Origin: Minisyncoccota bacterium
GTDB lineage: Bacteria; Patescibacteriota; Microgenomatia; UBA1400; PJMF01
Reading direction: 5' to 3'
Assembly: GCA_029881675.1 (NCBI GenBank)
Contig: JAOUMD010000004.1
Span: forward strand, 1-53,065
DNA: 53,065 bases
A program made the translations under genes and the position numbers. Positions 1 to 53,065 of this stretch are shown here, piece after piece. The first letter of the stretch is position 1. Each line of letters starts with the position of its first letter. The notes below the pieces were generated by a model. It ran no database searches. It was not told where the DNA came from and saw only the letters and a list, made by a program, of their open reading frames with translations.

Positions 1-44
1 ACGAGATTAAGTAGTCTTTAATTAAGATAATTAAGACCCTGGCT

Positions 45-73
45 TTGGCTGGGGTTTTTTGTTGGTGTATAAT
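45..73 (+). promoter_or_regulatory. Predicted promoter of the first small gene
   Basis: TTGGCT at 45-50 and a perfect TATAAT at 68-73 are separated by 17 nt, the optimal sigma-70-type arrangement. The start would fall near 80, leaving a 5' UTR of about 37 nt that carries the Shine-Dalgarno of the gene at 117. This is one of the few promoters in the window with a plausible -35 element. Confidence 0.6.
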
Positions 74-116
74 CACCACTTGGTTAAATTTAGGTGTACA
101 GCAGAGGAGAATTTTA

Positions 117-368
117 ATGCTGAGATATATCTGTATTTTTTTACTGAAGGTGTTTGGACAATATGACCAACTTTGGGAGCGAGCAATTGCTTGGGAAGTC
201 GGTCAGTTGGGATTTGTTCTAGAATCTGATAAACAAATTGCTGAGGAGAAGGGTATCGTTCCCTTAAATTCAATTGAACGCTGGTTATTATTACCAGCAA
301 TCAAAGAAGAACAGAGATACCTCAGGGATTGTTTGGATGAAGAAGATAGAATTGTCTTAGGTCAGTAA
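117..368 (+). CDS. Hypothetical 83-aa protein
   Basis: I do not recognise this protein. The ATG at 117 is preferred because AGGAGA lies a few bases upstream (about 105-110); an upstream in-frame start at 45 would overlap the predicted promoter. The N-terminus (residues 1-13) is a short hydrophobic stretch; the rest is soluble and charged, rich in Trp, Glu and Leu. It is transcribed alone: a -35/-10 promoter precedes it and a strong intrinsic terminator follows at 388. It belongs to the minority of genes here that have a true 5' UTR with a Shine-Dalgarno. Function unknown; confidence that it is a real gene is fairly good because promoter, ribosome site and terminator all agree. Confidence 0.65.
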   Translation: MLRYICIFLLKVFGQYDQLWERAIAWEVGQLGFVLESDKQIAEEKGIVPLNSIERWLLLPAIKEEQRYLRDCLDEEDRIVLGQ

Positions 369-387
369 TTAACCAAATAATCAAAGG

Positions 388-418
388 GCACAAGGTTTAC
401 ACTTCCTTGTGCTTTTTT
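388..418 (+). terminator. Intrinsic terminator
   Basis: An 8-bp perfect stem (GCACAAGG at 388-395 with CCTTGTGC at 405-412) is followed by six T at 413-418. It ends the 83-aa gene 20 nt after its stop codon. Confidence 0.9.
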
Positions 419-433
419 ATTGCTCTAAATATG

Positions 434-505
434 TGTCCCCACCTGGAATCGAACCAGGATCTAGCGCTTAGGAGGCACTTGTTCTATCCGTTGAACTATA
501 GGGAC
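434..505 (-). tRNA. tRNA-Arg (CCT anticodon)
   Basis: On the minus strand the 7-bp acceptor stem starts GTCCCTA and closes with TGGGGAC. The T arm is CCTGG-TTCGATT-CCAGG and the anticodon loop CTCCTAA gives anticodon CCT (reads AGG). The discriminator is A. The following bases are CAT, so the CCA tail is not encoded and must be added enzymatically, unlike tRNA-Ser, tRNA-Thr(TGT) and tRNA-Tyr in this window. Confidence 0.93.
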
Positions 506-566
506 TAAAATACCGCTTCACTTTCTCAGGGCAGGGTGAAGTAGGGTTACTGTTAAGATGTCCTGT

Positions 567-1907
567 TTATTTCAAATCTACTGCGTAGAAGTTTACCGGG
601 GTCTCTGGGCTAAACGAAGTTAGGATTAGTAACTTGCTTCCATCAGGCCAGGGGTAGATGAAATTATCAGTAAATGGCCCAGAATAGACCGTTGTATCAT
701 TTGTATTATCATAAGTCTTTATATTGATTTTGTCATCACTAGCTACCACAATGTGTTTAGAATCAGGCATCCATTGGTATGTATTTGAAATGAGTGATGT
801 GTAATATGTGCCATAGTTATCTGCTGTTTGAGCAGAGGTTGTCGCTTGAAGATTTACAAAAGCACTAGGGGATGATTCAAGATTCATAGGAGACTTGTTG
901 TATAAATCATTTGCTAGAAGAAGTTTGGTATTTCCAGATTCAGTTGCTTCTTCTCCGACATAGAAGTTTTTATCTTCTTCTCGGTCATAGATATATATTT
1001 TGTTTGCCTCAATATTTCTTGATTCTGGCTGTGTATTTGTTGCCAAGACAGGAGGGATTAGACCTTCTGGAATTGTAAGTGACTCATCCGCTGTATAAAT
1101 AAGTCTTTCTTTGTCTGGTGAGAGATAGACATTGTGAGCTGATTGTGTGGCAATTTGAATGATCTCATCAGGGAATTTACTAAGGAATTGTCTCTCTCTA
1201 AGATAGATTTCTTCTTCCCATGCAGAAAGAATTTGTTTCTTTTTAAAACTGACATCAGTAAGAAGTCTAAGATTATTCTTTTTATTAGATTCAAGTAACA
1301 TCTCTTTGTTCTCTGTGATGAGCATGATCTCACTACTATCAGGTGACCAAATAAACTTTGCGTTTTCTAAGTCTAATAATGCTGAATCCTCTGCAATTTG
1401 AGTAGCATCTCTTTGGAAAAGAACCAGAGAATTGGAGAGGTCTAAAACATACAGTCCATTTTTTGCTGGTATAGTCGCAGAGTTTGTATAAAAGAGGAGC
1501 TTACTTCCATCTGGAGAAGGAGATACATTGCTTACCCCACTAAAAGTCAGAGGAGTAAGTTTTGGAACAATAGGGAAGAGTTGCGCGTTAGTTTGTGTAA
1601 CAAGAGCGCCTTCTACTTGAAGGTTTTTCTCCCATGTATGGTAACCTTCTTTTTGAATTTTAACTTGGTAGTCACCTGGCTTAAGGTAAAGAGTGTCATC
1701 TGTAGCAGAGACTAATCTGTCATTTATATATACTTGAGCTCCAGTAGGGAAAGAGTTGGCACTAAGTAGACCAGTTTCTTTTGAGAGACCTTCATTGGTA
1801 AAGTGATATTTACCTTGGGCATATTGAATTGCTAGTATAGTTCCAGCAAAGATTGCGATGGCAGAAAAGAGGGTATAGACCACTCTGGGATTGAATTTAA
1901 ACTTCAT
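567..1907 (-). CDS. PEGA-domain membrane-anchored protein with a beta-propeller-like body
   Basis: A predicted 446-aa envelope protein. An N-terminal transmembrane segment (about residues 8-28) is followed by a PEGA-type domain of about 70 residues (FPTGAQVYINDR, then LYLKPGDYQVKIQKEGYHTW), a fold common in surface proteins. The rest contains TolB/WD-like repeats such as VSPSPDGSKLLFY, FIWSPDSSEIMLI, YLSPDKERLIYT and WMPDSKHIVVAS, so it probably forms a beta-propeller outside the membrane. I chose the ATG at 1907 because TATAAT on the minus strand (1914-1919) lies only 6 nt upstream, making it leaderless; the longer frame back to 2027 would run through the divergent MreB-like gene. The ligand is unknown. 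It is divergent from the actin homologue, which may hint at an envelope role. Confidence 0.85.
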   Translation of the reverse strand: MKFKFNPRVVYTLFSAIAIFAGTILAIQYAQGKYHFTNEGLSKETGLLSANSFPTGAQVYINDRLVSATDDTLYLKPGDYQVKIQKEGYHTWEKNLQVEGALVTQTNAQLFPIVPKLTPLTFSGVSNVSPSPDGSKLLFYTNSATIPAKNGLYVLDLSNSLVLFQRDATQIAEDSALLDLENAKFIWSPDSSEIMLITENKEMLLESNKKNNLRLLTDVSFKKKQILSAWEEEIYLRERQFLSKFPDEIIQIATQSAHNVYLSPDKERLIYTADESLTIPEGLIPPVLATNTQPESRNIEANKIYIYDREEDKNFYVGEEATESGNTKLLLANDLYNKSPMNLESSPSAFVNLQATTSAQTADNYGTYYTSLISNTYQWMPDSKHIVVASDDKINIKTYDNTNDTTVYSGPFTDNFIYPWPDGSKLLILTSFSPETPVNFYAVDLK

Positions 1908-1913
1908 GTAGCT

Positions 1914-1923
1914 ATTATATACT
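1914..1923. promoter_or_regulatory. Overlapping divergent -10 elements
   Basis: In the 40-bp gap between the PEGA gene and the MreB-like gene, TATAAT on the minus strand (1914-1919) overlaps TATACT on the plus strand (1918-1923). The first sits 6 nt before the PEGA start codon. The second is 24 nt before the MreB-like ATG, which has no Shine-Dalgarno. Confidence 0.5.
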
Positions 1924-1947
1924 AAATCAAAGTTAAAAAAACCTTTT

Positions 1948-2970
1948 ATGAGTTTAAAATTATTATCAAAGTTAGATAAGCTAATTGGCATAGATCTTGG
2001 TACTAGCCGAGTCAGGGTTTGGTCCAAAGGTCAGGATATTGTTATTGATGAACCCCCATGCATTGCAACCGATATGAATTCCGGTCAAGTATTAGCGGTT
2101 GGATCTGAGGCTGCAGAGATGGAAGGTCGAGTTGGATCTGATATAAAAGTCAGCTGGTTTATTGTGGATGGCCAAATTAGTAATGCCAGATTAGCCAAGG
2201 CATATTTTAAATTATTATTTAAGAAGAATTTTGGTGAGTTCATTTTGATAAAGCCGGTGGTAATGATTAGTATTCCAACAAATTTACCTCAAACAAAAAA
2301 GGATTTATTTTCAGAGATTTTCTATGATCTAGGGATGAGTGAGGTTTATACAATTAGTCAGAGTTTAGCTGCAGCAATTGGAGCAGGGGTGCCGGTCGCT
2401 GATGCATCTGGATGTTTTATCCTACAGATGGGAGCTGGAATTGTAGAAGGAGCAGTTATCTCAATGGGTAGAGTAGTAGTTACTGATTTTTCATATAATG
2501 CGGGAAACTTTCTTTCAGAAAAAATTGCCTGGGAGGTAAAGAAGGAGACCTTGATTGAACTTCCAGATCATGAGGTAGAACAGGTAAAAAAATTTGTTCA
2601 TTTAGGTTTAAAAGAAAAGAAAAAGATTAAAGTTTCCGGTCAAGATTTAAAGAAGAGAGTTCCAAAAGAGATTAATGTTGAGAATGAAACAATTCTCCCT
2701 GTAGTTGAGAAAGTCGTAGAAAAATATGTTGAATTGCTTAATAATATTTTATCAAAAATACCACCTGAATTAACAACTGATGTAATTGATAAGGGACTTC
2801 TCTTATCTGGGGAGTACTCAAATTTAAAAGGATTGGAAGAATATTTAATCAAAGAGCTAAAGATTTCAGTTTCTTTGGTGGATGATCAAGAAAAGTCAGT
2901 TATCAAGGGTATTAGTTTTGTTTTAGAAAATTTGCATTTATATAAGGAAAGCTTAGGTTATGCCAGTTAA
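1948..2970 (+). CDS. MreB-like actin-family protein (divergent)
   Basis: A 340-aa member of the MreB/actin ATPase family, which in other bacteria polymerises under the membrane and guides cell-wall synthesis. Residues 14-20 (GIDLGTS) are the phosphate-1 motif, and the AAAIGAGVPVADASG stretch around 141-155 is typical of MreB. The phosphate-2 motif, normally DIGGGTTE, is QMGAGIVEG (160-168), so the key acidic residue and threonines are lost. The adenosine motif near 290 reads LLSGEYSNLKGLE instead of LTGGGALLRGLD. ATP hydrolysis may therefore be altered or lost. It lies 46 kb from the mreC cluster, which has its own, even more degenerate homologue. The last codons overlap the EEP gene by 11 bp. 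Rod-shape actin versus a pilus-assembly-type (PilM/FtsA-like) actin cannot be settled here, but similarity to MreB is clearest. Confidence 0.8.
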   Translation: MSLKLLSKLDKLIGIDLGTSRVRVWSKGQDIVIDEPPCIATDMNSGQVLAVGSEAAEMEGRVGSDIKVSWFIVDGQISNARLAKAYFKLLFKKNFGEFILIKPVVMISIPTNLPQTKKDLFSEIFYDLGMSEVYTISQSLAAAIGAGVPVADASGCFILQMGAGIVEGAVISMGRVVVTDFSYNAGNFLSEKIAWEVKKETLIELPDHEVEQVKKFVHLGLKEKKKIKVSGQDLKKRVPKEINVENETILPVVEKVVEKYVELLNNILSKIPPELTTDVIDKGLLLSGEYSNLKGLEEYLIKELKISVSLVDDQEKSVIKGISFVLENLHLYKESLGYAS

Positions 2971-3715
2971 ATTAGTATCGATTAATATTGAAGGAACAAA
3001 GCATCTTGAAGAAAAAGTATTACCTTTCTTAAAAAAACAAAATGCCGATGTTATTACTCTTCAAGAAGTTTTTGAAGATGATGTGGAAAGAATTAAACAA
3101 GTCTCAGGAATGGAGGGGTTCTTTTCTCCAATGGCTCATATTGCTCAGGAAAACACACCTATCCCAGAAAATAATGATGTCTGGGGAGTATTAGTACTTT
3201 CTAAATTACCAATTATTAGCTCAGGTTCTTATACCTACTATAAATATCAAGGAAAAGATGAGCTACCAGTTTTTTTCTCAACCAAGAATGTTAAGAAAAT
3301 GAATAGAGTATTAAGCTGGATTACTATTCTTTCTGATAAAGAAGAGTTGACCTTTGCTACAACTCACTTTACTTGGTCTGCAAAGGGAGAAACCACTCCA
3401 CTGCAAGAAGAAGCTTATCAAAACTTAGAAAGCATATTAGATAGATTGCCAATCTCGGTACTTACGGGAGATTTTAATGCTCCAAGAGGTAAAAAGATTT
3501 TTTCAAAGTTATCTGAAAGATTTAAGGATAATATTCCACAAGATATAGTGACAACAATAGACAATAACATCCACAAGGCACCAGATGAGATTAATCTTGT
3601 GGTTGATGGGTTATTTACTGCCAAAGGAATTAAGGTTTTAAATGCCCAGGTTGTCCCTGGTGTGAGTGATCACATGGCCATAGTGGGAATGATAGAAGTA
3701 GAAAATGTTTCTTAA
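2960..3715 (+). CDS. Endonuclease/exonuclease/phosphatase (EEP) family protein
   Basis: A 251-aa single-domain EEP protein, a metal-dependent phosphodiester or phosphate-ester hydrolase fold shared by DNase I, ExoIII and inositol phosphatases. The usual catalytic motifs occur in order: SINI near residue 7, LQEV near 35 (metal-binding Glu), TTHFTW near 135, LTGDFNAPRG near 168 (Asp/Asn), and GVSDHMAIVG near 233 (catalytic Asp-His). No signal peptide is visible, so it is probably cytoplasmic. It overlaps the upstream MreB-like gene by 11 bp and has no promoter of its own, so the two are cotranscribed. Its substrate cannot be read from the sequence. Its stop codon directly abuts the convergent murD stop, with no terminator between them. 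Confidence 0.85.
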   Translation: MPVKLVSINIEGTKHLEEKVLPFLKKQNADVITLQEVFEDDVERIKQVSGMEGFFSPMAHIAQENTPIPENNDVWGVLVLSKLPIISSGSYTYYKYQGKDELPVFFSTKNVKKMNRVLSWITILSDKEELTFATTHFTWSAKGETTPLQEEAYQNLESILDRLPISVLTGDFNAPRGKKIFSKLSERFKDNIPQDIVTTIDNNIHKAPDEINLVVDGLFTAKGIKVLNAQVVPGVSDHMAIVGMIEVENVS

Positions 3716-5095
3716 CTAAAGACTTTGGGCTAATTCTCTAAATTGATTGCCACGATCTTCGTAATTTTTAAACATATTGAAACTGGCACTGGCTGGGCTC
3801 ATCAGGACAATATCTCCAACTTGAGCTTGTTCTTTGCTAATGGTGACAGCTTCAGACATGTCATGAGCAGTCTTATTATTATTTACCAAAGGATGATTGC
3901 TATCTAACTTCTTGACTGAATTTAGAATCTTTTCTCCAGTGGTGGGGAAGAGAACTAGGTATTTGACGTTATGGTCAATGATTATTTGAGCTAATTTATC
4001 AAAGTTAGCTCCCTTTTCTGATCCACCAGTGATAAGAATAATAGGTTTGTTTTCAAATGCTTTGAGAGCGGCAATTGTAGCCTCAGGAGCACTTGCTGCA
4101 CTATCATTGTAGAATTTAACTTCATCTACTGTTTTGACCAGTTCAATGCGGTGAGGGACGCTTTTAAAGCTTGCAACTCCCTTACTAATTTCATCATCTG
4201 AGATATCTAAGATACGAGCAACTATTACAGCAGGAATTGTGTTGTATAAATTATGGACTCCAACTAGAGAAGAAGGGCTTTTTTTGATCAACTTAATTAT
4301 TTCTTGGCTTTCTTGATCGCTGTCTTTGAGTGAGAAGGGAAGGTGTTCTCCTTGGCTGAGCTTTGCCATTTTTGTGGCAGTATCTGAGTCTGAGTTGTAG
4401 ATAACGATGCTTGACTCAAGCTGAAATTTACAGATAGCAGTTTTTGCCTCAAAATATGTTTCAAAATTTGGGTAAAAATCAAGGTGATCCGAGGAAATAT
4501 CTTGAATAATTGCAATCTGAGGACTGGTAGTTAGCTCTGCTAACTGATGGCAAGACATCTCAAGAACATAAGTTCGTTCATTGGGTTGATCATTATTTTC
4601 TAAAAGTCTGAGCGGTGGTACACCGATATTACCTCCAAGAGCAACATCTACTTGGGCATGCTTTAGTACATGAAAAATTTGAGAAGTAGTAGTGCTTTTT
4701 CCTTTAGTACCAGTAATACCAATAGTGATGGGCTGATTTTCTAGTGACTCAATCAAATCAAAAAATAGTTGAGTATTGGATTGTAGTTTCTCTGGTGGAA
4801 CGTCTAGCTGATATTTTTCTTTTAGAACTATTTCTGAGATACCTGGAGTTTTAAAAACAAAGTCAAAAGCACTATCTTGTACTTTATTTGTCTCAATTTT
4901 TTTTACATTCTTATTATGTTCTAGTAGAGAAGACCAAGTGGGATCAAGTTCTTTAAGAGGTTTAGTATCTGTGACAAGAAGATTTATCTCTTTAAGATGG
5001 GAAAGCAAAAATTCAGCTGTGCTGAGTCCTTCTCTAGCCATTCCTAAAATAAGGATAGTTTTATTATTTAGTTTGGAAAGCTCTTTGGTGAACAT
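3716..5095 (-). CDS. murD: UDP-N-acetylmuramoyl-L-alanine:glutamate ligase (MurD, probably the L-Glu-using MurD2 type)
   Basis: A 459-aa Mur ligase. The N-terminal Rossmann domain carries ILILGMAREGLS, the ATP loop is GITGTKGKSTTT (residues 127-138), the central domain has EMSCHQL and SSDHLDFY, and the C-terminal domain has VPHRIE, FYNDSAASAPEAT and the MurD signature MSPASASFNMFKNYEDRG. The normal reaction adds D-Glu to UDP-MurNAc-L-Ala in the cytoplasm. Here the start codon lies inside the end of murL (32-bp overlap). In Xanthomonas the murL partner is MurD2, which attaches L-Glu before MurL inverts it, so this enzyme is inferred to take L-Glu. Specificity cannot be read from the motifs. 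Expression should be coupled to murL. Confidence 0.93.
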   Translation of the reverse strand: MFTKELSKLNNKTILILGMAREGLSTAEFLLSHLKEINLLVTDTKPLKELDPTWSSLLEHNKNVKKIETNKVQDSAFDFVFKTPGISEIVLKEKYQLDVPPEKLQSNTQLFFDLIESLENQPITIGITGTKGKSTTTSQIFHVLKHAQVDVALGGNIGVPPLRLLENNDQPNERTYVLEMSCHQLAELTTSPQIAIIQDISSDHLDFYPNFETYFEAKTAICKFQLESSIVIYNSDSDTATKMAKLSQGEHLPFSLKDSDQESQEIIKLIKKSPSSLVGVHNLYNTIPAVIVARILDISDDEISKGVASFKSVPHRIELVKTVDEVKFYNDSAASAPEATIAALKAFENKPIILITGGSEKGANFDKLAQIIIDHNVKYLVLFPTTGEKILNSVKKLDSNHPLVNNNKTAHDMSEAVTISKEQAQVGDIVLMSPASASFNMFKNYEDRGNQFRELAQSL

Positions 5096-6470
5096 ATTTT
5101 ATAATTCTATCAAATTCTGTTGGTAGTGAATTTTTATCATTCCAACTCTCTAATATTACCTTACTACGTTTTTCCAAATTTGTTTCATTCGGAAGTATTT
5201 CTTTTTCAAATAATTTTGTTATCTTGCTTAACTCTTTGATATCTTTAGACTCTTTTTGATGACACAAATGCATGGCGACAAGACTCTCCTCATGAGTACC
5301 TACGCAGTCGAGGGGTTTTTGATGAGAATAGCCAAGTAGCTCTTTGGTTGTGTCCCACAATGATATATTGTTTAATAGATTGACGCCAAAAATATTAGTC
5401 ATTTTTTCTTCATCGAGGAATGGGTAGAGGATAATATATGCAAAGAGGCATTTTGAACAATTACAGCACCAGCTATTCTTAGTTTGATTCTTATTACAGC
5501 TCTTAAAGATTGGGAAATAGGCATTTTCTTTGGAAAATAACTTTGCGATTTGTAATTCATAAAGAGGTCTGAGTAAAGAGAAGTAAAATGGTGAAGGCTT
5601 TGGGAGGAATTTTTCTACATATTTTTGAAAGTTTTCCTCGAGTTCAAAGCTTTTTGAGTACTGATGGTTTACAGGGTGATCTTTATAAATGACACTCTCT
5701 TCATTGGAGCTTCTTTCATTGGATATAGAGATGTATTTTAGATTAAATAACCGAGCAACAAATAGACTCAGAAAGGCCAAATATGATGAAAATGGAGTAT
5801 GTCCATTAAGGTATCCTGCCTTATTTAGTTCAATTAATTTAGGGTCTATTACTCGAGTAGCGGTGATAAAAGGGAGACTTGGGTTTAGCTTTACAGTCTC
5901 TTTTACAGCTTCAATAGGGTTAAGGGCAAACAGTGAAATAGGTTCTTTATATTCTTTTTTTAGTACCTCGAGGGTGACCAGAGAGTCTTTGCCACCTCCT
6001 AGAGGAACTAGGACTCCATTAAGTTGTACTTCTTTAGGATTAGATCTTGAGAGGGAAGGGGAAGTTTCTTGAGAAGAGCTAGTAAATTTTACAAAGTCTG
6101 TCTTTGTAAAGTCGATTTGGTTTACATAAAAGTATTCACCCATTCCCTTGAGGAGAAGGTCTTGCCAGAAATTTAGCTGATCTGGTGATAGATCTTCAGC
6201 TTCAATTTCTATCTCTTGAGGGGCTGCGGCTTTCCAATAACTATAAATTTCAGCCATCCCAATATGAAATGCATAATTATTTATCTCACTACTTGAGAGA
6301 GTATCAATTTGTTCTTGGTTAATACCATGGATCGTTACTGTAGGATAAAAGTGAATGTCAGGGGAGAGGACGAAGTGAGTGGTGATGGTTAAATCGGATC
6401 CACTCAATTTATAGTCAACATTTTTGTAAGTTAGTTTTTGGTGCTTTTTTCTTAGTTCATCAATCTTCAT
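5064..6470 (-). CDS. murL: UDP-MurNAc-L-Ala-L-Glu epimerase (MurL)
   Basis: A 468-aa protein matching the MurL family, which epimerises the L-Glu of UDP-MurNAc-L-Ala-L-Glu to D-Glu using ATP through an adenylated intermediate. The ATP site is a PP-loop, GGGKDS, at residues 158-163. Further family blocks are NKAGYLNGHTP, SISNERSSNEESV, NHQYSKSFE, FYFSLLRPLYELQIAK, a Cys-rich segment with SCNKN and CCNCSKC (about 325-342), and DCVGTHEE near the C-terminus. It is cytoplasmic. The first gene of the murL-murD pair, its ATG is only 6 nt from a minus-strand TATAAT at 6477-6482, so it is leaderless. The 32-bp overlap with the glutamate ligase strongly supports the MurD2-MurL pathway, which bypasses glutamate racemase. 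An unrelated PP-loop enzyme is the only alternative and is unlikely. Confidence 0.88.
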   Translation of the reverse strand: MKIDELRKKHQKLTYKNVDYKLSGSDLTITTHFVLSPDIHFYPTVTIHGINQEQIDTLSSSEINNYAFHIGMAEIYSYWKAAAPQEIEIEAEDLSPDQLNFWQDLLLKGMGEYFYVNQIDFTKTDFVKFTSSSQETSPSLSRSNPKEVQLNGVLVPLGGGKDSLVTLEVLKKEYKEPISLFALNPIEAVKETVKLNPSLPFITATRVIDPKLIELNKAGYLNGHTPFSSYLAFLSLFVARLFNLKYISISNERSSNEESVIYKDHPVNHQYSKSFELEENFQKYVEKFLPKPSPFYFSLLRPLYELQIAKLFSKENAYFPIFKSCNKNQTKNSWCCNCSKCLFAYIILYPFLDEEKMTNIFGVNLLNNISLWDTTKELLGYSHQKPLDCVGTHEESLVAMHLCHQKESKDIKELSKITKLFEKEILPNETNLEKRSKVILESWNDKNSLPTEFDRIIKYVHQRAFQTK

Positions 6471-6476
6471 ATGCTT

Positions 6477-6482
6477 ATTATA
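6477..6482 (-). promoter_or_regulatory. Leaderless promoter of murL-murD (-10)
   Basis: The minus-strand hexamer TATAAT lies 6 nt before the murL ATG, placing +1 at the start codon. There is no Shine-Dalgarno. The remaining AT-rich interval up to 6817 (about 340 bp) holds nothing I can identify with confidence. Confidence 0.6.
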
Positions 6483-6817
6483 GACAAATTATTTAATGAT
6501 TGTCGCTTTTAAAGAGGGAATTGAGTTTATTTACTGCTTTACTCAAGACAAAAGGTACTCTAGATTATTAAAAAAGAAGAAATGACCATATTCTTTATTA
6601 TTTTTGCAATGAAATTGTTCGCCTTATTTTCGCTTTTTTTTGAACAAAAAATGCAAAACCGAAGTAAAGCCGAAGTATTTTTTGCAAATTTTGATGAAAA
6701 AATGTTTTGGGTGTGTATGTTAACTAAAATTAGCAATTTTTATCCAAAAAGTGTAAGATTAAGTAAATACGCTTGGGGTGAGCTTCGCCTAAGGCTCATA
6801 AATAATATATAAGACAA

Positions 6818-7594
6818 ATGACAATAAAGACTGATAACTCCTTTCATTTTCGAGGCAAAGATGTTTTTGGCAAAGGTCATGACCAATTGCTAAAAAATCT
6901 CAAAAAGTCACTTTCCAGAGAAAAATCTCAAAATAGACCATTTTTGGTTTTTACACCAAATCCCGAACAGATAATGCTTGCCGAGTCTGACTCAAGTTTT
7001 AATCAAGTCCTTCAACGAGCAGATATCTTAGTTCCAGATGGAGTAGGACTAGTGATAGCTTCAAAAATCCTTAGCACAAAAGATAATCCAAAGATCAAAG
7101 AAAGAATTCCAGGAAGACTGTTGGTTGAAGATATTATTAAAATTGCAAAAGAGGATAACCTTAAAGTTTTGCTCATCGGTGGGAAAGATTATTCTCAAAC
7201 AGGAATGATTAAGGTAAATGGGGTAGACATTGATTGGACTAATGGTTACTTGGATGCTTTCAATCCAACAGAGGGTGAAGAGGTCGCATTACAAAAAAGA
7301 ATCCAGCAAGTAAGTCCTGATATTATCTTTGTGGCTTTTGGTGCACCAATGCAAGAGAAATGGTTGGTGCAGCATAAAGAATTTTTGAATAAGACAAATG
7401 TGAAGTTGGGGATGGCAGTAGGAGGAAGCTTTGACTACTTACTAGGTTTTGTCCCGAGTCCACCTTCCTGGGTCAGTAAAATGGGCTTTGAATGGTTATT
7501 CCGATTAGTTGTACAGCCATGGAGATTTAAAAGACAACTTAAATTGATTAGTTTTATGATGCTTGTCTTTGAAGAGAAGTGGCAAATGATGTAA
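6818..7594 (+). CDS. WecG/TagA/CpsF-family (GT26) glycosyltransferase
   Basis: A 258-aa glycosyltransferase of the WecG/TagA/CpsF family, enzymes that transfer N-acetylmannosamine or related sugars onto a lipid-linked acceptor on the inner face of the membrane. The family blocks are FTPNPEQ (about residue 46), ADILVPDGVG (about 70), FVAFGAPMQEKW (about 170), GMAVGGSFDYLLG (about 197) and GFEWLFRLVVQPWRFKRQ near the C-terminus. The last is a basic amphipathic tail usual for membrane association. There is no signal peptide. It stands alone after a long AT-rich gap and ends at a hairpin shared with the convergent HTH gene. The actual sugar is not predictable; teichoic-acid-like linkage or capsule synthesis are the family's usual roles. 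Confidence 0.9.
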   Translation: MTIKTDNSFHFRGKDVFGKGHDQLLKNLKKSLSREKSQNRPFLVFTPNPEQIMLAESDSSFNQVLQRADILVPDGVGLVIASKILSTKDNPKIKERIPGRLLVEDIIKIAKEDNLKVLLIGGKDYSQTGMIKVNGVDIDWTNGYLDAFNPTEGEEVALQKRIQQVSPDIIFVAFGAPMQEKWLVQHKEFLNKTNVKLGMAVGGSFDYLLGFVPSPPSWVSKMGFEWLFRLVVQPWRFKRQLKLISFMMLVFEEKWQMM

Positions 7595-7600
7595 AACTAA

Positions 7601-7627
7601 AAATGACAAGCATATAGCTTGTCATTT
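7601..7627. terminator. Bidirectional hairpin terminator
   Basis: An 11-bp perfect stem (AAATGACAAGC at 7601-7611 with GCTTGTCATTT at 7617-7627) with loop ATATA sits between the convergent glycosyltransferase and HTH genes. The T tracts are interrupted, so efficiency is uncertain. Confidence 0.7.
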
Positions 7628-7648
7628 CATATATTTTTTATTTAGCGA

Positions 7649-7909
7649 CTATTCTAATTCTGTTTCTGGAGTCATACCGAGTAACCAAAGGACAGCTTCT
7701 TTCTTATATCTTCTGTCACCTCGAGAGTTAATCCTAATAGCAGGAAGTTTACCTCTTTTACCCCATCTTTTGATAGTTAGGGGAGAGACTCTGAGTAAAT
7801 CAGCGACCTCTCTGACTGTTAATAGATCTGGCAAGTTCTTGATATCTAACTTGCTAGCATCATCAACTCGTCCGGTTTTCTTGTCTTCGCTGGCGTTAAT
7901 GTCTGTCAT
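7649..7909 (-). CDS. Excisionase-like helix-turn-helix DNA-binding protein
   Basis: An 86-aa protein with an MerR/excisionase-type HTH (HTH_17) in residues about 28-78: LLTVREVADLLRVSPLTIKRWGKRGKLPAIRINSRGDRRY contains the helix-turn-helix, a wing and the basic strand. The first 25 residues are charged and probably disordered. Such proteins bind DNA as small regulators or recombination directionality factors. No integrase or phage gene is nearby, so a transcriptional regulator is more likely. A weak promoter at 7937-7965 (minus strand) would give a short 5' UTR. It ends at a hairpin shared with the glycosyltransferase gene. The target is unknown. Confidence 0.82.
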   Translation of the reverse strand: MTDINASEDKKTGRVDDASKLDIKNLPDLLTVREVADLLRVSPLTIKRWGKRGKLPAIRINSRGDRRYKKEAVLWLLGMTPETELE

Positions 7910-7936
7910 GAGATTTTAATTTCCCTAAGTAAATTA

Positions 7937-7965
7937 ATAATATATCTGGTAAGAAAATAGAACAA
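7937..7965 (-). promoter_or_regulatory. Possible promoter of the HTH gene
   Basis: On the minus strand TTGTTC (7960-7965) and TATTAT (7937-7942) are separated by 17 nt. Both hexamers are imperfect. Between this site and the terminator at 8161 I see no other feature. Confidence 0.4.
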
Positions 7966-8160
7966 ACTTGTTTCTATCTATTCTTAAAGTAGCAGAGTAT
8001 GTGTAACTGGGTCAAGGAGTAGTTTTAGTCGAGAGATCGGTGTTTAATTAAGGATAAAATGTTTTGCACGAGAGCGTCTGATAATATTTTTAAGCAAGTC
8101 CTATATTATTTTGATGTTCATAACTTGTGGAATACTTCTCAAGAAGAGTCAATTGTTTGT

Positions 8161-8190
8161 AATAAAAAACCACCCGTTTCCAGGTGGTTT
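8161..8190 (-). terminator. Intrinsic terminator of rplJ-rplL
   Basis: Read on the minus strand, AACCACC pairs with GGTGGTT (8183-8189 with 8168-8174) and is followed by TTTTTTATT. It lies about 30 nt after the rplL stop. Confidence 0.9.
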
Positions 8191-8220
8191 CTTATTTCTT
8201 TTAAAGAATTAAATAATAAA

Positions 8221-8613
8221 TTATTTAAGTTCAACTGTACAACCAGCTTCTTCGAGGTCTTTCTTAGCAGCATTTGCAGCTTCTTTTTCAGCACCTTCAA
8301 GAACAGTTTTAGGAGCAGCTTCAACAAAAGCTTTAGCTTCACCTAAACCTAATTCTGGTTTGAGTTTTCTAACAGCTTTAATAGCTGCGATCTTGTTAGT
8401 TCCGCCTTCTTTTAAGATGACGTCGAATTCAGATTGTTCTTCTACAGCAGCAGCTTCGCCTGCAGGAGCAGCCATAGCAACTGGAGCAGCAGCGCTTACA
8501 CCAAATTCATCTTCTAATGCTTTGACTAAGTCAGCAACTTCCATTAAAGAAAGTTTCTTGATCTCGTCAACGAGTTTTTGCAGGTTATCTGCGAGTTTTT
8601 TGTCTTCAGACAT
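8221..8613 (-). CDS. rplL: Ribosomal protein bL12 (L7/L12)
   Basis: A 130-aa stalk protein of the large subunit that recruits translational GTPases. The N-terminal dimerisation region (residues 1-35) is followed by an Ala-rich hinge (about 38-58, [16 protein letters not shown]) and the C-terminal domain with [36 protein letters not shown] and the terminal [10 protein letters not shown]. Length is near the family norm. The start has an AAAGGAT Shine-Dalgarno upstream, as expected for the second gene of an operon. It is cotranscribed with rplJ (25-nt gap) and ends at the terminator at 8161-8190. In the ribosome, multiple copies dock on L10. Confidence 0.97.
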
Positions 8614-8638
8614 ATTTTTATCCTTTCAGATTTTATAA

Positions 8639-9142
8639 TTATTTTTTATCACTAATAGCTTGTAATGCATAAACAAGGCTTCTTGGGACTGCACTAAGAA
8701 CGTTAGCCATTCCGTAAGCAGGACCTTGAATTCTTGAGATAAGAATAGAGATAAGTTGATCTTTGCTTGGAAGTTTGCTTAGAGCTTCAACTTCTGCAAC
8801 AGAGAGGACCTTATCATCCATAACTCCTTGTTTAATTTCGAGTCTATCGTTGTCCTTATGGAAAGCGAATAGAGCTTTAACAGCAGCGACAGCATCATTA
8901 TTTGAGAAAACTAAAGCACTCATACCCTTGAGGGAATCAGAAACTTTACCTTTACCAATAGCAATGTCCATCAAGGTGTTTTTTGTGACTAAGATTTCTC
9001 CGCCAGCTTCTTTGATAGAAGTACGAAGTTTTACTTGGTCACTACCAGATGTACCTGAGTAGTCGATAACGACAGCAGACTTAGCATTTTTTAGCTTGTC
9101 TTGAATCAGGGCCACTTGGGCTTGATTGTGTGTATTTGGCAT
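8639..9142 (-). CDS. rplJ: Ribosomal protein uL10
   Basis: A 167-aa protein that anchors the L7/L12 stalk on 23S rRNA. Conserved features are an N-terminal RNA-binding domain ([27 protein letters not shown]), the [19 protein letters not shown] segment, and a C-terminal helix that binds L12 dimers. I chose the ATG at 9142 (MPNTHNQ); a longer in-frame start at 9172 has no ribosome site and intrudes into the leader. The gene is first in the rplJ-rplL operon and follows an L10-type structured leader (9180-9287), so it is probably autoregulated by the L10-L12 complex. It is split from rplK-rplA by thrS and unrelated genes, unlike the classic cluster. Confidence 0.95.
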
Positions 9143-9179
9143 GACTTTTACTTTTTTATAATTAATTAACAAAATAAAT

Positions 9180-9287
9180 TTGTCTTAAAAAGTGTGTGTA
9201 AGTACTGAGGAAAAGGGTAAACGTAGAGAAATCTAGTTTATGAAGTAATCCTCGGCGCGACTTACTTTGCACGCTGTCTTAAGACAA
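9180..9287 (-). ncRNA. L10-type autoregulatory leader of rplJ
   Basis: The minus-strand 5' UTR of rplJ begins with TTGTCTTA (9287-9280), which pairs perfectly with TAAGACAA (9187-9180) to close a leader of about 108 nt. Inside, GTAAGT can pair with ACTTAC next to a CCGAGG/CCTCAG region, resembling the kink-turn-bearing L10 leader of other bacteria. The predicted start point, 7 nt after the extended -10, falls at the first base of the closing stem. Autoregulation by L10(L12)4 is inferred from position and fold, not shown. Confidence 0.7.
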
Positions 9288-9292
9288 GTGAA

Positions 9293-9301
9293 ATTATAAC
9301 A
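9293..9301 (-). promoter_or_regulatory. Extended -10 promoter of rplJ-rplL
   Basis: The minus strand reads TGTTATAAT (9301-9293), matching TGnTATAAT perfectly, with no clear -35. The start falls at about 9286, where the L10 leader begins. Confidence 0.75.
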
Positions 9302-9391
9302 TAATGTTTTAGAAAGGGTAGTAGAGGGAATTTGGGTGGATGATAGGGAGGTTAAAGATTTATTGGTTATCATAACTTAACCCTATAACTA

Positions 9392-9400
9392 TGATATAAT
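9392..9400 (+). promoter_or_regulatory. Extended -10 promoter of the UMP-kinase-like gene
   Basis: TGATATAAT at 9392-9400 is a perfect extended -10 without a recognisable -35. The start near 9407 leaves a 5' UTR of about 54 nt containing a hairpin and a strong Shine-Dalgarno. Confidence 0.75.
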
Positions 9401-9432
9401 TTCAGACTGTTCTTTAAGTTTTAATCCATAAG

Positions 9433-9454
9433 TTGAGCAAAGCTCAAAGGAGGT
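9433..9454 (+). promoter_or_regulatory. Leader hairpin directly joined to a strong Shine-Dalgarno
   Basis: TTGAGC (9433-9438), loop AAA and GCTCAA (9442-9447) form a 6-bp hairpin whose 3' strand touches AGGAGGT (9448-9454). The TTG start follows 6 nt later. The near-perfect Shine-Dalgarno decides this non-ATG start. The hairpin may shape access to the site. Confidence 0.7.
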
Positions 9455-9460
9455 ACAACC

Positions 9461-10210
9461 TTGGTTAAAAAAGCCTTGGTTCTGAAGTTTGGTGGCTCTG
9501 CCACTGTGGGAGATAATGGGTTAAATCCAGACTATATAGAGTGTTTCTTATTTGCTCTAAGTCTTTATTTAACATCAATGTATGAAAAGGCTGTTTTCAT
9601 TGTTGGTGGAGGACCACCTGCTCGAAAGGCTTTAAAAGAGCATGGAGAGATTGCTGGTCCATCAATTGCTCTAGAGTTGACAAGGAAACATGCTCGTCAG
9701 CTTGGTCAGGAGATATGTAGAATCGGTATGCCAGTTTGTGGCACAGTCCCAACAACTTTTTTGGAACTCCGTCAAGCTATCACCGATACAGATTTCGGAG
9801 TAGCGGTAGGAGGATTAGAGTTGGGTCAGACTACAGATGCTATCGCCATGTCAGCAGCAGGGATTCTGACAAACAGTGGTTATGAAGTGTCATTAGTTGT
9901 TCTTTCAAACATCGAGGCAATCTATAATATGCCACCTGAGATGGTTCAGGCTAGGGCAATAAAGCAGGCATCTTTAGATTGGTTTCTTGAAGAAAGGATC
10001 TTGCTTAATGATCCAAGCCTCTTCAAGGATGGAATGAATGTCCCTCTTGATCCGATTGCAACAGGTCGGTATCAAGTATTTGCTCAAAAGGTACCGTTGT
10101 ACTTCACAAAAGCAGATAACATCGCTGGAGTGAGACAGTTCCTTTCTGGTGAAAGTCCAGATAGCGGAACACTGATTGCTGATGGGGTAGAACCATGTTT
10201 TTACTTTTGA
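9461..10210 (+). CDS. UMP kinase-like protein (amino-acid kinase family)
   Basis: A 249-aa amino-acid-kinase-fold protein closest to uridylate kinase (PyrH), which phosphorylates UMP to UDP in the cytoplasm. Motifs: LKFGGSA at the N-terminus (phosphate loop), IVGGGPPARKA near residue 48, ITDTDFG then GGLELGQTTDAIA near 118-130 (acceptor site), SNIEAIY near 149, PLDPIATGRYQ near 192, and SGTLI close to the C-terminus. The pattern resembles archaeal-type UMP kinases more than E. coli PyrH. Translation starts at TTG, justified by a perfect Shine-Dalgarno 6 nt upstream. It is monocistronic, between an extended -10 promoter and a terminator at 10236. Another amino-acid kinase cannot be excluded, but the acceptor motif favours UMP kinase. 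Confidence 0.82.
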   Translation: MVKKALVLKFGGSATVGDNGLNPDYIECFLFALSLYLTSMYEKAVFIVGGGPPARKALKEHGEIAGPSIALELTRKHARQLGQEICRIGMPVCGTVPTTFLELRQAITDTDFGVAVGGLELGQTTDAIAMSAAGILTNSGYEVSLVVLSNIEAIYNMPPEMVQARAIKQASLDWFLEERILLNDPSLFKDGMNVPLDPIATGRYQVFAQKVPLYFTKADNIAGVRQFLSGESPDSGTLIADGVEPCFYF

Positions 10211-10235
10211 AGAGTCAGCAGAACAGATATACAAG

Positions 10236-10267
10236 AATGATCAGTGTCGAAACTGGTCATTTTTTTT
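10236..10267 (+). terminator. Intrinsic terminator
   Basis: AATGATCAGT (10236-10245) pairs with ACTGGTCATT (10252-10261, one G-T wobble), followed by an uninterrupted T run to 10267. It ends the UMP-kinase-like transcript. Confidence 0.9.
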
Positions 10268-10288
10268 GTTTATTGAGCTAAATAGTGG

Positions 10289-10804
10289 TTAAAACCACCC
10301 TGGGAGGTAATCCCAATACTTGAGTAATAGTATTGTAAGGCTAATAGATATCACCACTACAGATTGGTGTGTAATTTGCATTAAGATATATCCCTTTTGT
10401 TGTGATATTTCCCCAAGGAATGGTTTAAATGATTTAAGGTGTCCCTCTAAATTATGGGGGTGGTGTTTTGGCCTGTGGAACTGTTGTAAGAAGAAGTAAA
10501 GAGCTTCCCCAGAAGAACGAACTGACCAGAATATTCCAATCAGCAATAAACCAACTCTTAAGTCATGACTTATCCAAGTAATGATGACAAAGATTAAATG
10601 GAGAAGACTAAAGACTAATAAGTCCTCCCAGACAAAAGCTCCAATAAAACTAGCCCATTGATAGACGAACTCTAAACTATCTTTGCTGTTATAAACCTTA
10701 CTCCAAGAAACAAGAAAATAGAGAACAAAGATTAAACCAAGAGAAAAAAGTATAAATGACATAACCTCGGGCAGGTTAGCTGATAACTTAAGTGATTGTA
10801 TCAC
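10289..10804 (-). CDS. Hypothetical multi-pass membrane protein
   Basis: A 171-aa protein I do not recognise. It has about four hydrophobic segments: near residues 14-34, 52-80 (two close helices around a WEDLLVF turn), 83-94 and 145-160. A His-rich loop (FHRPKHHPHNLEGH, about 108-121) could bind metal, but that is speculative. The first codon is GTG at 10804; an ATG at 10762 is an alternative start, supported by a TGATACAAT extended -10-like motif that overlaps the GTG. The gene is divergent from the FAD/NAD reductase, and a functional link to that redox protein is possible but unproven. Confidence 0.7.
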   Translation of the reverse strand: MIQSLKLSANLPEVMSFILFSLGLIFVLYFLVSWSKVYNSKDSLEFVYQWASFIGAFVWEDLLVFSLLHLIFVIITWISHDLRVGLLLIGIFWSVRSSGEALYFFLQQFHRPKHHPHNLEGHLKSFKPFLGEISQQKGYILMQITHQSVVVISISLTILLLKYWDYLPGWF

Positions 10805-10883
10805 CTGATATTTGCTTGAATTTAATAGAGATGAGATGATAAGGTATCAGAATATTCACAGTATCTAATTAGTCTACATCTCT

Positions 10884-11594
10884 ATGGGAAACAAATTACA
10901 AAATACAGCTACTCTAGTTAATAGAGTTGTTCATAATGAAAAATATATCCAATGTACTTTTGAGTTAGAGGAGTCATTTTCTCAAAGACCACAAGCAGGT
11001 CAATATGTTTCATTCAGACTTGGAGAAAGAAAAGAAATCCGTTCATACTCAATTTGTAGTATGCCTTCAGACTCTAAAAGCTTTGATTTGATGGTTGATG
11101 TTACCCCACAAGGGATTGGGACAACTTTCCTCCAAAATGCTGAAATTGGTACCCAGGTAGAGCTCTTAGGTCCATTGGGAAGGTTTGTATTGAGTGAAGG
11201 AATAGAGAACAAGAAAGTATTCTTAATTGGCACAGGATCAGGCGTAGCTCCTCTTAGAGCAATGGTACTGGATTTACTTAGGAATAGAAAAACAACTCAG
11301 CAAGTTACTCTAATGTGGGGAGAGAGATTCTCTCAGAATCTAATTTGGCAAGATGAGATGAAAGAATTAGAGAGTAAATTCCCAAACTTTAAATTTATCC
11401 CAGTAATATCAAGACCAGCAGAGACTGATCAATGTGCAAAGGGTAGAGTAACTGGTTGTATTGATCCAATGCATTTAACAGAGAATACCGAGTATTACCT
11501 CTGTGGAGGTAAAGCAATGATTGAAGAGACTATGGAGATACTTCAGAAGAAATGGGTAGATAGGTCAGTGATCTTCCATGAGAAGTTTGATTAA
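10884..11594 (+). CDS. FAD/NAD(P)-binding oxidoreductase (ferredoxin-NADP reductase-like)
   Basis: A 236-aa flavoprotein reductase. The N-terminal FAD barrel ends with RSYSICS (about residues 53-59), the flavin-binding RxYS motif. The C-terminal Rossmann domain has LIGTGSGVAPLRAM (about 113-126) for NAD(P)H and YYLCGGKAMIEE (about 203-214), the usual C-terminal reductase signature. No 2Fe-2S domain follows, so the electron partner is a separate protein. Such enzymes move electrons between NAD(P)H and ferredoxin, flavodoxin or an oxygenase. The start ATG at 10884 is consistent with the barrel beginning. The gene is divergent from a multi-pass membrane protein and nearly abuts the convergent unknown gene at 11601. 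Confidence 0.88.
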   Translation: MGNKLQNTATLVNRVVHNEKYIQCTFELEESFSQRPQAGQYVSFRLGERKEIRSYSICSMPSDSKSFDLMVDVTPQGIGTTFLQNAEIGTQVELLGPLGRFVLSEGIENKKVFLIGTGSGVAPLRAMVLDLLRNRKTTQQVTLMWGERFSQNLIWQDEMKELESKFPNFKFIPVISRPAETDQCAKGRVTGCIDPMHLTENTEYYLCGGKAMIEETMEILQKKWVDRSVIFHEKFD

Positions 11595-11600
11595 TTGGTC

Positions 11601-12371
11601 TTAGTCAAATAGTTTGTCTGTATTAATACGAATGGAACCAGTACCTTCACAAGGCATTCCTCTCTCAAATTTTTCAGATTGGAGTTCTTCGTCATAATCT
11701 ATAATTGCATCAATCATATAATCTAAAAAGTCTTCTAAAGATCCACTAAATTGCCAATTATTGTTTTCTCCGGTTTCTGCTCTAAAGTCAGAATTCCAAA
11801 CTCTCTTTTTTGGTAATTGAAATTCAACTAAGTATTTATCATTATTTGCATCAGAATCATCTTTAATAAGTCGAATTCTAAATCTGACATACCTTCTATT
11901 TTCGAGCTCTTCCCATTCTCCCATCAGGTCAGTAAAAAGCCCACCTCTTTTTGCCATGTCATTCATCGTTTTAACATATTCAGAATGATCTGATGGCTCT
12001 GTGTAACCATCCCATTCTTCCCATGGGTATAGTAAAACAAACTTTAATTCAATCGATAATTCTTCCAAATTTTCTTCAATAATTAAACTAGAATCATATT
12101 GTCCCTCGATATCACCATTCTTTTTCTTTTTACCCACCTTATCCCAAAAAGTTCTAATAGCTTGACGTAAATTTAAATCTTCGGAAATTTTTAATAGTTC
12201 TGCCCACTCTGGTCTTAGTCTCAATTCTTCGTCTCTGAATGATTCTTCTTGCTTATCTTCAGCTGTAATCATTTGTGATATGACAGCATCAGCACTACGT
12301 TGTAATGATCTCTCATCAATTTCTAATTTAAGTCTTTGTTCAAAAGTTAAGTGTTCTTTATTGTTAGGCAT
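11601..12371 (-). CDS. Hypothetical acidic protein with a terminator hairpin in its 5' UTR
   Basis: A 256-aa soluble, strongly acidic protein with no family I recognise. The first half is predicted helical (EERLKLEIDERSLQ-like stretches), the second half holds strands rich in aromatic residues (YVRFRIRLI, YLVEFQLPKKRVW). I start it at the ATG at 12371 because a longer frame to 12398 lies within a hairpin. Its promoter is an extended -10 at 12434-12442, giving a leader of about 56 nt that contains a hairpin plus eight T just before the start codon. Expression may therefore be controlled by conditional termination. There is no Shine-Dalgarno. It nearly abuts the convergent reductase gene. Confidence 0.7.
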   Translation of the reverse strand: MPNNKEHLTFEQRLKLEIDERSLQRSADAVISQMITAEDKQEESFRDEELRLRPEWAELLKISEDLNLRQAIRTFWDKVGKKKKNGDIEGQYDSSLIIEENLEELSIELKFVLLYPWEEWDGYTEPSDHSEYVKTMNDMAKRGGLFTDLMGEWEELENRRYVRFRIRLIKDDSDANNDKYLVEFQLPKKRVWNSDFRAETGENNNWQFSGSLEDFLDYMIDAIIDYDEELQSEKFERGMPCEGTGSIRINTDKLFD

Positions 12372-12378
12372 ATTGTGT

Positions 12379-12409
12379 AAAAAAAATCCACTTTCCAATG
12401 GGCAAGTGG
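12379..12409 (-). terminator. Terminator-like hairpin in the leader of the 256-aa gene
   Basis: On the minus strand CCACTT (12409-12404) pairs with AAGTGG (12393-12388) and is followed by A and eight T, ending 7 nt before the start codon at 12371. It lies downstream of the promoter at 12434, so it would stop transcription before the gene unless antagonised. Alternatively it makes a small RNA of about 50 nt, or ends readthrough from tRNA-Ser. Confidence 0.65.
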
Positions 12410-12433
12410 TTTATAAATAAATTTCTGAAAATA

Positions 12434-12442
12434 ATTATAACA
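12434..12442 (-). promoter_or_regulatory. Extended -10 promoter of the 256-aa gene
   Basis: The minus strand reads TGTTATAAT (12442-12434), a perfect extended -10. The start falls near 12427, about 18 nt before the terminator-like hairpin. The remaining sequence up to tRNA-Ser shows nothing else. Confidence 0.65.
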
Positions 12443-12573
12443 TGTTCTTGTTAAATTATAGTTTTAAGCTTGTTTAATCAACCCTATGATCACCTATTTC
12501 TAATATTTATTTTCAAGTTCTTTAACCTCATTACTTAGTCTTTAAGTTAAAGTAATATTGATCTAAGTCTTTC

Positions 12574-12659
12574 TGGCGGAAGTGGAGGGATTCGAACCCA
12601 CGAAGCCCGAAGGCTCACGCTTTCCAAGCGTGTGCAATTGGCCACTATGCGACACTTCC
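12574..12659 (-). tRNA. tRNA-Ser (GGA anticodon)
   Basis: A class II tRNA. The acceptor GGAAGTG pairs with CACTTCC, the anticodon stem-loop CACGC-TTGGAAA-GCGTG gives anticodon GGA, the long variable arm is AGCC-TTCG-GGCT, and the T loop is TTCGAAT. The discriminator is G and the CCA tail is encoded (12576-12574). One T-stem pair is a T-T mismatch. It has its own extended -10 promoter at 12677-12685. Confidence 0.93.
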
Positions 12660-12676
12660 ATTGCTTTCAGACTTGA

Positions 12677-12685
12677 ATTATATCA
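12677..12685 (-). promoter_or_regulatory. Extended -10 promoter of tRNA-Ser
   Basis: TGATATAAT on the minus strand (12685-12677). The start near 12670 leaves 11 nt before the mature tRNA 5' end. Confidence 0.75.
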
Positions 12686-12760
12686 TCTATCATCTGTGTA
12701 GAATTACTGATATTTATTCCTACTCAAGCGGGGTATACATCCATTATGCATTGTGCATTA

Positions 12761-12769
12761 TGCTATACT
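12761..12769 (+). promoter_or_regulatory. Extended -10 promoter of the upstream leader
   Basis: TGCTATACT at 12761-12769 fits the extended -10 consensus. The start near 12776 is 4 nt before the ATG of a 25-codon leader ORF. Confidence 0.55.
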
Positions 12770-12779
12770 TATTTATTAA

Positions 12780-12857
12780 ATGAAAAATATTTATTTTACA
12801 CATCCAATGAAGAATACCTGTCTCCAAATTATTTGGGTCCAGCGGGGTGTGTCGTAA
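12780..12857 (+). CDS. Possible 25-aa leader peptide ahead of an attenuator
   Basis: An ATG almost at the predicted transcript start opens a 25-codon frame ending at TAA 12855-12857. Its sequence (starting MKNIYFTHPMKN and ending IIWVQRGVS) has no run of a single amino acid. The last codons overlap the first strand of the antiterminator (12842-12850), so a ribosome at the stop codon would mask it. An open frame of this length is not improbable by chance. The case rests on the fit of promoter, stop codon and hairpins. Confidence 0.45.
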   Translation: MKNIYFTHPMKNTCLQIIWVQRGVS

Positions 12858-12910
12858 CAAATATTTAAAAAAATAAAAACTACACCCCGCACAAAGAAGC
12901 GGGGTTTTTT
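12842..12910 (+). promoter_or_regulatory. Antiterminator/terminator pair (attenuator 1)
   Basis: Three strands compete. GCGGGGTGT (12842-12850) can pair with ACACCCCGC (12882-12890). Alternatively CCCCGC (12885-12890) pairs with GCGGGG (12899-12904), followed by TTTTTT (12905-12910), an intrinsic terminator. The two hairpins share a strand and exclude each other, as in ribosome-controlled attenuators. The 56-aa frame at 12939 is the first thing downstream. Confidence 0.65.
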
Positions 12911-12938
12911 AAATCCCTAACGGGGAAGAAAGGCAATC

Positions 12939-13109
12939 ATGGACGGTGTACAGCGAGTTCCATATAGCAGAAAAGCATTAGAAAACTTAGCAATGGCGCT
13001 TCGCGTCGATACTGCAGCTATTTGGTTCAATCCTACAACCAGCCGTGTTGATCTAAAAGAAACTAGGAGAGATGAAGATCTTGACGAGTTAATGGAAGCC
13101 GAGGAGTAA
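12939..13109 (+). CDS. Small hypothetical 56-aa protein
   Basis: A frame from ATG 12939 to TAA 13107-13109, too short for most gene finders. It begins MDGVQRVPYSRKALENLAMA and ends in an acidic tail (DEDLDELMEAEE). GAAGAAAGG precedes the start by about 5 nt. It sits between two attenuator-like structures, downstream of the first terminator and upstream of the thrS leader promoter. Composition, with a basic N-terminus and acidic C-terminus, looks protein-like. I do not recognise a family. It may be the gene controlled by the first attenuator. Confidence 0.5.
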   Translation: MDGVQRVPYSRKALENLAMALRVDTAAIWFNPTTSRVDLKETRRDEDLDELMEAEE

Positions 13110-13130
13110 ATAATTACTCTCGAGTAGACA

Positions 13131-13139
13131 TGATATAAT
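13131..13139 (+). promoter_or_regulatory. Extended -10 promoter of the thrS leader
   Basis: TGATATAAT at 13131-13139 is a perfect extended -10. The start near 13146 is one base from the ATG of the Thr leader peptide at 13147, so the leader is translated leaderlessly. Confidence 0.8.
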
Positions 13140-13146
13140 ATTCTCA

Positions 13147-13203
13147 ATGTTATTGAAGAAGTTTCTTTTACCAACCACTACCACCACAACGATGAAGCGT
13201 TAG
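13147..13203 (+). CDS. Threonine leader peptide of thrS
   Basis: An 18-codon frame, ATG 13147 to TAG 13201-13203, encoding MLLKKFLLPTTTTTTMKR. Six consecutive Thr codons (ACC ACT ACC ACC ACA ACG, 13174-13191) use all four Thr codons, as expected for sensing the whole threonyl-tRNA pool. The stop codon's last base is also the first base of the antiterminator strand at 13203. The ATG lies directly at the predicted transcript start. The next real gene downstream is threonyl-tRNA synthetase. Six Thr in a row by chance at this place is extremely unlikely, and thr-operon leader peptides of enteric bacteria are an established analogue. It most likely acts only by being translated, not as a functional peptide. 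Confidence 0.85.
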   Translation: MLLKKFLLPTTTTTTMKR

Positions 13204-13260
13204 GGAGGTTTAGTGTTTAAAAGAAAACGAGACCTCCCGAAAGGGGGGTCTTTTAGTTTT
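13203..13260 (+). promoter_or_regulatory. Thr attenuator: antiterminator and terminator hairpins of thrS
   Basis: Strand 2 (GACCTCCC, 13231-13238) can pair over 8 bp with strand 1 (GGGAGGTT, 13203-13210) or over 8 bp with strand 3 (GGGGGGTC, 13243-13250). Pairing 2-3 closes a GAAA loop and precedes TTTTAGTTTT, an intrinsic terminator. A ribosome halted at any of the six Thr codons leaves strand 1 free, so the antiterminator forms and thrS is read. A ribosome reaching the stop codon covers strand 1, so the terminator forms. The 200 nt from here to thrS show only a weak TATAGA (13431-13436) that could be a second promoter. Confidence 0.85.
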
Positions 13261-13466
13261 GGAGACCTTTTGGGCGCAAAAGTTAAAACACACGTGTAAT
13301 AAAACATTAATAAAAAGGAATAAATATAGTTTTAGAGTACAGAGTAGCGTCAATATAAAATGTTTAAAAACTATTCGGGTTTGGTTAAAATTCGGTTACA
13401 GAATAGGGCTTTTATAGGTTATGATTATTTTATAGAAAAGTACCTAAGAATATTAAGAAAAAAGTT

Positions 13467-15239
13467 ATGAAAAAAGATAATAAAGAGTATCTATTTAAAT
13501 TGCGTCATTCAGCAGAGCATGTCTTGACTCAGGCAATGGTTAATCTCTATGGAAGAGATAAGATTATTATGGCCATGGGTCCTGCTACAGAAGAAGGGTT
13601 CTATTTTGATTTTGAGACAAAAGATATCAAGGTATCAGAAGAAAATTTTTCCAAGATTGAAAAAGAAATGTATAAGATCGTTAATAAAGGTTTTGATATT
13701 ACTCGTCATGAGATTGAGATTAGTGATGCTAGAGAATTATTTAAAGATAATTCATATAAGCAAGAATGGCTTGATGAGATTGAAGCAGCAGGAGAGAAGG
13801 CAACTGTTTATTGGACAGGAGAGCCTAATGCTGAGGGTAGTTTTGTAGATCTTTGTAAGGGTCCTCATATTGATAATACAAAAGAAATTGGAGCTATTAA
13901 GTTACTTAGTGTTGCTGGGGCATATTGGCGTGGTGATGAGAAAAACCAGATGTTAACTCGTATTTACGGGACTGCATTTGAAAGTAGAGAAGAGCTTAAG
14001 GCATATCTTCATATGCTTGAAGAAGCCAAGAAAAGAGATCATAAGAAACTTGGTAAAGAGTTAGACCTCTTTACTTTCTCTAACTTAGTTGGAGCAGGCT
14101 TACCGCTTTGGACTCCAAAAGGCACTCTAATTCGTAATATTCTGGAAGACTATGTCTGGCAACTTCGTAGTGCCAAAGGTTACCAAAAAGTCACTATTCC
14201 TCATATTACAAAAAAGGATTTATATGAGACTAGTGGCCATTGGGCAAAGTATGAGGATGATTTATTTAAGATTGAGACAAGAGAGGGACACACATTTGCT
14301 ATGAAGCCAATGAACTGTCCTCATCATACTCAGATTTATGATCACGTCCCAAGATCCTACAAAGATTTACCTCAAAGATATAGTGAGACAACTATGGTTT
14401 ACCGTGATGAACAATCTGGTGAGTTAAGTGGTCTTTCTCGTGTCAGATGTATTACCCAAGATGATGCCCATGTCTTTTGTAGAGAGTCACAACTTGAAGA
14501 TGAGATGTTAGCTATCTGGGATATTATTGAGACTTTTTATAAAGATACAGGTTTCCCTAAACTAGAAGTGAGATTATCCCTTCATGATCCAGAGAAGATG
14601 GAGAATTATCTTGGAGAAGAAGAAGATTGGCAACGTTGGGAAGATGGTTTAAGAAATCTAGCTAAAAAGCGTGGAGTAGAGTTTGTCGAACAAAAAGGCG
14701 AGGCAGCTTTCTATGGTCCTAAGATTGACTTCATTGCATATGACTCAATTGGTCGTGAGTGGCAAGTTGCTACAATTCAGGCTGATCGTAACATGCCAAA
14801 AAGCTTTGATTTAAACTGTGCCAATGAAGAAAATGAAGTAGAAAGAATAGTCATGGTCCATGCTGCAATCATGGGTTCAATAGAAAGATTTATGTCTATT
14901 CTAATTGAGCACCATGCAGGAGCATTCCCAGTTTGGATATCTCCAGTACAGGCAGTTGTTCTCCCTATCTCAGATAGACATTTAGAGTATGCAAAAGAAG
15001 TAGCAGCACAAGCATTAGAGTTAGGTCTTCGTGTTGAAGTAGTAGATACTAATGAGAGTCTTTCTAAAAAGATTAGAAATGCTCAAAAAGGCAAGATTCC
15101 ATATTCATTAGTAGTTGGTGACGAAGAAGTAGAGAAGAAGACAGTAGCTGTGCGTAGAAGAGGTGAGAGAGAACAAGAAGTGGTCTCTGTAGATGAGTTC
15201 TTGGCTAAGTTAGTTAAACAAGATCAGGATAAATCTTAA
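13467..15239 (+). CDS. thrS: Threonine--tRNA ligase (ThrRS), lacking the TGS domain
   Basis: A 590-aa class II aminoacyl-tRNA synthetase that charges tRNA-Thr in the cytoplasm. The usual N-terminal TGS domain (about 60 residues) is absent; the protein opens directly at the editing domain, with HSAEH at 14-18 and CKGPH at 130-134. The catalytic domain has MNCPHH (zinc ligand C284), VYRDEQSG (motif 2), QDDAH (H335) and SIERFMSILIEHHAG (motif 3, zinc ligand H482 or H483). The C-terminal anticodon-binding domain holds GKIPYSLVVGDEE and TVAVRRRGE. It has no Shine-Dalgarno. It lies behind the Thr leader attenuator, so its synthesis should rise when threonyl-tRNA is scarce. It ends at a hairpin shared with the convergent STAS gene. 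Confidence 0.97.
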   Translation: MKKDNKEYLFKLRHSAEHVLTQAMVNLYGRDKIIMAMGPATEEGFYFDFETKDIKVSEENFSKIEKEMYKIVNKGFDITRHEIEISDARELFKDNSYKQEWLDEIEAAGEKATVYWTGEPNAEGSFVDLCKGPHIDNTKEIGAIKLLSVAGAYWRGDEKNQMLTRIYGTAFESREELKAYLHMLEEAKKRDHKKLGKELDLFTFSNLVGAGLPLWTPKGTLIRNILEDYVWQLRSAKGYQKVTIPHITKKDLYETSGHWAKYEDDLFKIETREGHTFAMKPMNCPHHTQIYDHVPRSYKDLPQRYSETTMVYRDEQSGELSGLSRVRCITQDDAHVFCRESQLEDEMLAIWDIIETFYKDTGFPKLEVRLSLHDPEKMENYLGEEEDWQRWEDGLRNLAKKRGVEFVEQKGEAAFYGPKIDFIAYDSIGREWQVATIQADRNMPKSFDLNCANEENEVERIVMVHAAIMGSIERFMSILIEHHAGAFPVWISPVQAVVLPISDRHLEYAKEVAAQALELGLRVEVVDTNESLSKKIRNAQKGKIPYSLVVGDEEVEKKTVAVRRRGEREQEVVSVDEFLAKLVKQDQDKS

Positions 15240-15262
15240 ATATAATTTGTTATATAAAAGTA

Positions 15263-15295
15263 AACACCCTCGCTAGCAGTTGCTAGGAGGGTGTT
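15263..15295. terminator. Bidirectional hairpin between thrS and the STAS gene
   Basis: AACACCCT (15263-15270) pairs with AGGGTGTT (15288-15295), and an inner GCTAGC/GCTAG pairing extends the stem. T-rich bases follow only weakly on either strand. Confidence 0.7.
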
Positions 15296-15314
15296 CTTGT
15301 ATCTTGAGCATTGG

Positions 15315-15662
15315 CTATGCTGTGTGCAATATAGCTAATGCATCTTCTAAATTGGTTTGAATGTTCATGAACGTATCTAGACCGGTCATCGCAATCTTAT
15401 CTGTAACATTGTGGTGACAAGATTCAACAAAGATCAAGAGTTTATTCTCGTTTGCGTAGCGAATGAAGACCATCAGTCCTTCTTGAGACAGCTTTTCAAG
15501 CTGTCTCATATTGATGATGATCTTTTTTTCTTCTACCTTACCAAGAACATCCTCTAACTTGTCTCTGTCTTGAAAAGCTGAGTCAAGCAAACCATAGCAG
15601 AAGGTTCCAGACAGGCTGACTATCAAAACATCATCCTGTACTTCATGAGTTATATTAAGCAT
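15315..15662 (-). CDS. STAS-domain protein
   Basis: A 115-aa single STAS domain, the fold of anti-sigma-factor antagonists. The pattern is VLIVSLSGTF (strand 2), KKIIINMRQLEKLSQEGLMVFIRYA (strand 3 and helix 2), then LLIFVES, AMTGLDTFMNI and LEDALAIL. The helix-2 start, usually DSSG with a phosphorylated serine, is LSQEG, so classical phospho-switching is doubtful. I chose ATG 15662 because AAGGAG lies 7 nt upstream; an ATG at 15668 is only one base from that site. It has an extended -10 promoter (15726-15734) and a hairpin in its 5' UTR. No anti-sigma kinase is nearby. A second STAS-like protein is encoded next to it in the same direction. Confidence 0.8.
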   Translation of the reverse strand: MLNITHEVQDDVLIVSLSGTFCYGLLDSAFQDRDKLEDVLGKVEEKKIIINMRQLEKLSQEGLMVFIRYANENKLLIFVESCHHNVTDKIAMTGLDTFMNIQTNLEDALAILHTA

Positions 15663-15684
15663 CTCCATGCTCCTTATCTCTAAA

Positions 15685-15707
15685 GTTACATCTTTTGAGG
15701 ATGTAAC
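15685..15707 (-). promoter_or_regulatory. Leader hairpin of the STAS gene
   Basis: GTTACATC (15707-15700, minus strand) pairs perfectly over 8 bp with GATGTAAC (15692-15685), leaving a 7-nt loop. It sits between the promoter and the Shine-Dalgarno and has no T run, so a translation or stability role is more likely than termination. Confidence 0.6.
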
Positions 15708-15725
15708 CGCTTAATTTAGGTGTCA

Positions 15726-15734
15726 ATTATATCA
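15726..15734 (-). promoter_or_regulatory. Extended -10 promoter of the STAS gene
   Basis: TGATATAAT on the minus strand (15734-15726). The start falls near 15719, giving a 5' UTR of about 57 nt. Confidence 0.7.
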
Positions 15735-15774
15735 CTTTATATCAAAAGAAGATCGGTATGTCAGAAAATTATGT

Positions 15775-16182
15775 TTAGGCTGCTATGGGATCTGGATTAT
15801 TTCCTGTAAGGTTTACAAGAGCGAGTGGGTAAAAATCTGTGATATCTAAGTCTTCCAATGCTTCTATTTCTGTAAGAAAAGTTTTATAAAAAGAGCTAAA
15901 GCCAGTTACTTCAGCGGCATCAAATTGTTCTTTATTTGGAAAGACAACTCTAGTCTCAACTCCAAGTAGTTTAGCTTCTCTGGTAATTTGGAGGATCATT
16001 CTGAGGCATGTGCTCCCAGTCCCAGATTCAAAATGGGCCACAATAAGAGCTTTATTAATTAGTTTGAGGGCAGTATATGATTGGTGAAATATTTCTGTAC
16101 CACCATTGATTTGCCCATTCCAATTAATATCTAATTTTCCATTGTCACCATTGCGGTAGAATTCCATCTGAGATGAAGCCAT
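15775..16182 (-). CDS. STAS-like small protein
   Basis: A 135-aa soluble protein. Its order of strands and helices resembles STAS: LDINWNGQINGG, then ALIVAHFESGTGSTCLRMILQ, then REAKLLGVETRVVFPN, then VTGFSSFYKTFLTEIEAL. That last block parallels MTGLDTFMNI...LEDAL of the neighbouring STAS protein. The classic DSSG motif is not present. I start it at ATG 16182 because the longer frame to 16233 runs through the rplA terminator hairpin. No Shine-Dalgarno is visible. The partner and function are unknown; it may be a diverged paralogue of the gene at 15315. Assignment to STAS is inference from pattern only. Confidence 0.6.
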   Translation of the reverse strand: MASSQMEFYRNGDNGKLDINWNGQINGGTEIFHQSYTALKLINKALIVAHFESGTGSTCLRMILQITREAKLLGVETRVVFPNKEQFDAAEVTGFSSFYKTFLTEIEALEDLDITDFYPLALVNLTGNNPDPIAA

Positions 16183-16200
16183 TAATAGAATATTAGTACT

Positions 16201-16230
16201 AAAAAGCTCACACGTATAGTGTGAGCTTTT
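16201..16230 (-). terminator. Intrinsic terminator of rplK-rplA
   Basis: A 12-bp perfect inverted repeat (AAAAGCTCACAC at 16202-16213 with GTGTGAGCTTTT at 16219-16230) with loop GTATA. Minus-strand transcription runs into a short T run. It lies about 60 nt after rplA. Confidence 0.85.
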
Positions 16231-16289
16231 CATACTTTTTATTAATTATTAGTTATTTATTGATAAATAGCCATTAATTAAGTTTGTTT

Positions 16290-16979
16290 TTATTTTTCTA
16301 ATTGAACTTTAACACTAGGGCTCATAGTAGAACAAAGGTTAAGTTTTACAACTCTACCTTTGAATCCATTAAGAAGTGCCTCAACATTTGCAGCAAGTTC
16401 TTCTGTAGTCATGCTTGTTTTACCAACACCGACATGAACTAAAGGAGCTTTTCTTTCAGTTTTGATCATGACTTTACCAGCTTCAAGTTCTTTTTTCTTA
16501 GCTTCTGGGTTTGTAGTTAAAGTACCACTCTTAGGGTTAGGCATTAAACCTTTTGGACCTAAGACTCTAGCAAACTTTGTAAGCTTAGACATGTCTGAAG
16601 GTGTAGCAATAAGGACATCAAAATCAATATTACCTGCTTCAATATCTTTAATTACTTTGTCAGAGAAGATAGTAATTTTAGATGCTTTACCAGTAGAGTG
16701 AGGGAAACTAATGTTTGCATTAATTCCAGCCTCTTTTACTACTAAGTGAGCTTCAACTGTACCGTCAAATTTAGAATAAGAAAGAGATTTAACTAGCTCA
16801 AGAGCTTTGTTAAGATCATATCTTTTAGTCTTATCTAATTTAGATCTAGATAAAGTATATTTTTTACTTCTTAATCTTTGATTAACTTTTTGTTTTGTTT
16901 CTGCTACTTCTGTTGTTGGTTCTTCAACGATTTTAACGTCTTCAGTTCCAGAAATAGTTACATTTTTTGTTGTTCCCAT
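16290..16979 (-). CDS. rplA: Ribosomal protein uL1 with a shortened domain II
   Basis: A 229-aa L1 stalk protein. The core carries DKTKRYDLNKALELVKSL, SFPHSTGK, DFDVLIATPSDM, VLGPKGLMPNPKSGT and LCSTMSPSV. About 45 extra N-terminal residues are acidic and low-complexity. Compared with E. coli L1, the segment after the first strand of domain II (the AEAAKAAGAELVG region, some 15-20 residues) is missing, replaced by a few residues (SDKVIKD). Domain II is therefore compact. The start has a good AAGGAG site and lies 8 nt after rplK in one operon. L1 binds 23S rRNA and helps release deacylated tRNA; in many bacteria it also represses its own mRNA. Some Candidate Phyla bacteria lack ribosomal proteins altogether, so a trimmed L1 is notable. 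Confidence 0.95.
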   Translation of the reverse strand: MGTTKNVTISGTEDVKIVEEPTTEVAETKQKVNQRLRSKKYTLSRSKLDKTKRYDLNKALELVKSLSYSKFDGTVEAHLVVKEAGINANISFPHSTGKASKITIFSDKVIKDIEAGNIDFDVLIATPSDMSKLTKFARVLGPKGLMPNPKSGTLTTNPEAKKKELEAGKVMIKTERKAPLVHVGVGKTSMTTEELAANVEALLNGFKGRVVKLNLCSTMSPSVKVQLEK

Positions 16980-16987
16980 ATTTCTCC

Positions 16988-17410
16988 TTAAACTATCTGG
17001 ACACCCATACTACGGGCTGCACCTGCTATTGATTTCATTGCTGATTCAAGATCATTTGTATTAAGATCTGGCATTTTTTCTTCTGCGATTGCTCTTAATT
17101 GGTCTTTTGTCATAGTACCTGCAGAAACTTTGCCAGCTTCACCACTACCTTTTTTAAGTTTGATAGCTTGCATGATCATTGCTGAGACTGGAGGAAGTTT
17201 TAATTCAAATGTGAAAGATCTGTCTTTATAAACAGTAATTTCAGCAGGAATTGTTTGACCTCTTTTGTCTTTGGTTCTGTCATTATATTGTTTAATGAAG
17301 TCCATCATGTTAATACCAGCTTGACCTAGGATAGGTCCTACAGGTGGTGCAGGTGTTGCACTACCAGCTGGAAGATTAAGCTTGAGGACACTGATGATAG
17401 CTTTTGCCAT
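16988..17410 (-). CDS. rplK: Ribosomal protein uL11
   Basis: A 140-aa protein of normal length that binds the GTPase-associated region of 23S rRNA. The N-terminal domain has KLNLPAGSATPAPPVGPILGQ (proline-rich switch) and GINMMDFIKQYN; the C-terminal RNA-binding domain has KLPPVSAMIMQAIKLKKGSG and the terminal AGAARSMGVQIV. An AAGGAA Shine-Dalgarno precedes the ATG. It is the first gene of rplK-rplA, behind a structured leader of about 220 nt and an extended -10 promoter at 17636-17644. The SecE-NusG genes, usually directly upstream, are separated by a membrane-protein gene with its own promoter. Confidence 0.97.
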   Translation of the reverse strand: MAKAIISVLKLNLPAGSATPAPPVGPILGQAGINMMDFIKQYNDRTKDKRGQTIPAEITVYKDRSFTFELKLPPVSAMIMQAIKLKKGSGEAGKVSAGTMTKDQLRAIAEEKMPDLNTNDLESAMKSIAGAARSMGVQIV

Positions 17411-17630
17411 AAATGTTCCTTGTTTTAATTTCCACCATAAAGGTGATTTAAATAATTATTAATTTTGATTAAGATTTTAGAAAAAGAGTTAGCGTAAAGA
17501 CTTGTAGGGTGCTATTTATATAATTTGCACCTGGGGTAGAGAAGTGTATTCTCAAATATGTTGTCTTAACGCAAGTTATTTTTCAAATCTTGCTCCCTCA
17601 ATGTTTATTCTCCCGAGGTTTGGGAATAGA
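17411..17630 (-). ncRNA. Structured leader of rplK-rplA
   Basis: The 5' UTR of about 220 nt contains a long-range stem: GCGTTAAGAC (17572-17563, minus strand) pairs with GTCTTTACGC (17501-17492), 9 of 10 positions. It encloses a GGTGC/GCACC hairpin (17531-17527 with 17512-17508). The motif TTAAGACA also occurs at the base of the rplJ leader. By analogy with other bacteria this is probably a feedback target for L1 or another ribosomal protein, but the ligand is not identifiable by eye. Confidence 0.55.
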
Positions 17631-17635
17631 TAACA

Positions 17636-17644
17636 ATTATATCA
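17636..17644 (-). promoter_or_regulatory. Extended -10 promoter of rplK-rplA
   Basis: TGATATAAT on the minus strand (17644-17636), no clear -35. The start falls near 17629. Confidence 0.75.
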
Positions 17645-17700
17645 TCAAGTAGATAAATCTCTAGTAGAAGTATTGATTTGGGTTGTTATAAAGGTAAACT

Positions 17701-18264
17701 TTATTCTTGGATAGGATCTTTGGAAGGGTCTATTTCTTCTTTTTCCATAGTTTCTCCTTCAAGTGGAGTTTCATTTGGAGTTACTTCTGATGTTTCATCA
17801 ATAGATCCACTTGGAGTTGCAGCTTCGTTAATTAGAAATGCATCTACGTTTACAACAATATTCTTAGTTGGGTTATATAAGATAGCTTTATTAGCTTTTT
17901 GGTAAACAATAACTTTATCTCCATCAGTAGCATCTTTATAAAAGTCTTGTTGTGTTGCTAAAGATTTTGCATTGATTACGGTAGCCATGACTGGTTCTTC
18001 TCCCTGGGGAAGAGTCATCAGTTTTCCTATCTTTTTTACAGTAGCTCTAATTTCTTGTTTTGCTACCTCTTGTTGACCTTCAATACTAGAAAGTAAGTTA
18101 ATCTGTTCTTTGGCTTCTTCATATTTCTTGTTTGATTGGTAACCCCAGGCAAGAGAACCAGTAAGACCAACTAATAGAAGTAAAATTAAGACTTTTGTGA
18201 TTATGCCACCTGATTTTTTTTGTGATTGAGGTGATGTTGTTTGAGTTGTTTCTGTTTCTGACAT
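17701..18264 (-). CDS. Hypothetical single-pass membrane protein with coiled coil
   Basis: A 187-aa protein I do not recognise by name. A Ser/Thr-rich cytoplasmic tail (residues 1-18) precedes one transmembrane helix (about 20-42). A probable coiled coil (KKYEEAKEQINLLSSIEGQQEVAKQEIRATVKKI) is followed by a small domain with DGDKVIVYQKANKAILYNPTKN and an acidic tail. It should face outward. The ATG is 8 nt from TATAGA (18273-18278 plus-strand TCTATA; TGATATAGA as extended -10), so it is leaderless and separate from the secE-nusG transcript. No terminator is visible before the rplK promoter region. Confidence 0.75.
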   Translation of the reverse strand: MSETETTQTTSPQSQKKSGGIITKVLILLLLVGLTGSLAWGYQSNKKYEEAKEQINLLSSIEGQQEVAKQEIRATVKKIGKLMTLPQGEEPVMATVINAKSLATQQDFYKDATDGDKVIVYQKANKAILYNPTKNIVVNVDAFLINEAATPSGSIDETSEVTPNETPLEGETMEKEEIDPSKDPIQE

Positions 18265-18368
18265 TTAATCATTCTATATCAATTTATGGCTAAAATTCTA
18301 CTATAAAAATAATGGGCGATATTTTTGAGAAATATAACTCAATTCTTAAAGAAAGTTAAATGAGATGT

Positions 18369-18992
18369 TTATTCTGAAACTTTTTGGACTTGGAGGAAGT
18401 CTAGCTCAACTGGAGTCTCACGACCAAAGATAGAGACAAGGACTTCAACCTTACCTTTTTCTTCATTGATTGACTTAACAGTACCAAGGAATTCGTTGAA
18501 AGGACCATCAGTGATTCTGACAGCTTCACCTTCTGAGAATTCAGCTTTGTATTGTGGAGTAGCTTGAGTCATGTACTTCTTAATTGCTTCTACTTCATGT
18601 TTAGGTAGTGGGCGAGGCTTAGTGCCAACCCCAACAAAACCAGTAACACCTTGAGTAGTACGAACAGCTAACCAAGCTTGGTCAGTTAGTTCCATGTTTA
18701 CAAGCATATATCCTGGGAAAATCTTTTCGTTTACTGTTTTTCTTTTACCACGTTTAATTTGAATTTTTTCTTGAGTAGGAATTAAACAAGCAATAATTTT
18801 GTCAGTGAGGTGAAGTGTCTGTGCTCTTTGTTTAAGAGTTTCAGCAACTTTATTTTCATGACCAGAGTAAGTATGAACAACAAACCAACGAGCTTTTTTG
18901 TTTTCGACATCAGAAATTGTTACAACATTAGTTGTATCAACTTGTACTTCTTGTACTTCTGGAACTTCTGGTTGTGGTGTGTCTTGGTTCAT
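18369..18992 (-). CDS. nusG: Transcription termination/antitermination factor NusG
   Basis: A 207-aa NusG, which couples RNA polymerase with Rho or the ribosome. After an acidic N-terminal extension of about 33 residues comes the NGN domain (RWFVVHTYSGHENKVAETLKQR, then IFPGYMLVNMELTDQAWLAVRTTQGVTGFVG) and a C-terminal KOW domain (EGEAVRITDGPFNEFLGTV). The C-terminus follows the family pattern (VSIFGRETPVELDFLQVQK). It begins one base after the secE stop, so the two genes are transcribed together. Since neither gene has a distinct Shine-Dalgarno, translation of nusG probably depends on coupling with secE. Confidence 0.97.
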   Translation of the reverse strand: MNQDTPQPEVPEVQEVQVDTTNVVTISDVENKKARWFVVHTYSGHENKVAETLKQRAQTLHLTDKIIACLIPTQEKIQIKRGKRKTVNEKIFPGYMLVNMELTDQAWLAVRTTQGVTGFVGVGTKPRPLPKHEVEAIKKYMTQATPQYKAEFSEGEAVRITDGPFNEFLGTVKSINEEKGKVEVLVSIFGRETPVELDFLQVQKVSE

Positions 18993-18993
18993 A

Positions 18994-19176
18994 TTAGTTA
19001 ATTATGATTGCTATTACTTTTTTTAAAATTAAGTCTACTCCTGTTAGGTATAGTGCAACTACCATACTAATTATGACAACGAGAATTGTCATATCGATAG
19101 TTTGTTTTCTGGTTGGCCAGGTTACTTTCTTGAGTTCGCTGGTAACTTCTTTGATATAACTAACGGGATTCAACAT
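18994..19176 (-). CDS. secE: Preprotein translocase subunit SecE
   Basis: A 60-aa minimal SecE with the conserved amphipathic segment (YIKEVTSELKKVTWPTRKQT) and a single transmembrane helix at about residues 28-53. It clamps SecY in the inner membrane. The ATG lies 9 nt after TACAAT within TGATACAAT on the minus strand, an extended -10, so the mRNA has a leader of about two bases and is essentially leaderless. It heads the secE-nusG pair. Confidence 0.95.
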   Translation of the reverse strand: MLNPVSYIKEVTSELKKVTWPTRKQTIDMTILVVIISMVVALYLTGVDLILKKVIAIIIN

Positions 19177-19208
19177 GAGATGAGTATTGTATCATAATTT
19201 TAGGGGTA

Positions 19209-21269
19209 TTACACGCTTGGAGGGGTAATATCCTTATTCTTTAGCTTATCAAGCATTGAACTAGGTCTATTTTGGTTAGAAAAAACCTCTCCAGTATTAT
19301 TTTTGATTGGTGTGTTTTGAGGAATAGGCATCCTTGCTACCGGTGGAGACATAGCTGGTGGAATATTAGTCCCAACACCCTGAGTTTGAATAGATTCTTT
19401 CTTTAAAGAGTTTATTCTGTCTTGAATATTTTTTTCATAGACTGCGCCTGCTGGAGTACCACTCCCTGGAGCACCACCACTTGTAGGTGGCATTGGTGGT
19501 TCCTTGTCATCTTTTTTTCTTTTGAGGAAAGCTAAGAGGATGATCGCTGTGATTAAGCCAAGTCCAATTCCCATAAAGATAATTGGAAGTTTAGGGTTGG
19601 CCATGAAGTAGTTCTTAACTACGTCTAGAGCAGTTTCTTCATCTTCCATTCCGTCAAGATCTTTATCCATGTTATCTGTTCCAGCTGGTTTTTGCATTGT
19701 TTTATCTGAATCAATGGTAATTTCTCCTACAACAGCCTTATTAGGGTCTGTTTTACCAGTTTCTGTAGATCCATCACCAGAGCCTTTGGATGTAGTAGTA
19801 CCACCATAGACAGACTTTGAGACAAGTTTCTTGGTAGAGGCATTACATGAGTAACTACCTGGGTTTGTAGCTAGTCTACAAGCTCCTTGGTAACATCTTA
19901 AGTTAACATCACAATCATTATTTGAGCTACAACTTTCGTTACATGATTTAACAACAGAGCTTCTTTGAGCTATGGTTAGATCACTACAAGTTGTACTACT
20001 TAAGTTTTCTGGGTTTCTACAACTGTTGTTTTGACAGACTAGTCCATCAGCACACTCATTAGAGTCAGAGCAGTACTCATTACAGTTAAAGCTTAAACCT
20101 TGATCTGTTGGGTTAGAACAAGTATTACTAGTTACATTTGTAACAAGACGACATTGACCTGAGTAACATCTAAGGTTTACGTCACAGTCTGCATTAACTG
20201 CACAACTTTCATTACATGAAGCTATATCTGGATTTCCTCCAATCCCAGGATCATCAGTTGGATCCGGAGATACCGCAGGTGATGCAGATGGGCTAGGGGA
20301 AGGGGAGGTTTCTGGAGAAGCATCTGGACTAGCTTCTGGGCTAGCATCCGGATATTCACATCTTGGTGCACCTGCACAACCACATTCATCTGTTATACCT
20401 GGAAGAATAGTACCGCCCTCACAAAATCCTGGGGCTGGATCAAATTGTGCACAAACAATTTGATTGTTGTTATCTCTAGTACAAGCATCTGGACTTGCGC
20501 TTGGAGATGGAGATGCAGTAGGAGCAGCACAATACTTGGCTGGCATAACTTGGGCACATCCCATTCCATCTGGGCAAGGAGGCATAGGTGGTTGATAACA
20601 GATCTCTCCATTTGAACAGTCAGTGTCAGTTTGACAAGATTGTTGTGTCGTTACGGTTCCTATGTCAAAAGAAGTAGTTGCGATATGAGTTAGTTCGTCT
20701 TTTACTGGACTTGAAGCATGAACAGTTGAAATTGAGTTTTCTACATCAAAGTTTAAAGTAATTGTCCCACTCTTAGTTGGATTTACATCTAGAGATGCAA
20801 AAGGAGTAGCTGTATTTGATGAGAATGGTTGGCTAATTTGTTTTGGAAGGGCAATAATTGAAACTAAATATCCATCAGCTGTTGTTTCTACTTCAGAGTA
20901 GGCTAATTGAAGTGGCGCACTGTCTAGAATAGTAAAGACAGGTGGGTTAGGTAGAGTGTCAGTGACTACATTAAAGGTAAGTTGGACACCATCTGTTTGG
21001 ACACCAGCAGTATTGATTGAAAAATTAATTTTCCCAGGCTGATTTGGTCCAAGGTCTGCGGCAGACATTGTGACAGAAACTTTTCCATCAGCTACAGAAG
21101 CTTGCTGTCTGAGATCTTGGGATAATTTTAAGTCTTTTTGGACTAAAATCATGCCAATAGCACCTCCAACAATCATTAAAATAGAAACAAAAATAGCTAA
21201 TTTTGCTAGGAATTGATCCCAACTACTTTTTTTCATTGCAATGAGTTTTGGAGAGATATTCTTTTTCAT
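19209..21269 (-). CDS. Surface-anchored protein with cohesin-like domain and Cys-rich repeats
   Basis: A 686-aa membrane protein. An N-terminal transmembrane segment (about 21-45) precedes a beta-rich domain (about 48-205; VSVTMSAADLGPNQPGKINFSI, GVQLTFNVV, FASLDVNPTKSGTITLNFDV) that resembles a cohesin. Cys-rich modules follow: CQTDTDCSNGEICY, CTRDNNNQIVC..., and three repeats of the CNESC...CDVNLRCY...CR type (about 355-485), separated by a Pro/Ser/Glu linker. A second transmembrane helix lies at about 570-592, then a Lys-rich and Pro-rich cytoplasmic tail. Two neighbours carry dockerins, so this could be their docking site. Cohesin identity is inferred from strand pattern and context, not a full match. 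No Shine-Dalgarno is evident. Confidence 0.75.
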   Translation of the reverse strand: MKKNISPKLIAMKKSSWDQFLAKLAIFVSILMIVGGAIGMILVQKDLKLSQDLRQQASVADGKVSVTMSAADLGPNQPGKINFSINTAGVQTDGVQLTFNVVTDTLPNPPVFTILDSAPLQLAYSEVETTADGYLVSIIALPKQISQPFSSNTATPFASLDVNPTKSGTITLNFDVENSISTVHASSPVKDELTHIATTSFDIGTVTTQQSCQTDTDCSNGEICYQPPMPPCPDGMGCAQVMPAKYCAAPTASPSPSASPDACTRDNNNQIVCAQFDPAPGFCEGGTILPGITDECGCAGAPRCEYPDASPEASPDASPETSPSPSPSASPAVSPDPTDDPGIGGNPDIASCNESCAVNADCDVNLRCYSGQCRLVTNVTSNTCSNPTDQGLSFNCNEYCSDSNECADGLVCQNNSCRNPENLSSTTCSDLTIAQRSSVVKSCNESCSSNNDCDVNLRCYQGACRLATNPGSYSCNASTKKLVSKSVYGGTTTSKGSGDGSTETGKTDPNKAVVGEITIDSDKTMQKPAGTDNMDKDLDGMEDEETALDVVKNYFMANPKLPIIFMGIGLGLITAIILLAFLKRKKDDKEPPMPPTSGGAPGSGTPAGAVYEKNIQDRINSLKKESIQTQGVGTNIPPAMSPPVARMPIPQNTPIKNNTGEVFSNQNRPSSMLDKLKNKDITPPSV

Positions 21270-21331
21270 GTCTACTTATATTTATATATGTTTTTGGTTG
21301 CTATTTATAGGTCAGGTTTTTAATTATTAGT

Positions 21332-22858
21332 TTATGGTAGAGCAATGTTTGGATTAAATTGACCCATCATGAGTGTAAAGTCCATCAAATTAACTTTTCC
21401 ATCAGCATTGATGTCAGCCACAGGATAGTCAGTTCTCATGAATTGTGAGCTGAGGATTGTGTAATCCATAATGTTCACTTTTCCATCCTTATTAAGGTCA
21501 GCACTTTTTTGTTTAACGGTAAATGTAAATTCTTCTGAAGCGACTTCCTTATTCTCTTGGTTCATAACTTGAACTTTAATAATTCCTGTTCCAATTCCAT
21601 GGTAGGAAATATCCGCGTGTGATTCAGGACAGGGTTTATTTACTCCATATAAACAGTATGTCGTACCATCTGCATTCATTGATTCAATAGCATTAGAAGA
21701 AACACTGACAATGTCATTGTTTAAAGAAGTCCATACATAGTGGAAGGGGCTTAGATCAGTCACTATATTATCATCACTGTCTCTTAATACGGCATTGACT
21801 CCATAGCCGTGGTAAGGGCCCATTAGGAATACTTCAATGTCTTCAGTAACAGGTTTCTTTTCTATATAGTAGCCAAATTCAGAAGGAGGTTTGTGGTCTA
21901 TAGATAAGAATGCTTGAAGGTTTAGATTTTCAAAATGAACTTTACCTAAGCCATCTTTTGAAGTTAAGTCAAAAACAGACATAATTAAAGGATTTCCTAA
22001 TTCATTACCGGTAAACCCTGGGTAATATAGTTGTTTATAGCTTGAAGTACCATCATAAGTTCTTAGTTCTGTTACCTCCCAAAATCCACCAGGAGTATAT
22101 TTGAAATAAATGTACATTCTCATTGGGATGGATTGTTCAGACCAAGTTATTTCTAAAGTAGTATAGATATCGCTTCCTGGATCAGAATGTACTGTAATAT
22201 TTGGATCGTCAGCTATAAATTTCTTACCATTGGTTTCAATATAGAAGTTGTCAGCACTAAGTTTTGCATAAGCTGTGGCAAAGGAAACTTTGTTGTTTGT
22301 GACTGTTTCTTTTAATTTACAATACTGAGCTGGCATAACTTGAGCACAATATGCCCCAATAGGACAATATGGCATTGGTGGCTGATAACAGAATTCGTTG
22401 TTTGAACAGTCTGTGTCAGACTGGCAGAATTGTAGTGTTGTCGGAGTTGGGGTCGGTGTTGGTGAAGGGCAAACTAGAATAGGATCACAAGGAGCCTGAA
22501 TACATTGAACACTTTGGTAGAAACATCCAACAGGTGGAGATGGATAGGGTGAAGGAGCTGGTGATCCAGTTGGAATAGGTGATGGAGTAGGTGTTGGAAC
22601 TACTGTTGAAGTAGGCACTGGTGATGGTAGCTCACAACTAGGAGGTTGTTCACAACCACATTCATTTGTACCACCAGGAATTAGAGTTCCATTTGCACAA
22701 TAGTCAGGTGCAAGTTGCCAACTAGGGCATACTGCTTGATTATTATTATCATAAGTACAGTTTGGGTTAGGAGTCATCGCATCAGCATTTTGAGAGAAAA
22801 AACTATTTCCCAAAATAAAGGTCAATAGAATAAGGGGAACTAGGAGAAATTTCTTCAT
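21332..22858 (-). CDS. Secreted Cys-rich protein with C-terminal type I dockerin
   Basis: A 508-aa exported protein. A signal peptide (MKKFLLVPLILLTFILGN..., cleavage after about residue 27, NADA) leads to Cys-rich modules (CTYDNNNQAVCPSW, CGCEQPP, then CQSDTDCSNNEFCY), split by Pro/Thr/Ser linkers. The middle (about 195-445) is a beta-rich domain of unknown function. The C-terminus is a dockerin with two calcium-loop repeats: DLNKDGKVNIMDYTIL and DINADGKVNLMDFTLM. I start it at the ATG at 22858 since the upstream in-frame ATG adds three residues before the signal. Its Cys modules are near copies of those in the gene at 19209 in the reverse order. Dockerins bind cohesins; the partner may be encoded next door. 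Confidence 0.8.
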   Translation of the reverse strand: MKKFLLVPLILLTFILGNSFFSQNADAMTPNPNCTYDNNNQAVCPSWQLAPDYCANGTLIPGGTNECGCEQPPSCELPSPVPTSTVVPTPTPSPIPTGSPAPSPYPSPPVGCFYQSVQCIQAPCDPILVCPSPTPTPTPTTLQFCQSDTDCSNNEFCYQPPMPYCPIGAYCAQVMPAQYCKLKETVTNNKVSFATAYAKLSADNFYIETNGKKFIADDPNITVHSDPGSDIYTTLEITWSEQSIPMRMYIYFKYTPGGFWEVTELRTYDGTSSYKQLYYPGFTGNELGNPLIMSVFDLTSKDGLGKVHFENLNLQAFLSIDHKPPSEFGYYIEKKPVTEDIEVFLMGPYHGYGVNAVLRDSDDNIVTDLSPFHYVWTSLNNDIVSVSSNAIESMNADGTTYCLYGVNKPCPESHADISYHGIGTGIIKVQVMNQENKEVASEEFTFTVKQKSADLNKDGKVNIMDYTILSSQFMRTDYPVADINADGKVNLMDFTLMMGQFNPNIALP

Positions 22859-22937
22859 ATAATACAAAAAATAAGTACTTAATTTTATTCTAAAGAAAAA
22901 ATGATGAGGTGACTAGGGGTCATTTTAATAATAAAGA

Positions 22938-24539
22938 TTAACAGTTATCGAAGAATCTTCCTGAAAGAAGGGAATAATCTAATAAGTTGATCTTATTATC
23001 TCCACTGATGTCTGATCTTGGATTTATTGGGTTAGTGCTAAAGAAGTCGGTGACTAGAATAGTATAGTCTTTAATATTGACCACACCATCAAGATTAATA
23101 TCTTCAGAACAAGATATAGGTGAGGGAGAGACGGATGGGCTAGGTGTAGCAATGGGAGTGGGAGATGGTTCAATAGTTGGGGTAGGGCTGGGAGATGGAG
23201 TGGGGGTTGGAGTAGGGGTTGGTGAAGAAATAACATTTGCAGATGCTCCAATTACACTTGAGAAACCACTCTGGAATGGACCGATACCTGCTTGGAAAGC
23301 AGCTGATGAAGTTTTTAGTTTATAACTTTCAGGATTGGTCAGAGATGGAGAAGAGAAAAATTCAGGTTGACCATACTGATCCCCACTACCATTTGCAATA
23401 TTTGGTCCTGGTTCACCAGAAACCCACAGATTGGTATTAAAGTTAATCCCACTTGTTAAGTCAGTCCAAATATCTACACCTCTTTTTGAGTAAACAATAT
23501 TTTTATAGTATTGATTAGTTCCCTGGGTAGGGAGAGGATCGATAGAAGTTCCAGTTTTATCAATGTTCCATAATAGATTGTTGTGAATATTAATATTTTT
23601 AATAGCAGCTCCACTTTGGCCTCCATCAAAGAAAGTGATTCCATAGTAACAGTCTGTCGCAATGTTGTTATAAACTTCGACATTATTCATTTGAGCGCCC
23701 CAGCCTGTGTAATGTTCTTCAGCTAATTCAATACAGCGACCTTTTTTACCATCTTTGTAGTATTCAGAGTTACTTGTGTAATAAGAAAAGTTGTTACGAA
23801 CAATTGAATTAGGAGAATTATCTATATATATATTTACACCAAAATTGTCATAGGCAGTATTGTTTTCAATGATTGACCCAACTACTCTAGTCATGGCAAT
23901 ACCCTCACCATAGTTGTTATAAACAGTGTTATTTTTGATAGTTACGTTTTCTGCTCCATGATGACCTTTAATTCCTGATCCCCACATACTGCTTTGGCCA
24001 GTGTGAGCAAATGCTAAGTTTGTATTATAGACTTTGCTATTTTGCATGGTGATATTTTGACCATCTATATTAATCCCATGACCTTTACAGTCATGAATAT
24101 CTAGATTGTCTAGAATAATATTTTGAGATGAAATATCTATATCAGCACAGTAGCCATCAGTTTCACCAGGGTTCTTTCCTTTTTGAATTTCTAGTCCAAT
24201 CACCTTAATATAGTCACCTGTAATTAAAAGCGGTTGAAAGTTGAAATTTCCATTTACGACAGGTCTTCCAGAAGTGGTAGAGATAGTTATCCAATTATTT
24301 GCGTTACCACTTTTGTTTAATCTTAGCTGTTCGTTGTAAATCCCAGGATTTAATTTAAGCTCATCTCCAGGATTAAGGACAGAAATACTTTTTTCAAAGG
24401 TTTTAAAGGGGGAACTTTGTGAACCATTATTATTATCATTACCAGAAGGGGAAACAAAGTAAGTTGAAGCTGCCGCCTGGCCAGAGCTCATGAAAAATAG
24501 GAACAAAAAGAAAAGGCTATATATAAATTTTTTTAGCAA
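22938..24539 (-). CDS. Secreted right-handed parallel beta-helix protein with type I dockerin
   Basis: A 533-aa exported protein, signal peptide residues 1-25 (hydrophobic, ending QAAAS). The domain begins STYFVSPSGNDNNNGSQSSP, a typical start of pectate-lyase-like helices, and continues with repeated N/D-rich coils (ITMQNSKVYN, VTIKNNTVYNN, SIIENNTAYDN) up to about residue 430. Such folds bind or cleave polysaccharides, but no catalytic residues can be assigned. A long Pro/Thr/Ser linker (about 440-475) connects to a dockerin with DINLDGVVNIKDYTIL and DISGDNKINLLDYSLL. The frame opens with TTG at 24539, which gives the complete signal peptide; I see no ATG alternative upstream. It is the last gene of the surface cluster to be reached from the ncRNA side. 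Confidence 0.82.
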   Translation of the reverse strand: MLKKFIYSLFFLFLFFMSSGQAAASTYFVSPSGNDNNNGSQSSPFKTFEKSISVLNPGDELKLNPGIYNEQLRLNKSGNANNWITISTTSGRPVVNGNFNFQPLLITGDYIKVIGLEIQKGKNPGETDGYCADIDISSQNIILDNLDIHDCKGHGINIDGQNITMQNSKVYNTNLAFAHTGQSSMWGSGIKGHHGAENVTIKNNTVYNNYGEGIAMTRVVGSIIENNTAYDNFGVNIYIDNSPNSIVRNNFSYYTSNSEYYKDGKKGRCIELAEEHYTGWGAQMNNVEVYNNIATDCYYGITFFDGGQSGAAIKNINIHNNLLWNIDKTGTSIDPLPTQGTNQYYKNIVYSKRGVDIWTDLTSGINFNTNLWVSGEPGPNIANGSGDQYGQPEFFSSPSLTNPESYKLKTSSAAFQAGIGPFQSGFSSVIGASANVISSPTPTPTPTPSPSPTPTIEPSPTPIATPSPSVSPSPISCSEDINLDGVVNIKDYTILVTDFFSTNPINPRSDISGDNKINLLDYSLLSGRFFDNC

Positions 24540-24581
24540 GTTATCTATATATTAGTCAGACTTCTATACAAAAAACAAGAA

Positions 24582-24610
24582 TTGAAATCATACTTTTTTT
24601 AGCTTATTCT
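24582..24610 (+). promoter_or_regulatory. Promoter of the structured RNA
   Basis: TTGAAA (24582-24587) and TATTCT (24605-24610), 17 nt apart. The start near 24617 lies 18 nt before the closing stem of the RNA at 24635. Confidence 0.45.
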
Positions 24611-24634
24611 TTATTTAGATTAACTGCTCTTTAA

Positions 24635-24789
24635 CTTGAGAACTTAGCGTGAGAAGTGAACGTATTTCCTCAACAGTTTTACGAAGGGCTTAAGAATTGT
24701 TCAAGTAGTGTAATGCTACCTGGCGGTCTGCCCACCTGGTTAACCCGGGGATTAATATTGCTTCTCACGCTAAGTTCTCGAGTTTTTTT
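24635..24789 (+). ncRNA. Unidentified structured RNA of about 155 nt
   Basis: A 22-bp nearly perfect stem (24635-24656 with 24761-24782, one T-G wobble) encloses 104 nt and is followed by seven T (24783-24789), so it ends like an intrinsically terminated RNA. Its central 19 bp begins GAGAACTTAGCGTG. Inside, TGAAC (24657-24661) can pair with GTTCA, GTAG with CTAC, and CCTGG with a CCGGG element, suggesting a multi-branched fold. I do not see the tetraloop of SRP RNA, tRNA-like ends of tmRNA, or a coding frame. A 6S-like RNA is conceivable. A MITE-like insertion is the alternative. It lies between surface genes and a tRNA-Thr/tRNA-Tyr/rpmG cluster. Confidence 0.6.
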
Positions 24790-24848
24790 ATTAATTTATT
24801 TCAAATAGATCTTAGGTCAAAATTACTAGAGAAAAAATGCAATTTTTT

Positions 24849-24857
24849 TGTTATACT
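24849..24857 (+). promoter_or_regulatory. Extended -10 promoter of the tRNA-Thr/tRNA-Tyr cluster
   Basis: TGTTATACT at 24849-24857. The start near 24864 is about 58 nt before tRNA-Thr(GGT). The three tRNAs may be cotranscribed from here. Confidence 0.6.
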
Positions 24858-24921
24858 CTCTGTCTGTGAGATTGTTTATAGTGGTTTAACCTTTTCTTAA
24901 GGTAGAATGAAAGTGAGCTAT

Positions 24922-24993
24922 GCCCAGATAGTTCAGTGGCAGAACGCTTTCTTGGTAAGAAAGAGGTCGAGGGTCCGATTCCCTCTCTGGGCT
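24922..24993 (+). tRNA. tRNA-Thr (GGT anticodon)
   Basis: Acceptor GCCCAGA pairs with TCTGGGC. The anticodon stem-loop CTTTC-TTGGTAA-GAAAG gives anticodon GGT (reads ACC and ACT), and the T arm ends TTCCGATT-like before CCCTC. The discriminator is T and the CCA tail is not encoded. First of three tandem tRNA genes. Confidence 0.93.
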
Positions 24994-25036
24994 CAGAAGA
25001 GTAGAGAGAAGGATAAACATCTTTAACAGATAAAAC

Positions 25037-25113
25037 GCCGAGATAGCTCAGTTGGCTAGAGCACCTGCTTTGTAACCAGGAGGTCAAGGGTTCGACCCCC
25101 TTTCTCGGCTCCA
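25037..25113 (+). tRNA. tRNA-Thr (TGT anticodon)
   Basis: Acceptor GCCGAGA pairs with TCTCGGC. The anticodon loop TTTGTAA gives anticodon TGT (reads ACA, possibly ACG). The T loop contains TTCGAC. CCA is encoded at 25111-25113. One innermost pair of the anticodon stem is a C-C mismatch. Second tRNA-Thr in tandem, and it supplies codons that are sensed in the thrS leader. Confidence 0.92.
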
Positions 25114-25169
25114 AGAGTCATTTATATTAATTATTTATATATTTAAATACTAAATTAAGATGGCTTTAT

Positions 25170-25255
25170 GCCAAGTTACTCAAGTGGTCAACGAGGGCAG
25201 ACTGTAAATCTGCTGACGATTGTCTTCGTAGGTTCGAATCCTACACTTGGCACCA
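25170..25255 (+). tRNA. tRNA-Tyr (GTA anticodon)
   Basis: Acceptor GCCAAGT pairs with ACTTGGC. The anticodon stem-loop GCAGA-CTGTAAA-TCTGC gives GTA, a long variable arm follows, and CCA is encoded (25253-25255). It precedes rpmG, an arrangement common in bacteria. Confidence 0.94.
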
Positions 25256-25319
25256 AATGATAGGGATATATTCCTACCAGATGACATATCTGTATATATA
25301 GTGTAAAATATCAACTCTT

Positions 25320-25526
25320 ATGGCAAAGAAATCAAAAAAAGGTCCTAGACAAAAAACCGGTTTAAAATGTTCTGATTGTGGAGCATTTGGTTATGTGACT
25401 AAATTCAACAAAAATAACGAACAATTAAAGAAACAAACTGATGGTGAAGGAACCTTCCCATTAAACAAATATTGTAAGAAGTGTATGAAACATACCTCTC
25501 ACAAAGTAATGAAAAAACTTAAATAA
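25320..25526 (+). CDS. rpmG: Ribosomal protein bL33
   Basis: A 68-aa large-subunit protein of the zinc-binding (C+) type: CSDC near residues 17-20 and CKKC near 52-55 form the zinc ribbon. The basic N-terminus (MAKKSKKGPRQ) extends the usual sequence, and the loop between the Cys pairs is longer than typical (NEQLKKQTDGEGTF). It follows tRNA-Tyr by about 65 nt. A TAAAAT hexamer near 25304 lies 10 nt upstream of the ATG, allowing an almost leaderless mRNA in addition to readthrough from the tRNAs. A strong terminator follows at 25555. Confidence 0.93.
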   Translation: MAKKSKKGPRQKTGLKCSDCGAFGYVTKFNKNNEQLKKQTDGEGTFPLNKYCKKCMKHTSHKVMKKLK

Positions 25527-25554
25527 TATTTAAGTAATATCTTATTGAAATTAG

Positions 25555-25580
25555 ACCAGAGATTTATTCTCTGGTTTTTT
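25555..25580 (+). terminator. Intrinsic terminator of rpmG
   Basis: ACCAGAG (25555-25561) pairs with CTCTGGT (25569-25575), followed by a T run to 25580. Confidence 0.9.
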
Positions 25581-25621
25581 ATTGTCTTTATTTGTATTGT
25601 TAATATCTGTATATTCATAAT

Positions 25622-27514
25622 ATGGTATTTAAAGAAGGACAATCAATTGACCCAGTTCCCCAAAAAGAAAATCGAGCAAGACAATTGTTAGACAGACTCT
25701 TGGGATCATTTCGTTCTAGGAGAAATTCAGAAGGAGATACTGTCAGTGATCTTGAATCAGTAAAACAGCCTGAGGCTGATAAAAAAGAAACCATTTTTCA
25801 AGTTTTGAATAAGTCTGAGTTACGTTTAACTGATAACAATAAAAGAGATGCTTTAAATGATAGATTTTTTTCCTTATATGAATTTACTAAACAAGGCTAT
25901 CAAGTTCCTGGGGAGCATTCTATTGATGACTTATTAGAGTATAGGGCTAAAATGGGTTTAAAAAATCAAGATGTTCCTTATTTAGCAGAGCAAGAGATTA
26001 GGGTATTAATAAATGAGATTAAAAAGAAAAGAAAAGAAAAGAGTGAATTAGAATTAGTTATACAAAATGATGAAGAATCAAAAACAACTCCTGAATTAAG
26101 GGAGAAATTAATTAAAATCGAAAATGAACTTCAAGCAGATTTACAAAAGATTTTATTTCCCAAGCAACTAGACAGATTAAAAGAATTAAAACGACTAGAA
26201 GTAACTAGATTATTTGCTGAGTTGCATGTTTTTTTTGATGTTCTACGTAATTATGATTTGATAAATACAGAACAGATTAAAAAAATGTCTGATGATGATA
26301 GAAAATATTTATATAGAACTTTGGGTAGGTTTATGAATGTCTTGGAGTTATTTGCTAGAGAGTCTTTCTCTGATGATGACCAAGTAATGGTTATTTTTGA
26401 ACAAATTGAAGATTATCTTGAACCACTAATTGATTTAAATAAGGAGGATGTGGGAGTCTGGTTAGAAGAAATTGATAGAAAGGCTGAAGGTGACCCAGGA
26501 CATGTCCATTTAGCGGCTACTGTTAGAGGGCGTGATTCTAGCATTGGTACAAAAGGAAATGATTTTCTGACTCGTAGAGTAGAAAAGTTTGGAGTAGCAG
26601 CTGATGAAAGAAGAGGAATTTTAATTACTGATAGTGGCAAATTTGTTTTAAAAAAAGTGATTCATGAAGATGATGGTAGTGAAGTCTTAGCTTTACCATA
26701 TTTAGATAAAGATAATTTTACAGATGAGCAAGCTCATTTCAGTTTATATCCTCAAGTTAAATACATGAGACAAGAGTCTCATATAACCTTATTAAAGCCT
26801 GGCGAACTTGATTATGATCCAGAACAAGATGAATATTCTTGGGATCAGATTGAAGAAAAGGTTATGAATGGAGAAATTACGGACACTGAGACAATTGCAG
26901 CTCTTTATGTTCATCATCTGGAGTCTGAAGGAGTTGAAGCATCGATTGATAATGATCCAGATGATTTTGCTTTTGGTACAGTTATAGATGATCGCGTAAA
27001 GGGAGATCAGTGGCTTGGTATTTCTGAGGATGGAACTTATGTAACTACTCCATATGATGAGTCATTAGGTGTCTTTTATGACCCAGCGACAAATAAATTT
27101 CTTCTCAATTATGAATTTTTCCCACAAAAGGGTAATTTTGCTGGAATGGTATTGAATGGAGGAGCTATTGGAGATCATGAGGTTTTTAGTCCTAAGCAAA
27201 CTGTAGCTGATGAATTAGCCCAAGAGCATGGTCTAAAGGCAAAGTCTTCTACAGAGTTGGGGAGGATAAAAGGTGCTTCGAAGTATGGTGGGAAAGGTGG
27301 AGCTAGTATTCTTCATTTTGTTGAATTATCAAAAGAAAGAGCTACAGCTGAAGAAGCAGAGGGAGGGGATGAAAGATACGAAGTTGGTCAGAAATTATTG
27401 ACTCTTAAACAAATTCAGGAATTAATAGTTGCTAGAAGAATTCGTTGTTCTAGAACTATTGCAGCCTTTATGATGGCAGAGCTCCATATGAAAGAGCCTA
27501 ATTTAAAAGAATAA
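25622..27514 (+). CDS. Large hypothetical protein with a C-terminal Nudix-like domain
   Basis: A 630-aa soluble protein, not recognised as a whole. Residues 1-270 are charged and helical (a long K/E-rich stretch near 135-200). From about residue 505 the sequence resembles a Nudix hydrolase: GGAIGDHE followed by VADELAQEHGL matches the spacing and shape of GX5EX7REUXEEXGU, but the Arg of REU is Asp and the spacing is longer, so activity is uncertain. The C-terminal block LTLKQIQELIVARRIRCSRT also fits the last helix of ADP-ribose pyrophosphatases. The ATG is 6 nt after TATATT (25610-25615), so it is leaderless. It is followed immediately by a convergent glycosyltransferase gene. The role is unknown. 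Confidence 0.65.
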   Translation: MVFKEGQSIDPVPQKENRARQLLDRLLGSFRSRRNSEGDTVSDLESVKQPEADKKETIFQVLNKSELRLTDNNKRDALNDRFFSLYEFTKQGYQVPGEHSIDDLLEYRAKMGLKNQDVPYLAEQEIRVLINEIKKKRKEKSELELVIQNDEESKTTPELREKLIKIENELQADLQKILFPKQLDRLKELKRLEVTRLFAELHVFFDVLRNYDLINTEQIKKMSDDDRKYLYRTLGRFMNVLELFARESFSDDDQVMVIFEQIEDYLEPLIDLNKEDVGVWLEEIDRKAEGDPGHVHLAATVRGRDSSIGTKGNDFLTRRVEKFGVAADERRGILITDSGKFVLKKVIHEDDGSEVLALPYLDKDNFTDEQAHFSLYPQVKYMRQESHITLLKPGELDYDPEQDEYSWDQIEEKVMNGEITDTETIAALYVHHLESEGVEASIDNDPDDFAFGTVIDDRVKGDQWLGISEDGTYVTTPYDESLGVFYDPATNKFLLNYEFFPQKGNFAGMVLNGGAIGDHEVFSPKQTVADELAQEHGLKAKSSTELGRIKGASKYGGKGGASILHFVELSKERATAEEAEGGDERYEVGQKLLTLKQIQELIVARRIRCSRTIAAFMMAELHMKEPNLKE

Positions 27515-27517
27515 AGT

Positions 27518-28876
27518 TTAGTTACACTTAGTTCGACTTGCCTTAATAATGTTCTTAGTACCTGAAATAAAGAGAGGATCAATAGTTAAGGCATTTGTCA
27601 TAGCTTGTTCAATCCAAGATCTGTTTTTACCACTTGAATCAGAAAGTGCTGATAATTGTTCAACAATATGATTAACTTCAGCCTTTCTAGAAATAGCTTT
27701 TTGTTCAAATACTTCTCTAATATTGTGTTCCCATTCACCCCATTCGGCTAGAGTAAGAGTAAAACAACCAGCTGCAGTAGCATCATATGCCATGTCACCA
27801 GAAGGTTTGGTGATAAAACCATCTGCCCATGGGAAAGCATGTTTAGTTAGTATTTCGTTAGCATCCACAATCTGAGGGTGATAAATAATCGAGAATTTAT
27901 GTCCTTCAAGTAATGATGTTCCAACTTTATCAAAATAATTAGGTTGGTCTAGGCTAGAGATAGCATTAGTTTTAATACTTTCTTCTTTGGCCATCTTTTT
28001 TGCCATATCAAAAATATCTTTTTGAGTACCTGCATATAAACAGAGATGGATTGGTAGAGGTCTTTTCCTGAGTAAAGGAAGGAGTTGTTTAAGTAGTGTT
28101 TTAATTTCTGATTTATTTGTTCCCAGTCCTCCTGTACTGAGGCAAAGTTTAATCGGGCCACTTCTCCAAGCTTGTTTTTTATTTCTACACTTAATAATTC
28201 TTGGGTCAACCGGTGGTCCAGTCACAATTACTTTTTCCGGATTAACTTTCTTATTTAAGATAGCGGCTTTTTCTAAAAACTCTGTTTTTGTTTTTTCATC
28301 AAAAACACAGAATTTAACATTATCTTTTTCAGCATTGTTTAAGTATTCATCTCTAACGTGAGGATCAGTGATAACTTGGACGATTTTTTTCCCTTGCCCA
28401 GCAAGAATATTACCTGAAGCTATATGCATTGAAATAATTGGGCACTTTATCTCACTAGTTACATGTAATAGAGGGGGGGTGATACTAGAAAGAATCGGAA
28501 GTTTGCTTCTACCAAATTTATCTACTAAGTCTTTAACTTTTTTAAGAATGGGGTGTCTAGCTAGTGTTTTTCCAATTACTTCTGTTAACTCAATGCTTCG
28601 CCAGTTCTGGCGACTGACGTAATTAGTGGGGTCAAGGATCCAAGCTTTTTTATGGTCAACTTTTTTACCCCAAGCTTCTACACCAATTGCTAAAGCCATA
28701 GAGTAATGTGCTCTAGAAAAGACAACATCAGTTAATGATTCATCTTGTTTTAGACCATGGAGGCCTTTTAAATCCTCTTTATAACTGGCAGAGACAGTAA
28801 TGATTGGAAGTTTAGTTTCTTTTAAGAATTTCTTATCTATTTCAAATAGTTTTTCGATTTGGTGGTTAAGGGACAT
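27518..28876 (-). CDS. GT-B fold glycosyltransferase-like protein
   Basis: A 452-aa protein with the two-domain plan of MGDG synthase, processive diacylglycerol glucosyltransferases and MurG. Key segments: ITDPHVRDEYL (about 168), IVTGPPVDPRII (about 218), LCLSTGGLGTNKSE (about 244-257, nucleotide-binding start of the C-terminal domain), YHPQIVDANE (about 336), and PWADGFITKPSGDMAYDATAAG (about 350-371), the GGG-like donor-binding region. AEWGEWEHNI follows. Membrane-lipid glycosylation is the family's common role; the donor and acceptor are not determinable. TTTAAT lies 6 nt upstream of its ATG, so it may be leaderless. It is convergent with the Nudix-like gene. Confidence 0.75.
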   Translation of the reverse strand: MSLNHQIEKLFEIDKKFLKETKLPIITVSASYKEDLKGLHGLKQDESLTDVVFSRAHYSMALAIGVEAWGKKVDHKKAWILDPTNYVSRQNWRSIELTEVIGKTLARHPILKKVKDLVDKFGRSKLPILSSITPPLLHVTSEIKCPIISMHIASGNILAGQGKKIVQVITDPHVRDEYLNNAEKDNVKFCVFDEKTKTEFLEKAAILNKKVNPEKVIVTGPPVDPRIIKCRNKKQAWRSGPIKLCLSTGGLGTNKSEIKTLLKQLLPLLRKRPLPIHLCLYAGTQKDIFDMAKKMAKEESIKTNAISSLDQPNYFDKVGTSLLEGHKFSIIYHPQIVDANEILTKHAFPWADGFITKPSGDMAYDATAAGCFTLTLAEWGEWEHNIREVFEQKAISRKAEVNHIVEQLSALSDSSGKNRSWIEQAMTNALTIDPLFISGTKNIIKASRTKCN

Positions 28877-28969
28877 ACTCTAATTAAAACAGTTTTAGGG
28901 TAAGAAGGCGAGAGAAGTAAATGACTGTTGATTAAATTATTCTTATAGGTGGATAATAAAATATAGTAT

Positions 28970-30574
28970 ATGATCCAACTATTTTCTTCCCCTTTCTTTA
29001 ACATTGTTATCAATATCTTTGGAGGCCTAGCGATCTTTATGTACGCCATGGAGATGCTGGGAAGTCATCTTCAGAATGTGGTGGGGGATAAGATAGAAAA
29101 GGTTTTAAGAAAATTGACTGACAATCCTTCAAGCGGAATGGTTGTGGGTGCTTTAGTTACCTTCCTTACCCAGAGCTCAAGTATTACTGTTTTAACCTTA
29201 ATTGGTTTGGTAAATGTTGGGGTATTAAACCTCTCTCAAGGAATGGGAATACTACTTGGGGCAGAGATAGGAACTACTCTGACTGCCCAATTAGTCACTC
29301 TTGAAATTGGCAAGATGTATTTCCCCTTAGTTATCATTGGTTTAATTCTTGCTAAGTTTGGTAAGGAGAAGACAAAGTCACTTGGTAAAGTTATTTTTTC
29401 TTTTGGATTACTTTTTTTAGGGATGGAACTGATGAAGACAGGCGCAAAGCCAATTGGAAAAGATCCAATGGTTTTATCTCTCTTTGAGAGTTTTGCTTCT
29501 AATCCAATCTTAGGTATTATCGCAGGAGCGACTTTTACCGCTGTTACTTCTAGTAGTTCTGCTACTACTAGTTTAGTAGTTGCCCTTGGTATTGCTAATG
29601 TTATCGCTCTTCCTGCTGGTATTACCCTTATTTTGGGAGCAAATATAGGGACAACTTTCCTAGAGCTAATTGCTGTTTTTGGGTTATCACTAACAGCCAA
29701 GAGAATTGCAGTAGCTCAGGGTGTGATAAATATTCTAGGCGTGGTATTAATGCTTCCTTTTATTCAACCATTCGCTCAGTTAATGGCTTTAACTTCAGAT
29801 CATTTAGGTAATCAAATAGCTAATTCACACACAGTTTTTAATGTTGGAAGCTCTATGGTTTTCTTAGTTTTTGTAAAGTTAATTGTGAAGCTAGTAGAAA
29901 AGATCATGCCAGGAGAGGTTGTGACAGTTGAAAGAGGGGCTAAATATATAGATGACGCGTTAATTAGGATGCCTCATTTAGCCCTTGTTAATTCAGAGAA
30001 GGAAGTAGAAAGGCTTAGTCAGATAGTTGACCAAAGTTTCTTCCATATTAGTCAGTACTTTTCATCAAGAGATGACAATTTACTTAGCACTGTTACAACC
30101 CAAGAAGAGTTTGTAAATAAGCTTCATTTACAGACAAATGAATATTTGATTAAAGTATCTGAGCATGAATTTAACAAAGAGTCATCAGAGAAATTGGCTA
30201 AGTTAATGCATGGTCTTACTGACTTAGAAAGAACACATGATCATCTAAATAAAGCGGCAGAATATACCCAAATAGGGCACAACAAGAGAGTAAAGTTTAC
30301 AGATAAAGAACTACACCTGGTTGGAGAGTTTTCTAACCATTGTTACTCTTTTTATAGAAAGGCTTTAAGAGCTTTTCTCTCAGGTAATGTTAAAGAGTCA
30401 AAGAAATTAACAAAAGAGATGAAGAAGTTATCCTTATTAAAAGAAGGAATAATAAAGAAGATTAATCAGACAGATAAAGAAAAAGTAGAGTTATTAAACA
30501 AGATAGTGCATAACGTTGAGAGGGCAGCTCATCATGGGGAGAATCTTACGGATATAGTGGTATCTGGTTTTTAG
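28970..30574 (+). CDS. Na/Pi-cotransporter family protein with PhoU-like C-terminus
   Basis: A 534-aa inner-membrane protein of the NptA/YjbB type, expected to move phosphate with sodium. Repeated inverted motifs are visible: TQSSSITVLTLIGLVNVG (about 65-82), GAEIGTTLTAQL (about 95-107), TSSSSATTSLVVALGIANV (about 192-210) and GANIGTTFLEL (about 222-232), which together form the conserved QSSS/GANIGTT core. About nine hydrophobic segments span residues 10-310. Residues from about 330 are helical and match the PhoU-like cytoplasmic domain. It likely starts near 28970 with a TAAAAT hexamer 7 nt upstream of the ATG. It ends close to tRNA-Trp with no clear terminator. Confidence 0.9.
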   Translation: MIQLFSSPFFNIVINIFGGLAIFMYAMEMLGSHLQNVVGDKIEKVLRKLTDNPSSGMVVGALVTFLTQSSSITVLTLIGLVNVGVLNLSQGMGILLGAEIGTTLTAQLVTLEIGKMYFPLVIIGLILAKFGKEKTKSLGKVIFSFGLLFLGMELMKTGAKPIGKDPMVLSLFESFASNPILGIIAGATFTAVTSSSSATTSLVVALGIANVIALPAGITLILGANIGTTFLELIAVFGLSLTAKRIAVAQGVINILGVVLMLPFIQPFAQLMALTSDHLGNQIANSHTVFNVGSSMVFLVFVKLIVKLVEKIMPGEVVTVERGAKYIDDALIRMPHLALVNSEKEVERLSQIVDQSFFHISQYFSSRDDNLLSTVTTQEEFVNKLHLQTNEYLIKVSEHEFNKESSEKLAKLMHGLTDLERTHDHLNKAAEYTQIGHNKRVKFTDKELHLVGEFSNHCYSFYRKALRAFLSGNVKESKKLTKEMKKLSLLKEGIIKKINQTDKEKVELLNKIVHNVERAAHHGENLTDIVVSGF

Positions 30575-30594
30575 ATGATTGAGTCTGGTATTAA

Positions 30595-30603
30595 TGTTAT
30601 AAT
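30595..30603 (+). promoter_or_regulatory. Extended -10 promoter of tRNA-Trp
   Basis: TGTTATAAT at 30595-30603. The start near 30610 leaves 7 nt before the mature 5' end. Confidence 0.75.
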
Positions 30604-30616
30604 CATCACATCCAAT

Positions 30617-30688
30617 GGGTCCATGATGTAGTTGGTAGCATGAGGGTCTCCAAAACCCTTCGCCTAGGTTCGAGCCCTAGTGGACTCG
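30617..30688 (+). tRNA. tRNA-Trp (CCA anticodon)
   Basis: Acceptor GGGTCCA pairs with TGGACTC (one G-T pair). The anticodon stem-loop AGGGT-CTCCAAA-ACCCT gives anticodon CCA, and the T arm is CTAGG-TTCGAGC-CCTAG. The discriminator is G and the CCA tail is not encoded. An ordinary CCA anticodon fits TGA being a stop here. Confidence 0.94.
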
Positions 30689-30725
30689 CTTTTTATCCCA
30701 TAACATTGATTTCTGTGCTTCTTCC

Positions 30726-30734
30726 TGATATAAT
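30726..30734 (+). promoter_or_regulatory. Extended -10 promoter of the small membrane-protein gene
   Basis: TGATATAAT at 30726-30734. The start near 30741 gives a 5' UTR of about 40 nt with GAGGTG (30769-30774) 6 nt before the ATG. Confidence 0.7.
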
Positions 30735-30780
30735 TGCCTAGCTTTAATTTGTCTAAGTTTAACCTAATGAGGTGAAAGCA

Positions 30781-31011
30781 ATGAATCAATTAACTAAAGA
30801 ACAGCAAGAAGAAGCTAAGAAGCTTCTTGAGATGATGAGCGGAAAGCCAGAAAAAAAGAATTGGGCAAGTGTTTTTGTCCTATTTCTTCTTTTAATGGGT
30901 TTTATTGCCATTATAATTTTTGTGCCAATTTGGGCAAAGGTTCTTGTCGTTCTATATGTTCTTTATCGTGTGTTTTCTAATCGGGAAAAGCTGAAAGAGA
31001 TGTTTTCCTAA
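30781..31011 (+). CDS. Small membrane protein, 76 aa
   Basis: The N-terminus is charged (MNQLTKEQQEEAKKLLEMMSGKPEKKN), followed by two tightly spaced transmembrane segments (about 30-46 and 50-63) and a basic tail. I prefer the ATG at 30781 because GAGGTG lies 6 nt upstream; a GTG three codons earlier overlaps that site. It stands alone between an extended -10 promoter and a terminator. Function unknown. It belongs to the group with a true 5' UTR. Confidence 0.75.
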   Translation: MNQLTKEQQEEAKKLLEMMSGKPEKKNWASVFVLFLLLMGFIAIIIFVPIWAKVLVVLYVLYRVFSNREKLKEMFS

Positions 31012-31038
31012 TAAGACACTACTGAAGCAATATACAAG

Positions 31039-31069
31039 AAACAACCCTTAGCTCTGCGGGGTTGTTTTT
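31039..31069 (+). terminator. Intrinsic terminator
   Basis: AAACAACCC (31039-31047) pairs with GGGTTGTTT (31059-31067), followed by more T. Confidence 0.88.
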
Positions 31070-31151
31070 ACATATATAAGGTTCCAACATAGTTCACTAG
31101 TCTCTTCTTCTATATCACCGTTGGAATTTCCACTTTTCCATAGAATAAGCA

Positions 31152-31700
31152 TTACAGTCCTGAGCCGACTTTAAAGGGCTCATTTTTTTTAGCTCTATTT
31201 ATTAACTCTCTAACAAATTCTCCTTTCTGAACCACATACTCTTTTCGACTATTATTTGTAATATTTGCCACATGTTTCTTTTTATCGTTGTACCATTCAA
31301 CTTCATCTGGATGATTGTGTAAGTAGTTTCTGAAATTTATTACTTCGTGATAATTATCTGAATCTTTAATTACTAAATGTAAGTGAATATCTCCAGCTTT
31401 GGTCTGCCCTTCTACATTACAAAAGAAGAGTCTGCCATCTGGCTTCTTATTTAGTTCTCCTTGTCTGTATCCATTTTTGGATAATAAATATTTTATTTTT
31501 TCTTGGTCTTCTTTGTTATCACAAGCAACAATGATATCAATGATTCCTTTACCGATACTGCCTTTAATAGAAGTACTACCGATGTGTTCAATGATAATTT
31601 CAAAGTTATGTAAGATTTTTTGTAGTCTCTCTTTTTCGTTCTCAAAGAGTTTTTTACTCTCTTTGTAGTTATTTGGAATTAAATTAAGGTCGTTTGCCAT
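31152..31700 (-). CDS. GrpB/UPF0157 family nucleotidyltransferase-like protein
   Basis: A 182-aa protein with the GrpB fold. EHIGSTSIKG (about residues 38-47) is the signature GS motif of the polymerase-beta superfamily, followed by KGIIDIIVAC (about 51-60, with the acidic Asp). GDIHLHLVI and FRNYLHNHPDEVEWY (about 123-137) are the family's C-terminal blocks. Its substrate is unknown; family members are uncharacterised. TATAAT on the minus strand (31707-31712) lies 6 nt before the ATG, so it is leaderless. It is divergent from the lipoprotein gene at 31758 in a 57-bp gap with a -10 on each strand. Confidence 0.85.
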   Translation of the reverse strand: MANDLNLIPNNYKESKKLFENEKERLQKILHNFEIIIEHIGSTSIKGSIGKGIIDIIVACDNKEDQEKIKYLLSKNGYRQGELNKKPDGRLFFCNVEGQTKAGDIHLHLVIKDSDNYHEVINFRNYLHNHPDEVEWYNDKKKHVANITNNSRKEYVVQKGEFVRELINRAKKNEPFKVGSGL

Positions 31701-31757
31701 GGGCTTATTATAATCTTATGTGATATTTTTACTAGTTATTCAAGTTATACTAATATT

Positions 31758-32252
31758 ATGAAAAAACTTTTCTTTTTATCTCTTATAGCAATTAGTTTAA
31801 TTTTCACTGGCTGTTTAAAAAAACCGGTTGAAGAAAGTGCCAGCACTACAGAGAAAGACAGTGAGGTAGTTGTTCCATTGGCTAAAGAAGACAAAGATTT
31901 ATTTATGGAGTATCAATTTAAGGCTGTTTTGGAAGATGTTGCAGATAGTAACAGTAGTGGTTTTGTTATGGCAAAATATGATGAAGAGGGATATCAAATG
32001 ATAGCTAATTTTAGTGATTTACCAGAAACAAAAAATGGAGATTTTTATGAAGGTTGGATTGTCCGTAAGTCACCATTTAGTGTCATTAGTACTGGAGCAA
32101 TTGAGAAGAGTAGCGATGGTTCTGATGTAAATATTTTTTCAGATAATAAAGATTTATCCGATCATCTTTTGTATGTTCTTACTCTAGAACCAGATGATGG
32201 TGATCCAGCTCCTGCTGAACATATTCTAGAGGGAACTTTTCAACCTCTTTAA
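31758..32252 (+). CDS. Lipoprotein with RskA-like C-terminal domain
   Basis: A 164-aa lipoprotein. The signal peptide ends at LIFTGC (lipobox, Cys at residue 20), so it would be lipid-anchored outside the membrane. A charged linker leads to a compact beta-rich domain with GDFYEGWIVRK, FSVISTGAIE and LLYVLTLEPDDGDPAPAEHIL, which resembles the anti-sigma-K (RskA) C-terminal domain that senses or binds outside the membrane. There is no anti-sigma segment. TATACT (31746-31751) lies 6 nt before the ATG, so translation starts at +1. It precedes a membrane-anchored protein at 32295 that has its own leaderless promoter. Confidence 0.78.
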   Translation: MKKLFFLSLIAISLIFTGCLKKPVEESASTTEKDSEVVVPLAKEDKDLFMEYQFKAVLEDVADSNSSGFVMAKYDEEGYQMIANFSDLPETKNGDFYEGWIVRKSPFSVISTGAIEKSSDGSDVNIFSDNKDLSDHLLYVLTLEPDDGDPAPAEHILEGTFQPL

Positions 32253-32294
32253 TTATAATTAGCTAATAATTTTCTTTACAGCTATACTTAATTA

Positions 32295-33128
32295 ATGTCC
32301 AAATTCCAAAGATATCTACTAGGAATGTTTTTTGTGATCCTTGCGGTTAATATTCTTGGCTTATGGACTGTTGAGTATTTTTCAATGAGGAGACTATCGA
32401 AGCTTGAAAAAATAACAACCAATTTACAATCTGATGTTTCCATTGCTATTAGAAATTCTGCAGAAGAAAAGGAAGTTGTATCAGAAGAGATAGATATTGA
32501 AGCATTGGTAGAGAGTACTCTTGAGAAAGTAGAAAAAGAGGAGAGTGATAATACTCCAGAAGTTAAGGTTACAGAGGATAGTGAAGAATCAGAAGATCTC
32601 AAGAAGATTAAAGTAGAGCAGGGTGTTTTAACTGCCTTAGTAGAACAATTTCAAGATAAATTAGCTAGTTTAAGTAAGAGGTTAAAGCTTGTAGAAAGCA
32701 ATCAAGCAGCTTCAACAGTAAGTACAACAACTACCCCAGCAGTTACCCAACCAGTTGTTTCAACAGCTCCTACAATCAAAGAACAGACGGTTTACATTGG
32801 TTCTGGAAGCAGTAGTAGTACAAATTGGACTGATATTAGTTCTGCTGTGATTGAGCTTAATTCAGCTAATTATCCTAATTTAAGTAGAGTAATTTTTGAG
32901 GCTAATTTGTCTATTATTGGTGGGGAAGCTTATGCAAGACTAAAGAATAAAACTACAGGTCAGGTAATAGAAATTTCAGAAGTTAGTCATAATAATAGTA
33001 CTCCAACACAAAAGTTATCTGGGTCATTTGGGCTTACGGCTGGAAGCAATGAATATATTGTTCAATTGAGGTCTAGTAGCAGTGAGAAGGTGGTTTTAGA
33101 TAGTGCGAGATTAAGATTGTTTTATTAA
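32295..33128 (+). CDS. Membrane-anchored coiled-coil protein with beta-sandwich C-terminus
   Basis: A 277-aa protein with one N-terminal transmembrane helix (about 8-28), then an acidic region and a coiled coil (about 105-132: LKKIKVEQGVLTALVEQFQDKLASLSKRL). A Thr/Pro linker leads to a C-terminal beta-rich domain (about 165-277; TVYIGSGSSSS, RVIFEANLSIIGGEAYARLKNKTTG, VVLDSARLRLFY). The architecture of anchor, coil, stalk and sandwich suggests a surface adhesin or binding protein. I know no specific family. TATACT at 32283-32288 is 6 nt upstream of the ATG, so it is leaderless. Confidence 0.75.
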   Translation: MSKFQRYLLGMFFVILAVNILGLWTVEYFSMRRLSKLEKITTNLQSDVSIAIRNSAEEKEVVSEEIDIEALVESTLEKVEKEESDNTPEVKVTEDSEESEDLKKIKVEQGVLTALVEQFQDKLASLSKRLKLVESNQAASTVSTTTTPAVTQPVVSTAPTIKEQTVYIGSGSSSSTNWTDISSAVIELNSANYPNLSRVIFEANLSIIGGEAYARLKNKTTGQVIEISEVSHNNSTPTQKLSGSFGLTAGSNEYIVQLRSSSSEKVVLDSARLRLFY

Positions 33129-33135
33129 TACTTCA

Positions 33136-33909
33136 CTATTGTTTAGTAAATACTAAATGACGATCTTCTTTTTTTAAGAAAGTATATCCATTCACATTTA
33201 ACTTTGTTAAATCATCAATAGTTTGAATATTATCTTTAATAGCTTTATTTATCATTGCCCCACGAGCTTGCTTGGCATAAATAGCAATTGTTTTTAGTTT
33301 TCCATCTCTATTTTCTTTAAAATCAATTGAAATAAATGGAATTGAAAGTTTCTTTTGGTCTATTGTTTGAGAGTATTCTTTTGAGGCTAGGTTAATAACT
33401 GCACTAGAGTTGTTTCCTTTAATATCCTGGTTAATTAAATCTGTAATATCTTTCTTCCAATATTCCACCAGTGATTTATATTCCTTCATCTTTACCTTAT
33501 TATTCATCTCTAAACGATATGGTTGAATTAGGTCATATGGTTTAAGTAGTCCATAAAAACCAGAAAGAATACGAACATTATTTTGTGAATATGCTTGCTG
33601 TTCTTTATTAAAATTGTTTTTATCAATCTGCTTATACACAGCTCCGTCATACATTAGGAGAGCAGGCTTAGAATTGCTCTCATCATGCTTTTTATCCCAC
33701 TGTTTCATTCTGTCAAAGTTAAGCTGTGCAATATTATCACTGACGGAGAGAACCTTTTGTAAGTCACTTAGAGATTGTTTCTTTAAATAAAGAGCAATTA
33801 TATTTGCTTGATCTATGTTCCTAGGTATTGTTGTAGAAATATTATCTTTTTTCCAATTATCTGTAAGATCAAGTGTTTTTGCTGGGGAAGTAAGAAAGAG
33901 AAGTGACAT
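33136..33909 (-). CDS. yaaA: YaaA family (UPF0246) protein
   Basis: A 257-aa cytoplasmic protein. Conserved blocks are LTSPAKTL (residues 6-13), LLMYDGAVYKQ (about 84-94), ILSGFYGLLKPYDLIQPYRLEM (about 113-134), NLASKEYSQ and YAKQARGAM (about 210-218). In E. coli YaaA limits damage from hydrogen peroxide by reducing free iron; newer work links the family to DNA binding. The small genome otherwise shows no oxidative-stress genes here. No Shine-Dalgarno is visible and no clear -10 is close to the ATG. It ends 7 nt from a convergent gene. Confidence 0.93.
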   Translation of the reverse strand: MSLLFLTSPAKTLDLTDNWKKDNISTTIPRNIDQANIIALYLKKQSLSDLQKVLSVSDNIAQLNFDRMKQWDKKHDESNSKPALLMYDGAVYKQIDKNNFNKEQQAYSQNNVRILSGFYGLLKPYDLIQPYRLEMNNKVKMKEYKSLVEYWKKDITDLINQDIKGNNSSAVINLASKEYSQTIDQKKLSIPFISIDFKENRDGKLKTIAIYAKQARGAMINKAIKDNIQTIDDLTKLNVNGYTFLKKEDRHLVFTKQ

Positions 33910-33925
33910 GTTTTAAGAATGATTT

Positions 33926-34243
33926 TTATTTCTTTTTGGAGAGTTTTTTTGGTCTTCTAATTCCCATATAGAGCATAAACAGAACAATAACTTTAACTAA
34001 GATATCTCCATCTCTGTTTATAAACATTTTTGTCAATGGTGTCATTTCACCAGAGATAATATGACTTAAAACACTAAATGGTACTACTAACCAAAGCCAT
34101 TGAGTTTTTGAGATTGGGAATTTTATTTTTTTACTTATTTTGACAAGCAATGGAGCTATTAAATATACGATTAAGTAGGAGATAGCAAAGTCAAAAACAG
34201 CAAAAGGGCCTATTTTAAATGATCTAAGGGTTTCTATATTCAT
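33926..34243 (-). CDS. Hypothetical small membrane protein
   Basis: A 105-aa protein with three or four hydrophobic segments: about residues 13-33 (FAVFDFAISYLIVYLIAPLL), 47-62 (WLWLVVPFSVLSHII) and 80-93 (ILVKVIVLFMLYMG), and a Lys-rich C-terminus (RRPKKLSKKK). It is divergent from the GT-C gene, separated by 18 bp of AT-rich sequence. I do not recognise a family. Confidence 0.7.
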   Translation of the reverse strand: MNIETLRSFKIGPFAVFDFAISYLIVYLIAPLLVKISKKIKFPISKTQWLWLVVPFSVLSHIISGEMTPLTKMFINRDGDILVKVIVLFMLYMGIRRPKKLSKKK

Positions 34244-34261
34244 ATCTTATTATAGATTATA

Positions 34262-35806
34262 ATGATCTTTGTGAGTTATAAGAAAAAAATATTTTATTTA
34301 CTACCCTTTTTATTTTTGTTTATTTTTTTTGTTATCCAATTTTTTGGATTGAGGAATCATTCTCAATCATTTTATTTTCAAGATGAAACAGAGCATGTTA
34401 CCTTGGGTTGGATGATCTCTGATTATGGAAAGACTTTGTATAAAGATTTATCAACAAATCATCAGCCATTGCCTATTTTTATGGGAGCATTATTTAGTAA
34501 AGTTATTAACTTTCAAACACTCTTTCAGTTAATTGAACAGTTAAGAATTGGGATGTGGCTATTTCATTTCCTTACTGGCTTATTAATTGTTTATCGATTC
34601 AGATACAAGGGATTACTCCCAGTTCTGTTTGTTAATTCACTATCTTATTTATTCTTTGGTTGGTATGTTCTGGCCGAGTCACTTGTTTTACCTGCTCTAA
34701 TAATTATTTTTCTTTACTTATTTGAAGTATTAATGGAGAAGAGAAGACAACATTGGTTGGATATTTTGTTAATTAGTTTTTCTTTGTTTTGGGTAGGGTT
34801 TAATCTTTTACCACTGTGGCCATTTGTAACTTTATCTTTCTTGATTTTCTTTTTCTTATTGCCCAGAAAACAGAAGATGATTTTAGTTTTTTCATTAGTT
34901 GTTTTTTTGATGCTTTTATTTACCCAAGTGCCATTCTTTGGTTGGGTGGAGGAGACTTTTTACCATCTCATCAAATACTATTTGCCGTATAACAAAGAGC
35001 TAGGATCATTTGGGTTAGTTAAGGTAGCTTTATTACCACTTAGTGGTTTGTTTTATTTAAACCATCACGTAGCAAGATTCATTAGTTTGAGTTTTATTAT
35101 TTCAATTTTTTTATCTTGGAAGTTATTGAAAAAGAGGAAGGTCAAATTATGGCAGATACTCTTACTGTTTGCCTTATTTATGACTCTTAATAACAGAGTC
35201 ACAGACCCGAGAAAAGTCTTTTTTGAAGGTTTTCACTTATATCCTTTTATTGCTGGGTTAAGTACTGTTTTTAGTTATCTAGTAGTTAAGTTAAAAGGTT
35301 TTTTATCAAAGAAACAGTTTTATTTCACCATGTTGGTTGTAGTTGGATTACTGATTAACAACTCATACTGGTTACTGGAGAGAAAAAACAAAGTTAGTGA
35401 GCATAATATTCAGTATGGAGAGCAACAAGCCTATGTCAATGCTTTAAATACTATTAAGGATGAAGGAGATAGACTACTGACTGGGGCAGATGGCTATGGA
35501 TATATTAATATAGTGGCAAACCTACCCTTAGCAGATAGACAAAATTTTCATCTTGATTGGGCATATAGAGTGCCGAAGTTACAAGAGGAGTTTCAAGTCT
35601 TAATGAAAGAGAATCCTCCAGAGTTTATTTATTTTAAGCCATACTCAAGTGATTACTATGAACACTTGGGACTAGAAGAGAACTATATTCATTTGTTAAG
35701 AGATGATGGAGCTAGTACTGATTTATATGTTTATAAAGATAGAGCAGAGAAGATAAGTGAAGAGCAGTGGCAAAGATTTGGTGAGCAGAGGTTTGTGGTC
35801 CCTTAA
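34262..35806 (+). CDS. Multi-pass GT-C-type glycosyltransferase-like membrane protein
   Basis: A 514-aa protein with about ten transmembrane segments up to residue 365, followed by a soluble tail of about 140 residues. The first periplasmic loop after helix 1 has DETEHVTLGWMI and KDLSTNHQPLPIF, the acidic-residue arrangement found in GT-C enzymes (ArnT/PMT type), which use lipid-phosphate sugars on the outer face. The tail (LLTGADGYGYINIV, FIYFKPYSSDYY) is typical of this group. The acceptor is unknown. TATTAT at 34248-34253 lies 8 nt before the ATG, so it is probably leaderless. It has a terminator at 35833. Confidence 0.75.
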   Translation: MIFVSYKKKIFYLLPFLFLFIFFVIQFFGLRNHSQSFYFQDETEHVTLGWMISDYGKTLYKDLSTNHQPLPIFMGALFSKVINFQTLFQLIEQLRIGMWLFHFLTGLLIVYRFRYKGLLPVLFVNSLSYLFFGWYVLAESLVLPALIIIFLYLFEVLMEKRRQHWLDILLISFSLFWVGFNLLPLWPFVTLSFLIFFFLLPRKQKMILVFSLVVFLMLLFTQVPFFGWVEETFYHLIKYYLPYNKELGSFGLVKVALLPLSGLFYLNHHVARFISLSFIISIFLSWKLLKKRKVKLWQILLLFALFMTLNNRVTDPRKVFFEGFHLYPFIAGLSTVFSYLVVKLKGFLSKKQFYFTMLVVVGLLINNSYWLLERKNKVSEHNIQYGEQQAYVNALNTIKDEGDRLLTGADGYGYINIVANLPLADRQNFHLDWAYRVPKLQEEFQVLMKENPPEFIYFKPYSSDYYEHLGLEENYIHLLRDDGASTDLYVYKDRAEKISEEQWQRFGEQRFVVP

Positions 35807-35832
35807 GTAAAAAATATGGTGAGAAATAACAC

Positions 35833-35859
35833 GACCGGGGATTTGTGCCCCGGCCTTTT
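35833..35859 (+). terminator. Intrinsic terminator of the GT-C gene
   Basis: CCGGGG (35835-35840) pairs with CCCCGG (35848-35853), followed by CCTTTTGTG. The T run is short. It lies between convergent genes. Confidence 0.75.
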
Positions 35860-35863
35860 GTGT

Positions 35864-36055
35864 TTAGTCTTCGTCAAGCTGTTTTTTCAACTTGTCACGA
35901 AGACTGTTTGCCTCACCGATTGTATCGATGAGGTCTTGCTGTGTTTCATCTAACATTTCTCCTACCGTTTTTCCCCGTGGGGTGGTGGAAGGTTTGGGTG
36001 GCTCTTCAGCCTTTTGCGTAGTTAATTTTTTGAGCCAATTTGCGATTACGCACAT
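35864..36055 (-). CDS. Small hypothetical protein, 63 aa
   Basis: The protein has a short hydrophobic start (MCVIANWLKKL), a Pro-rich middle (EEPPKPSTTPRGK) and a helical acidic/basic C-terminus (LRDKLKKQLDED). AAGGGAAAG precedes the ATG by about 8 nt and a textbook promoter (36092-36120) lies upstream, so it is a real gene despite its size. Function unknown. It belongs to the minority of genes with a -35/-10 promoter and a Shine-Dalgarno. Confidence 0.7.
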   Translation of the reverse strand: MCVIANWLKKLTTQKAEEPPKPSTTPRGKTVGEMLDETQQDLIDTIGEANSLRDKLKKQLDED

Positions 36056-36091
36056 TTTTCTTTCCCTTTGTTAAGGATGAATACTGCCCTC

Positions 36092-36120
36092 AGTATATAA
36101 CTATAGGACTAATTTGTCAA
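36092..36120 (-). promoter_or_regulatory. Canonical sigma-70-type promoter
   Basis: On the minus strand, a perfect TTGACA (36120-36115), a 17-nt spacer and TATACT (36097-36092). The start near 36085 leaves a 5' UTR of about 30 nt. It is the clearest -35/-10 promoter in the window. Confidence 0.85.
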
Positions 36121-36191
36121 TCCCTAATATCTAATAAATATGTATAAAAATGACTATTGTCAAACTCTTGTTTTATTGAAAAAATAACTGT

Positions 36192-36587
36192 ATGACAACA
36201 AAAACAACTGACTCAGAATATAGGTGGGAGAGGTATAAAGAATTCTACGGAGATGGAGTTGCTAAGGTAATGGCCAAAGAGTTACCAGGTGGTATTACCG
36301 CCCTTATTACAGTTATCCAAGAACACTTTGACTATATTAGGGAAGAACAGGATAGGGAGCATGTCGGTTCAGACTCTTTATTTGATTATGAATCTCAGTT
36401 AGTAATGGCTGTAGCTGAGCTTGGAGAAGGGTTTAACTACCTCCTCTTGAGAAACATTTTAGAGAATCTTTTTGACAAAGCATTATCTGCTGATAGAATA
36501 GTAGCTGTAAGTGCTGGTAATCCAATCTTAAATAGACAACATAAAAATCAATTTAAGGATACTCTTAAACAAATCTCAGCACTATAA
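36192..36587 (+). CDS. Hypothetical 131-aa protein
   Basis: A soluble protein I do not recognise. It is helical and acidic, with YRWERYKEFYGDGVAKVMAKELPGG near the N-terminus, QEHFDYIREEQDREHVG in the middle and NQFKDTLKQISAL at the end. The ATG at 36192 begins the frame; I see no certain Shine-Dalgarno or promoter. It is followed by a secreted protein 6 nt later, so the two are likely cotranscribed and may work together at the envelope. Confidence 0.65.
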   Translation: MTTKTTDSEYRWERYKEFYGDGVAKVMAKELPGGITALITVIQEHFDYIREEQDREHVGSDSLFDYESQLVMAVAELGEGFNYLLLRNILENLFDKALSADRIVAVSAGNPILNRQHKNQFKDTLKQISAL

Positions 36588-36593
36588 GAGATT

Positions 36594-36908
36594 ATGGTAA
36601 ATAGAGAAAGACAGTTAAGAAAAGAACATGTTATACCTCTTTTTTTAACTACTGCAATTGTTACATTACTCCTGATGGCAGGAGGCTTAACTTCCTTTGC
36701 TGATACGGGTAGAGAAGATGCAATTAATCCATCTGCTGCACCTACCCCAGCTTTTAATGTAGATAATGGTTTTGCTACGGCTACACCAGAGGGTAGACCT
36801 TTGGTTACATATACTCCTACGCCTAATACAAACAGGATAATAGAGACGCCAATTCCTAATGCAGGACCTATCGTAAATCCTGATGGAAGTGTTTCTTCTC
36901 ATCAATAA
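36594..36908 (+). CDS. Small secreted or membrane-anchored Pro/Thr-rich protein
   Basis: A 104-aa protein. A basic start (MVNRERQLRKEH) is followed by one hydrophobic segment (about 13-33, VIPLFLTTAIVTLLLMAGGLTSFA), then a low-complexity tail rich in Pro, Thr and Asn (PTPAFNVDNG, YTPTPNTNR). It is probably exported, and may be cleaved after the SFA residues. No domain is visible; the tail resembles the linkers of the surface proteins at 19-24.5 kb. It starts 6 nt after the preceding gene with a weak AAGAG site, so it is translationally linked. Confidence 0.65.
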   Translation: MVNRERQLRKEHVIPLFLTTAIVTLLLMAGGLTSFADTGREDAINPSAAPTPAFNVDNGFATATPEGRPLVTYTPTPNTNRIIETPIPNAGPIVNPDGSVSSHQ

Positions 36909-36951
36909 ATATCTCCCAAATAGTATTAATATGTCCCATAGTCAATAGTTA

Positions 36952-36960
36952 TGGTATAAT
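36952..36960 (+). promoter_or_regulatory. Extended -10 promoter of the small lipoprotein
   Basis: TGGTATAAT at 36952-36960. The start near 36967 gives a 5' UTR of about 45 nt with GAGAGGAAT (36996-37003 region) before the ATG. Confidence 0.7.
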
Positions 36961-37011
36961 TATCATGTTAAACACTGTTAAACCAATCTCTATATGAGAG
37001 GAATAAGACTG

Positions 37012-37302
37012 ATGAAATGGAATGTAGTAATTTTAAGTTTGCTCATGGTTGGAATGTTGATTCTTGGGGGATGCGTCATAGGGCCCAACAGTTCTCAGAA
37101 TGTTACCCTTGCTCCAACTCCAAGTTTCGGTATTAGTGCAGGTTATTGTGGTGATGGAAATGTTCAATCACCCGAGACTTGTGCTAACTGCTCTGTAGAT
37201 GCAGGAATATGTCCGGTGGAAACACCTCCTGCACTTAACTTTACGCCAACACCAGAGCCAGAGATAGTTCCAGTCCGATCTTCAGCACCACCTAACCAAT
37301 AA
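37012..37302 (+). CDS. Small Cys-rich lipoprotein
   Basis: A 96-aa lipoprotein. Signal peptide MKWNVVILSLLMVGMLILGGC ends in a lipobox with Cys at residue 21. After a Thr/Pro linker the motif YCGDGNVQSPETCANCSVDAG.C has the CGDG...C...C pattern of small Cys-rich surface modules. A Pro/Thr-rich tail follows. I chose ATG 37012 because AGAGGAA is 8 nt upstream; an in-frame ATG at 36994 overlaps that site. It has an extended -10 promoter and a terminator (37340-37367), so it is monocistronic. Function unknown. Confidence 0.75.
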   Translation: MKWNVVILSLLMVGMLILGGCVIGPNSSQNVTLAPTPSFGISAGYCGDGNVQSPETCANCSVDAGICPVETPPALNFTPTPEPEIVPVRSSAPPNQ

Positions 37303-37339
37303 GGGGAGGGGGAGTATGAAGATAGGGAATCACACAACA

Positions 37340-37367
37340 GCGCCCCTGTACTTATGGGGCGTTTTTG
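37340..37367 (+). terminator. Intrinsic terminator
   Basis: CGCCCC (37341-37346) pairs with GGGGCG (37356-37361), followed by TTTTT. Confidence 0.88.
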
Positions 37368-37377
37368 CATTTATAAG

Positions 37378-38007
37378 CTATTTTAACCACCCTTGCTCAT
37401 TTCCTATGTTTGTCTCTGGTCCATGTCCTGAAATAACCTTGGTATCTTTGGGTAATATTAGTAATTTCTCTAATGACTTAAGAATATCTTGATGATTTGA
37501 ATACTTAAAATCTGTTCTACCAATAGCTTCTTTAAAGAGCGTATCTCCACTAATCAATAACTTTTCTTCTTTACAATATAAAGAAACACTGCCTGGAGTA
37601 TGTCCGGGTGTATGAATAACTTTAAATTCTTTATTACCTAGTTTAATAGTCTCTTCATCATCATAAAAAGAGTCTGGAAGAGGAACAGGGTCTACTTGTC
37701 TTTTTAACCAATGCTGAGTCCTTTTTTGGACTGTTTTAACAAGGAAGAGATCTTCTTTGTGTAGATATATTTTTGCTTGTGGAAAATTAAGTTTTACTTC
37801 AAGTAGTCCCAAGATGTGGTCAAAGTGGCCATGGGTAAGAATAATCTTTGTAACATTAAGATCTTCTCTAATTATCTCTTCACTAATTAGACTTCCTTCA
37901 TCTGCAGGATCAACAATCCAGGCATCTAAAGTGTTTTTATCCCAGATTATGTAACAATTCGTATTTAGTTCTCCAAGAGTAAGTTTTTTTATTTTTAGAT
38001 CTGACAT
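37378..38007 (-). CDS. MBL-fold metallo-hydrolase (glyoxalase II-like)
   Basis: A 209-aa metallo-beta-lactamase-fold enzyme. The metal motif THGHFDH (about residues 58-64) and the later HTPGHTPGSV (about 131-140), SGDTLF (about 154) with GRTDF, and SGHGPETNIGNE near the C-terminus are the ligands of the glyoxalase-II subgroup, which hydrolyses S-acyl thioesters or related substrates. The substrate cannot be deduced. The ATG is 9 nt from TATACT on the minus strand (38022-38017), the shared palindromic -10, so it is leaderless. It is divergent from the HAD gene with 25 bp between the start codons. Confidence 0.9.
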   Translation of the reverse strand: MSDLKIKKLTLGELNTNCYIIWDKNTLDAWIVDPADEGSLISEEIIREDLNVTKIILTHGHFDHILGLLEVKLNFPQAKIYLHKEDLFLVKTVQKRTQHWLKRQVDPVPLPDSFYDDEETIKLGNKEFKVIHTPGHTPGSVSLYCKEEKLLISGDTLFKEAIGRTDFKYSNHQDILKSLEKLLILPKDTKVISGHGPETNIGNEQGWLK

Positions 38008-38016
38008 GGTTTGTAT

Positions 38017-38024
38017 AGTATACT
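38017..38024. promoter_or_regulatory. Shared palindromic -10 for a divergent leaderless pair
   Basis: AGTATACT (38017-38024) is its own reverse complement and contains TATACT on both strands (plus 38019-38024, minus 38022-38017). The start codons lie 8 nt (HAD, plus) and 9 nt (MBL, minus) away. Both mRNAs would start at or just before the ATG, so one 8-bp box serves two genes and they compete for polymerase. Confidence 0.65.
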
Positions 38025-38032
38025 GGGCTTAT

Positions 38033-38674
38033 ATGGAGAAACAAATCATTCTTTTTGACATTGATAAGACATTATTTGATGTTGATACATTTTTTAATAA
38101 GAATTTATGGCCTGCTGTTGAAAAAGACTTGGGTATATCAAGAGCTAAGCTGGATAAGGTCAGTGAAGTATACAAAGAAAGTATCTCAAAGGGAACAGAA
38201 TTTGATCCTAAAGGTTGGTTAAAGGAAGCAAAGAAGCAACTAGGGGAGAGGGCAAAAGGGATTGAAGAGCTATTTTATAATCCTGACTTTTTTACTTCCA
38301 GCTTATTTCCCGAAGTTATCCCAACATTAAATAACCTGAGAGATGACTTTATTTTGGGTGTTTATTCAGAAGGTGTTGATGAGTGGCAAAGAAAAAAGCT
38401 TGAACTAGGCGGAATAAATAACTATTTTGATCAACAATATGTTTCAATTAGTTCTAACAAGGTTTCGGAAATGGTTTTGGGTTGGATTCCACAAAAGGCA
38501 GTAATCATTGATGATCGTGAGGATTTTATTTTAGAGTTAGCAAAATTAGATAAAGTTTATCCAATTTGGATTAACAGAACTGCTAAGGAAGCTCTGCCTA
38601 ATACAATGATGATTACTAGTTTAACTCAACTTTTAGCAATGCTGGAGAGAATTAGATTAGAAAATCCACAATAA
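38033..38674 (+). CDS. HAD-superfamily hydrolase
   Basis: A 213-aa haloacid-dehalogenase-type phosphatase. DIDKT (residues 9-13) is the nucleophile motif, a helical cap follows, VYSEGVDEW (about 113) has the motif II Ser, K near 133 is motif III, and IIDDREDF (about 161-168) is motif IV. Small-molecule or nucleotide phosphatase activity is the usual role, but the substrate is unknown. The start is set at ATG 38033; an upstream in-frame ATG at 38006 lies before the predicted +1. Its end overlaps the convergent site-2 protease by 23 bp. Confidence 0.88.
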   Translation: MEKQIILFDIDKTLFDVDTFFNKNLWPAVEKDLGISRAKLDKVSEVYKESISKGTEFDPKGWLKEAKKQLGERAKGIEELFYNPDFFTSSLFPEVIPTLNNLRDDFILGVYSEGVDEWQRKKLELGGINNYFDQQYVSISSNKVSEMVLGWIPQKAVIIDDREDFILELAKLDKVYPIWINRTAKEALPNTMMITSLTQLLAMLERIRLENPQ

Positions 38675-39269
38675 AGCTAACCACTGGCCAAATTAGGCTA
38701 GAAACAGGTGAAACACCATTCCAAGGGATAATAAGAGCAATTAGGACAAACATGCCATAACGATGCATGAAACTTTCATATTCAATAGCTTGCTCTGCAG
38801 GTAGGAATGACATAAGGATTTTACTCCCATCCAAAGGGTGAACTGGGACTAAGTTAAATATTGCTAAAACCACATTAATTACCATGACTTGGAAAAGTCC
38901 TGTCATGACCCAAAGTTGTGGGAGAAGTTCTGCTCTGAGGAATAATGAGATAAGAAGAGCAATAATTAAGTTAGAAACAGGTCCAGCAAGGGCAATAAGA
39001 GCTGTATCTCTTTGAGGATTTTTTAGGTTATATGAATCAAATTCAACAGGTTTACCCCAACCAAATCTGGTCAATAGAATCATAATTACCCCAAGTGGAT
39101 CTAGATGAGCCCTAGGATCTAGGGTGATTCTACCTTGAAATCTTGGTGTAGGATCTCCAAGTTTATCTGCTGTAAAGGCGTGTGCAAACTCATGAACAGT
39201 TATGGAAAGCAGTAAGCCTGGGAAAATAATAAAGAAGGCTAACGGGTTTGAAAACAGCAAATTGGTCAT
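38652..39269 (-). CDS. Site-2 protease (M50) family membrane metalloprotease
   Basis: A 205-aa multi-pass protein. HEFAHAF (residues about 26-32) carries the catalytic HExxH-like zinc motif within a transmembrane helix, and NLVPVHPLDGSKIL (about 139-152) the third ligand Asp. About six hydrophobic segments are present. Short M50 proteins lacking the PDZ domain cleave membrane-embedded substrates, often anti-sigma factors or small signal-peptide remnants. The substrate is unknown. TATAAT on the minus strand (39282-39277) is 7 nt before the ATG, so it is leaderless. It ends inside the convergent HAD gene by 23 bp. Confidence 0.88.
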   Translation of the reverse strand: MTNLLFSNPLAFFIIFPGLLLSITVHEFAHAFTADKLGDPTPRFQGRITLDPRAHLDPLGVIMILLTRFGWGKPVEFDSYNLKNPQRDTALIALAGPVSNLIIALLISLFLRAELLPQLWVMTGLFQVMVINVVLAIFNLVPVHPLDGSKILMSFLPAEQAIEYESFMHRYGMFVLIALIIPWNGVSPVSSLIWPVVSFIVDFLI

Positions 39270-39335
39270 GTTGGGTATTATATATAAGAATTGTATATTT
39301 GCTAAGAGGCGTATCTAGTGGTAAAATACCTTTCT

Positions 39336-39554
39336 ATGGCAGGATTCGCATTCAAATACCCACGAGTAGCACATATTGGAAACAAAGTTTCCCATGCTAA
39401 AAATCGTTCAAAAAAAAGTTTTAAGTATAATCTTCACACTGTGACTGTTGTTGTCGATGGTGTTAAGAAAAGACTTAAAGTACCAACTAAAATTTTAAGA
39501 TCACTTAAAAAAGCAGGTCTTACTACTCATTGGAAAAAACCAACTGAAGCTTAG
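39336..39554 (+). CDS. rpmB: Ribosomal protein bL28
   Basis: A 72-aa large-subunit protein. RVAHIGNKVSHAKNRSKKSFKYNLHTV is the conserved segment (family: GNNVSHANNKTKR), and KVPTKILRSLKKAGLTTHW ends the protein. The start is ATG 39336, because a TGGTAAAAT extended -10 (39319-39327) lies 8 nt upstream; an in-frame GTG at 39318 would lie before the transcript start. The mRNA is leaderless. A terminator follows at 39578. Confidence 0.92.
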   Translation: MAGFAFKYPRVAHIGNKVSHAKNRSKKSFKYNLHTVTVVVDGVKKRLKVPTKILRSLKKAGLTTHWKKPTEA

Positions 39555-39577
39555 GTTTTAGTTTTAAAATGAAATAT

Positions 39578-39605
39578 AATCGTCAGCTTGTCTGGCGATT
39601 TTTTA
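39578..39605 (+). terminator. Intrinsic terminator of rpmB
   Basis: AATCGTCAG (39578-39586) pairs with CTGGCGATT (39592-39600, one G-T wobble), followed by more T. It sits directly before the fmt stop codon on the opposite strand. Confidence 0.88.
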
Positions 39606-40544
39606 TTAGTTGAGAATATTTTTGACCTGATTCCACCTGGCTCTGGATTGGCCTTCTATTTGAACTTCGTTTAGAACTAATTTGTTGTTTTCTACCTTAG
39701 TAGAATGAATTTTCATTCTTTTGTCACCCTTAGCTGTAGGAATTATTGTCCATAATGAAGGAAAACCATATAGGGCTCGAGATACTTTTTCGATAAAGTA
39801 AGCATCTATCGAATTAATCTCTTGAAGAGATATTATTTTTGAAAGCATTTTTGAGGAAAGGTTAGGTTTGCATGATTTTCCATCCATTGTGTCTTTGATA
39901 ACATCCCATTCAATGAATCCATCATCACGTTTAAATCTCGAAGCATAAGGAAAGTCGTTATTAGGTTGGGGGATAGTTGTTAGTTCTCCTTTTTGAAATT
40001 TACTGATTACTGTAGGGAAAGATTTTCCACCTAATGTATATAGCTTTTCATAAAGTGATTCTCTTGTTTCTGCTTTTTCTAAATCAATGCTTTCTTGGTA
40101 GATTGTGCCACCTTTATCAAATTCCTCATTCATTTCAATAATAGTAATGCCAGATTTTTCTTCTCCCATTAGGATTGTCCACTCACCAGGGTTAGCTCCA
40201 CGATATTTTGGTAATAGACTAAAGTGAAGGTTCAAAGAGGCTATTTTAGGCTCACTAAGGAGCTTTCCAGGCAAAAGTTTTCCATATCCAGCCGTAATTA
40301 TGAAGTCAGCTTTAAAACCATTCCCAATATCAGAGAACAATAAAGGCATTTGGGTTGTAAATGGGATATTATTTTCTTCTGCTAATGTTTGGACAGGTCC
40401 TTTTTCTTCTTTACCTTTACGATTAACAAATGGTGGAGTAGTCACTACATGAATAACATCTATTAAATTTGATTTAATTAATTCTTTAAGGACAATTGCA
40501 GAATAGTGTCCAAATGAGCCAAAGAAAATAATGGTAGGTTTCAT
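39606..40544 (-). CDS. fmt: Methionyl-tRNA formyltransferase
   Basis: A 312-aa enzyme that formylates Met-tRNA for initiation. The N-terminal formyltransferase domain carries IIFFGSFGHY, the catalytic SLNLHFSLLPKYRGANPGEWTI (here Asn-Leu-His-Phe-Ser in place of the usual N.HPSLLP), and ITIIEMNEEFDKGGTI. The C-terminal domain (about 205-312) includes a shifted FPYASRFKRDDGFIEWD. Length is normal. It starts 2 nt after the def stop and is cotranscribed with it. Its presence with def shows formyl-Met initiation in this organism. Leaderless mRNAs are started by 70S ribosomes carrying formyl-Met-tRNA, so this enzyme should matter especially here. Confidence 0.92.
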   Translation of the reverse strand: MKPTIIFFGSFGHYSAIVLKELIKSNLIDVIHVVTTPPFVNRKGKEEKGPVQTLAEENNIPFTTQMPLLFSDIGNGFKADFIITAGYGKLLPGKLLSEPKIASLNLHFSLLPKYRGANPGEWTILMGEEKSGITIIEMNEEFDKGGTIYQESIDLEKAETRESLYEKLYTLGGKSFPTVISKFQKGELTTIPQPNNDFPYASRFKRDDGFIEWDVIKDTMDGKSCKPNLSSKMLSKIISLQEINSIDAYFIEKVSRALYGFPSLWTIIPTAKGDKRMKIHSTKVENNKLVLNEVQIEGQSRARWNQVKNILN

Positions 40545-40546
40545 AT

Positions 40547-41131
40547 TTAAAGAGTTTCTAAAACACTGATATTGGTAGTTTCTTCAAGCTTACCAGTTTT
40601 ATTGTTTTCAAAATATACTGGAAGATCATATTCTAGTGCATAGTCAGTAAAGAGAATTCCATCTAAGTGGTCTGCCTCATGTTGAATGACTCTTGCATAA
40701 AAATCATCAAAACGTTCTTTCTGAGGGATTAACTTACCGTTTTCTAACATCATATATTCAAGTTCAACCCATTCCCAGCGAGGGACTGGTGCATATATCT
40801 TTGGGATAGAAAGACAACCTTCTAACTGGGGATTATTTTTGTCAGGACCGAAAGTTTGTTTTCCAGCATGTTTTGTAATGATTGGATTTATATAGTGTTT
40901 GATCTCTAATGAGTTTTCATCATCAAAGTTATCTATATTAGATAGCTGGGTAGTAAAGATTCTAAGTTTTTTATCAACCTGTGGTGCGGCAAGACCAACC
41001 CCTTTTGGATTCTCTTTGTTTTTTAAGGTTAATTCTAGTTCTTCAATAAACTTGATAAGTTTTTTATCAACTGTTTTTACCTCAATAGCTTTTTGTCTTA
41101 ATGTTTGATGTGGTGCTGAAATAATTTTCAT
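40547..41131 (-). CDS. def: Peptide deformylase
   Basis: A 194-aa metalloenzyme removing the formyl group from new proteins. The three motifs are GVGLAAPQV (about residues 44-52), EGCLSIP (about 104-110, metal ligand Cys) and QHEADHLDG (about 150-158, HExxH zinc site). The length is normal with a somewhat longer C-terminal tail. TATAAT on the minus strand (41145-41140) lies 8 nt before the ATG, so it is leaderless. It is the first gene of def-fmt, a pair commonly adjacent in bacteria. Confidence 0.95.
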   Translation of the reverse strand: MKIISAPHQTLRQKAIEVKTVDKKLIKFIEELELTLKNKENPKGVGLAAPQVDKKLRIFTTQLSNIDNFDDENSLEIKHYINPIITKHAGKQTFGPDKNNPQLEGCLSIPKIYAPVPRWEWVELEYMMLENGKLIPQKERFDDFYARVIQHEADHLDGILFTDYALEYDLPVYFENNKTGKLEETTNISVLETL

Positions 41132-41166
41132 CTGGGGATATTATACCTTGCTAGTACAACCTTTAA

Positions 41167-42756
41167 TTAGGTGATACTAATTTTGCTATTCGTTGATAAT
41201 CCAGAACAGCGTAAAGTAGTTTCAGTAAATCCAGGCATTTTTAAATAACGGTTATCTAAAAAGGTTGGTAGAATAGCAAAATCTCTGAGCTGAGGGTCAG
41301 CTGATACTTCTAATCCAAGTCTTTTTAAAGATGCTAATACCTTCCATATTTGTCTAGTATCGTGTCCGACACCTTCTCCCCAAAGTCCATAAACAACTTC
41401 AAGAGCCTTGTTTAGACCACTGCGCTGGAAAGATTTATCAACTTTTTTTAAGTATTTAATTTGTTTGTTCTGTTGTGATGTTAATTTCTTATCATCTAAT
41501 AATGAGTCAGGTGGTACTGCTGAGAAATCATTGATGATAATGAGTCCGTCTTTAGCGTCAACATCATGTGCAAGATGATCAAAGACTCTAGTAGCTGTTG
41601 TTCTGTCATTATTTTTGTTACTCATAGCTCCTGCAGTATAGGTTGATATTCCACCAATTACTTTTCTATCATTCATTTCAGAGAGAAGATATTCTGCTTC
41701 TTCAATGTTTAGACCAAACTCAGATAGCTTTTCTTTATCTTGAATTTCAAGAGCTTTTTTAATCTCCAGTAGGACATCCTGAAGTGGCTTATCAGCAGAA
41801 CCAATGATGTAATCAATATCTAATCTAAAATCTTCATCAGTATTCTCTTCAAGTTCTATTTGCTCAATCTTATCTTTACCTTCCTCAGCCATATCATGAT
41901 TAATTTCTCTGATAATTATATTTGCTTTACCTTTAGTCTGAGGATCTTTGGCTATCTGATGCGCTAATATGACAGATAACTCTGCATTTCCACCACCAGG
42001 CTCTATGATGGTGACTTTTTCATCTGGATGATCAATGATGTATTGTTTTACGTGGTCAAACATTTCATTTGCAAGTCTTAATCTAGTTTCCTGATCATTA
42101 GAACGCCACATTGTTTCTTTTGATAATTTCTCTGGATTAATTTTTACAATATCTGCCTGAAGACTACCTAGCTTTGGTAAGAAGCTGTGAAACATTGATG
42201 TGGACCACTGAGGTGAATATTGGTCATTTTTAGTTGAAAGAGGAACAGATTGAGTACAAAAACGATGAAAGAGCCCATAGATGCGGCCAGCAGAAAGAAT
42301 TCGATAAACCGAACTAGCATCATAAACAGGAAGTCTAGTAAAAATAGTGACTACAACCTCTCTAATATGTGGATCAAGCAGTGGTAGAAAAATGTTTTCA
42401 TTTTTCTTATTATGTGATTGGATTTGATGGTAATGATCTAATTGTAGGATCAATTGTTGAACCTCACTACTTACAGGAACTGCATTTTCATAGAGTTTTT
42501 TCCAGGCAGGGCTTTTTAGGAGTGCTTGTGCAGACAGAGAAAGTCCTTCAATGTTAGTATCTAGTTGTCCTTGAATTTCTTGAAGAAGTGGATTCCGTTC
42601 TATATCACCAATTTCTTTATCAGAAATAGTTAAATAGCCATGATCAGGAAGAGATGAAGAAGATTCTTTTCTTTTTTTATTTAAACTATCTAGATAGGAG
42701 TTTGCAATTCCTTTTTGAAGGCCTGTCAGTGGGGAGGGGACGAGAGATTCTCTCAT
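41167..42756 (-). CDS. Hypothetical protein with SAM-methyltransferase-like segment
   Basis: A 529-aa cytoplasmic protein. In the middle, VTIIEPGGGNAELSVILA (about 249-266) resembles methyltransferase motif I (E/DxGxG), followed by an acidic strand and GLIIINDFSAVPPDS (about 400), similar to motif IV. The N-terminal 200 residues are helical and unfamiliar; DARKQIWK-like charged helices follow near the end. Full identity as a methyltransferase is uncertain. The start codon ATGA overlaps the stop of the upstream 1017-aa gene by 4 bp, so the two are translationally coupled and probably act together. No partner family is known to me. Confidence 0.65.
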   Translation of the reverse strand: MRESLVPSPLTGLQKGIANSYLDSLNKKRKESSSSLPDHGYLTISDKEIGDIERNPLLQEIQGQLDTNIEGLSLSAQALLKSPAWKKLYENAVPVSSEVQQLILQLDHYHQIQSHNKKNENIFLPLLDPHIREVVVTIFTRLPVYDASSVYRILSAGRIYGLFHRFCTQSVPLSTKNDQYSPQWSTSMFHSFLPKLGSLQADIVKINPEKLSKETMWRSNDQETRLRLANEMFDHVKQYIIDHPDEKVTIIEPGGGNAELSVILAHQIAKDPQTKGKANIIIREINHDMAEEGKDKIEQIELEENTDEDFRLDIDYIIGSADKPLQDVLLEIKKALEIQDKEKLSEFGLNIEEAEYLLSEMNDRKVIGGISTYTAGAMSNKNNDRTTATRVFDHLAHDVDAKDGLIIINDFSAVPPDSLLDDKKLTSQQNKQIKYLKKVDKSFQRSGLNKALEVVYGLWGEGVGHDTRQIWKVLASLKRLGLEVSADPQLRDFAILPTFLDNRYLKMPGFTETTLRCSGLSTNSKISIT

Positions 42757-45700
42757 GCTGCTTGCTCCTGTAGTTCATGTAATTCTTGATATTTCTCAAG
42801 CATAGTTAAAACACGGTCCATATTTTCTTCAACTAAATCTTCAAAATTTATTATATTATCTGCATCATCTCCATTTATGTTTGCTAAACCTTCTGAAACA
42901 ACATCATCCATTTGTCTGAGAACAATGCTAATCTTCTCATTTTCTTCTTGTCCATGACTAGAAGCAGCAATAACAAAACCAAAGTAATCGTAAACTTCAT
43001 CCATGGCAGTTGAGAAGGAAGTAATATTAATACCAGAGTCTTTTTTTGCTTTTTTACGGGCTTTTTTCATGAAATCTGATTCATTATCATCTGGTTTTTT
43101 CTCTGGATCTAGGCGAGGTATTGCAGGAACAAGTGATGAAAGAAGCACAGTTCCAGTAGCCATGTCTGTTAATTCTTTTGAAGTTATACTAGATATCTTA
43201 GTAAGAATGTTCCGGTAGTCTCCAGCCATTTCTGACATAACAGCAATAATTCCAGAATCACCACTTCTTACGACTTGTCTCTCTTTATCAAAGAAAGCAA
43301 ATGAAAGAACTACTTTTTGTAGTTTTCTTTTTGCTTCATGAAGAGGAATATCTTCTAATTGTGCAATTTCTTCGATTGTTTTTCCTTTATTTTCAGATTT
43401 ATTCAAAATATCAATAAAATCTCTTGTTTCTTTTTGCATTTTGTCATTGTATTGGAGGGGGACTGGGGTGAGTGATTCACCAATCTTCATGCCAGCCTCA
43501 CTAAAGTCAGCTTTTTCTAAAAATTGGATATTATTTAGGGCGCCTTTTCTTGGAGTCATTTGCCAAAGATTATTTAAAGTATGCAGGATTGAAGCTGAGA
43601 TTAGAGCGTTAATATCAAAGTTGAACTTGCCTTCTTCATCTTGAGATTTAAAGAATTCATAGAGTTTCTGAACTCTCTTTTGATATTTTTCCCTACTGAT
43701 TTCGATTGTACGAAGTTTTGCTTCTTGTTCTTCGTTGATTAGGTTTTCTCCATTATTTAGCTGAGTGACATCAAGTGAGCCTGTCTTTGGATCAGGATCA
43801 TCCATTAATTGGTAAAGAGTATCAGATTCTTCTAACATGTGTTCTAGTTTTAAGCTTGAAACTCTTCCATCAGTCCAGGAATGAGAACCTTTTTGAGCTC
43901 CTTCGCCAGTAAGCTTGCCATCTTCTCCAACAAAGAGTGTTAGGGAAAATTTAATCCCAGATCCATGTGTCCAAGACTGCATACCTCTTTGGATGACATC
44001 ATCGTGACTGATGCTATCATCATCTTTTAGTAAGACTAAACTAGTATCAGCTGAAGAAGGGTCATCTTCAATAAATTTCCTTTTTTGGGCTTCTTGGATA
44101 GTAGTTTCTCCACTGAGTGCTTTATTCTTTAGTTCGTCATCTGGCTCAAAGGGGAACCAACCTTCATCTTGATCAAATTGTCTTGTGAAACTTTCAATAA
44201 AAGGCGAAATTTTATCTGTAAGCTCTTCCTCTTTATTTTGATCAATATCTTTTCCGTGAAGCTCTTCTTTGGTAAAGATTAGCTTTTTAAATTTATTTCC
44301 CTTATGAACTACAATGGAGTACTGTTGCTGAAGGGGCATATCTGTATGTGTCCAGCCGTCCATAATATCTAATGCATTATTTCTACCTTCATTCTGAAGG
44401 GTAGAGAGAAGTTGTTGTCTTGCCATAATGGCAATTGCTTGAACTTGATCAATGTTGCGAAGGTGATCAAGCTTATCTTTACTTAATGAGAATCTACTGT
44501 AATATGAACCTTTCTCACTATTAATCATTTTATTTTTCACTTCTTGATTGACTTCACCATTCTCATTTACAGTGGGTCTATTGACGTGGTGGATCCACCA
44601 TTTTTTAAGATTATCTTGAAATTTAACAATGTTTTCTCCAGATCTTTCCCAGTAGTTTTTGATGATTCCTAGGACAAGACCTCTTGTTAAAGTGAAACTA
44701 CTTTTATATGTGGCCCCAGCACTTTCTTTATCAAAAGTTGTTAAAATGTACATCTTACGAACAGCTTTAATAATTTCTTCACCGGGAACTGCTTGAGTTT
44801 GTTCTTTGAATTGTTCAAGCAGAGCAACAATCGGTTTGTCAGCGGGGTTATCAGACTGCCTAAAGTGGTCTAGAGCATCTTGTAATCCTTTTAGAAATTC
44901 ACTATGTGCTTTTGGTTCAACATCTTTGGAAATTTGATTAACTTGTAAAACAAATTCTTTGTCAAGTCTTTTTACTTTAAATTGCGTTAATTCTTGATTA
45001 GTTTCAAAAGTAGAACGATGGGTTTCAATGACTCTTGTAAGGACTTCATTTCCATTTTTATCATTTATCGTTATCGCATTGACAAGTTTAGTAATATTTT
45101 GAAAAAAATCGTCTTGATCTTCAGAATTTAAAAGAACTTTAAAAAGCTTTTCTATGTCCGGTATTTTACCGGTTTTTTCATCGGCACTAAGTTTTATGGC
45201 ATTTTCTGCATATGCACCAAGGATTTCATCAACAAGATGCACTCTGATTAATTGAGAACGTTGATCAAAAATTTCTTTAACTTTTCCAATTTTCTGATAA
45301 TGAATTTTCTCTAGAGCTTGATAGGTGGGTGGTTCGGGTAGCTCAGTTCCTATTTCTTCAATTTCAGGAATTGGAAGTGATAAGATAGCCTTTTCAGTTT
45401 TTCCAGTAAAAGTACCTCTTACAGCTTCTATATGAGCTGGGATAGAAAGACGTTCACGGTTAGAAAAATTTATTATATGCCAGTATTCATTGGTTAAATA
45501 AATACGATCTTTTTCATCGGTTTGTTTTTCAATATCCGAGAGAATCTCTTTCTCTTTTTGGAATCTTTCTTTAGATTTTTGATACTGTGGATCATTTTGT
45601 TCCCTCTGTATTTTTTTATCTTGTTCTTTTTTAAATCTTTTTTGTGCTTTATCGTAACTAACTTTTTTAGGCTTATCTGACTGATCATTGGGCTGATCAT

Positions 45701-45806
45701 TGGGCCTCTCTCTTTTCCCACTAGATAGAGTACCAGTTTCAGTTGTATTACTTACTTCAGGTTTATCTACTGGTTCTGATTGAAGAGGCTGCTTATCAAT
45801 AGCCAT
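42753..45806 (-). CDS. Very large hypothetical protein, 1017 aa
   Basis: A soluble protein with no family I recognise. The first 100 residues are Lys/Asp/Gln-rich and low-complexity (RERPNDQPNDQSDKPKK, KSKERFQKEKE), probably disordered or coiled. The remainder is mainly helical with many charged repeats; residues about 580-700 are more globular (GMQSWTHGSGIKFSLTLFVGEDGKL, ...DGRVSSLKLEHML). TACAAT on the minus strand (45819-45814) is 7 nt before the ATG, so it is leaderless and heads the pair with the methyltransferase-like gene. No catalytic motif or transmembrane segment is evident. The size and operon partner suggest a dedicated complex. Confidence 0.65.
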   Translation of the reverse strand: MAIDKQPLQSEPVDKPEVSNTTETGTLSSGKRERPNDQPNDQSDKPKKVSYDKAQKRFKKEQDKKIQREQNDPQYQKSKERFQKEKEILSDIEKQTDEKDRIYLTNEYWHIINFSNRERLSIPAHIEAVRGTFTGKTEKAILSLPIPEIEEIGTELPEPPTYQALEKIHYQKIGKVKEIFDQRSQLIRVHLVDEILGAYAENAIKLSADEKTGKIPDIEKLFKVLLNSEDQDDFFQNITKLVNAITINDKNGNEVLTRVIETHRSTFETNQELTQFKVKRLDKEFVLQVNQISKDVEPKAHSEFLKGLQDALDHFRQSDNPADKPIVALLEQFKEQTQAVPGEEIIKAVRKMYILTTFDKESAGATYKSSFTLTRGLVLGIIKNYWERSGENIVKFQDNLKKWWIHHVNRPTVNENGEVNQEVKNKMINSEKGSYYSRFSLSKDKLDHLRNIDQVQAIAIMARQQLLSTLQNEGRNNALDIMDGWTHTDMPLQQQYSIVVHKGNKFKKLIFTKEELHGKDIDQNKEEELTDKISPFIESFTRQFDQDEGWFPFEPDDELKNKALSGETTIQEAQKRKFIEDDPSSADTSLVLLKDDDSISHDDVIQRGMQSWTHGSGIKFSLTLFVGEDGKLTGEGAQKGSHSWTDGRVSSLKLEHMLEESDTLYQLMDDPDPKTGSLDVTQLNNGENLINEEQEAKLRTIEISREKYQKRVQKLYEFFKSQDEEGKFNFDINALISASILHTLNNLWQMTPRKGALNNIQFLEKADFSEAGMKIGESLTPVPLQYNDKMQKETRDFIDILNKSENKGKTIEEIAQLEDIPLHEAKRKLQKVVLSFAFFDKERQVVRSGDSGIIAVMSEMAGDYRNILTKISSITSKELTDMATGTVLLSSLVPAIPRLDPEKKPDDNESDFMKKARKKAKKDSGINITSFSTAMDEVYDYFGFVIAASSHGQEENEKISIVLRQMDDVVSEGLANINGDDADNIINFEDLVEENMDRVLTMLEKYQELHELQEQAA

Positions 45807-45820
45807 CTATCCTATTGTAG

Positions 45821-47983
45821 TTAAAAACCTAGTCTACCTTCAAGGGTAGCTACCTTATCTGAGATGACTTTATCATCAGGGAAATAAGTTAAGATTTGTT
45901 TATATTGCTCAAGAGCTAAGTTTGGTTGGTTGTCTTTTAGGTATACCTCTGCCAAGTGATTGAGAGCAGTTCCATAATTAGCTTTCATTTCAGTTGCTCT
46001 AACAAAGTTATTAAAAGAGCTATCACTATCTCCTAAAGCTTCTTGAATTAAGGCTAAGTTAAAAACAAGTTTGGCATCAGTTGGGGCTAGTTCTAAAGCT
46101 TCTTGGGTAGTTTTTTTAGCTTGAACAAGAAGTTGCTGGTCTAATAACCCCAAGTTCATAAAGAGCCTAATTCTTGTTTTATACAAGTTAAGATGAACAG
46201 AGTTTAGCTCATTGGCTGTATTACTCATCATAATGGCAGATTGGGCTGCACTTTGTGCTTCTGGGAGTTTCTCTTGCTGAGCAAAGATTAATGCAGCTTG
46301 GCCTAATGTAGTAGAAAATTTATCATAGAAGAGGTCTTCATTGGGTCGAAGTTCAATCGCTTTTTGTAAGAATGGACCACCTTCTGAGATATAACCAGCA
46401 TCTACAAGTCTTTTACCTTTTGTAAAAATATAGTCAGCATTCCAAATATTAAAGATTTGGGATAATAGAAATATTGCTATCAAAATTACAGAGACAATCC
46501 AAGTATAGTCCCAAAACTCTAAGTTAATTTTTATGTTTTTTGTTTGAGTAGTTTCTGCTCTGGTGATGACTTCAAAGAAGGCAAAAAAGATAAACATTAA
46601 GACTGACACCATCACAGTGGAGAAGCCAAGGAAGTTAGAGATAGATAAGGCTAGAAGTCCTGAGACAAGTCCTAAGATTACTATCTTATTTGAAGCCTCT
46701 TTGTGTTTTTCATCTTTCTTAAGGAAGTAGACTAGTGCTTTATATCCAAACAGACCAAACATAGAAAGGTAGGCAGCTAGACCAAAGATTCCAGTAGTAG
46801 CAAGGAAGTTTAATAATTCATTGTGAGCTTTGTTATAAAGGAAATCCCATTCAGAAACTAAGTTGTGTCTCATTGGTCTATCTGTGTAATAACTGTAAGC
46901 AAAAGTCTCAACTCCAGAGCCAAAGAGAGGATATCTTTTCCAGACTTTAAAAGCACCTTCCCAAACAATCCACCTAATTTCACCAGAATCAGTTCCTCCA
47001 AGATCTAAGCGGTTAGCAACAGGTTGGTTAGTTGGTTGTTCAATTTGTTGATCACTTTTGGAAAAGAGTTTCTTAATGGAAGGGGTGTATGGAGTTCCAA
47101 AATAGCTAATTATTAGTAGCAGGGGAATAGCAATTATGACTATTTTTTTAAGAGGGAATAGAGTCTGTTTTCTTTTAAAATCTTTTCTATATAAAAGGAT
47201 AAGGCCAATAACATAAACAAGCAAGCCAACCCCAAGCCCTAAGAATCCAGAACGGGACTGGGTGAAAGTCACAACTGCTAATAACATTACAACTGCAATA
47301 GCAGAGATACTTGCTAGATGCTTATTTACAGATTTTTTAGCCTGGGAAAATTTGTTACTAATGAACAATGATATCCCAAGAGGAATGAGCATTACTGCGT
47401 ATGCAGCAAGCCAGTTTGGCTGACCAAAGGTGCCAAAGATTCTGTCCTGGACCTTTTGTTGCCAGCAATCAACATCAAAACTTCCAGAAATCATCATACA
47501 ACTTGGAGAATGACCAAAGTGTTCAGGGATCGCATAACTACTGACTCCAATTGCTGAAATAAATATAGTTAAAAGGAAATATTTGAGTTGTTTTTTGTCA
47601 AAGTTATTTACAAAAGAGTAGTACAGAGCAATATATGAGAATGTGGAAAGAAGTCCTCCATGGAAACGAGTGTAGTATCCAAATAGTGAAGTTCTAGGGT
47701 GGATAGAAAATATAGTGGCAAGGATTTGAGAGAGTAAGAAAAGTCCGAGTGGAATGTCTAAATAGGTTCTTTTAAATAGAACCTTTTTGTTAATTAGCAT
47801 TCTGATGATCCATGTGGCAGTGATTAGAGTAGCAAAGCCATAGACAAGAATCATCTTATTAAATTCAAATAATTCTTCGTTAACCCAAGTAAAGAAAAAA
47901 GGTACAACTAGAATCATTAAGTGAAAGAGGAAAGCAATAATTTTTTGCGAGTAATCTGTGATGATCGAGTTTTTTTTCTTCAT
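45821..47983 (-). CDS. O-antigen-ligase-like (Wzy_C) membrane protein with C-terminal TPR
   Basis: A 720-aa inner-membrane protein with about 12 transmembrane segments (residues 15 to about 495). The signature block FGSGVETFAYSYY...HNELLNFLATTGIFGLAAYL (about 353-405) is the Wzy_C core, where the external loop joins or polymerises lipid-linked glycans. Residues from about 525 form helices like TPR repeats (FVRATEMKANYGTALNHLAEVYLKDNQPNLALEQYKQIL), possibly facing the outside. The substrate is unknown. The ATG at 47983 is preferred; TATACT on the minus strand (48000-47995) lies 11 nt upstream, and a longer frame to 48016 would begin before it. Confidence 0.82.
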   Translation of the reverse strand: MKKKNSIITDYSQKIIAFLFHLMILVVPFFFTWVNEELFEFNKMILVYGFATLITATWIIRMLINKKVLFKRTYLDIPLGLFLLSQILATIFSIHPRTSLFGYYTRFHGGLLSTFSYIALYYSFVNNFDKKQLKYFLLTIFISAIGVSSYAIPEHFGHSPSCMMISGSFDVDCWQQKVQDRIFGTFGQPNWLAAYAVMLIPLGISLFISNKFSQAKKSVNKHLASISAIAVVMLLAVVTFTQSRSGFLGLGVGLLVYVIGLILLYRKDFKRKQTLFPLKKIVIIAIPLLLIISYFGTPYTPSIKKLFSKSDQQIEQPTNQPVANRLDLGGTDSGEIRWIVWEGAFKVWKRYPLFGSGVETFAYSYYTDRPMRHNLVSEWDFLYNKAHNELLNFLATTGIFGLAAYLSMFGLFGYKALVYFLKKDEKHKEASNKIVILGLVSGLLALSISNFLGFSTVMVSVLMFIFFAFFEVITRAETTQTKNIKINLEFWDYTWIVSVILIAIFLLSQIFNIWNADYIFTKGKRLVDAGYISEGGPFLQKAIELRPNEDLFYDKFSTTLGQAALIFAQQEKLPEAQSAAQSAIMMSNTANELNSVHLNLYKTRIRLFMNLGLLDQQLLVQAKKTTQEALELAPTDAKLVFNLALIQEALGDSDSSFNNFVRATEMKANYGTALNHLAEVYLKDNQPNLALEQYKQILTYFPDDKVISDKVATLEGRLGF

Positions 47984-48063
47984 GAATGTTGTTAAGTATA
48001 TCGTAAAAAAAAACATTGTTGTATACTGAGTGAAGATATAATTAAGATATTATTATTTATCCT

Positions 48064-48813
48064 ATGCAAGATAATAACCTGCCCCAAAATAACTCAAGTA
48101 GCCCTTCATATGTTGATGACTATCAACCTCCACAACCTGCGGCACCTCCTAGCGATGACTATCAGCCATTTAGTGTTCCGGCAGCCCCAAATGTAACTCA
48201 AGATGACGGATTAGCAAGGGATGAGCCTGTCATACCAGTAAACGAAACAGGATCTTCTGATGTGGATGCAGATTTACCTCCGGTTCCAGAATCACCAGAA
48301 GTTAATAATGAAAGCAGTGAAGTAGATAATGAAGATATACAATCAGAGGATAGTCCTGTCGTTGATAATTCGCCACTCCCTAACAATCAAACATTAGAAA
48401 CTCAAAACATCTTTGATCTTCTTGGTGTAAGTGATGGTAAAGATGATGAAAAGGAAGCTTTCTTAGATGAATTACAGGAAGTTATCTGGGAAGACTTTAT
48501 TGAGAATGACACTCCTTTGCTTCTAAACGAAGAACAACAAAATAAGTTGAAAGAAATTGAATCAAAAGGTAATACTCCTGAAGTTCAAGAAGAAATGCTT
48601 GTATATCTCGAAGAGATATTACCTGATTTAGAAGACATGATGATGGATAAGGCTTTAGAACTTAAAGAAGACATGGTTCTTGAAAGAATTAGTGGAATGA
48701 AAGAATTCTATAATGATAATCAAGAAGCATTGGGTAAAATTGGCCAAGCAGAGGAACTTATCTCTCAAAATAAATGGGCTGATGCAGGAAATTTACTTAA
48801 CGAGATTAAGTAA
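48064..48813 (+). CDS. Hypothetical acidic protein with Pro-rich N-terminus
   Basis: A 249-aa soluble protein. Residues 1-110 are disordered, rich in Pro, Asn, Asp and Ser (PPQPAAPPSDDYQPF). Residues about 115-249 are helical and acidic (FLDELQEVIWEDFIENDTP, EEMLVYLEEILPDLEDMMMDKALELKEDM, QAEELISQNKWADAGNLLNEI). Similar two-part proteins occur in other Candidate Phyla bacteria, but I cannot name a family. TATTAT (48051-48056) lies 7 nt before the ATG, so it is leaderless. It directly precedes the cell-shape cluster and could be a partner of it. Confidence 0.65.
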   Translation: MQDNNLPQNNSSSPSYVDDYQPPQPAAPPSDDYQPFSVPAAPNVTQDDGLARDEPVIPVNETGSSDVDADLPPVPESPEVNNESSEVDNEDIQSEDSPVVDNSPLPNNQTLETQNIFDLLGVSDGKDDEKEAFLDELQEVIWEDFIENDTPLLLNEEQQNKLKEIESKGNTPEVQEEMLVYLEEILPDLEDMMMDKALELKEDMVLERISGMKEFYNDNQEALGKIGQAEELISQNKWADAGNLLNEIK

Positions 48814-48854
48814 CCTTGTTTTCCATTCTATATTAGTGTGATATTCTCATTACT

Positions 48855-49775
48855 GTGAAGAGAGTCAGTAATTTAATTTCTAGTTTTTCAGATAAGTTTA
48901 TAAAAAAACAAGGTGATTTATTATTGGATTTTGGTAGTGGTAACGCACGTTTCTATTTAGACGGTAAGCTAATTAAAACTGAATCTTCTAGTTTTTCTAA
49001 TGTTCATAACAACGATTTTGAAAAAATGCGCCTAGTAGAAAGAGGGACAATCTCAAGTTTTGAGTATGCTTCTAGTTTTTTGAATCAAAATCTAACTTCA
49101 TTGATAAATAGAAAAAAACTTTGGCCTAGGTTTACTGGCTTTTATCTTGCTCCAAGTGATTCAACCCAAGTAGAGCAAATCATTATAAAAAAGGTTTTAG
49201 ACTCTCTAAAATATGGAAATTGGCAGATAGTTACAAAAAAGAATGTTGTAAATACTTCTTATGGAGGAGTAATTGATATCGGATTTGATTTGACTGAAGT
49301 TATTTTGGGTGTTGGTACCGGTAATATAGTTGCAAAGACTATTAAATCTGGATCAAGATCATTTACAAAGATTATCAGAAAAGTAGTTAGAGATAAATAT
49401 CAACTTGATGTTAGTTGGGCTGGAGCAGATAAAATTAAAAAGGAACTAGTGGGAGATGATTTTTTACTTTCCACTCAACCAATTAAACAGAAAATAACTG
49501 TCAGAGGTAAAGATGTTTATACATTTGTTCCAAAGACAATTGTGATTGAGGCAAGTGTCTTACAAAATCCGTTATTAGAAAAGGTCGAAGAACTATTTGA
49601 TGAAATAAAACTATTTTTTTCTAAAATCTCAACCAATACTTTGATGAACAGTATCGAGAAAGGCATTGACTTATGGGGTGATGGATCAAAGATGGCAAGT
49701 CTTGATAACTTCTTTTCTCAAAAACTTCAAACAACGGTAAAAAAGGGACAAGCTTCATATGAGGTACATCAATAA
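48855..49775 (+). CDS. Degenerate MreB homologue at the head of the mreC-mreD-PBP2 cluster
   Basis: A 306-aa protein that keeps the MreB order but not its catalytic residues. LLLDFGSGNARFYLDGK (about 22-38) replaces the phosphate-1 motif GIDLGTANT, DIGFDLTEV (141-149) replaces DIGGGTTEV, SRSFTKIIRKVVRDKYQLDV matches the helix after it, and GIDLWGDGSKMASLDNFF (about 268-285) replaces the adenosine motif LTGGGALLRGLD. It probably no longer hydrolyses ATP and may act as a scaffold. The start is GTG at 48855, 7 nt after TATTCT (TGATATTCT extended -10), so it is leaderless. It overlaps mreC by 17 bp, which fixes it in the canonical mreB position. Confidence 0.72.
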   Translation: MKRVSNLISSFSDKFIKKQGDLLLDFGSGNARFYLDGKLIKTESSSFSNVHNNDFEKMRLVERGTISSFEYASSFLNQNLTSLINRKKLWPRFTGFYLAPSDSTQVEQIIIKKVLDSLKYGNWQIVTKKNVVNTSYGGVIDIGFDLTEVILGVGTGNIVAKTIKSGSRSFTKIIRKVVRDKYQLDVSWAGADKIKKELVGDDFLLSTQPIKQKITVRGKDVYTFVPKTIVIEASVLQNPLLEKVEELFDEIKLFFSKISTNTLMNSIEKGIDLWGDGSKMASLDNFFSQKLQTTVKKGQASYEVHQ

Positions 49776-50532
49776 TAAGATAAATTATTTTCCTTTTAGT
49801 ATTTTAATAATTGTAGTGCTAATTGTCTTTGAAGTATTTGGTTTGGCTGGAGTTATTACTAGTTTTTTTAGTTCTTTGACAAAGCCTCTTCAAGTTATTT
49901 CAAATAATCTAGTTGATAAGATCGAAGCACCATTTATCTTGATTAAAAAATCCATAAATTCTGCAAAAAAAGTACAAATGATGGAGTACCGTTATAGTGA
50001 AGTTTTAGCACAACTAAGTGATATTGATGAGCTCAGAGATGAGAATAGAGAATTAAGAAAGTTACTTGAAAATTCTGATAGACAAGCAAGAACTGTTATA
50101 ATTTCTGCCCCAGTTGTTTCTCATGTCGGACCAAGTATTGGAGCAGGTTCTAATGAAGGGGTAGAGGTCGGTGATTTGATTTTTGTAGCTCAAACTTTAG
50201 TTGGTAGAGTGAGTGAAGTGAATGATTCATATTCCAGAGTTAATTTAGCATATCAAAAAGATTTTGAACCATTGGTCGTTCTTACAAAAGAAGGTTATAA
50301 GGGAATAGTCAAAGGTGATGGGAAAAGAGTGATTCTAACAGAAGTGTTACCGGAAGAGATGCCAGCTTTAGAAAGTAGAATTGTTACAGTAGGTCAAGTG
50401 GGAGTAGATCAAGGATTATTTGTTGGGCAGGTTGGTAAGACTTTATCATTGAGTTCAGACCCTATCCAAACTTTTCTTGTTACTCAGTATGTTGATTTTT
50501 ATCAAGCCAATGTAGTGGAGATATATAAGTGA
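49759..50532 (+). CDS. mreC: Rod shape-determining protein MreC
   Basis: A 257-aa membrane protein linking the cytoskeleton with wall synthesis. One N-terminal transmembrane helix (about 10-33) is followed by a coiled coil (about 70-105: LAQLSDIDELRDENRELRKLLEN), then the MreC beta-domain with APVVSHVG, NEGVEVGDLIFVAQTLVGRVSEV and the C-terminal VTQYVDFYQANVVEIY. The coil ends in the usual LRDENRELRKLL motif. It begins inside the preceding actin-like gene (17-bp overlap) and overlaps mreD by 4 bp, so the operon is tightly coupled. Confidence 0.92.
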   Translation: MRYINNKINYFPFSILIIVVLIVFEVFGLAGVITSFFSSLTKPLQVISNNLVDKIEAPFILIKKSINSAKKVQMMEYRYSEVLAQLSDIDELRDENRELRKLLENSDRQARTVIISAPVVSHVGPSIGAGSNEGVEVGDLIFVAQTLVGRVSEVNDSYSRVNLAYQKDFEPLVVLTKEGYKGIVKGDGKRVILTEVLPEEMPALESRIVTVGQVGVDQGLFVGQVGKTLSLSSDPIQTFLVTQYVDFYQANVVEIYK

Positions 50533-50948
50533 GAGATTTAATCATAAAAACTATCATAATATTCATGATTGCAGTATTTGAAAGTACTGTAGGTTTGCCA
50601 GTATTAACCTTTATTTTATTTTTAGTTTGGATGGTAAAAAAACCACAAATATTTTTAATTTGGTTGACAACTATTTCATTAATAATTAGTGTTTTGTGGG
50701 GAATGGCATGGTGGTTAGCTTGTTTATTTTTAATTTTTCTTAGAGTGGTGTACCAATACTTTGGTAAGTCTGTGTCAAATAAATTCCTTAAATTATTACT
50801 GGTGGTATTCCCAGTAGGATTACTTTTTGCTTTATTTTTGGGAATTGATTTTTACTGGAGAATTGTTTTATACGCAGTGCTTAGTTTTTTAGTATTATTT
50901 GTTTTACAAAAGTTCTTGTTGGTCAGTTATGAAAATAAATATTTATGA
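50529..50948 (+). CDS. mreD: MreD-like membrane protein
   Basis: A 139-aa protein with about five transmembrane segments. It has low similarity to any specific MreD, but its position between mreC and the PBP2 gene, its size and its all-helical membrane topology match MreD, a partner of MreC. No catalytic motif is expected. It overlaps mreC and the PBP gene by 4 bp each. The symbol rests mainly on gene order. Confidence 0.7.
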   Translation: MRDLIIKTIIIFMIAVFESTVGLPVLTFILFLVWMVKKPQIFLIWLTTISLIISVLWGMAWWLACLFLIFLRVVYQYFGKSVSNKFLKLLLVVFPVGLLFALFLGIDFYWRIVLYAVLSFLVLFVLQKFLLVSYENKYL

Positions 50949-52660
50949 AGGTAAATTTTAGATTTATTTTATTTTTATCTTTTATCATAAGTTTCTTTTT
51001 TTTAATTATTTTAAGGTTGGCTGATATTCAAGTATTTCAGGGAGAATTTTATAAAGGATTAGCAGAAGATAATCGATTTTATTCTTTGCCTATTAAATCT
51101 CAAAGAGGTGTGGTTTTTGATCGGTATGGCGAACCACTAGTCAGTAATATTGTTCAGTATGGATTAATTAATGATCCTAAGTCTTTATATTCTGATTTAA
51201 GAATTATTGACCGAGAAGAAGCCCTCTTTCAGCTTGCTACAAATAGTGCTTTGGTTGTAAAAGATAATAGCAGATATTATTCATACCCATCTCTTTCACA
51301 TTTGTTGGGATATGTCGGAGAAGTTACTGCAGAAGAAATGAGAGATAGAAGTGATTTAAAACCTCATGATAAGTTAGGAAAACTTGGAATTGAGAAGTTT
51401 TTTGATCAAGACCTTAGGGGTGTTGATGGTAAAGAAGTTTTTGAAATCAGTGCCAACTCTAAAAAACAAAGAAGTATTAATATAAGTGAATCTACACCAG
51501 GAAAAGATATTAAGACAACTATTGATCCTGAGTTAAATAAATTTTCATATGAGGCTCTTGGAGAACAAAAGGGAATTGTTATTATTTCAAATCCAGTAAA
51601 TGGTGAGATATTATCTTTAGTGACAAAACCAAGTTTTGATGCAAACTTATTTTCTAAAATTCTAACTGATGAAAAAAAAGATAGAGATAGAAAAGAATTG
51701 GTCGCAGAGTTGTTTGAGGACGAAGACCAACCATTTTTTAATCGGGCTATTGCAGGAGCATATCCGCCAGGAAGTGTATTTAAGTTAGTTACTGCTCTAG
51801 CAGGATTGGAGGAGGGGGAGATTGATCAAAACACGACAGTTTTAGATGAAGGATCGATAAAAGTTGGTGAAGCAGAGTTTCGGTCTTGGTTCTATTGGAA
51901 TTATGGTAAAACAGAAGGATTGGTTGATTTAAAGAAAGCTATTTCAAGAAGTAATGATATTTATTTTTACAAAGTAGCAGAATGGATTGGTGTAGATAAT
52001 CTGGCAAAGATGGCAAAGATATTTGGGTTTGGAGAGTATACACAGTTAGAAATTGGACCAGAAGCAAAGGGATTAGTTCCAACCCCAGAATGGAAAGAAC
52101 AGGTTATAGGAGAAAAGTGGTATCTTGGTAATACCTACCATATGGGGATTGGTCAGGGAGATGTTTTGGCCTCACCTCTACAAGTAAATGGTTTGATTGC
52201 TTCAATTGCCAATGAAGGAGTTTGGTGTCAGCCAAGGTTGGTTGAAGATACCCAAGTAAATTGTAGAGGATTAGGAATTAAATCAGAGAATTTAAATTTA
52301 GTTTTATCTGGAATGATTGATGCCTGTTCTAGCGGGGGAACTGCCTTTCCATTTTTTGAAAGAAATAGTGCTATCGTTAGTGAAAATCAAAGCAATGGCT
52401 CTACTGATTTAATCAATAAAGGAGCAGTAGCATGTAAGACAGGGACTGCAGAATTTGGCGCAGCTAATGAGAAAGGCTTTCGACCTACCCATGGATGGTT
52501 GGTAGCATACCTAAAACCAAAATTTAATAAAGAAAATTTCCCAAGTAAAATCGTAATTACTGTTTTAGTTGAGAGTGATGAAGTAGATAGTTCAAAAGAA
52601 GGATCTTACGATGCTGCTCCAGTTGCTAAAGAAATTATTGATTATATTGAAAGTAGATAG
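50945..52660 (+). CDS. mrdA: Penicillin-binding protein 2 (peptidoglycan transpeptidase)
   Basis: A 571-aa class B penicillin-binding protein that crosslinks wall peptides during elongation. An N-terminal transmembrane helix (about 7-24) precedes the PBP dimerisation domain (RGVVFDRYGEPLVSN near residue 55). The transpeptidase domain carries the active-site PPGSVFKLV (SxxK, about 275-283), SRSND (SxN, about 336-340) and CKTGTAEF (KTG, about 498-505). GQGDVLASPLQ is also typical. Together with MreC/MreD it forms the elongasome. RodA is not present in the window. It overlaps mreD by 4 bp. Confidence 0.93.
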   Translation: MKVNFRFILFLSFIISFFFLIILRLADIQVFQGEFYKGLAEDNRFYSLPIKSQRGVVFDRYGEPLVSNIVQYGLINDPKSLYSDLRIIDREEALFQLATNSALVVKDNSRYYSYPSLSHLLGYVGEVTAEEMRDRSDLKPHDKLGKLGIEKFFDQDLRGVDGKEVFEISANSKKQRSINISESTPGKDIKTTIDPELNKFSYEALGEQKGIVIISNPVNGEILSLVTKPSFDANLFSKILTDEKKDRDRKELVAELFEDEDQPFFNRAIAGAYPPGSVFKLVTALAGLEEGEIDQNTTVLDEGSIKVGEAEFRSWFYWNYGKTEGLVDLKKAISRSNDIYFYKVAEWIGVDNLAKMAKIFGFGEYTQLEIGPEAKGLVPTPEWKEQVIGEKWYLGNTYHMGIGQGDVLASPLQVNGLIASIANEGVWCQPRLVEDTQVNCRGLGIKSENLNLVLSGMIDACSSGGTAFPFFERNSAIVSENQSNGSTDLINKGAVACKTGTAEFGAANEKGFRPTHGWLVAYLKPKFNKENFPSKIVITVLVESDEVDSSKEGSYDAAPVAKEIIDYIESR

Positions 52661-52687
52661 AGCAATAATTAAAGATACAATATTGTT

Positions 52688-53065
52688 ATGAAAGATAAAG
52701 GAAAAAATAAGAATAAAATTTCTTTGATTGTCACCATTTTTAATGAATCTCAAAACATTGAGGTTCTTCTTAGTAGCATGATGATGCAATCAAGAAAACC
52801 TAATGAGGTGGTGATAGTAGACGGAGGTTCAAAAGATAATACTATTGAACTAATTAGAGAATATTTACAAATAGGTAATCTAAGTAAGATAAAAGAGATT
52901 AAGTATGGCTTTGAAATTAATAATTTAGGAATAGATTTTAAAATACTAAAGAAAAAAGGTAATAGGAGTGTGGGTAGGAATTTTGCGATTAAGAATGCAT
53001 CTCATGATTTGATAGCTATTACTGATGCAGGATGCATATTGGATAGTCGTTGGCTAAGTGAATTA
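52688..53065 (+). CDS. Family 2 glycosyltransferase (truncated by the window edge)
   Basis: The first 126 codons of a GT2 (GT-A fold) enzyme. After a basic start, ISLIVTIFNESQNIEVLLSS is the nucleotide-sugar start, EVVIVDGGSKDNT carries the first acidic motif, GRNFAIKNASHD the conserved helix, and ITDAGC the metal-binding DxD position (read as DAG). The acceptor and sugar are unknown. TACAAT (52676-52681) lies 6 nt before the ATG, so it is leaderless. The C-terminus lies beyond the window. Confidence 0.85.
   Translation, partial: MKDKGKNKNKISLIVTIFNESQNIEVLLSSMMMQSRKPNEVVIVDGGSKDNTIELIREYLQIGNLSKIKEIKYGFEINNLGIDFKILKKKGNRSVGRNFAIKNASHDLIAITDAGCILDSRWLSEL

Follow-up and report, generated by a model that had tools for sequence, protein, structure and literature searches.

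The window, meaning the whole 53,065-nt stretch of DNA analyzed here, is contig 23 of a fragmented genome assembly of 1.08 Mb in 44 contigs. The genome nearest to this host is a Patescibacteria MAG (G001). Upstream of the gene encoding threonyl-tRNA synthetase (thrS), the window holds a promoter element, a short Thr-rich open reading frame (ORF) and two alternative hairpins, which are listed below.

13131–13139, + strand: extended −10 element TGATATAAT, 7 nt upstream of the leader start codon, at a position conserved in relatives
13147–13203, + strand: leader ORF MLLKKFLLPTTTTTTMKR with its stop, 18 codons, predicted to be leaderless; Thr-rich ORFs lie at the same place in relatives
13174–13191, + strand: run of six Thr codons (ACC ACT ACC ACC ACA ACG), putative sensor, read directly
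13203–13211, + strand: segment 2 GGGAGGTTT, 5′ strand of the antiterminator, beginning with the final base of the leader TAG
13229–13238, + strand: segment 3 GAGACCTCCC, C-rich shared strand, serving as 3′ strand of the antiterminator and 5′ strand of the terminator
13243–13252, + strand: segment 4 GGGGGGTCTT, 3′ strand of the terminator, called by scan; the helix covaries in 41 sequences
13250–13259, + strand: U-rich tract CTTTTAGTTT, end of the terminator
13467–15239, + strand: thrS, threonine--tRNA ligase of 590 aa (NCBIfam TIGR00418, E 2.7e-199)

Direct reading of 13131–13260 showed the elements to be as described in the earlier note, which had reported the extended −10, an 18-codon leader whose six consecutive Thr codons represent all four codons for this amino acid, an antiterminator strand that overlaps the leader stop codon by its final base (13203), and two alternative 8-bp pairings of the same strand. 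The leader ATG lies at 13147–13149 and the stop codon TAG at 13201–13203. The antiterminator is formed by 13203–13210 (GGGAGGTT) and 13231–13238 (GACCTCCC), with 8 bp and 9 possible. The terminator is formed by 13231–13238 and 13243–13250, reaches 10 pairs across 13229–13252, and is followed by TTAGTTTT; it was also called independently by a consensus terminator scan. Its GAAA loop (13239–13242) is as had been claimed, but the T run said to follow is not uninterrupted, since the tract is broken (TCTTTTAGTTTT). Part of the Thr-run region has a possible pairing partner in the segment that follows the leader stop. Runs of six ACN triplets occur at four distinct places in the host genome, and only the one at 13174–13191 is placed as a thrS leader. 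The locus thus has a short leader ORF in which several codons for the regulated amino acid stand in a row, a downstream gene (thrS, starting 263 nt past the leader stop) that belongs to the metabolism of that amino acid, and a mutually exclusive antiterminator and intrinsic terminator with a common strand.

The candidate promoter for leader transcription is an extended −10 with conserved spacing. A −10 hexamer, scored when at least 5 of 6 bases matched and when it ended about 5–10 nt before the leader start codon, was found in 28 of 43 leaders, with a spacing peak at 7–8 nt. Control rates were 2.4% at positions 40–200 nt upstream and 3.9% at other ATG or GTG codons. Judged from the −10, the transcript probably starts at the leader start codon or no more than a few bases away from it, in the window at about 13146–13147. 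The leaderless start that had been proposed earlier is therefore supported by the −10 spacing in most relatives, and the coordinate itself is an estimate from the −10. Boxes resembling a −10 were also found in the interval from the terminator to thrS, at 35 of 41 loci where shuffling predicts 25.5; one example is TATGAT, some 41 nt ahead of thrS. The attenuator may consequently be bypassed for part of thrS expression, and a second, basal promoter that is independent of it may lie downstream of the terminator. Within the terminator-to-thrS interval of the window, 13340–13425 contains blocks conserved with the sister species (GCGTCAAT, AAATTCGGTTA and GTTATGATT), and a second promoter might reside in them.

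The leader is conserved in form across relatives. Their thrS genes are preceded by Thr-rich leaders of about 12–25 codons with diverged sequences (e.g., MLRQKFFSATTTTQLC, MKKFLNLITTTTTNP, MLFLFNSTTTTATTR, VKSVQIVTTTTTTTTK and MLNQIILTTTTTTTTNP), each with a G-rich segment at or just past the stop codon and then a terminator. A Thr-rich leader and hairpin upstream of thrS persist down to 40–50% ThrS identity, the Thr run stays in frame while its codons vary, and the Thr run, the antiterminator and the pre-leader −10 are conserved jointly where the upstream gene differs. Homologs lacking the Thr run or both hairpins had been named in advance as evidence against attenuation; the relatives were checked and keep both. 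A covariance model built from 19 thrS leaders (R1) had hits in 73 of the order's 88 genomes at E ≤ 0.01 and in 35 of the family's 42 at E ≤ 1e-4, with fewer hits outside the family. The 30 best R1 hits that were fetched, among them 14 from outside the training set, all sit a short way upstream of thrS. A phylum-wide draw gave R1 hits in 21 of 380 genomes at E ≤ 1e-4, and the new hits precede thrS (G281, G324 and G117), other genes of Thr metabolism, or unrelated genes. Two R1 hits (G000:C42 and G001:C1:152153) were rejected as leaders; they resemble plain terminators that end a long gene.

Some Thr leaders depart from this arrangement. An SDR-type dehydrogenase gene (L164, G011:C8) and an MFS transporter gene (L165, G013:C123) are each preceded by a Thr-containing leader and a terminator, and Thr leaders are therefore not confined to thrS. 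At three thrS loci (L043, L046 and L048, of which L046 is labelled as an alphaproteobacterium), the Thr run is followed by a GC hairpin fused to the leader end, and no separate antiterminator was found at these loci. They possibly represent a different, more compact design.

The influence of the ribosome on RNA structure was computed by masked folding, an equilibrium approximation of a kinetic process, in which a ribosome footprint was set on each of the Thr codons in turn or on the stop codon and the RNA, truncated at the terminator loop, was then folded. Across 20 leaders, segment 3 paired upstream with a mean probability of 0.87 for a ribosome on Thr codons and of 0.11 for a ribosome at the stop, and all 20 switched in the predicted direction; the evidence that ribosome position selects the structure is thus computational. 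The values in the window were 0.91 stalled, 0.14 at the stop and 0.90 without a ribosome, so that a ribosome finishing the leader is what permits the terminator, in agreement with the masking of the antiterminator strand proposed in the earlier note. When the spacer from the stop to segment 3 was shuffled, the mean difference was 0.18 rather than the 0.79 observed. Most of the further leaders found by R1 outside the training set switch alike, with a few weak cases. Without a ribosome, the terminator is also favored in 11 of the 20 leaders, since segment 2 is then taken up by pairing with the leader region. The truncated RNA of the window, unlike these, then favors the antiterminator, which points to little default termination. 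In the full-length RNA of the window, the terminator is preferred in all states (0.90 even with a stalled ribosome), and the switch must thus be kinetic, the antiterminator forming before segment 4 is made.

Covariation, which had been suggested as a check, was found in the terminator helix. Two-sided changes occur in 6 of its 7 pairs among 41 model-aligned leaders, with 34 two-sided cells against 13.1 in shuffles; the alignment was fitted to this helix and somewhat favors its signal, which disappears when the partners are slid by 1–3 columns. The antiterminator was tabulated by position from the terminator loop, a rough count, because the MAFFT alignment of segment 2 is unreliable. Its pairs vary in type (GC, AU, CG and UA) at the same positions. 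Recurrence before thrS, covariation and loss of the switch on spacer shuffling together argue that these elements are not a product of chance.

Transcription of thrS very probably depends on how much charged tRNA-Thr is available, through a ribosome-mediated transcription attenuator. The observed or computed parts of this model are the sequence elements and their conservation, the terminator covariation and the exclusive pairing under masked folding; from these we infer where the transcript starts, that the leader is translated, that the ribosome stalls and transcription terminates, and which way the response runs. Transcription would begin at or beside the leader ATG, and the leader would be translated from a leaderless or nearly leaderless mRNA. 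With ample Thr-tRNA, the ribosome would reach the UAG at 13201–13203 and cover segment 2 (13203–13211), segments 3 and 4 would form the terminator, and RNA polymerase would stop near 13255. With scarce Thr-tRNA, the ribosome would stall within the six-Thr run and leave segment 2 free to pair with segment 3 before segment 4 is synthesized. No terminator would then form and thrS would be transcribed.

The same sequence could be read as the ordinary intrinsic terminator of the small gene at 12940–13109 together with a chance Thr-rich ORF, the thrS promoter lying downstream of 13260. A strong terminator does follow a short gene here, and −10-like boxes are present between it and thrS. Such a terminator does not account for a Thr run, an antiterminator and a −10 that are kept together where the upstream gene differs, for a switch that is lost on spacer shuffling, or for cognate leaders that also precede hisS, pheS, trpS and gatC, and we consider this explanation very unlikely. 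The polycysteine leaders of mycobacteria, which are leaderless, are among the leader ORFs in other bacteria that act by translational coupling or by sensing slow translation in general. With this precedent, and with the three loci (L043, L046 and L048) whose hairpin is fused to the Thr run and that lack a separate antiterminator, the thrS leader could be thought to act mainly in such a way rather than by Thr-specific attenuation. The distance from the leader stop to thrS in the window is too long for coupling, however, the structure there terminates in a U-rich intrinsic terminator, and the leader amino acid fits the downstream gene in the clear cases. There is little chance that coupling or general slow-translation sensing is the main mode of action.

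E. coli ThrRS binds its own mRNA, and a ThrRS-binding operator or a tRNA-binding T-box riboswitch might control thrS in place of leader translation. T-box-like elements do occur on thrS in some members of the order and on ileS and serS in the host genome itself. Within the leader of the window, however, no Rfam family reached its gathering score, and the best sub-threshold match was Phe_leader (29.2 bits, E 0.016), itself a leader-peptide family. At E ≤ 10, the T-box model (RF00230) did not match the window leader, and even this threshold gave no Thr_leader (RF00506) match in 12500–13600. The preservation of the Thr-run frame despite changing codons also speaks against this reading, and direct binding of tRNA or ThrRS is extremely improbable as the mechanism.

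Leaders consistent with Thr-specific attenuation of thrS have counterparts for other amino acids. Among the places found by searches and fetched, the same genome or its near relatives have cognate-amino-acid leaders of like layout on hisS (MNTNITAQLVAHHNSHI, MNKTVLLLTKVAHHTHS and MQQLQMCSVAHHTLS, with His), pheS (MTGKLALTSFFFFSHC and MTIKKNSANSSFFSHC, with Phe), trpS or trpB (MKLNTQLTTAWWNSLK and MTQLQLTTKAWWNSLI, with Trp, before trpB in G000 and trpS in G001) and gatC (VKLTLLINQQNQQAN and MFSFVKSNQQNQQAN, with Gln and Asn). Another leader (MLINIALYQNNHHHHAISEVI) precedes a gene resembling histidine racemases, whose matches to NCBIfam NF052224 and NF033599 are both below cut-off on a 110-residue piece. 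Masked folding gave the same kind of switch for these, the weakest being the G001 gatC leader. More distant genomes have Thr leaders before aspartokinase and SerB-like genes and a Lys leader before a class I lysS.

Several of these leaders have features of their own. The leader before the CntK/HisR-like racemase gene (L175, G000:C1:857-956) has four consecutive His codons. The Trp leaders of the two sister species (L177, G000:C13:17402-17467; L178, G001:C20:8877-8943) are near-identical (LTT.AWWNSL) and precede trpB in one and trpS in the other, and the leader thus seems to have switched its target gene. The Gln/Asn-rich gatC leader was found in both species of the genus, ending in NQQNQQAN before the stop and lying with its terminator directly upstream of gatC (L183, G000:C31:49519-49600; L190, G001:C15:16316-16398). 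The GatC amidotransferase makes Gln-tRNA and Asn-tRNA indirectly, and it is possible that this leader is an attenuator sensing the Gln-tRNA or Asn-tRNA that GatCAB itself makes. Aromatic-rich leaders (YYMWLF and IWYFTF) with terminators were seen before an ArsC/low-molecular-weight phosphatase-like gene (L195, G000:C10:19029; L182, G001:C2:29892), and masked folding gave no clear amino-acid switch for them. Tandem leader–terminator units (MLHSVLSTNLYFMFLK and MKIKINNFYTSMFNLMYLRGGCYL; L179/L157, G000:C22, about 4000–4233) precede a 185-aa gene and then an aminotransferase-like gene. The window has a second attenuator-like element at 12763–12912, with an extended −10 (TGcTATACT), an ORF with one Trp codon (MKNIYFTHPMKNTCLQIIWVQRGVS) and antiterminator and terminator strands GCGGGGTGT, ACACCCCGC and GCGGGGT. 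No clean amino-acid reading was obtained by masked folding for this leader at 12780. The 56-aa gene downstream of it (12940–13109) had no NCBIfam match; small genes like it also lie upstream of thrS at L002, L003 and L005.

T-box-like elements take the place of leader peptides at ileS and serS in the host genome and its near relatives, and some thrS genes of the order carry them rather than Thr leaders. No T-box reached the Rfam gathering score at these loci and a relaxed threshold gave two weak hits, so that only the term T-box-like is used. It seems reasonably likely that Patescibacteria of this group have a regulon of leaderless or nearly leaderless attenuators, each of which reads one charged tRNA and controls the gene for its supply, including the Gln/Asn leader of gatC and the His leader of the racemase-like gene, and that these are interchangeable in evolution with T-box-like elements.

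Several known systems resemble the one proposed here. The thr operon leader of enterobacteria (RF00506) also has a run of Thr codons and a competing antiterminator and terminator. It controls thrABC biosynthesis and also senses Ile, whereas the window leader lies on thrS and gave no RF00506 match. T-boxes (RF00230) likewise use charged-tRNA supply to control synthetase genes through termination, but they bind the tRNA directly and have no leader ORF. Among synthetase genes, pheST of E. coli has an attenuator that was studied by experiment, and attenuators have been predicted for leuS and trpS in Streptomyces (PMC1262725) and, as His leaders, for hisS paralogs of Bacillus (PMC2965389). In these cases, as proposed for the window, a cognate leader and the ribosome that reads it attenuate the gene of an aminoacyl-tRNA synthetase; the amino acids and phyla are different. 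In Sinorhizobium meliloti trpL, the leader ATG is the 5′ end of the transcript within a transcription attenuator (PMC7298713), an arrangement predicted for the window as well; trpL differs in sensing Trp, in its biosynthetic target trpE(G) and in belonging to the Alphaproteobacteria. The earlier note knew of no described case on thrS, and this view has to be revised. In Streptomyces lividans TK24, a candidate leaderless thrL was reported upstream of thrS, with proposed Thr-dependent attenuation (PMC8079986, Table 4). The two loci are alike in having a leader ORF before thrS, leaderless transcription and proposed Thr attenuation. The S. lividans thrL has only two Thr codons (MKRVRPFLETTPGFVPAR) and one hairpin without a U-rich tract or clear terminator, whereas in the window, which comes from an unrelated phylum, the Thr codons number six and antiterminator and terminator are both present in full. 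A comparative survey of synthetase attenuators (Lopatovskaya et al., 2010, Mol Biol 44:128; cited in PMC4833913) may include further thrS cases. Full-text literature searches of open-licence papers gave no leader-peptide attenuator described for Patescibacteria.

Control of synthetase genes by leader peptides, a candidate leaderless thrL–thrS attenuator and leaderless attenuator leaders are thus already known. The new points are that the host belongs to the Patescibacteria, that the comparative evidence is strong and that a broad set of amino-acid genes is concerned. Gene regulation in Patescibacteria is almost unstudied, and leaders of this kind would offer a simple readout, from sequence alone, of which charged tRNA controls a gene. 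If the model is true, leader ORFs would begin at or near the 5′ end of the transcript, which would imply efficient leaderless initiation, and in a single order leader peptides and T-box-like elements would replace one another in the regulation of thrS. Reduced, largely auxotrophic cells would then sense their amino-acid supply via coupled transcription and translation.
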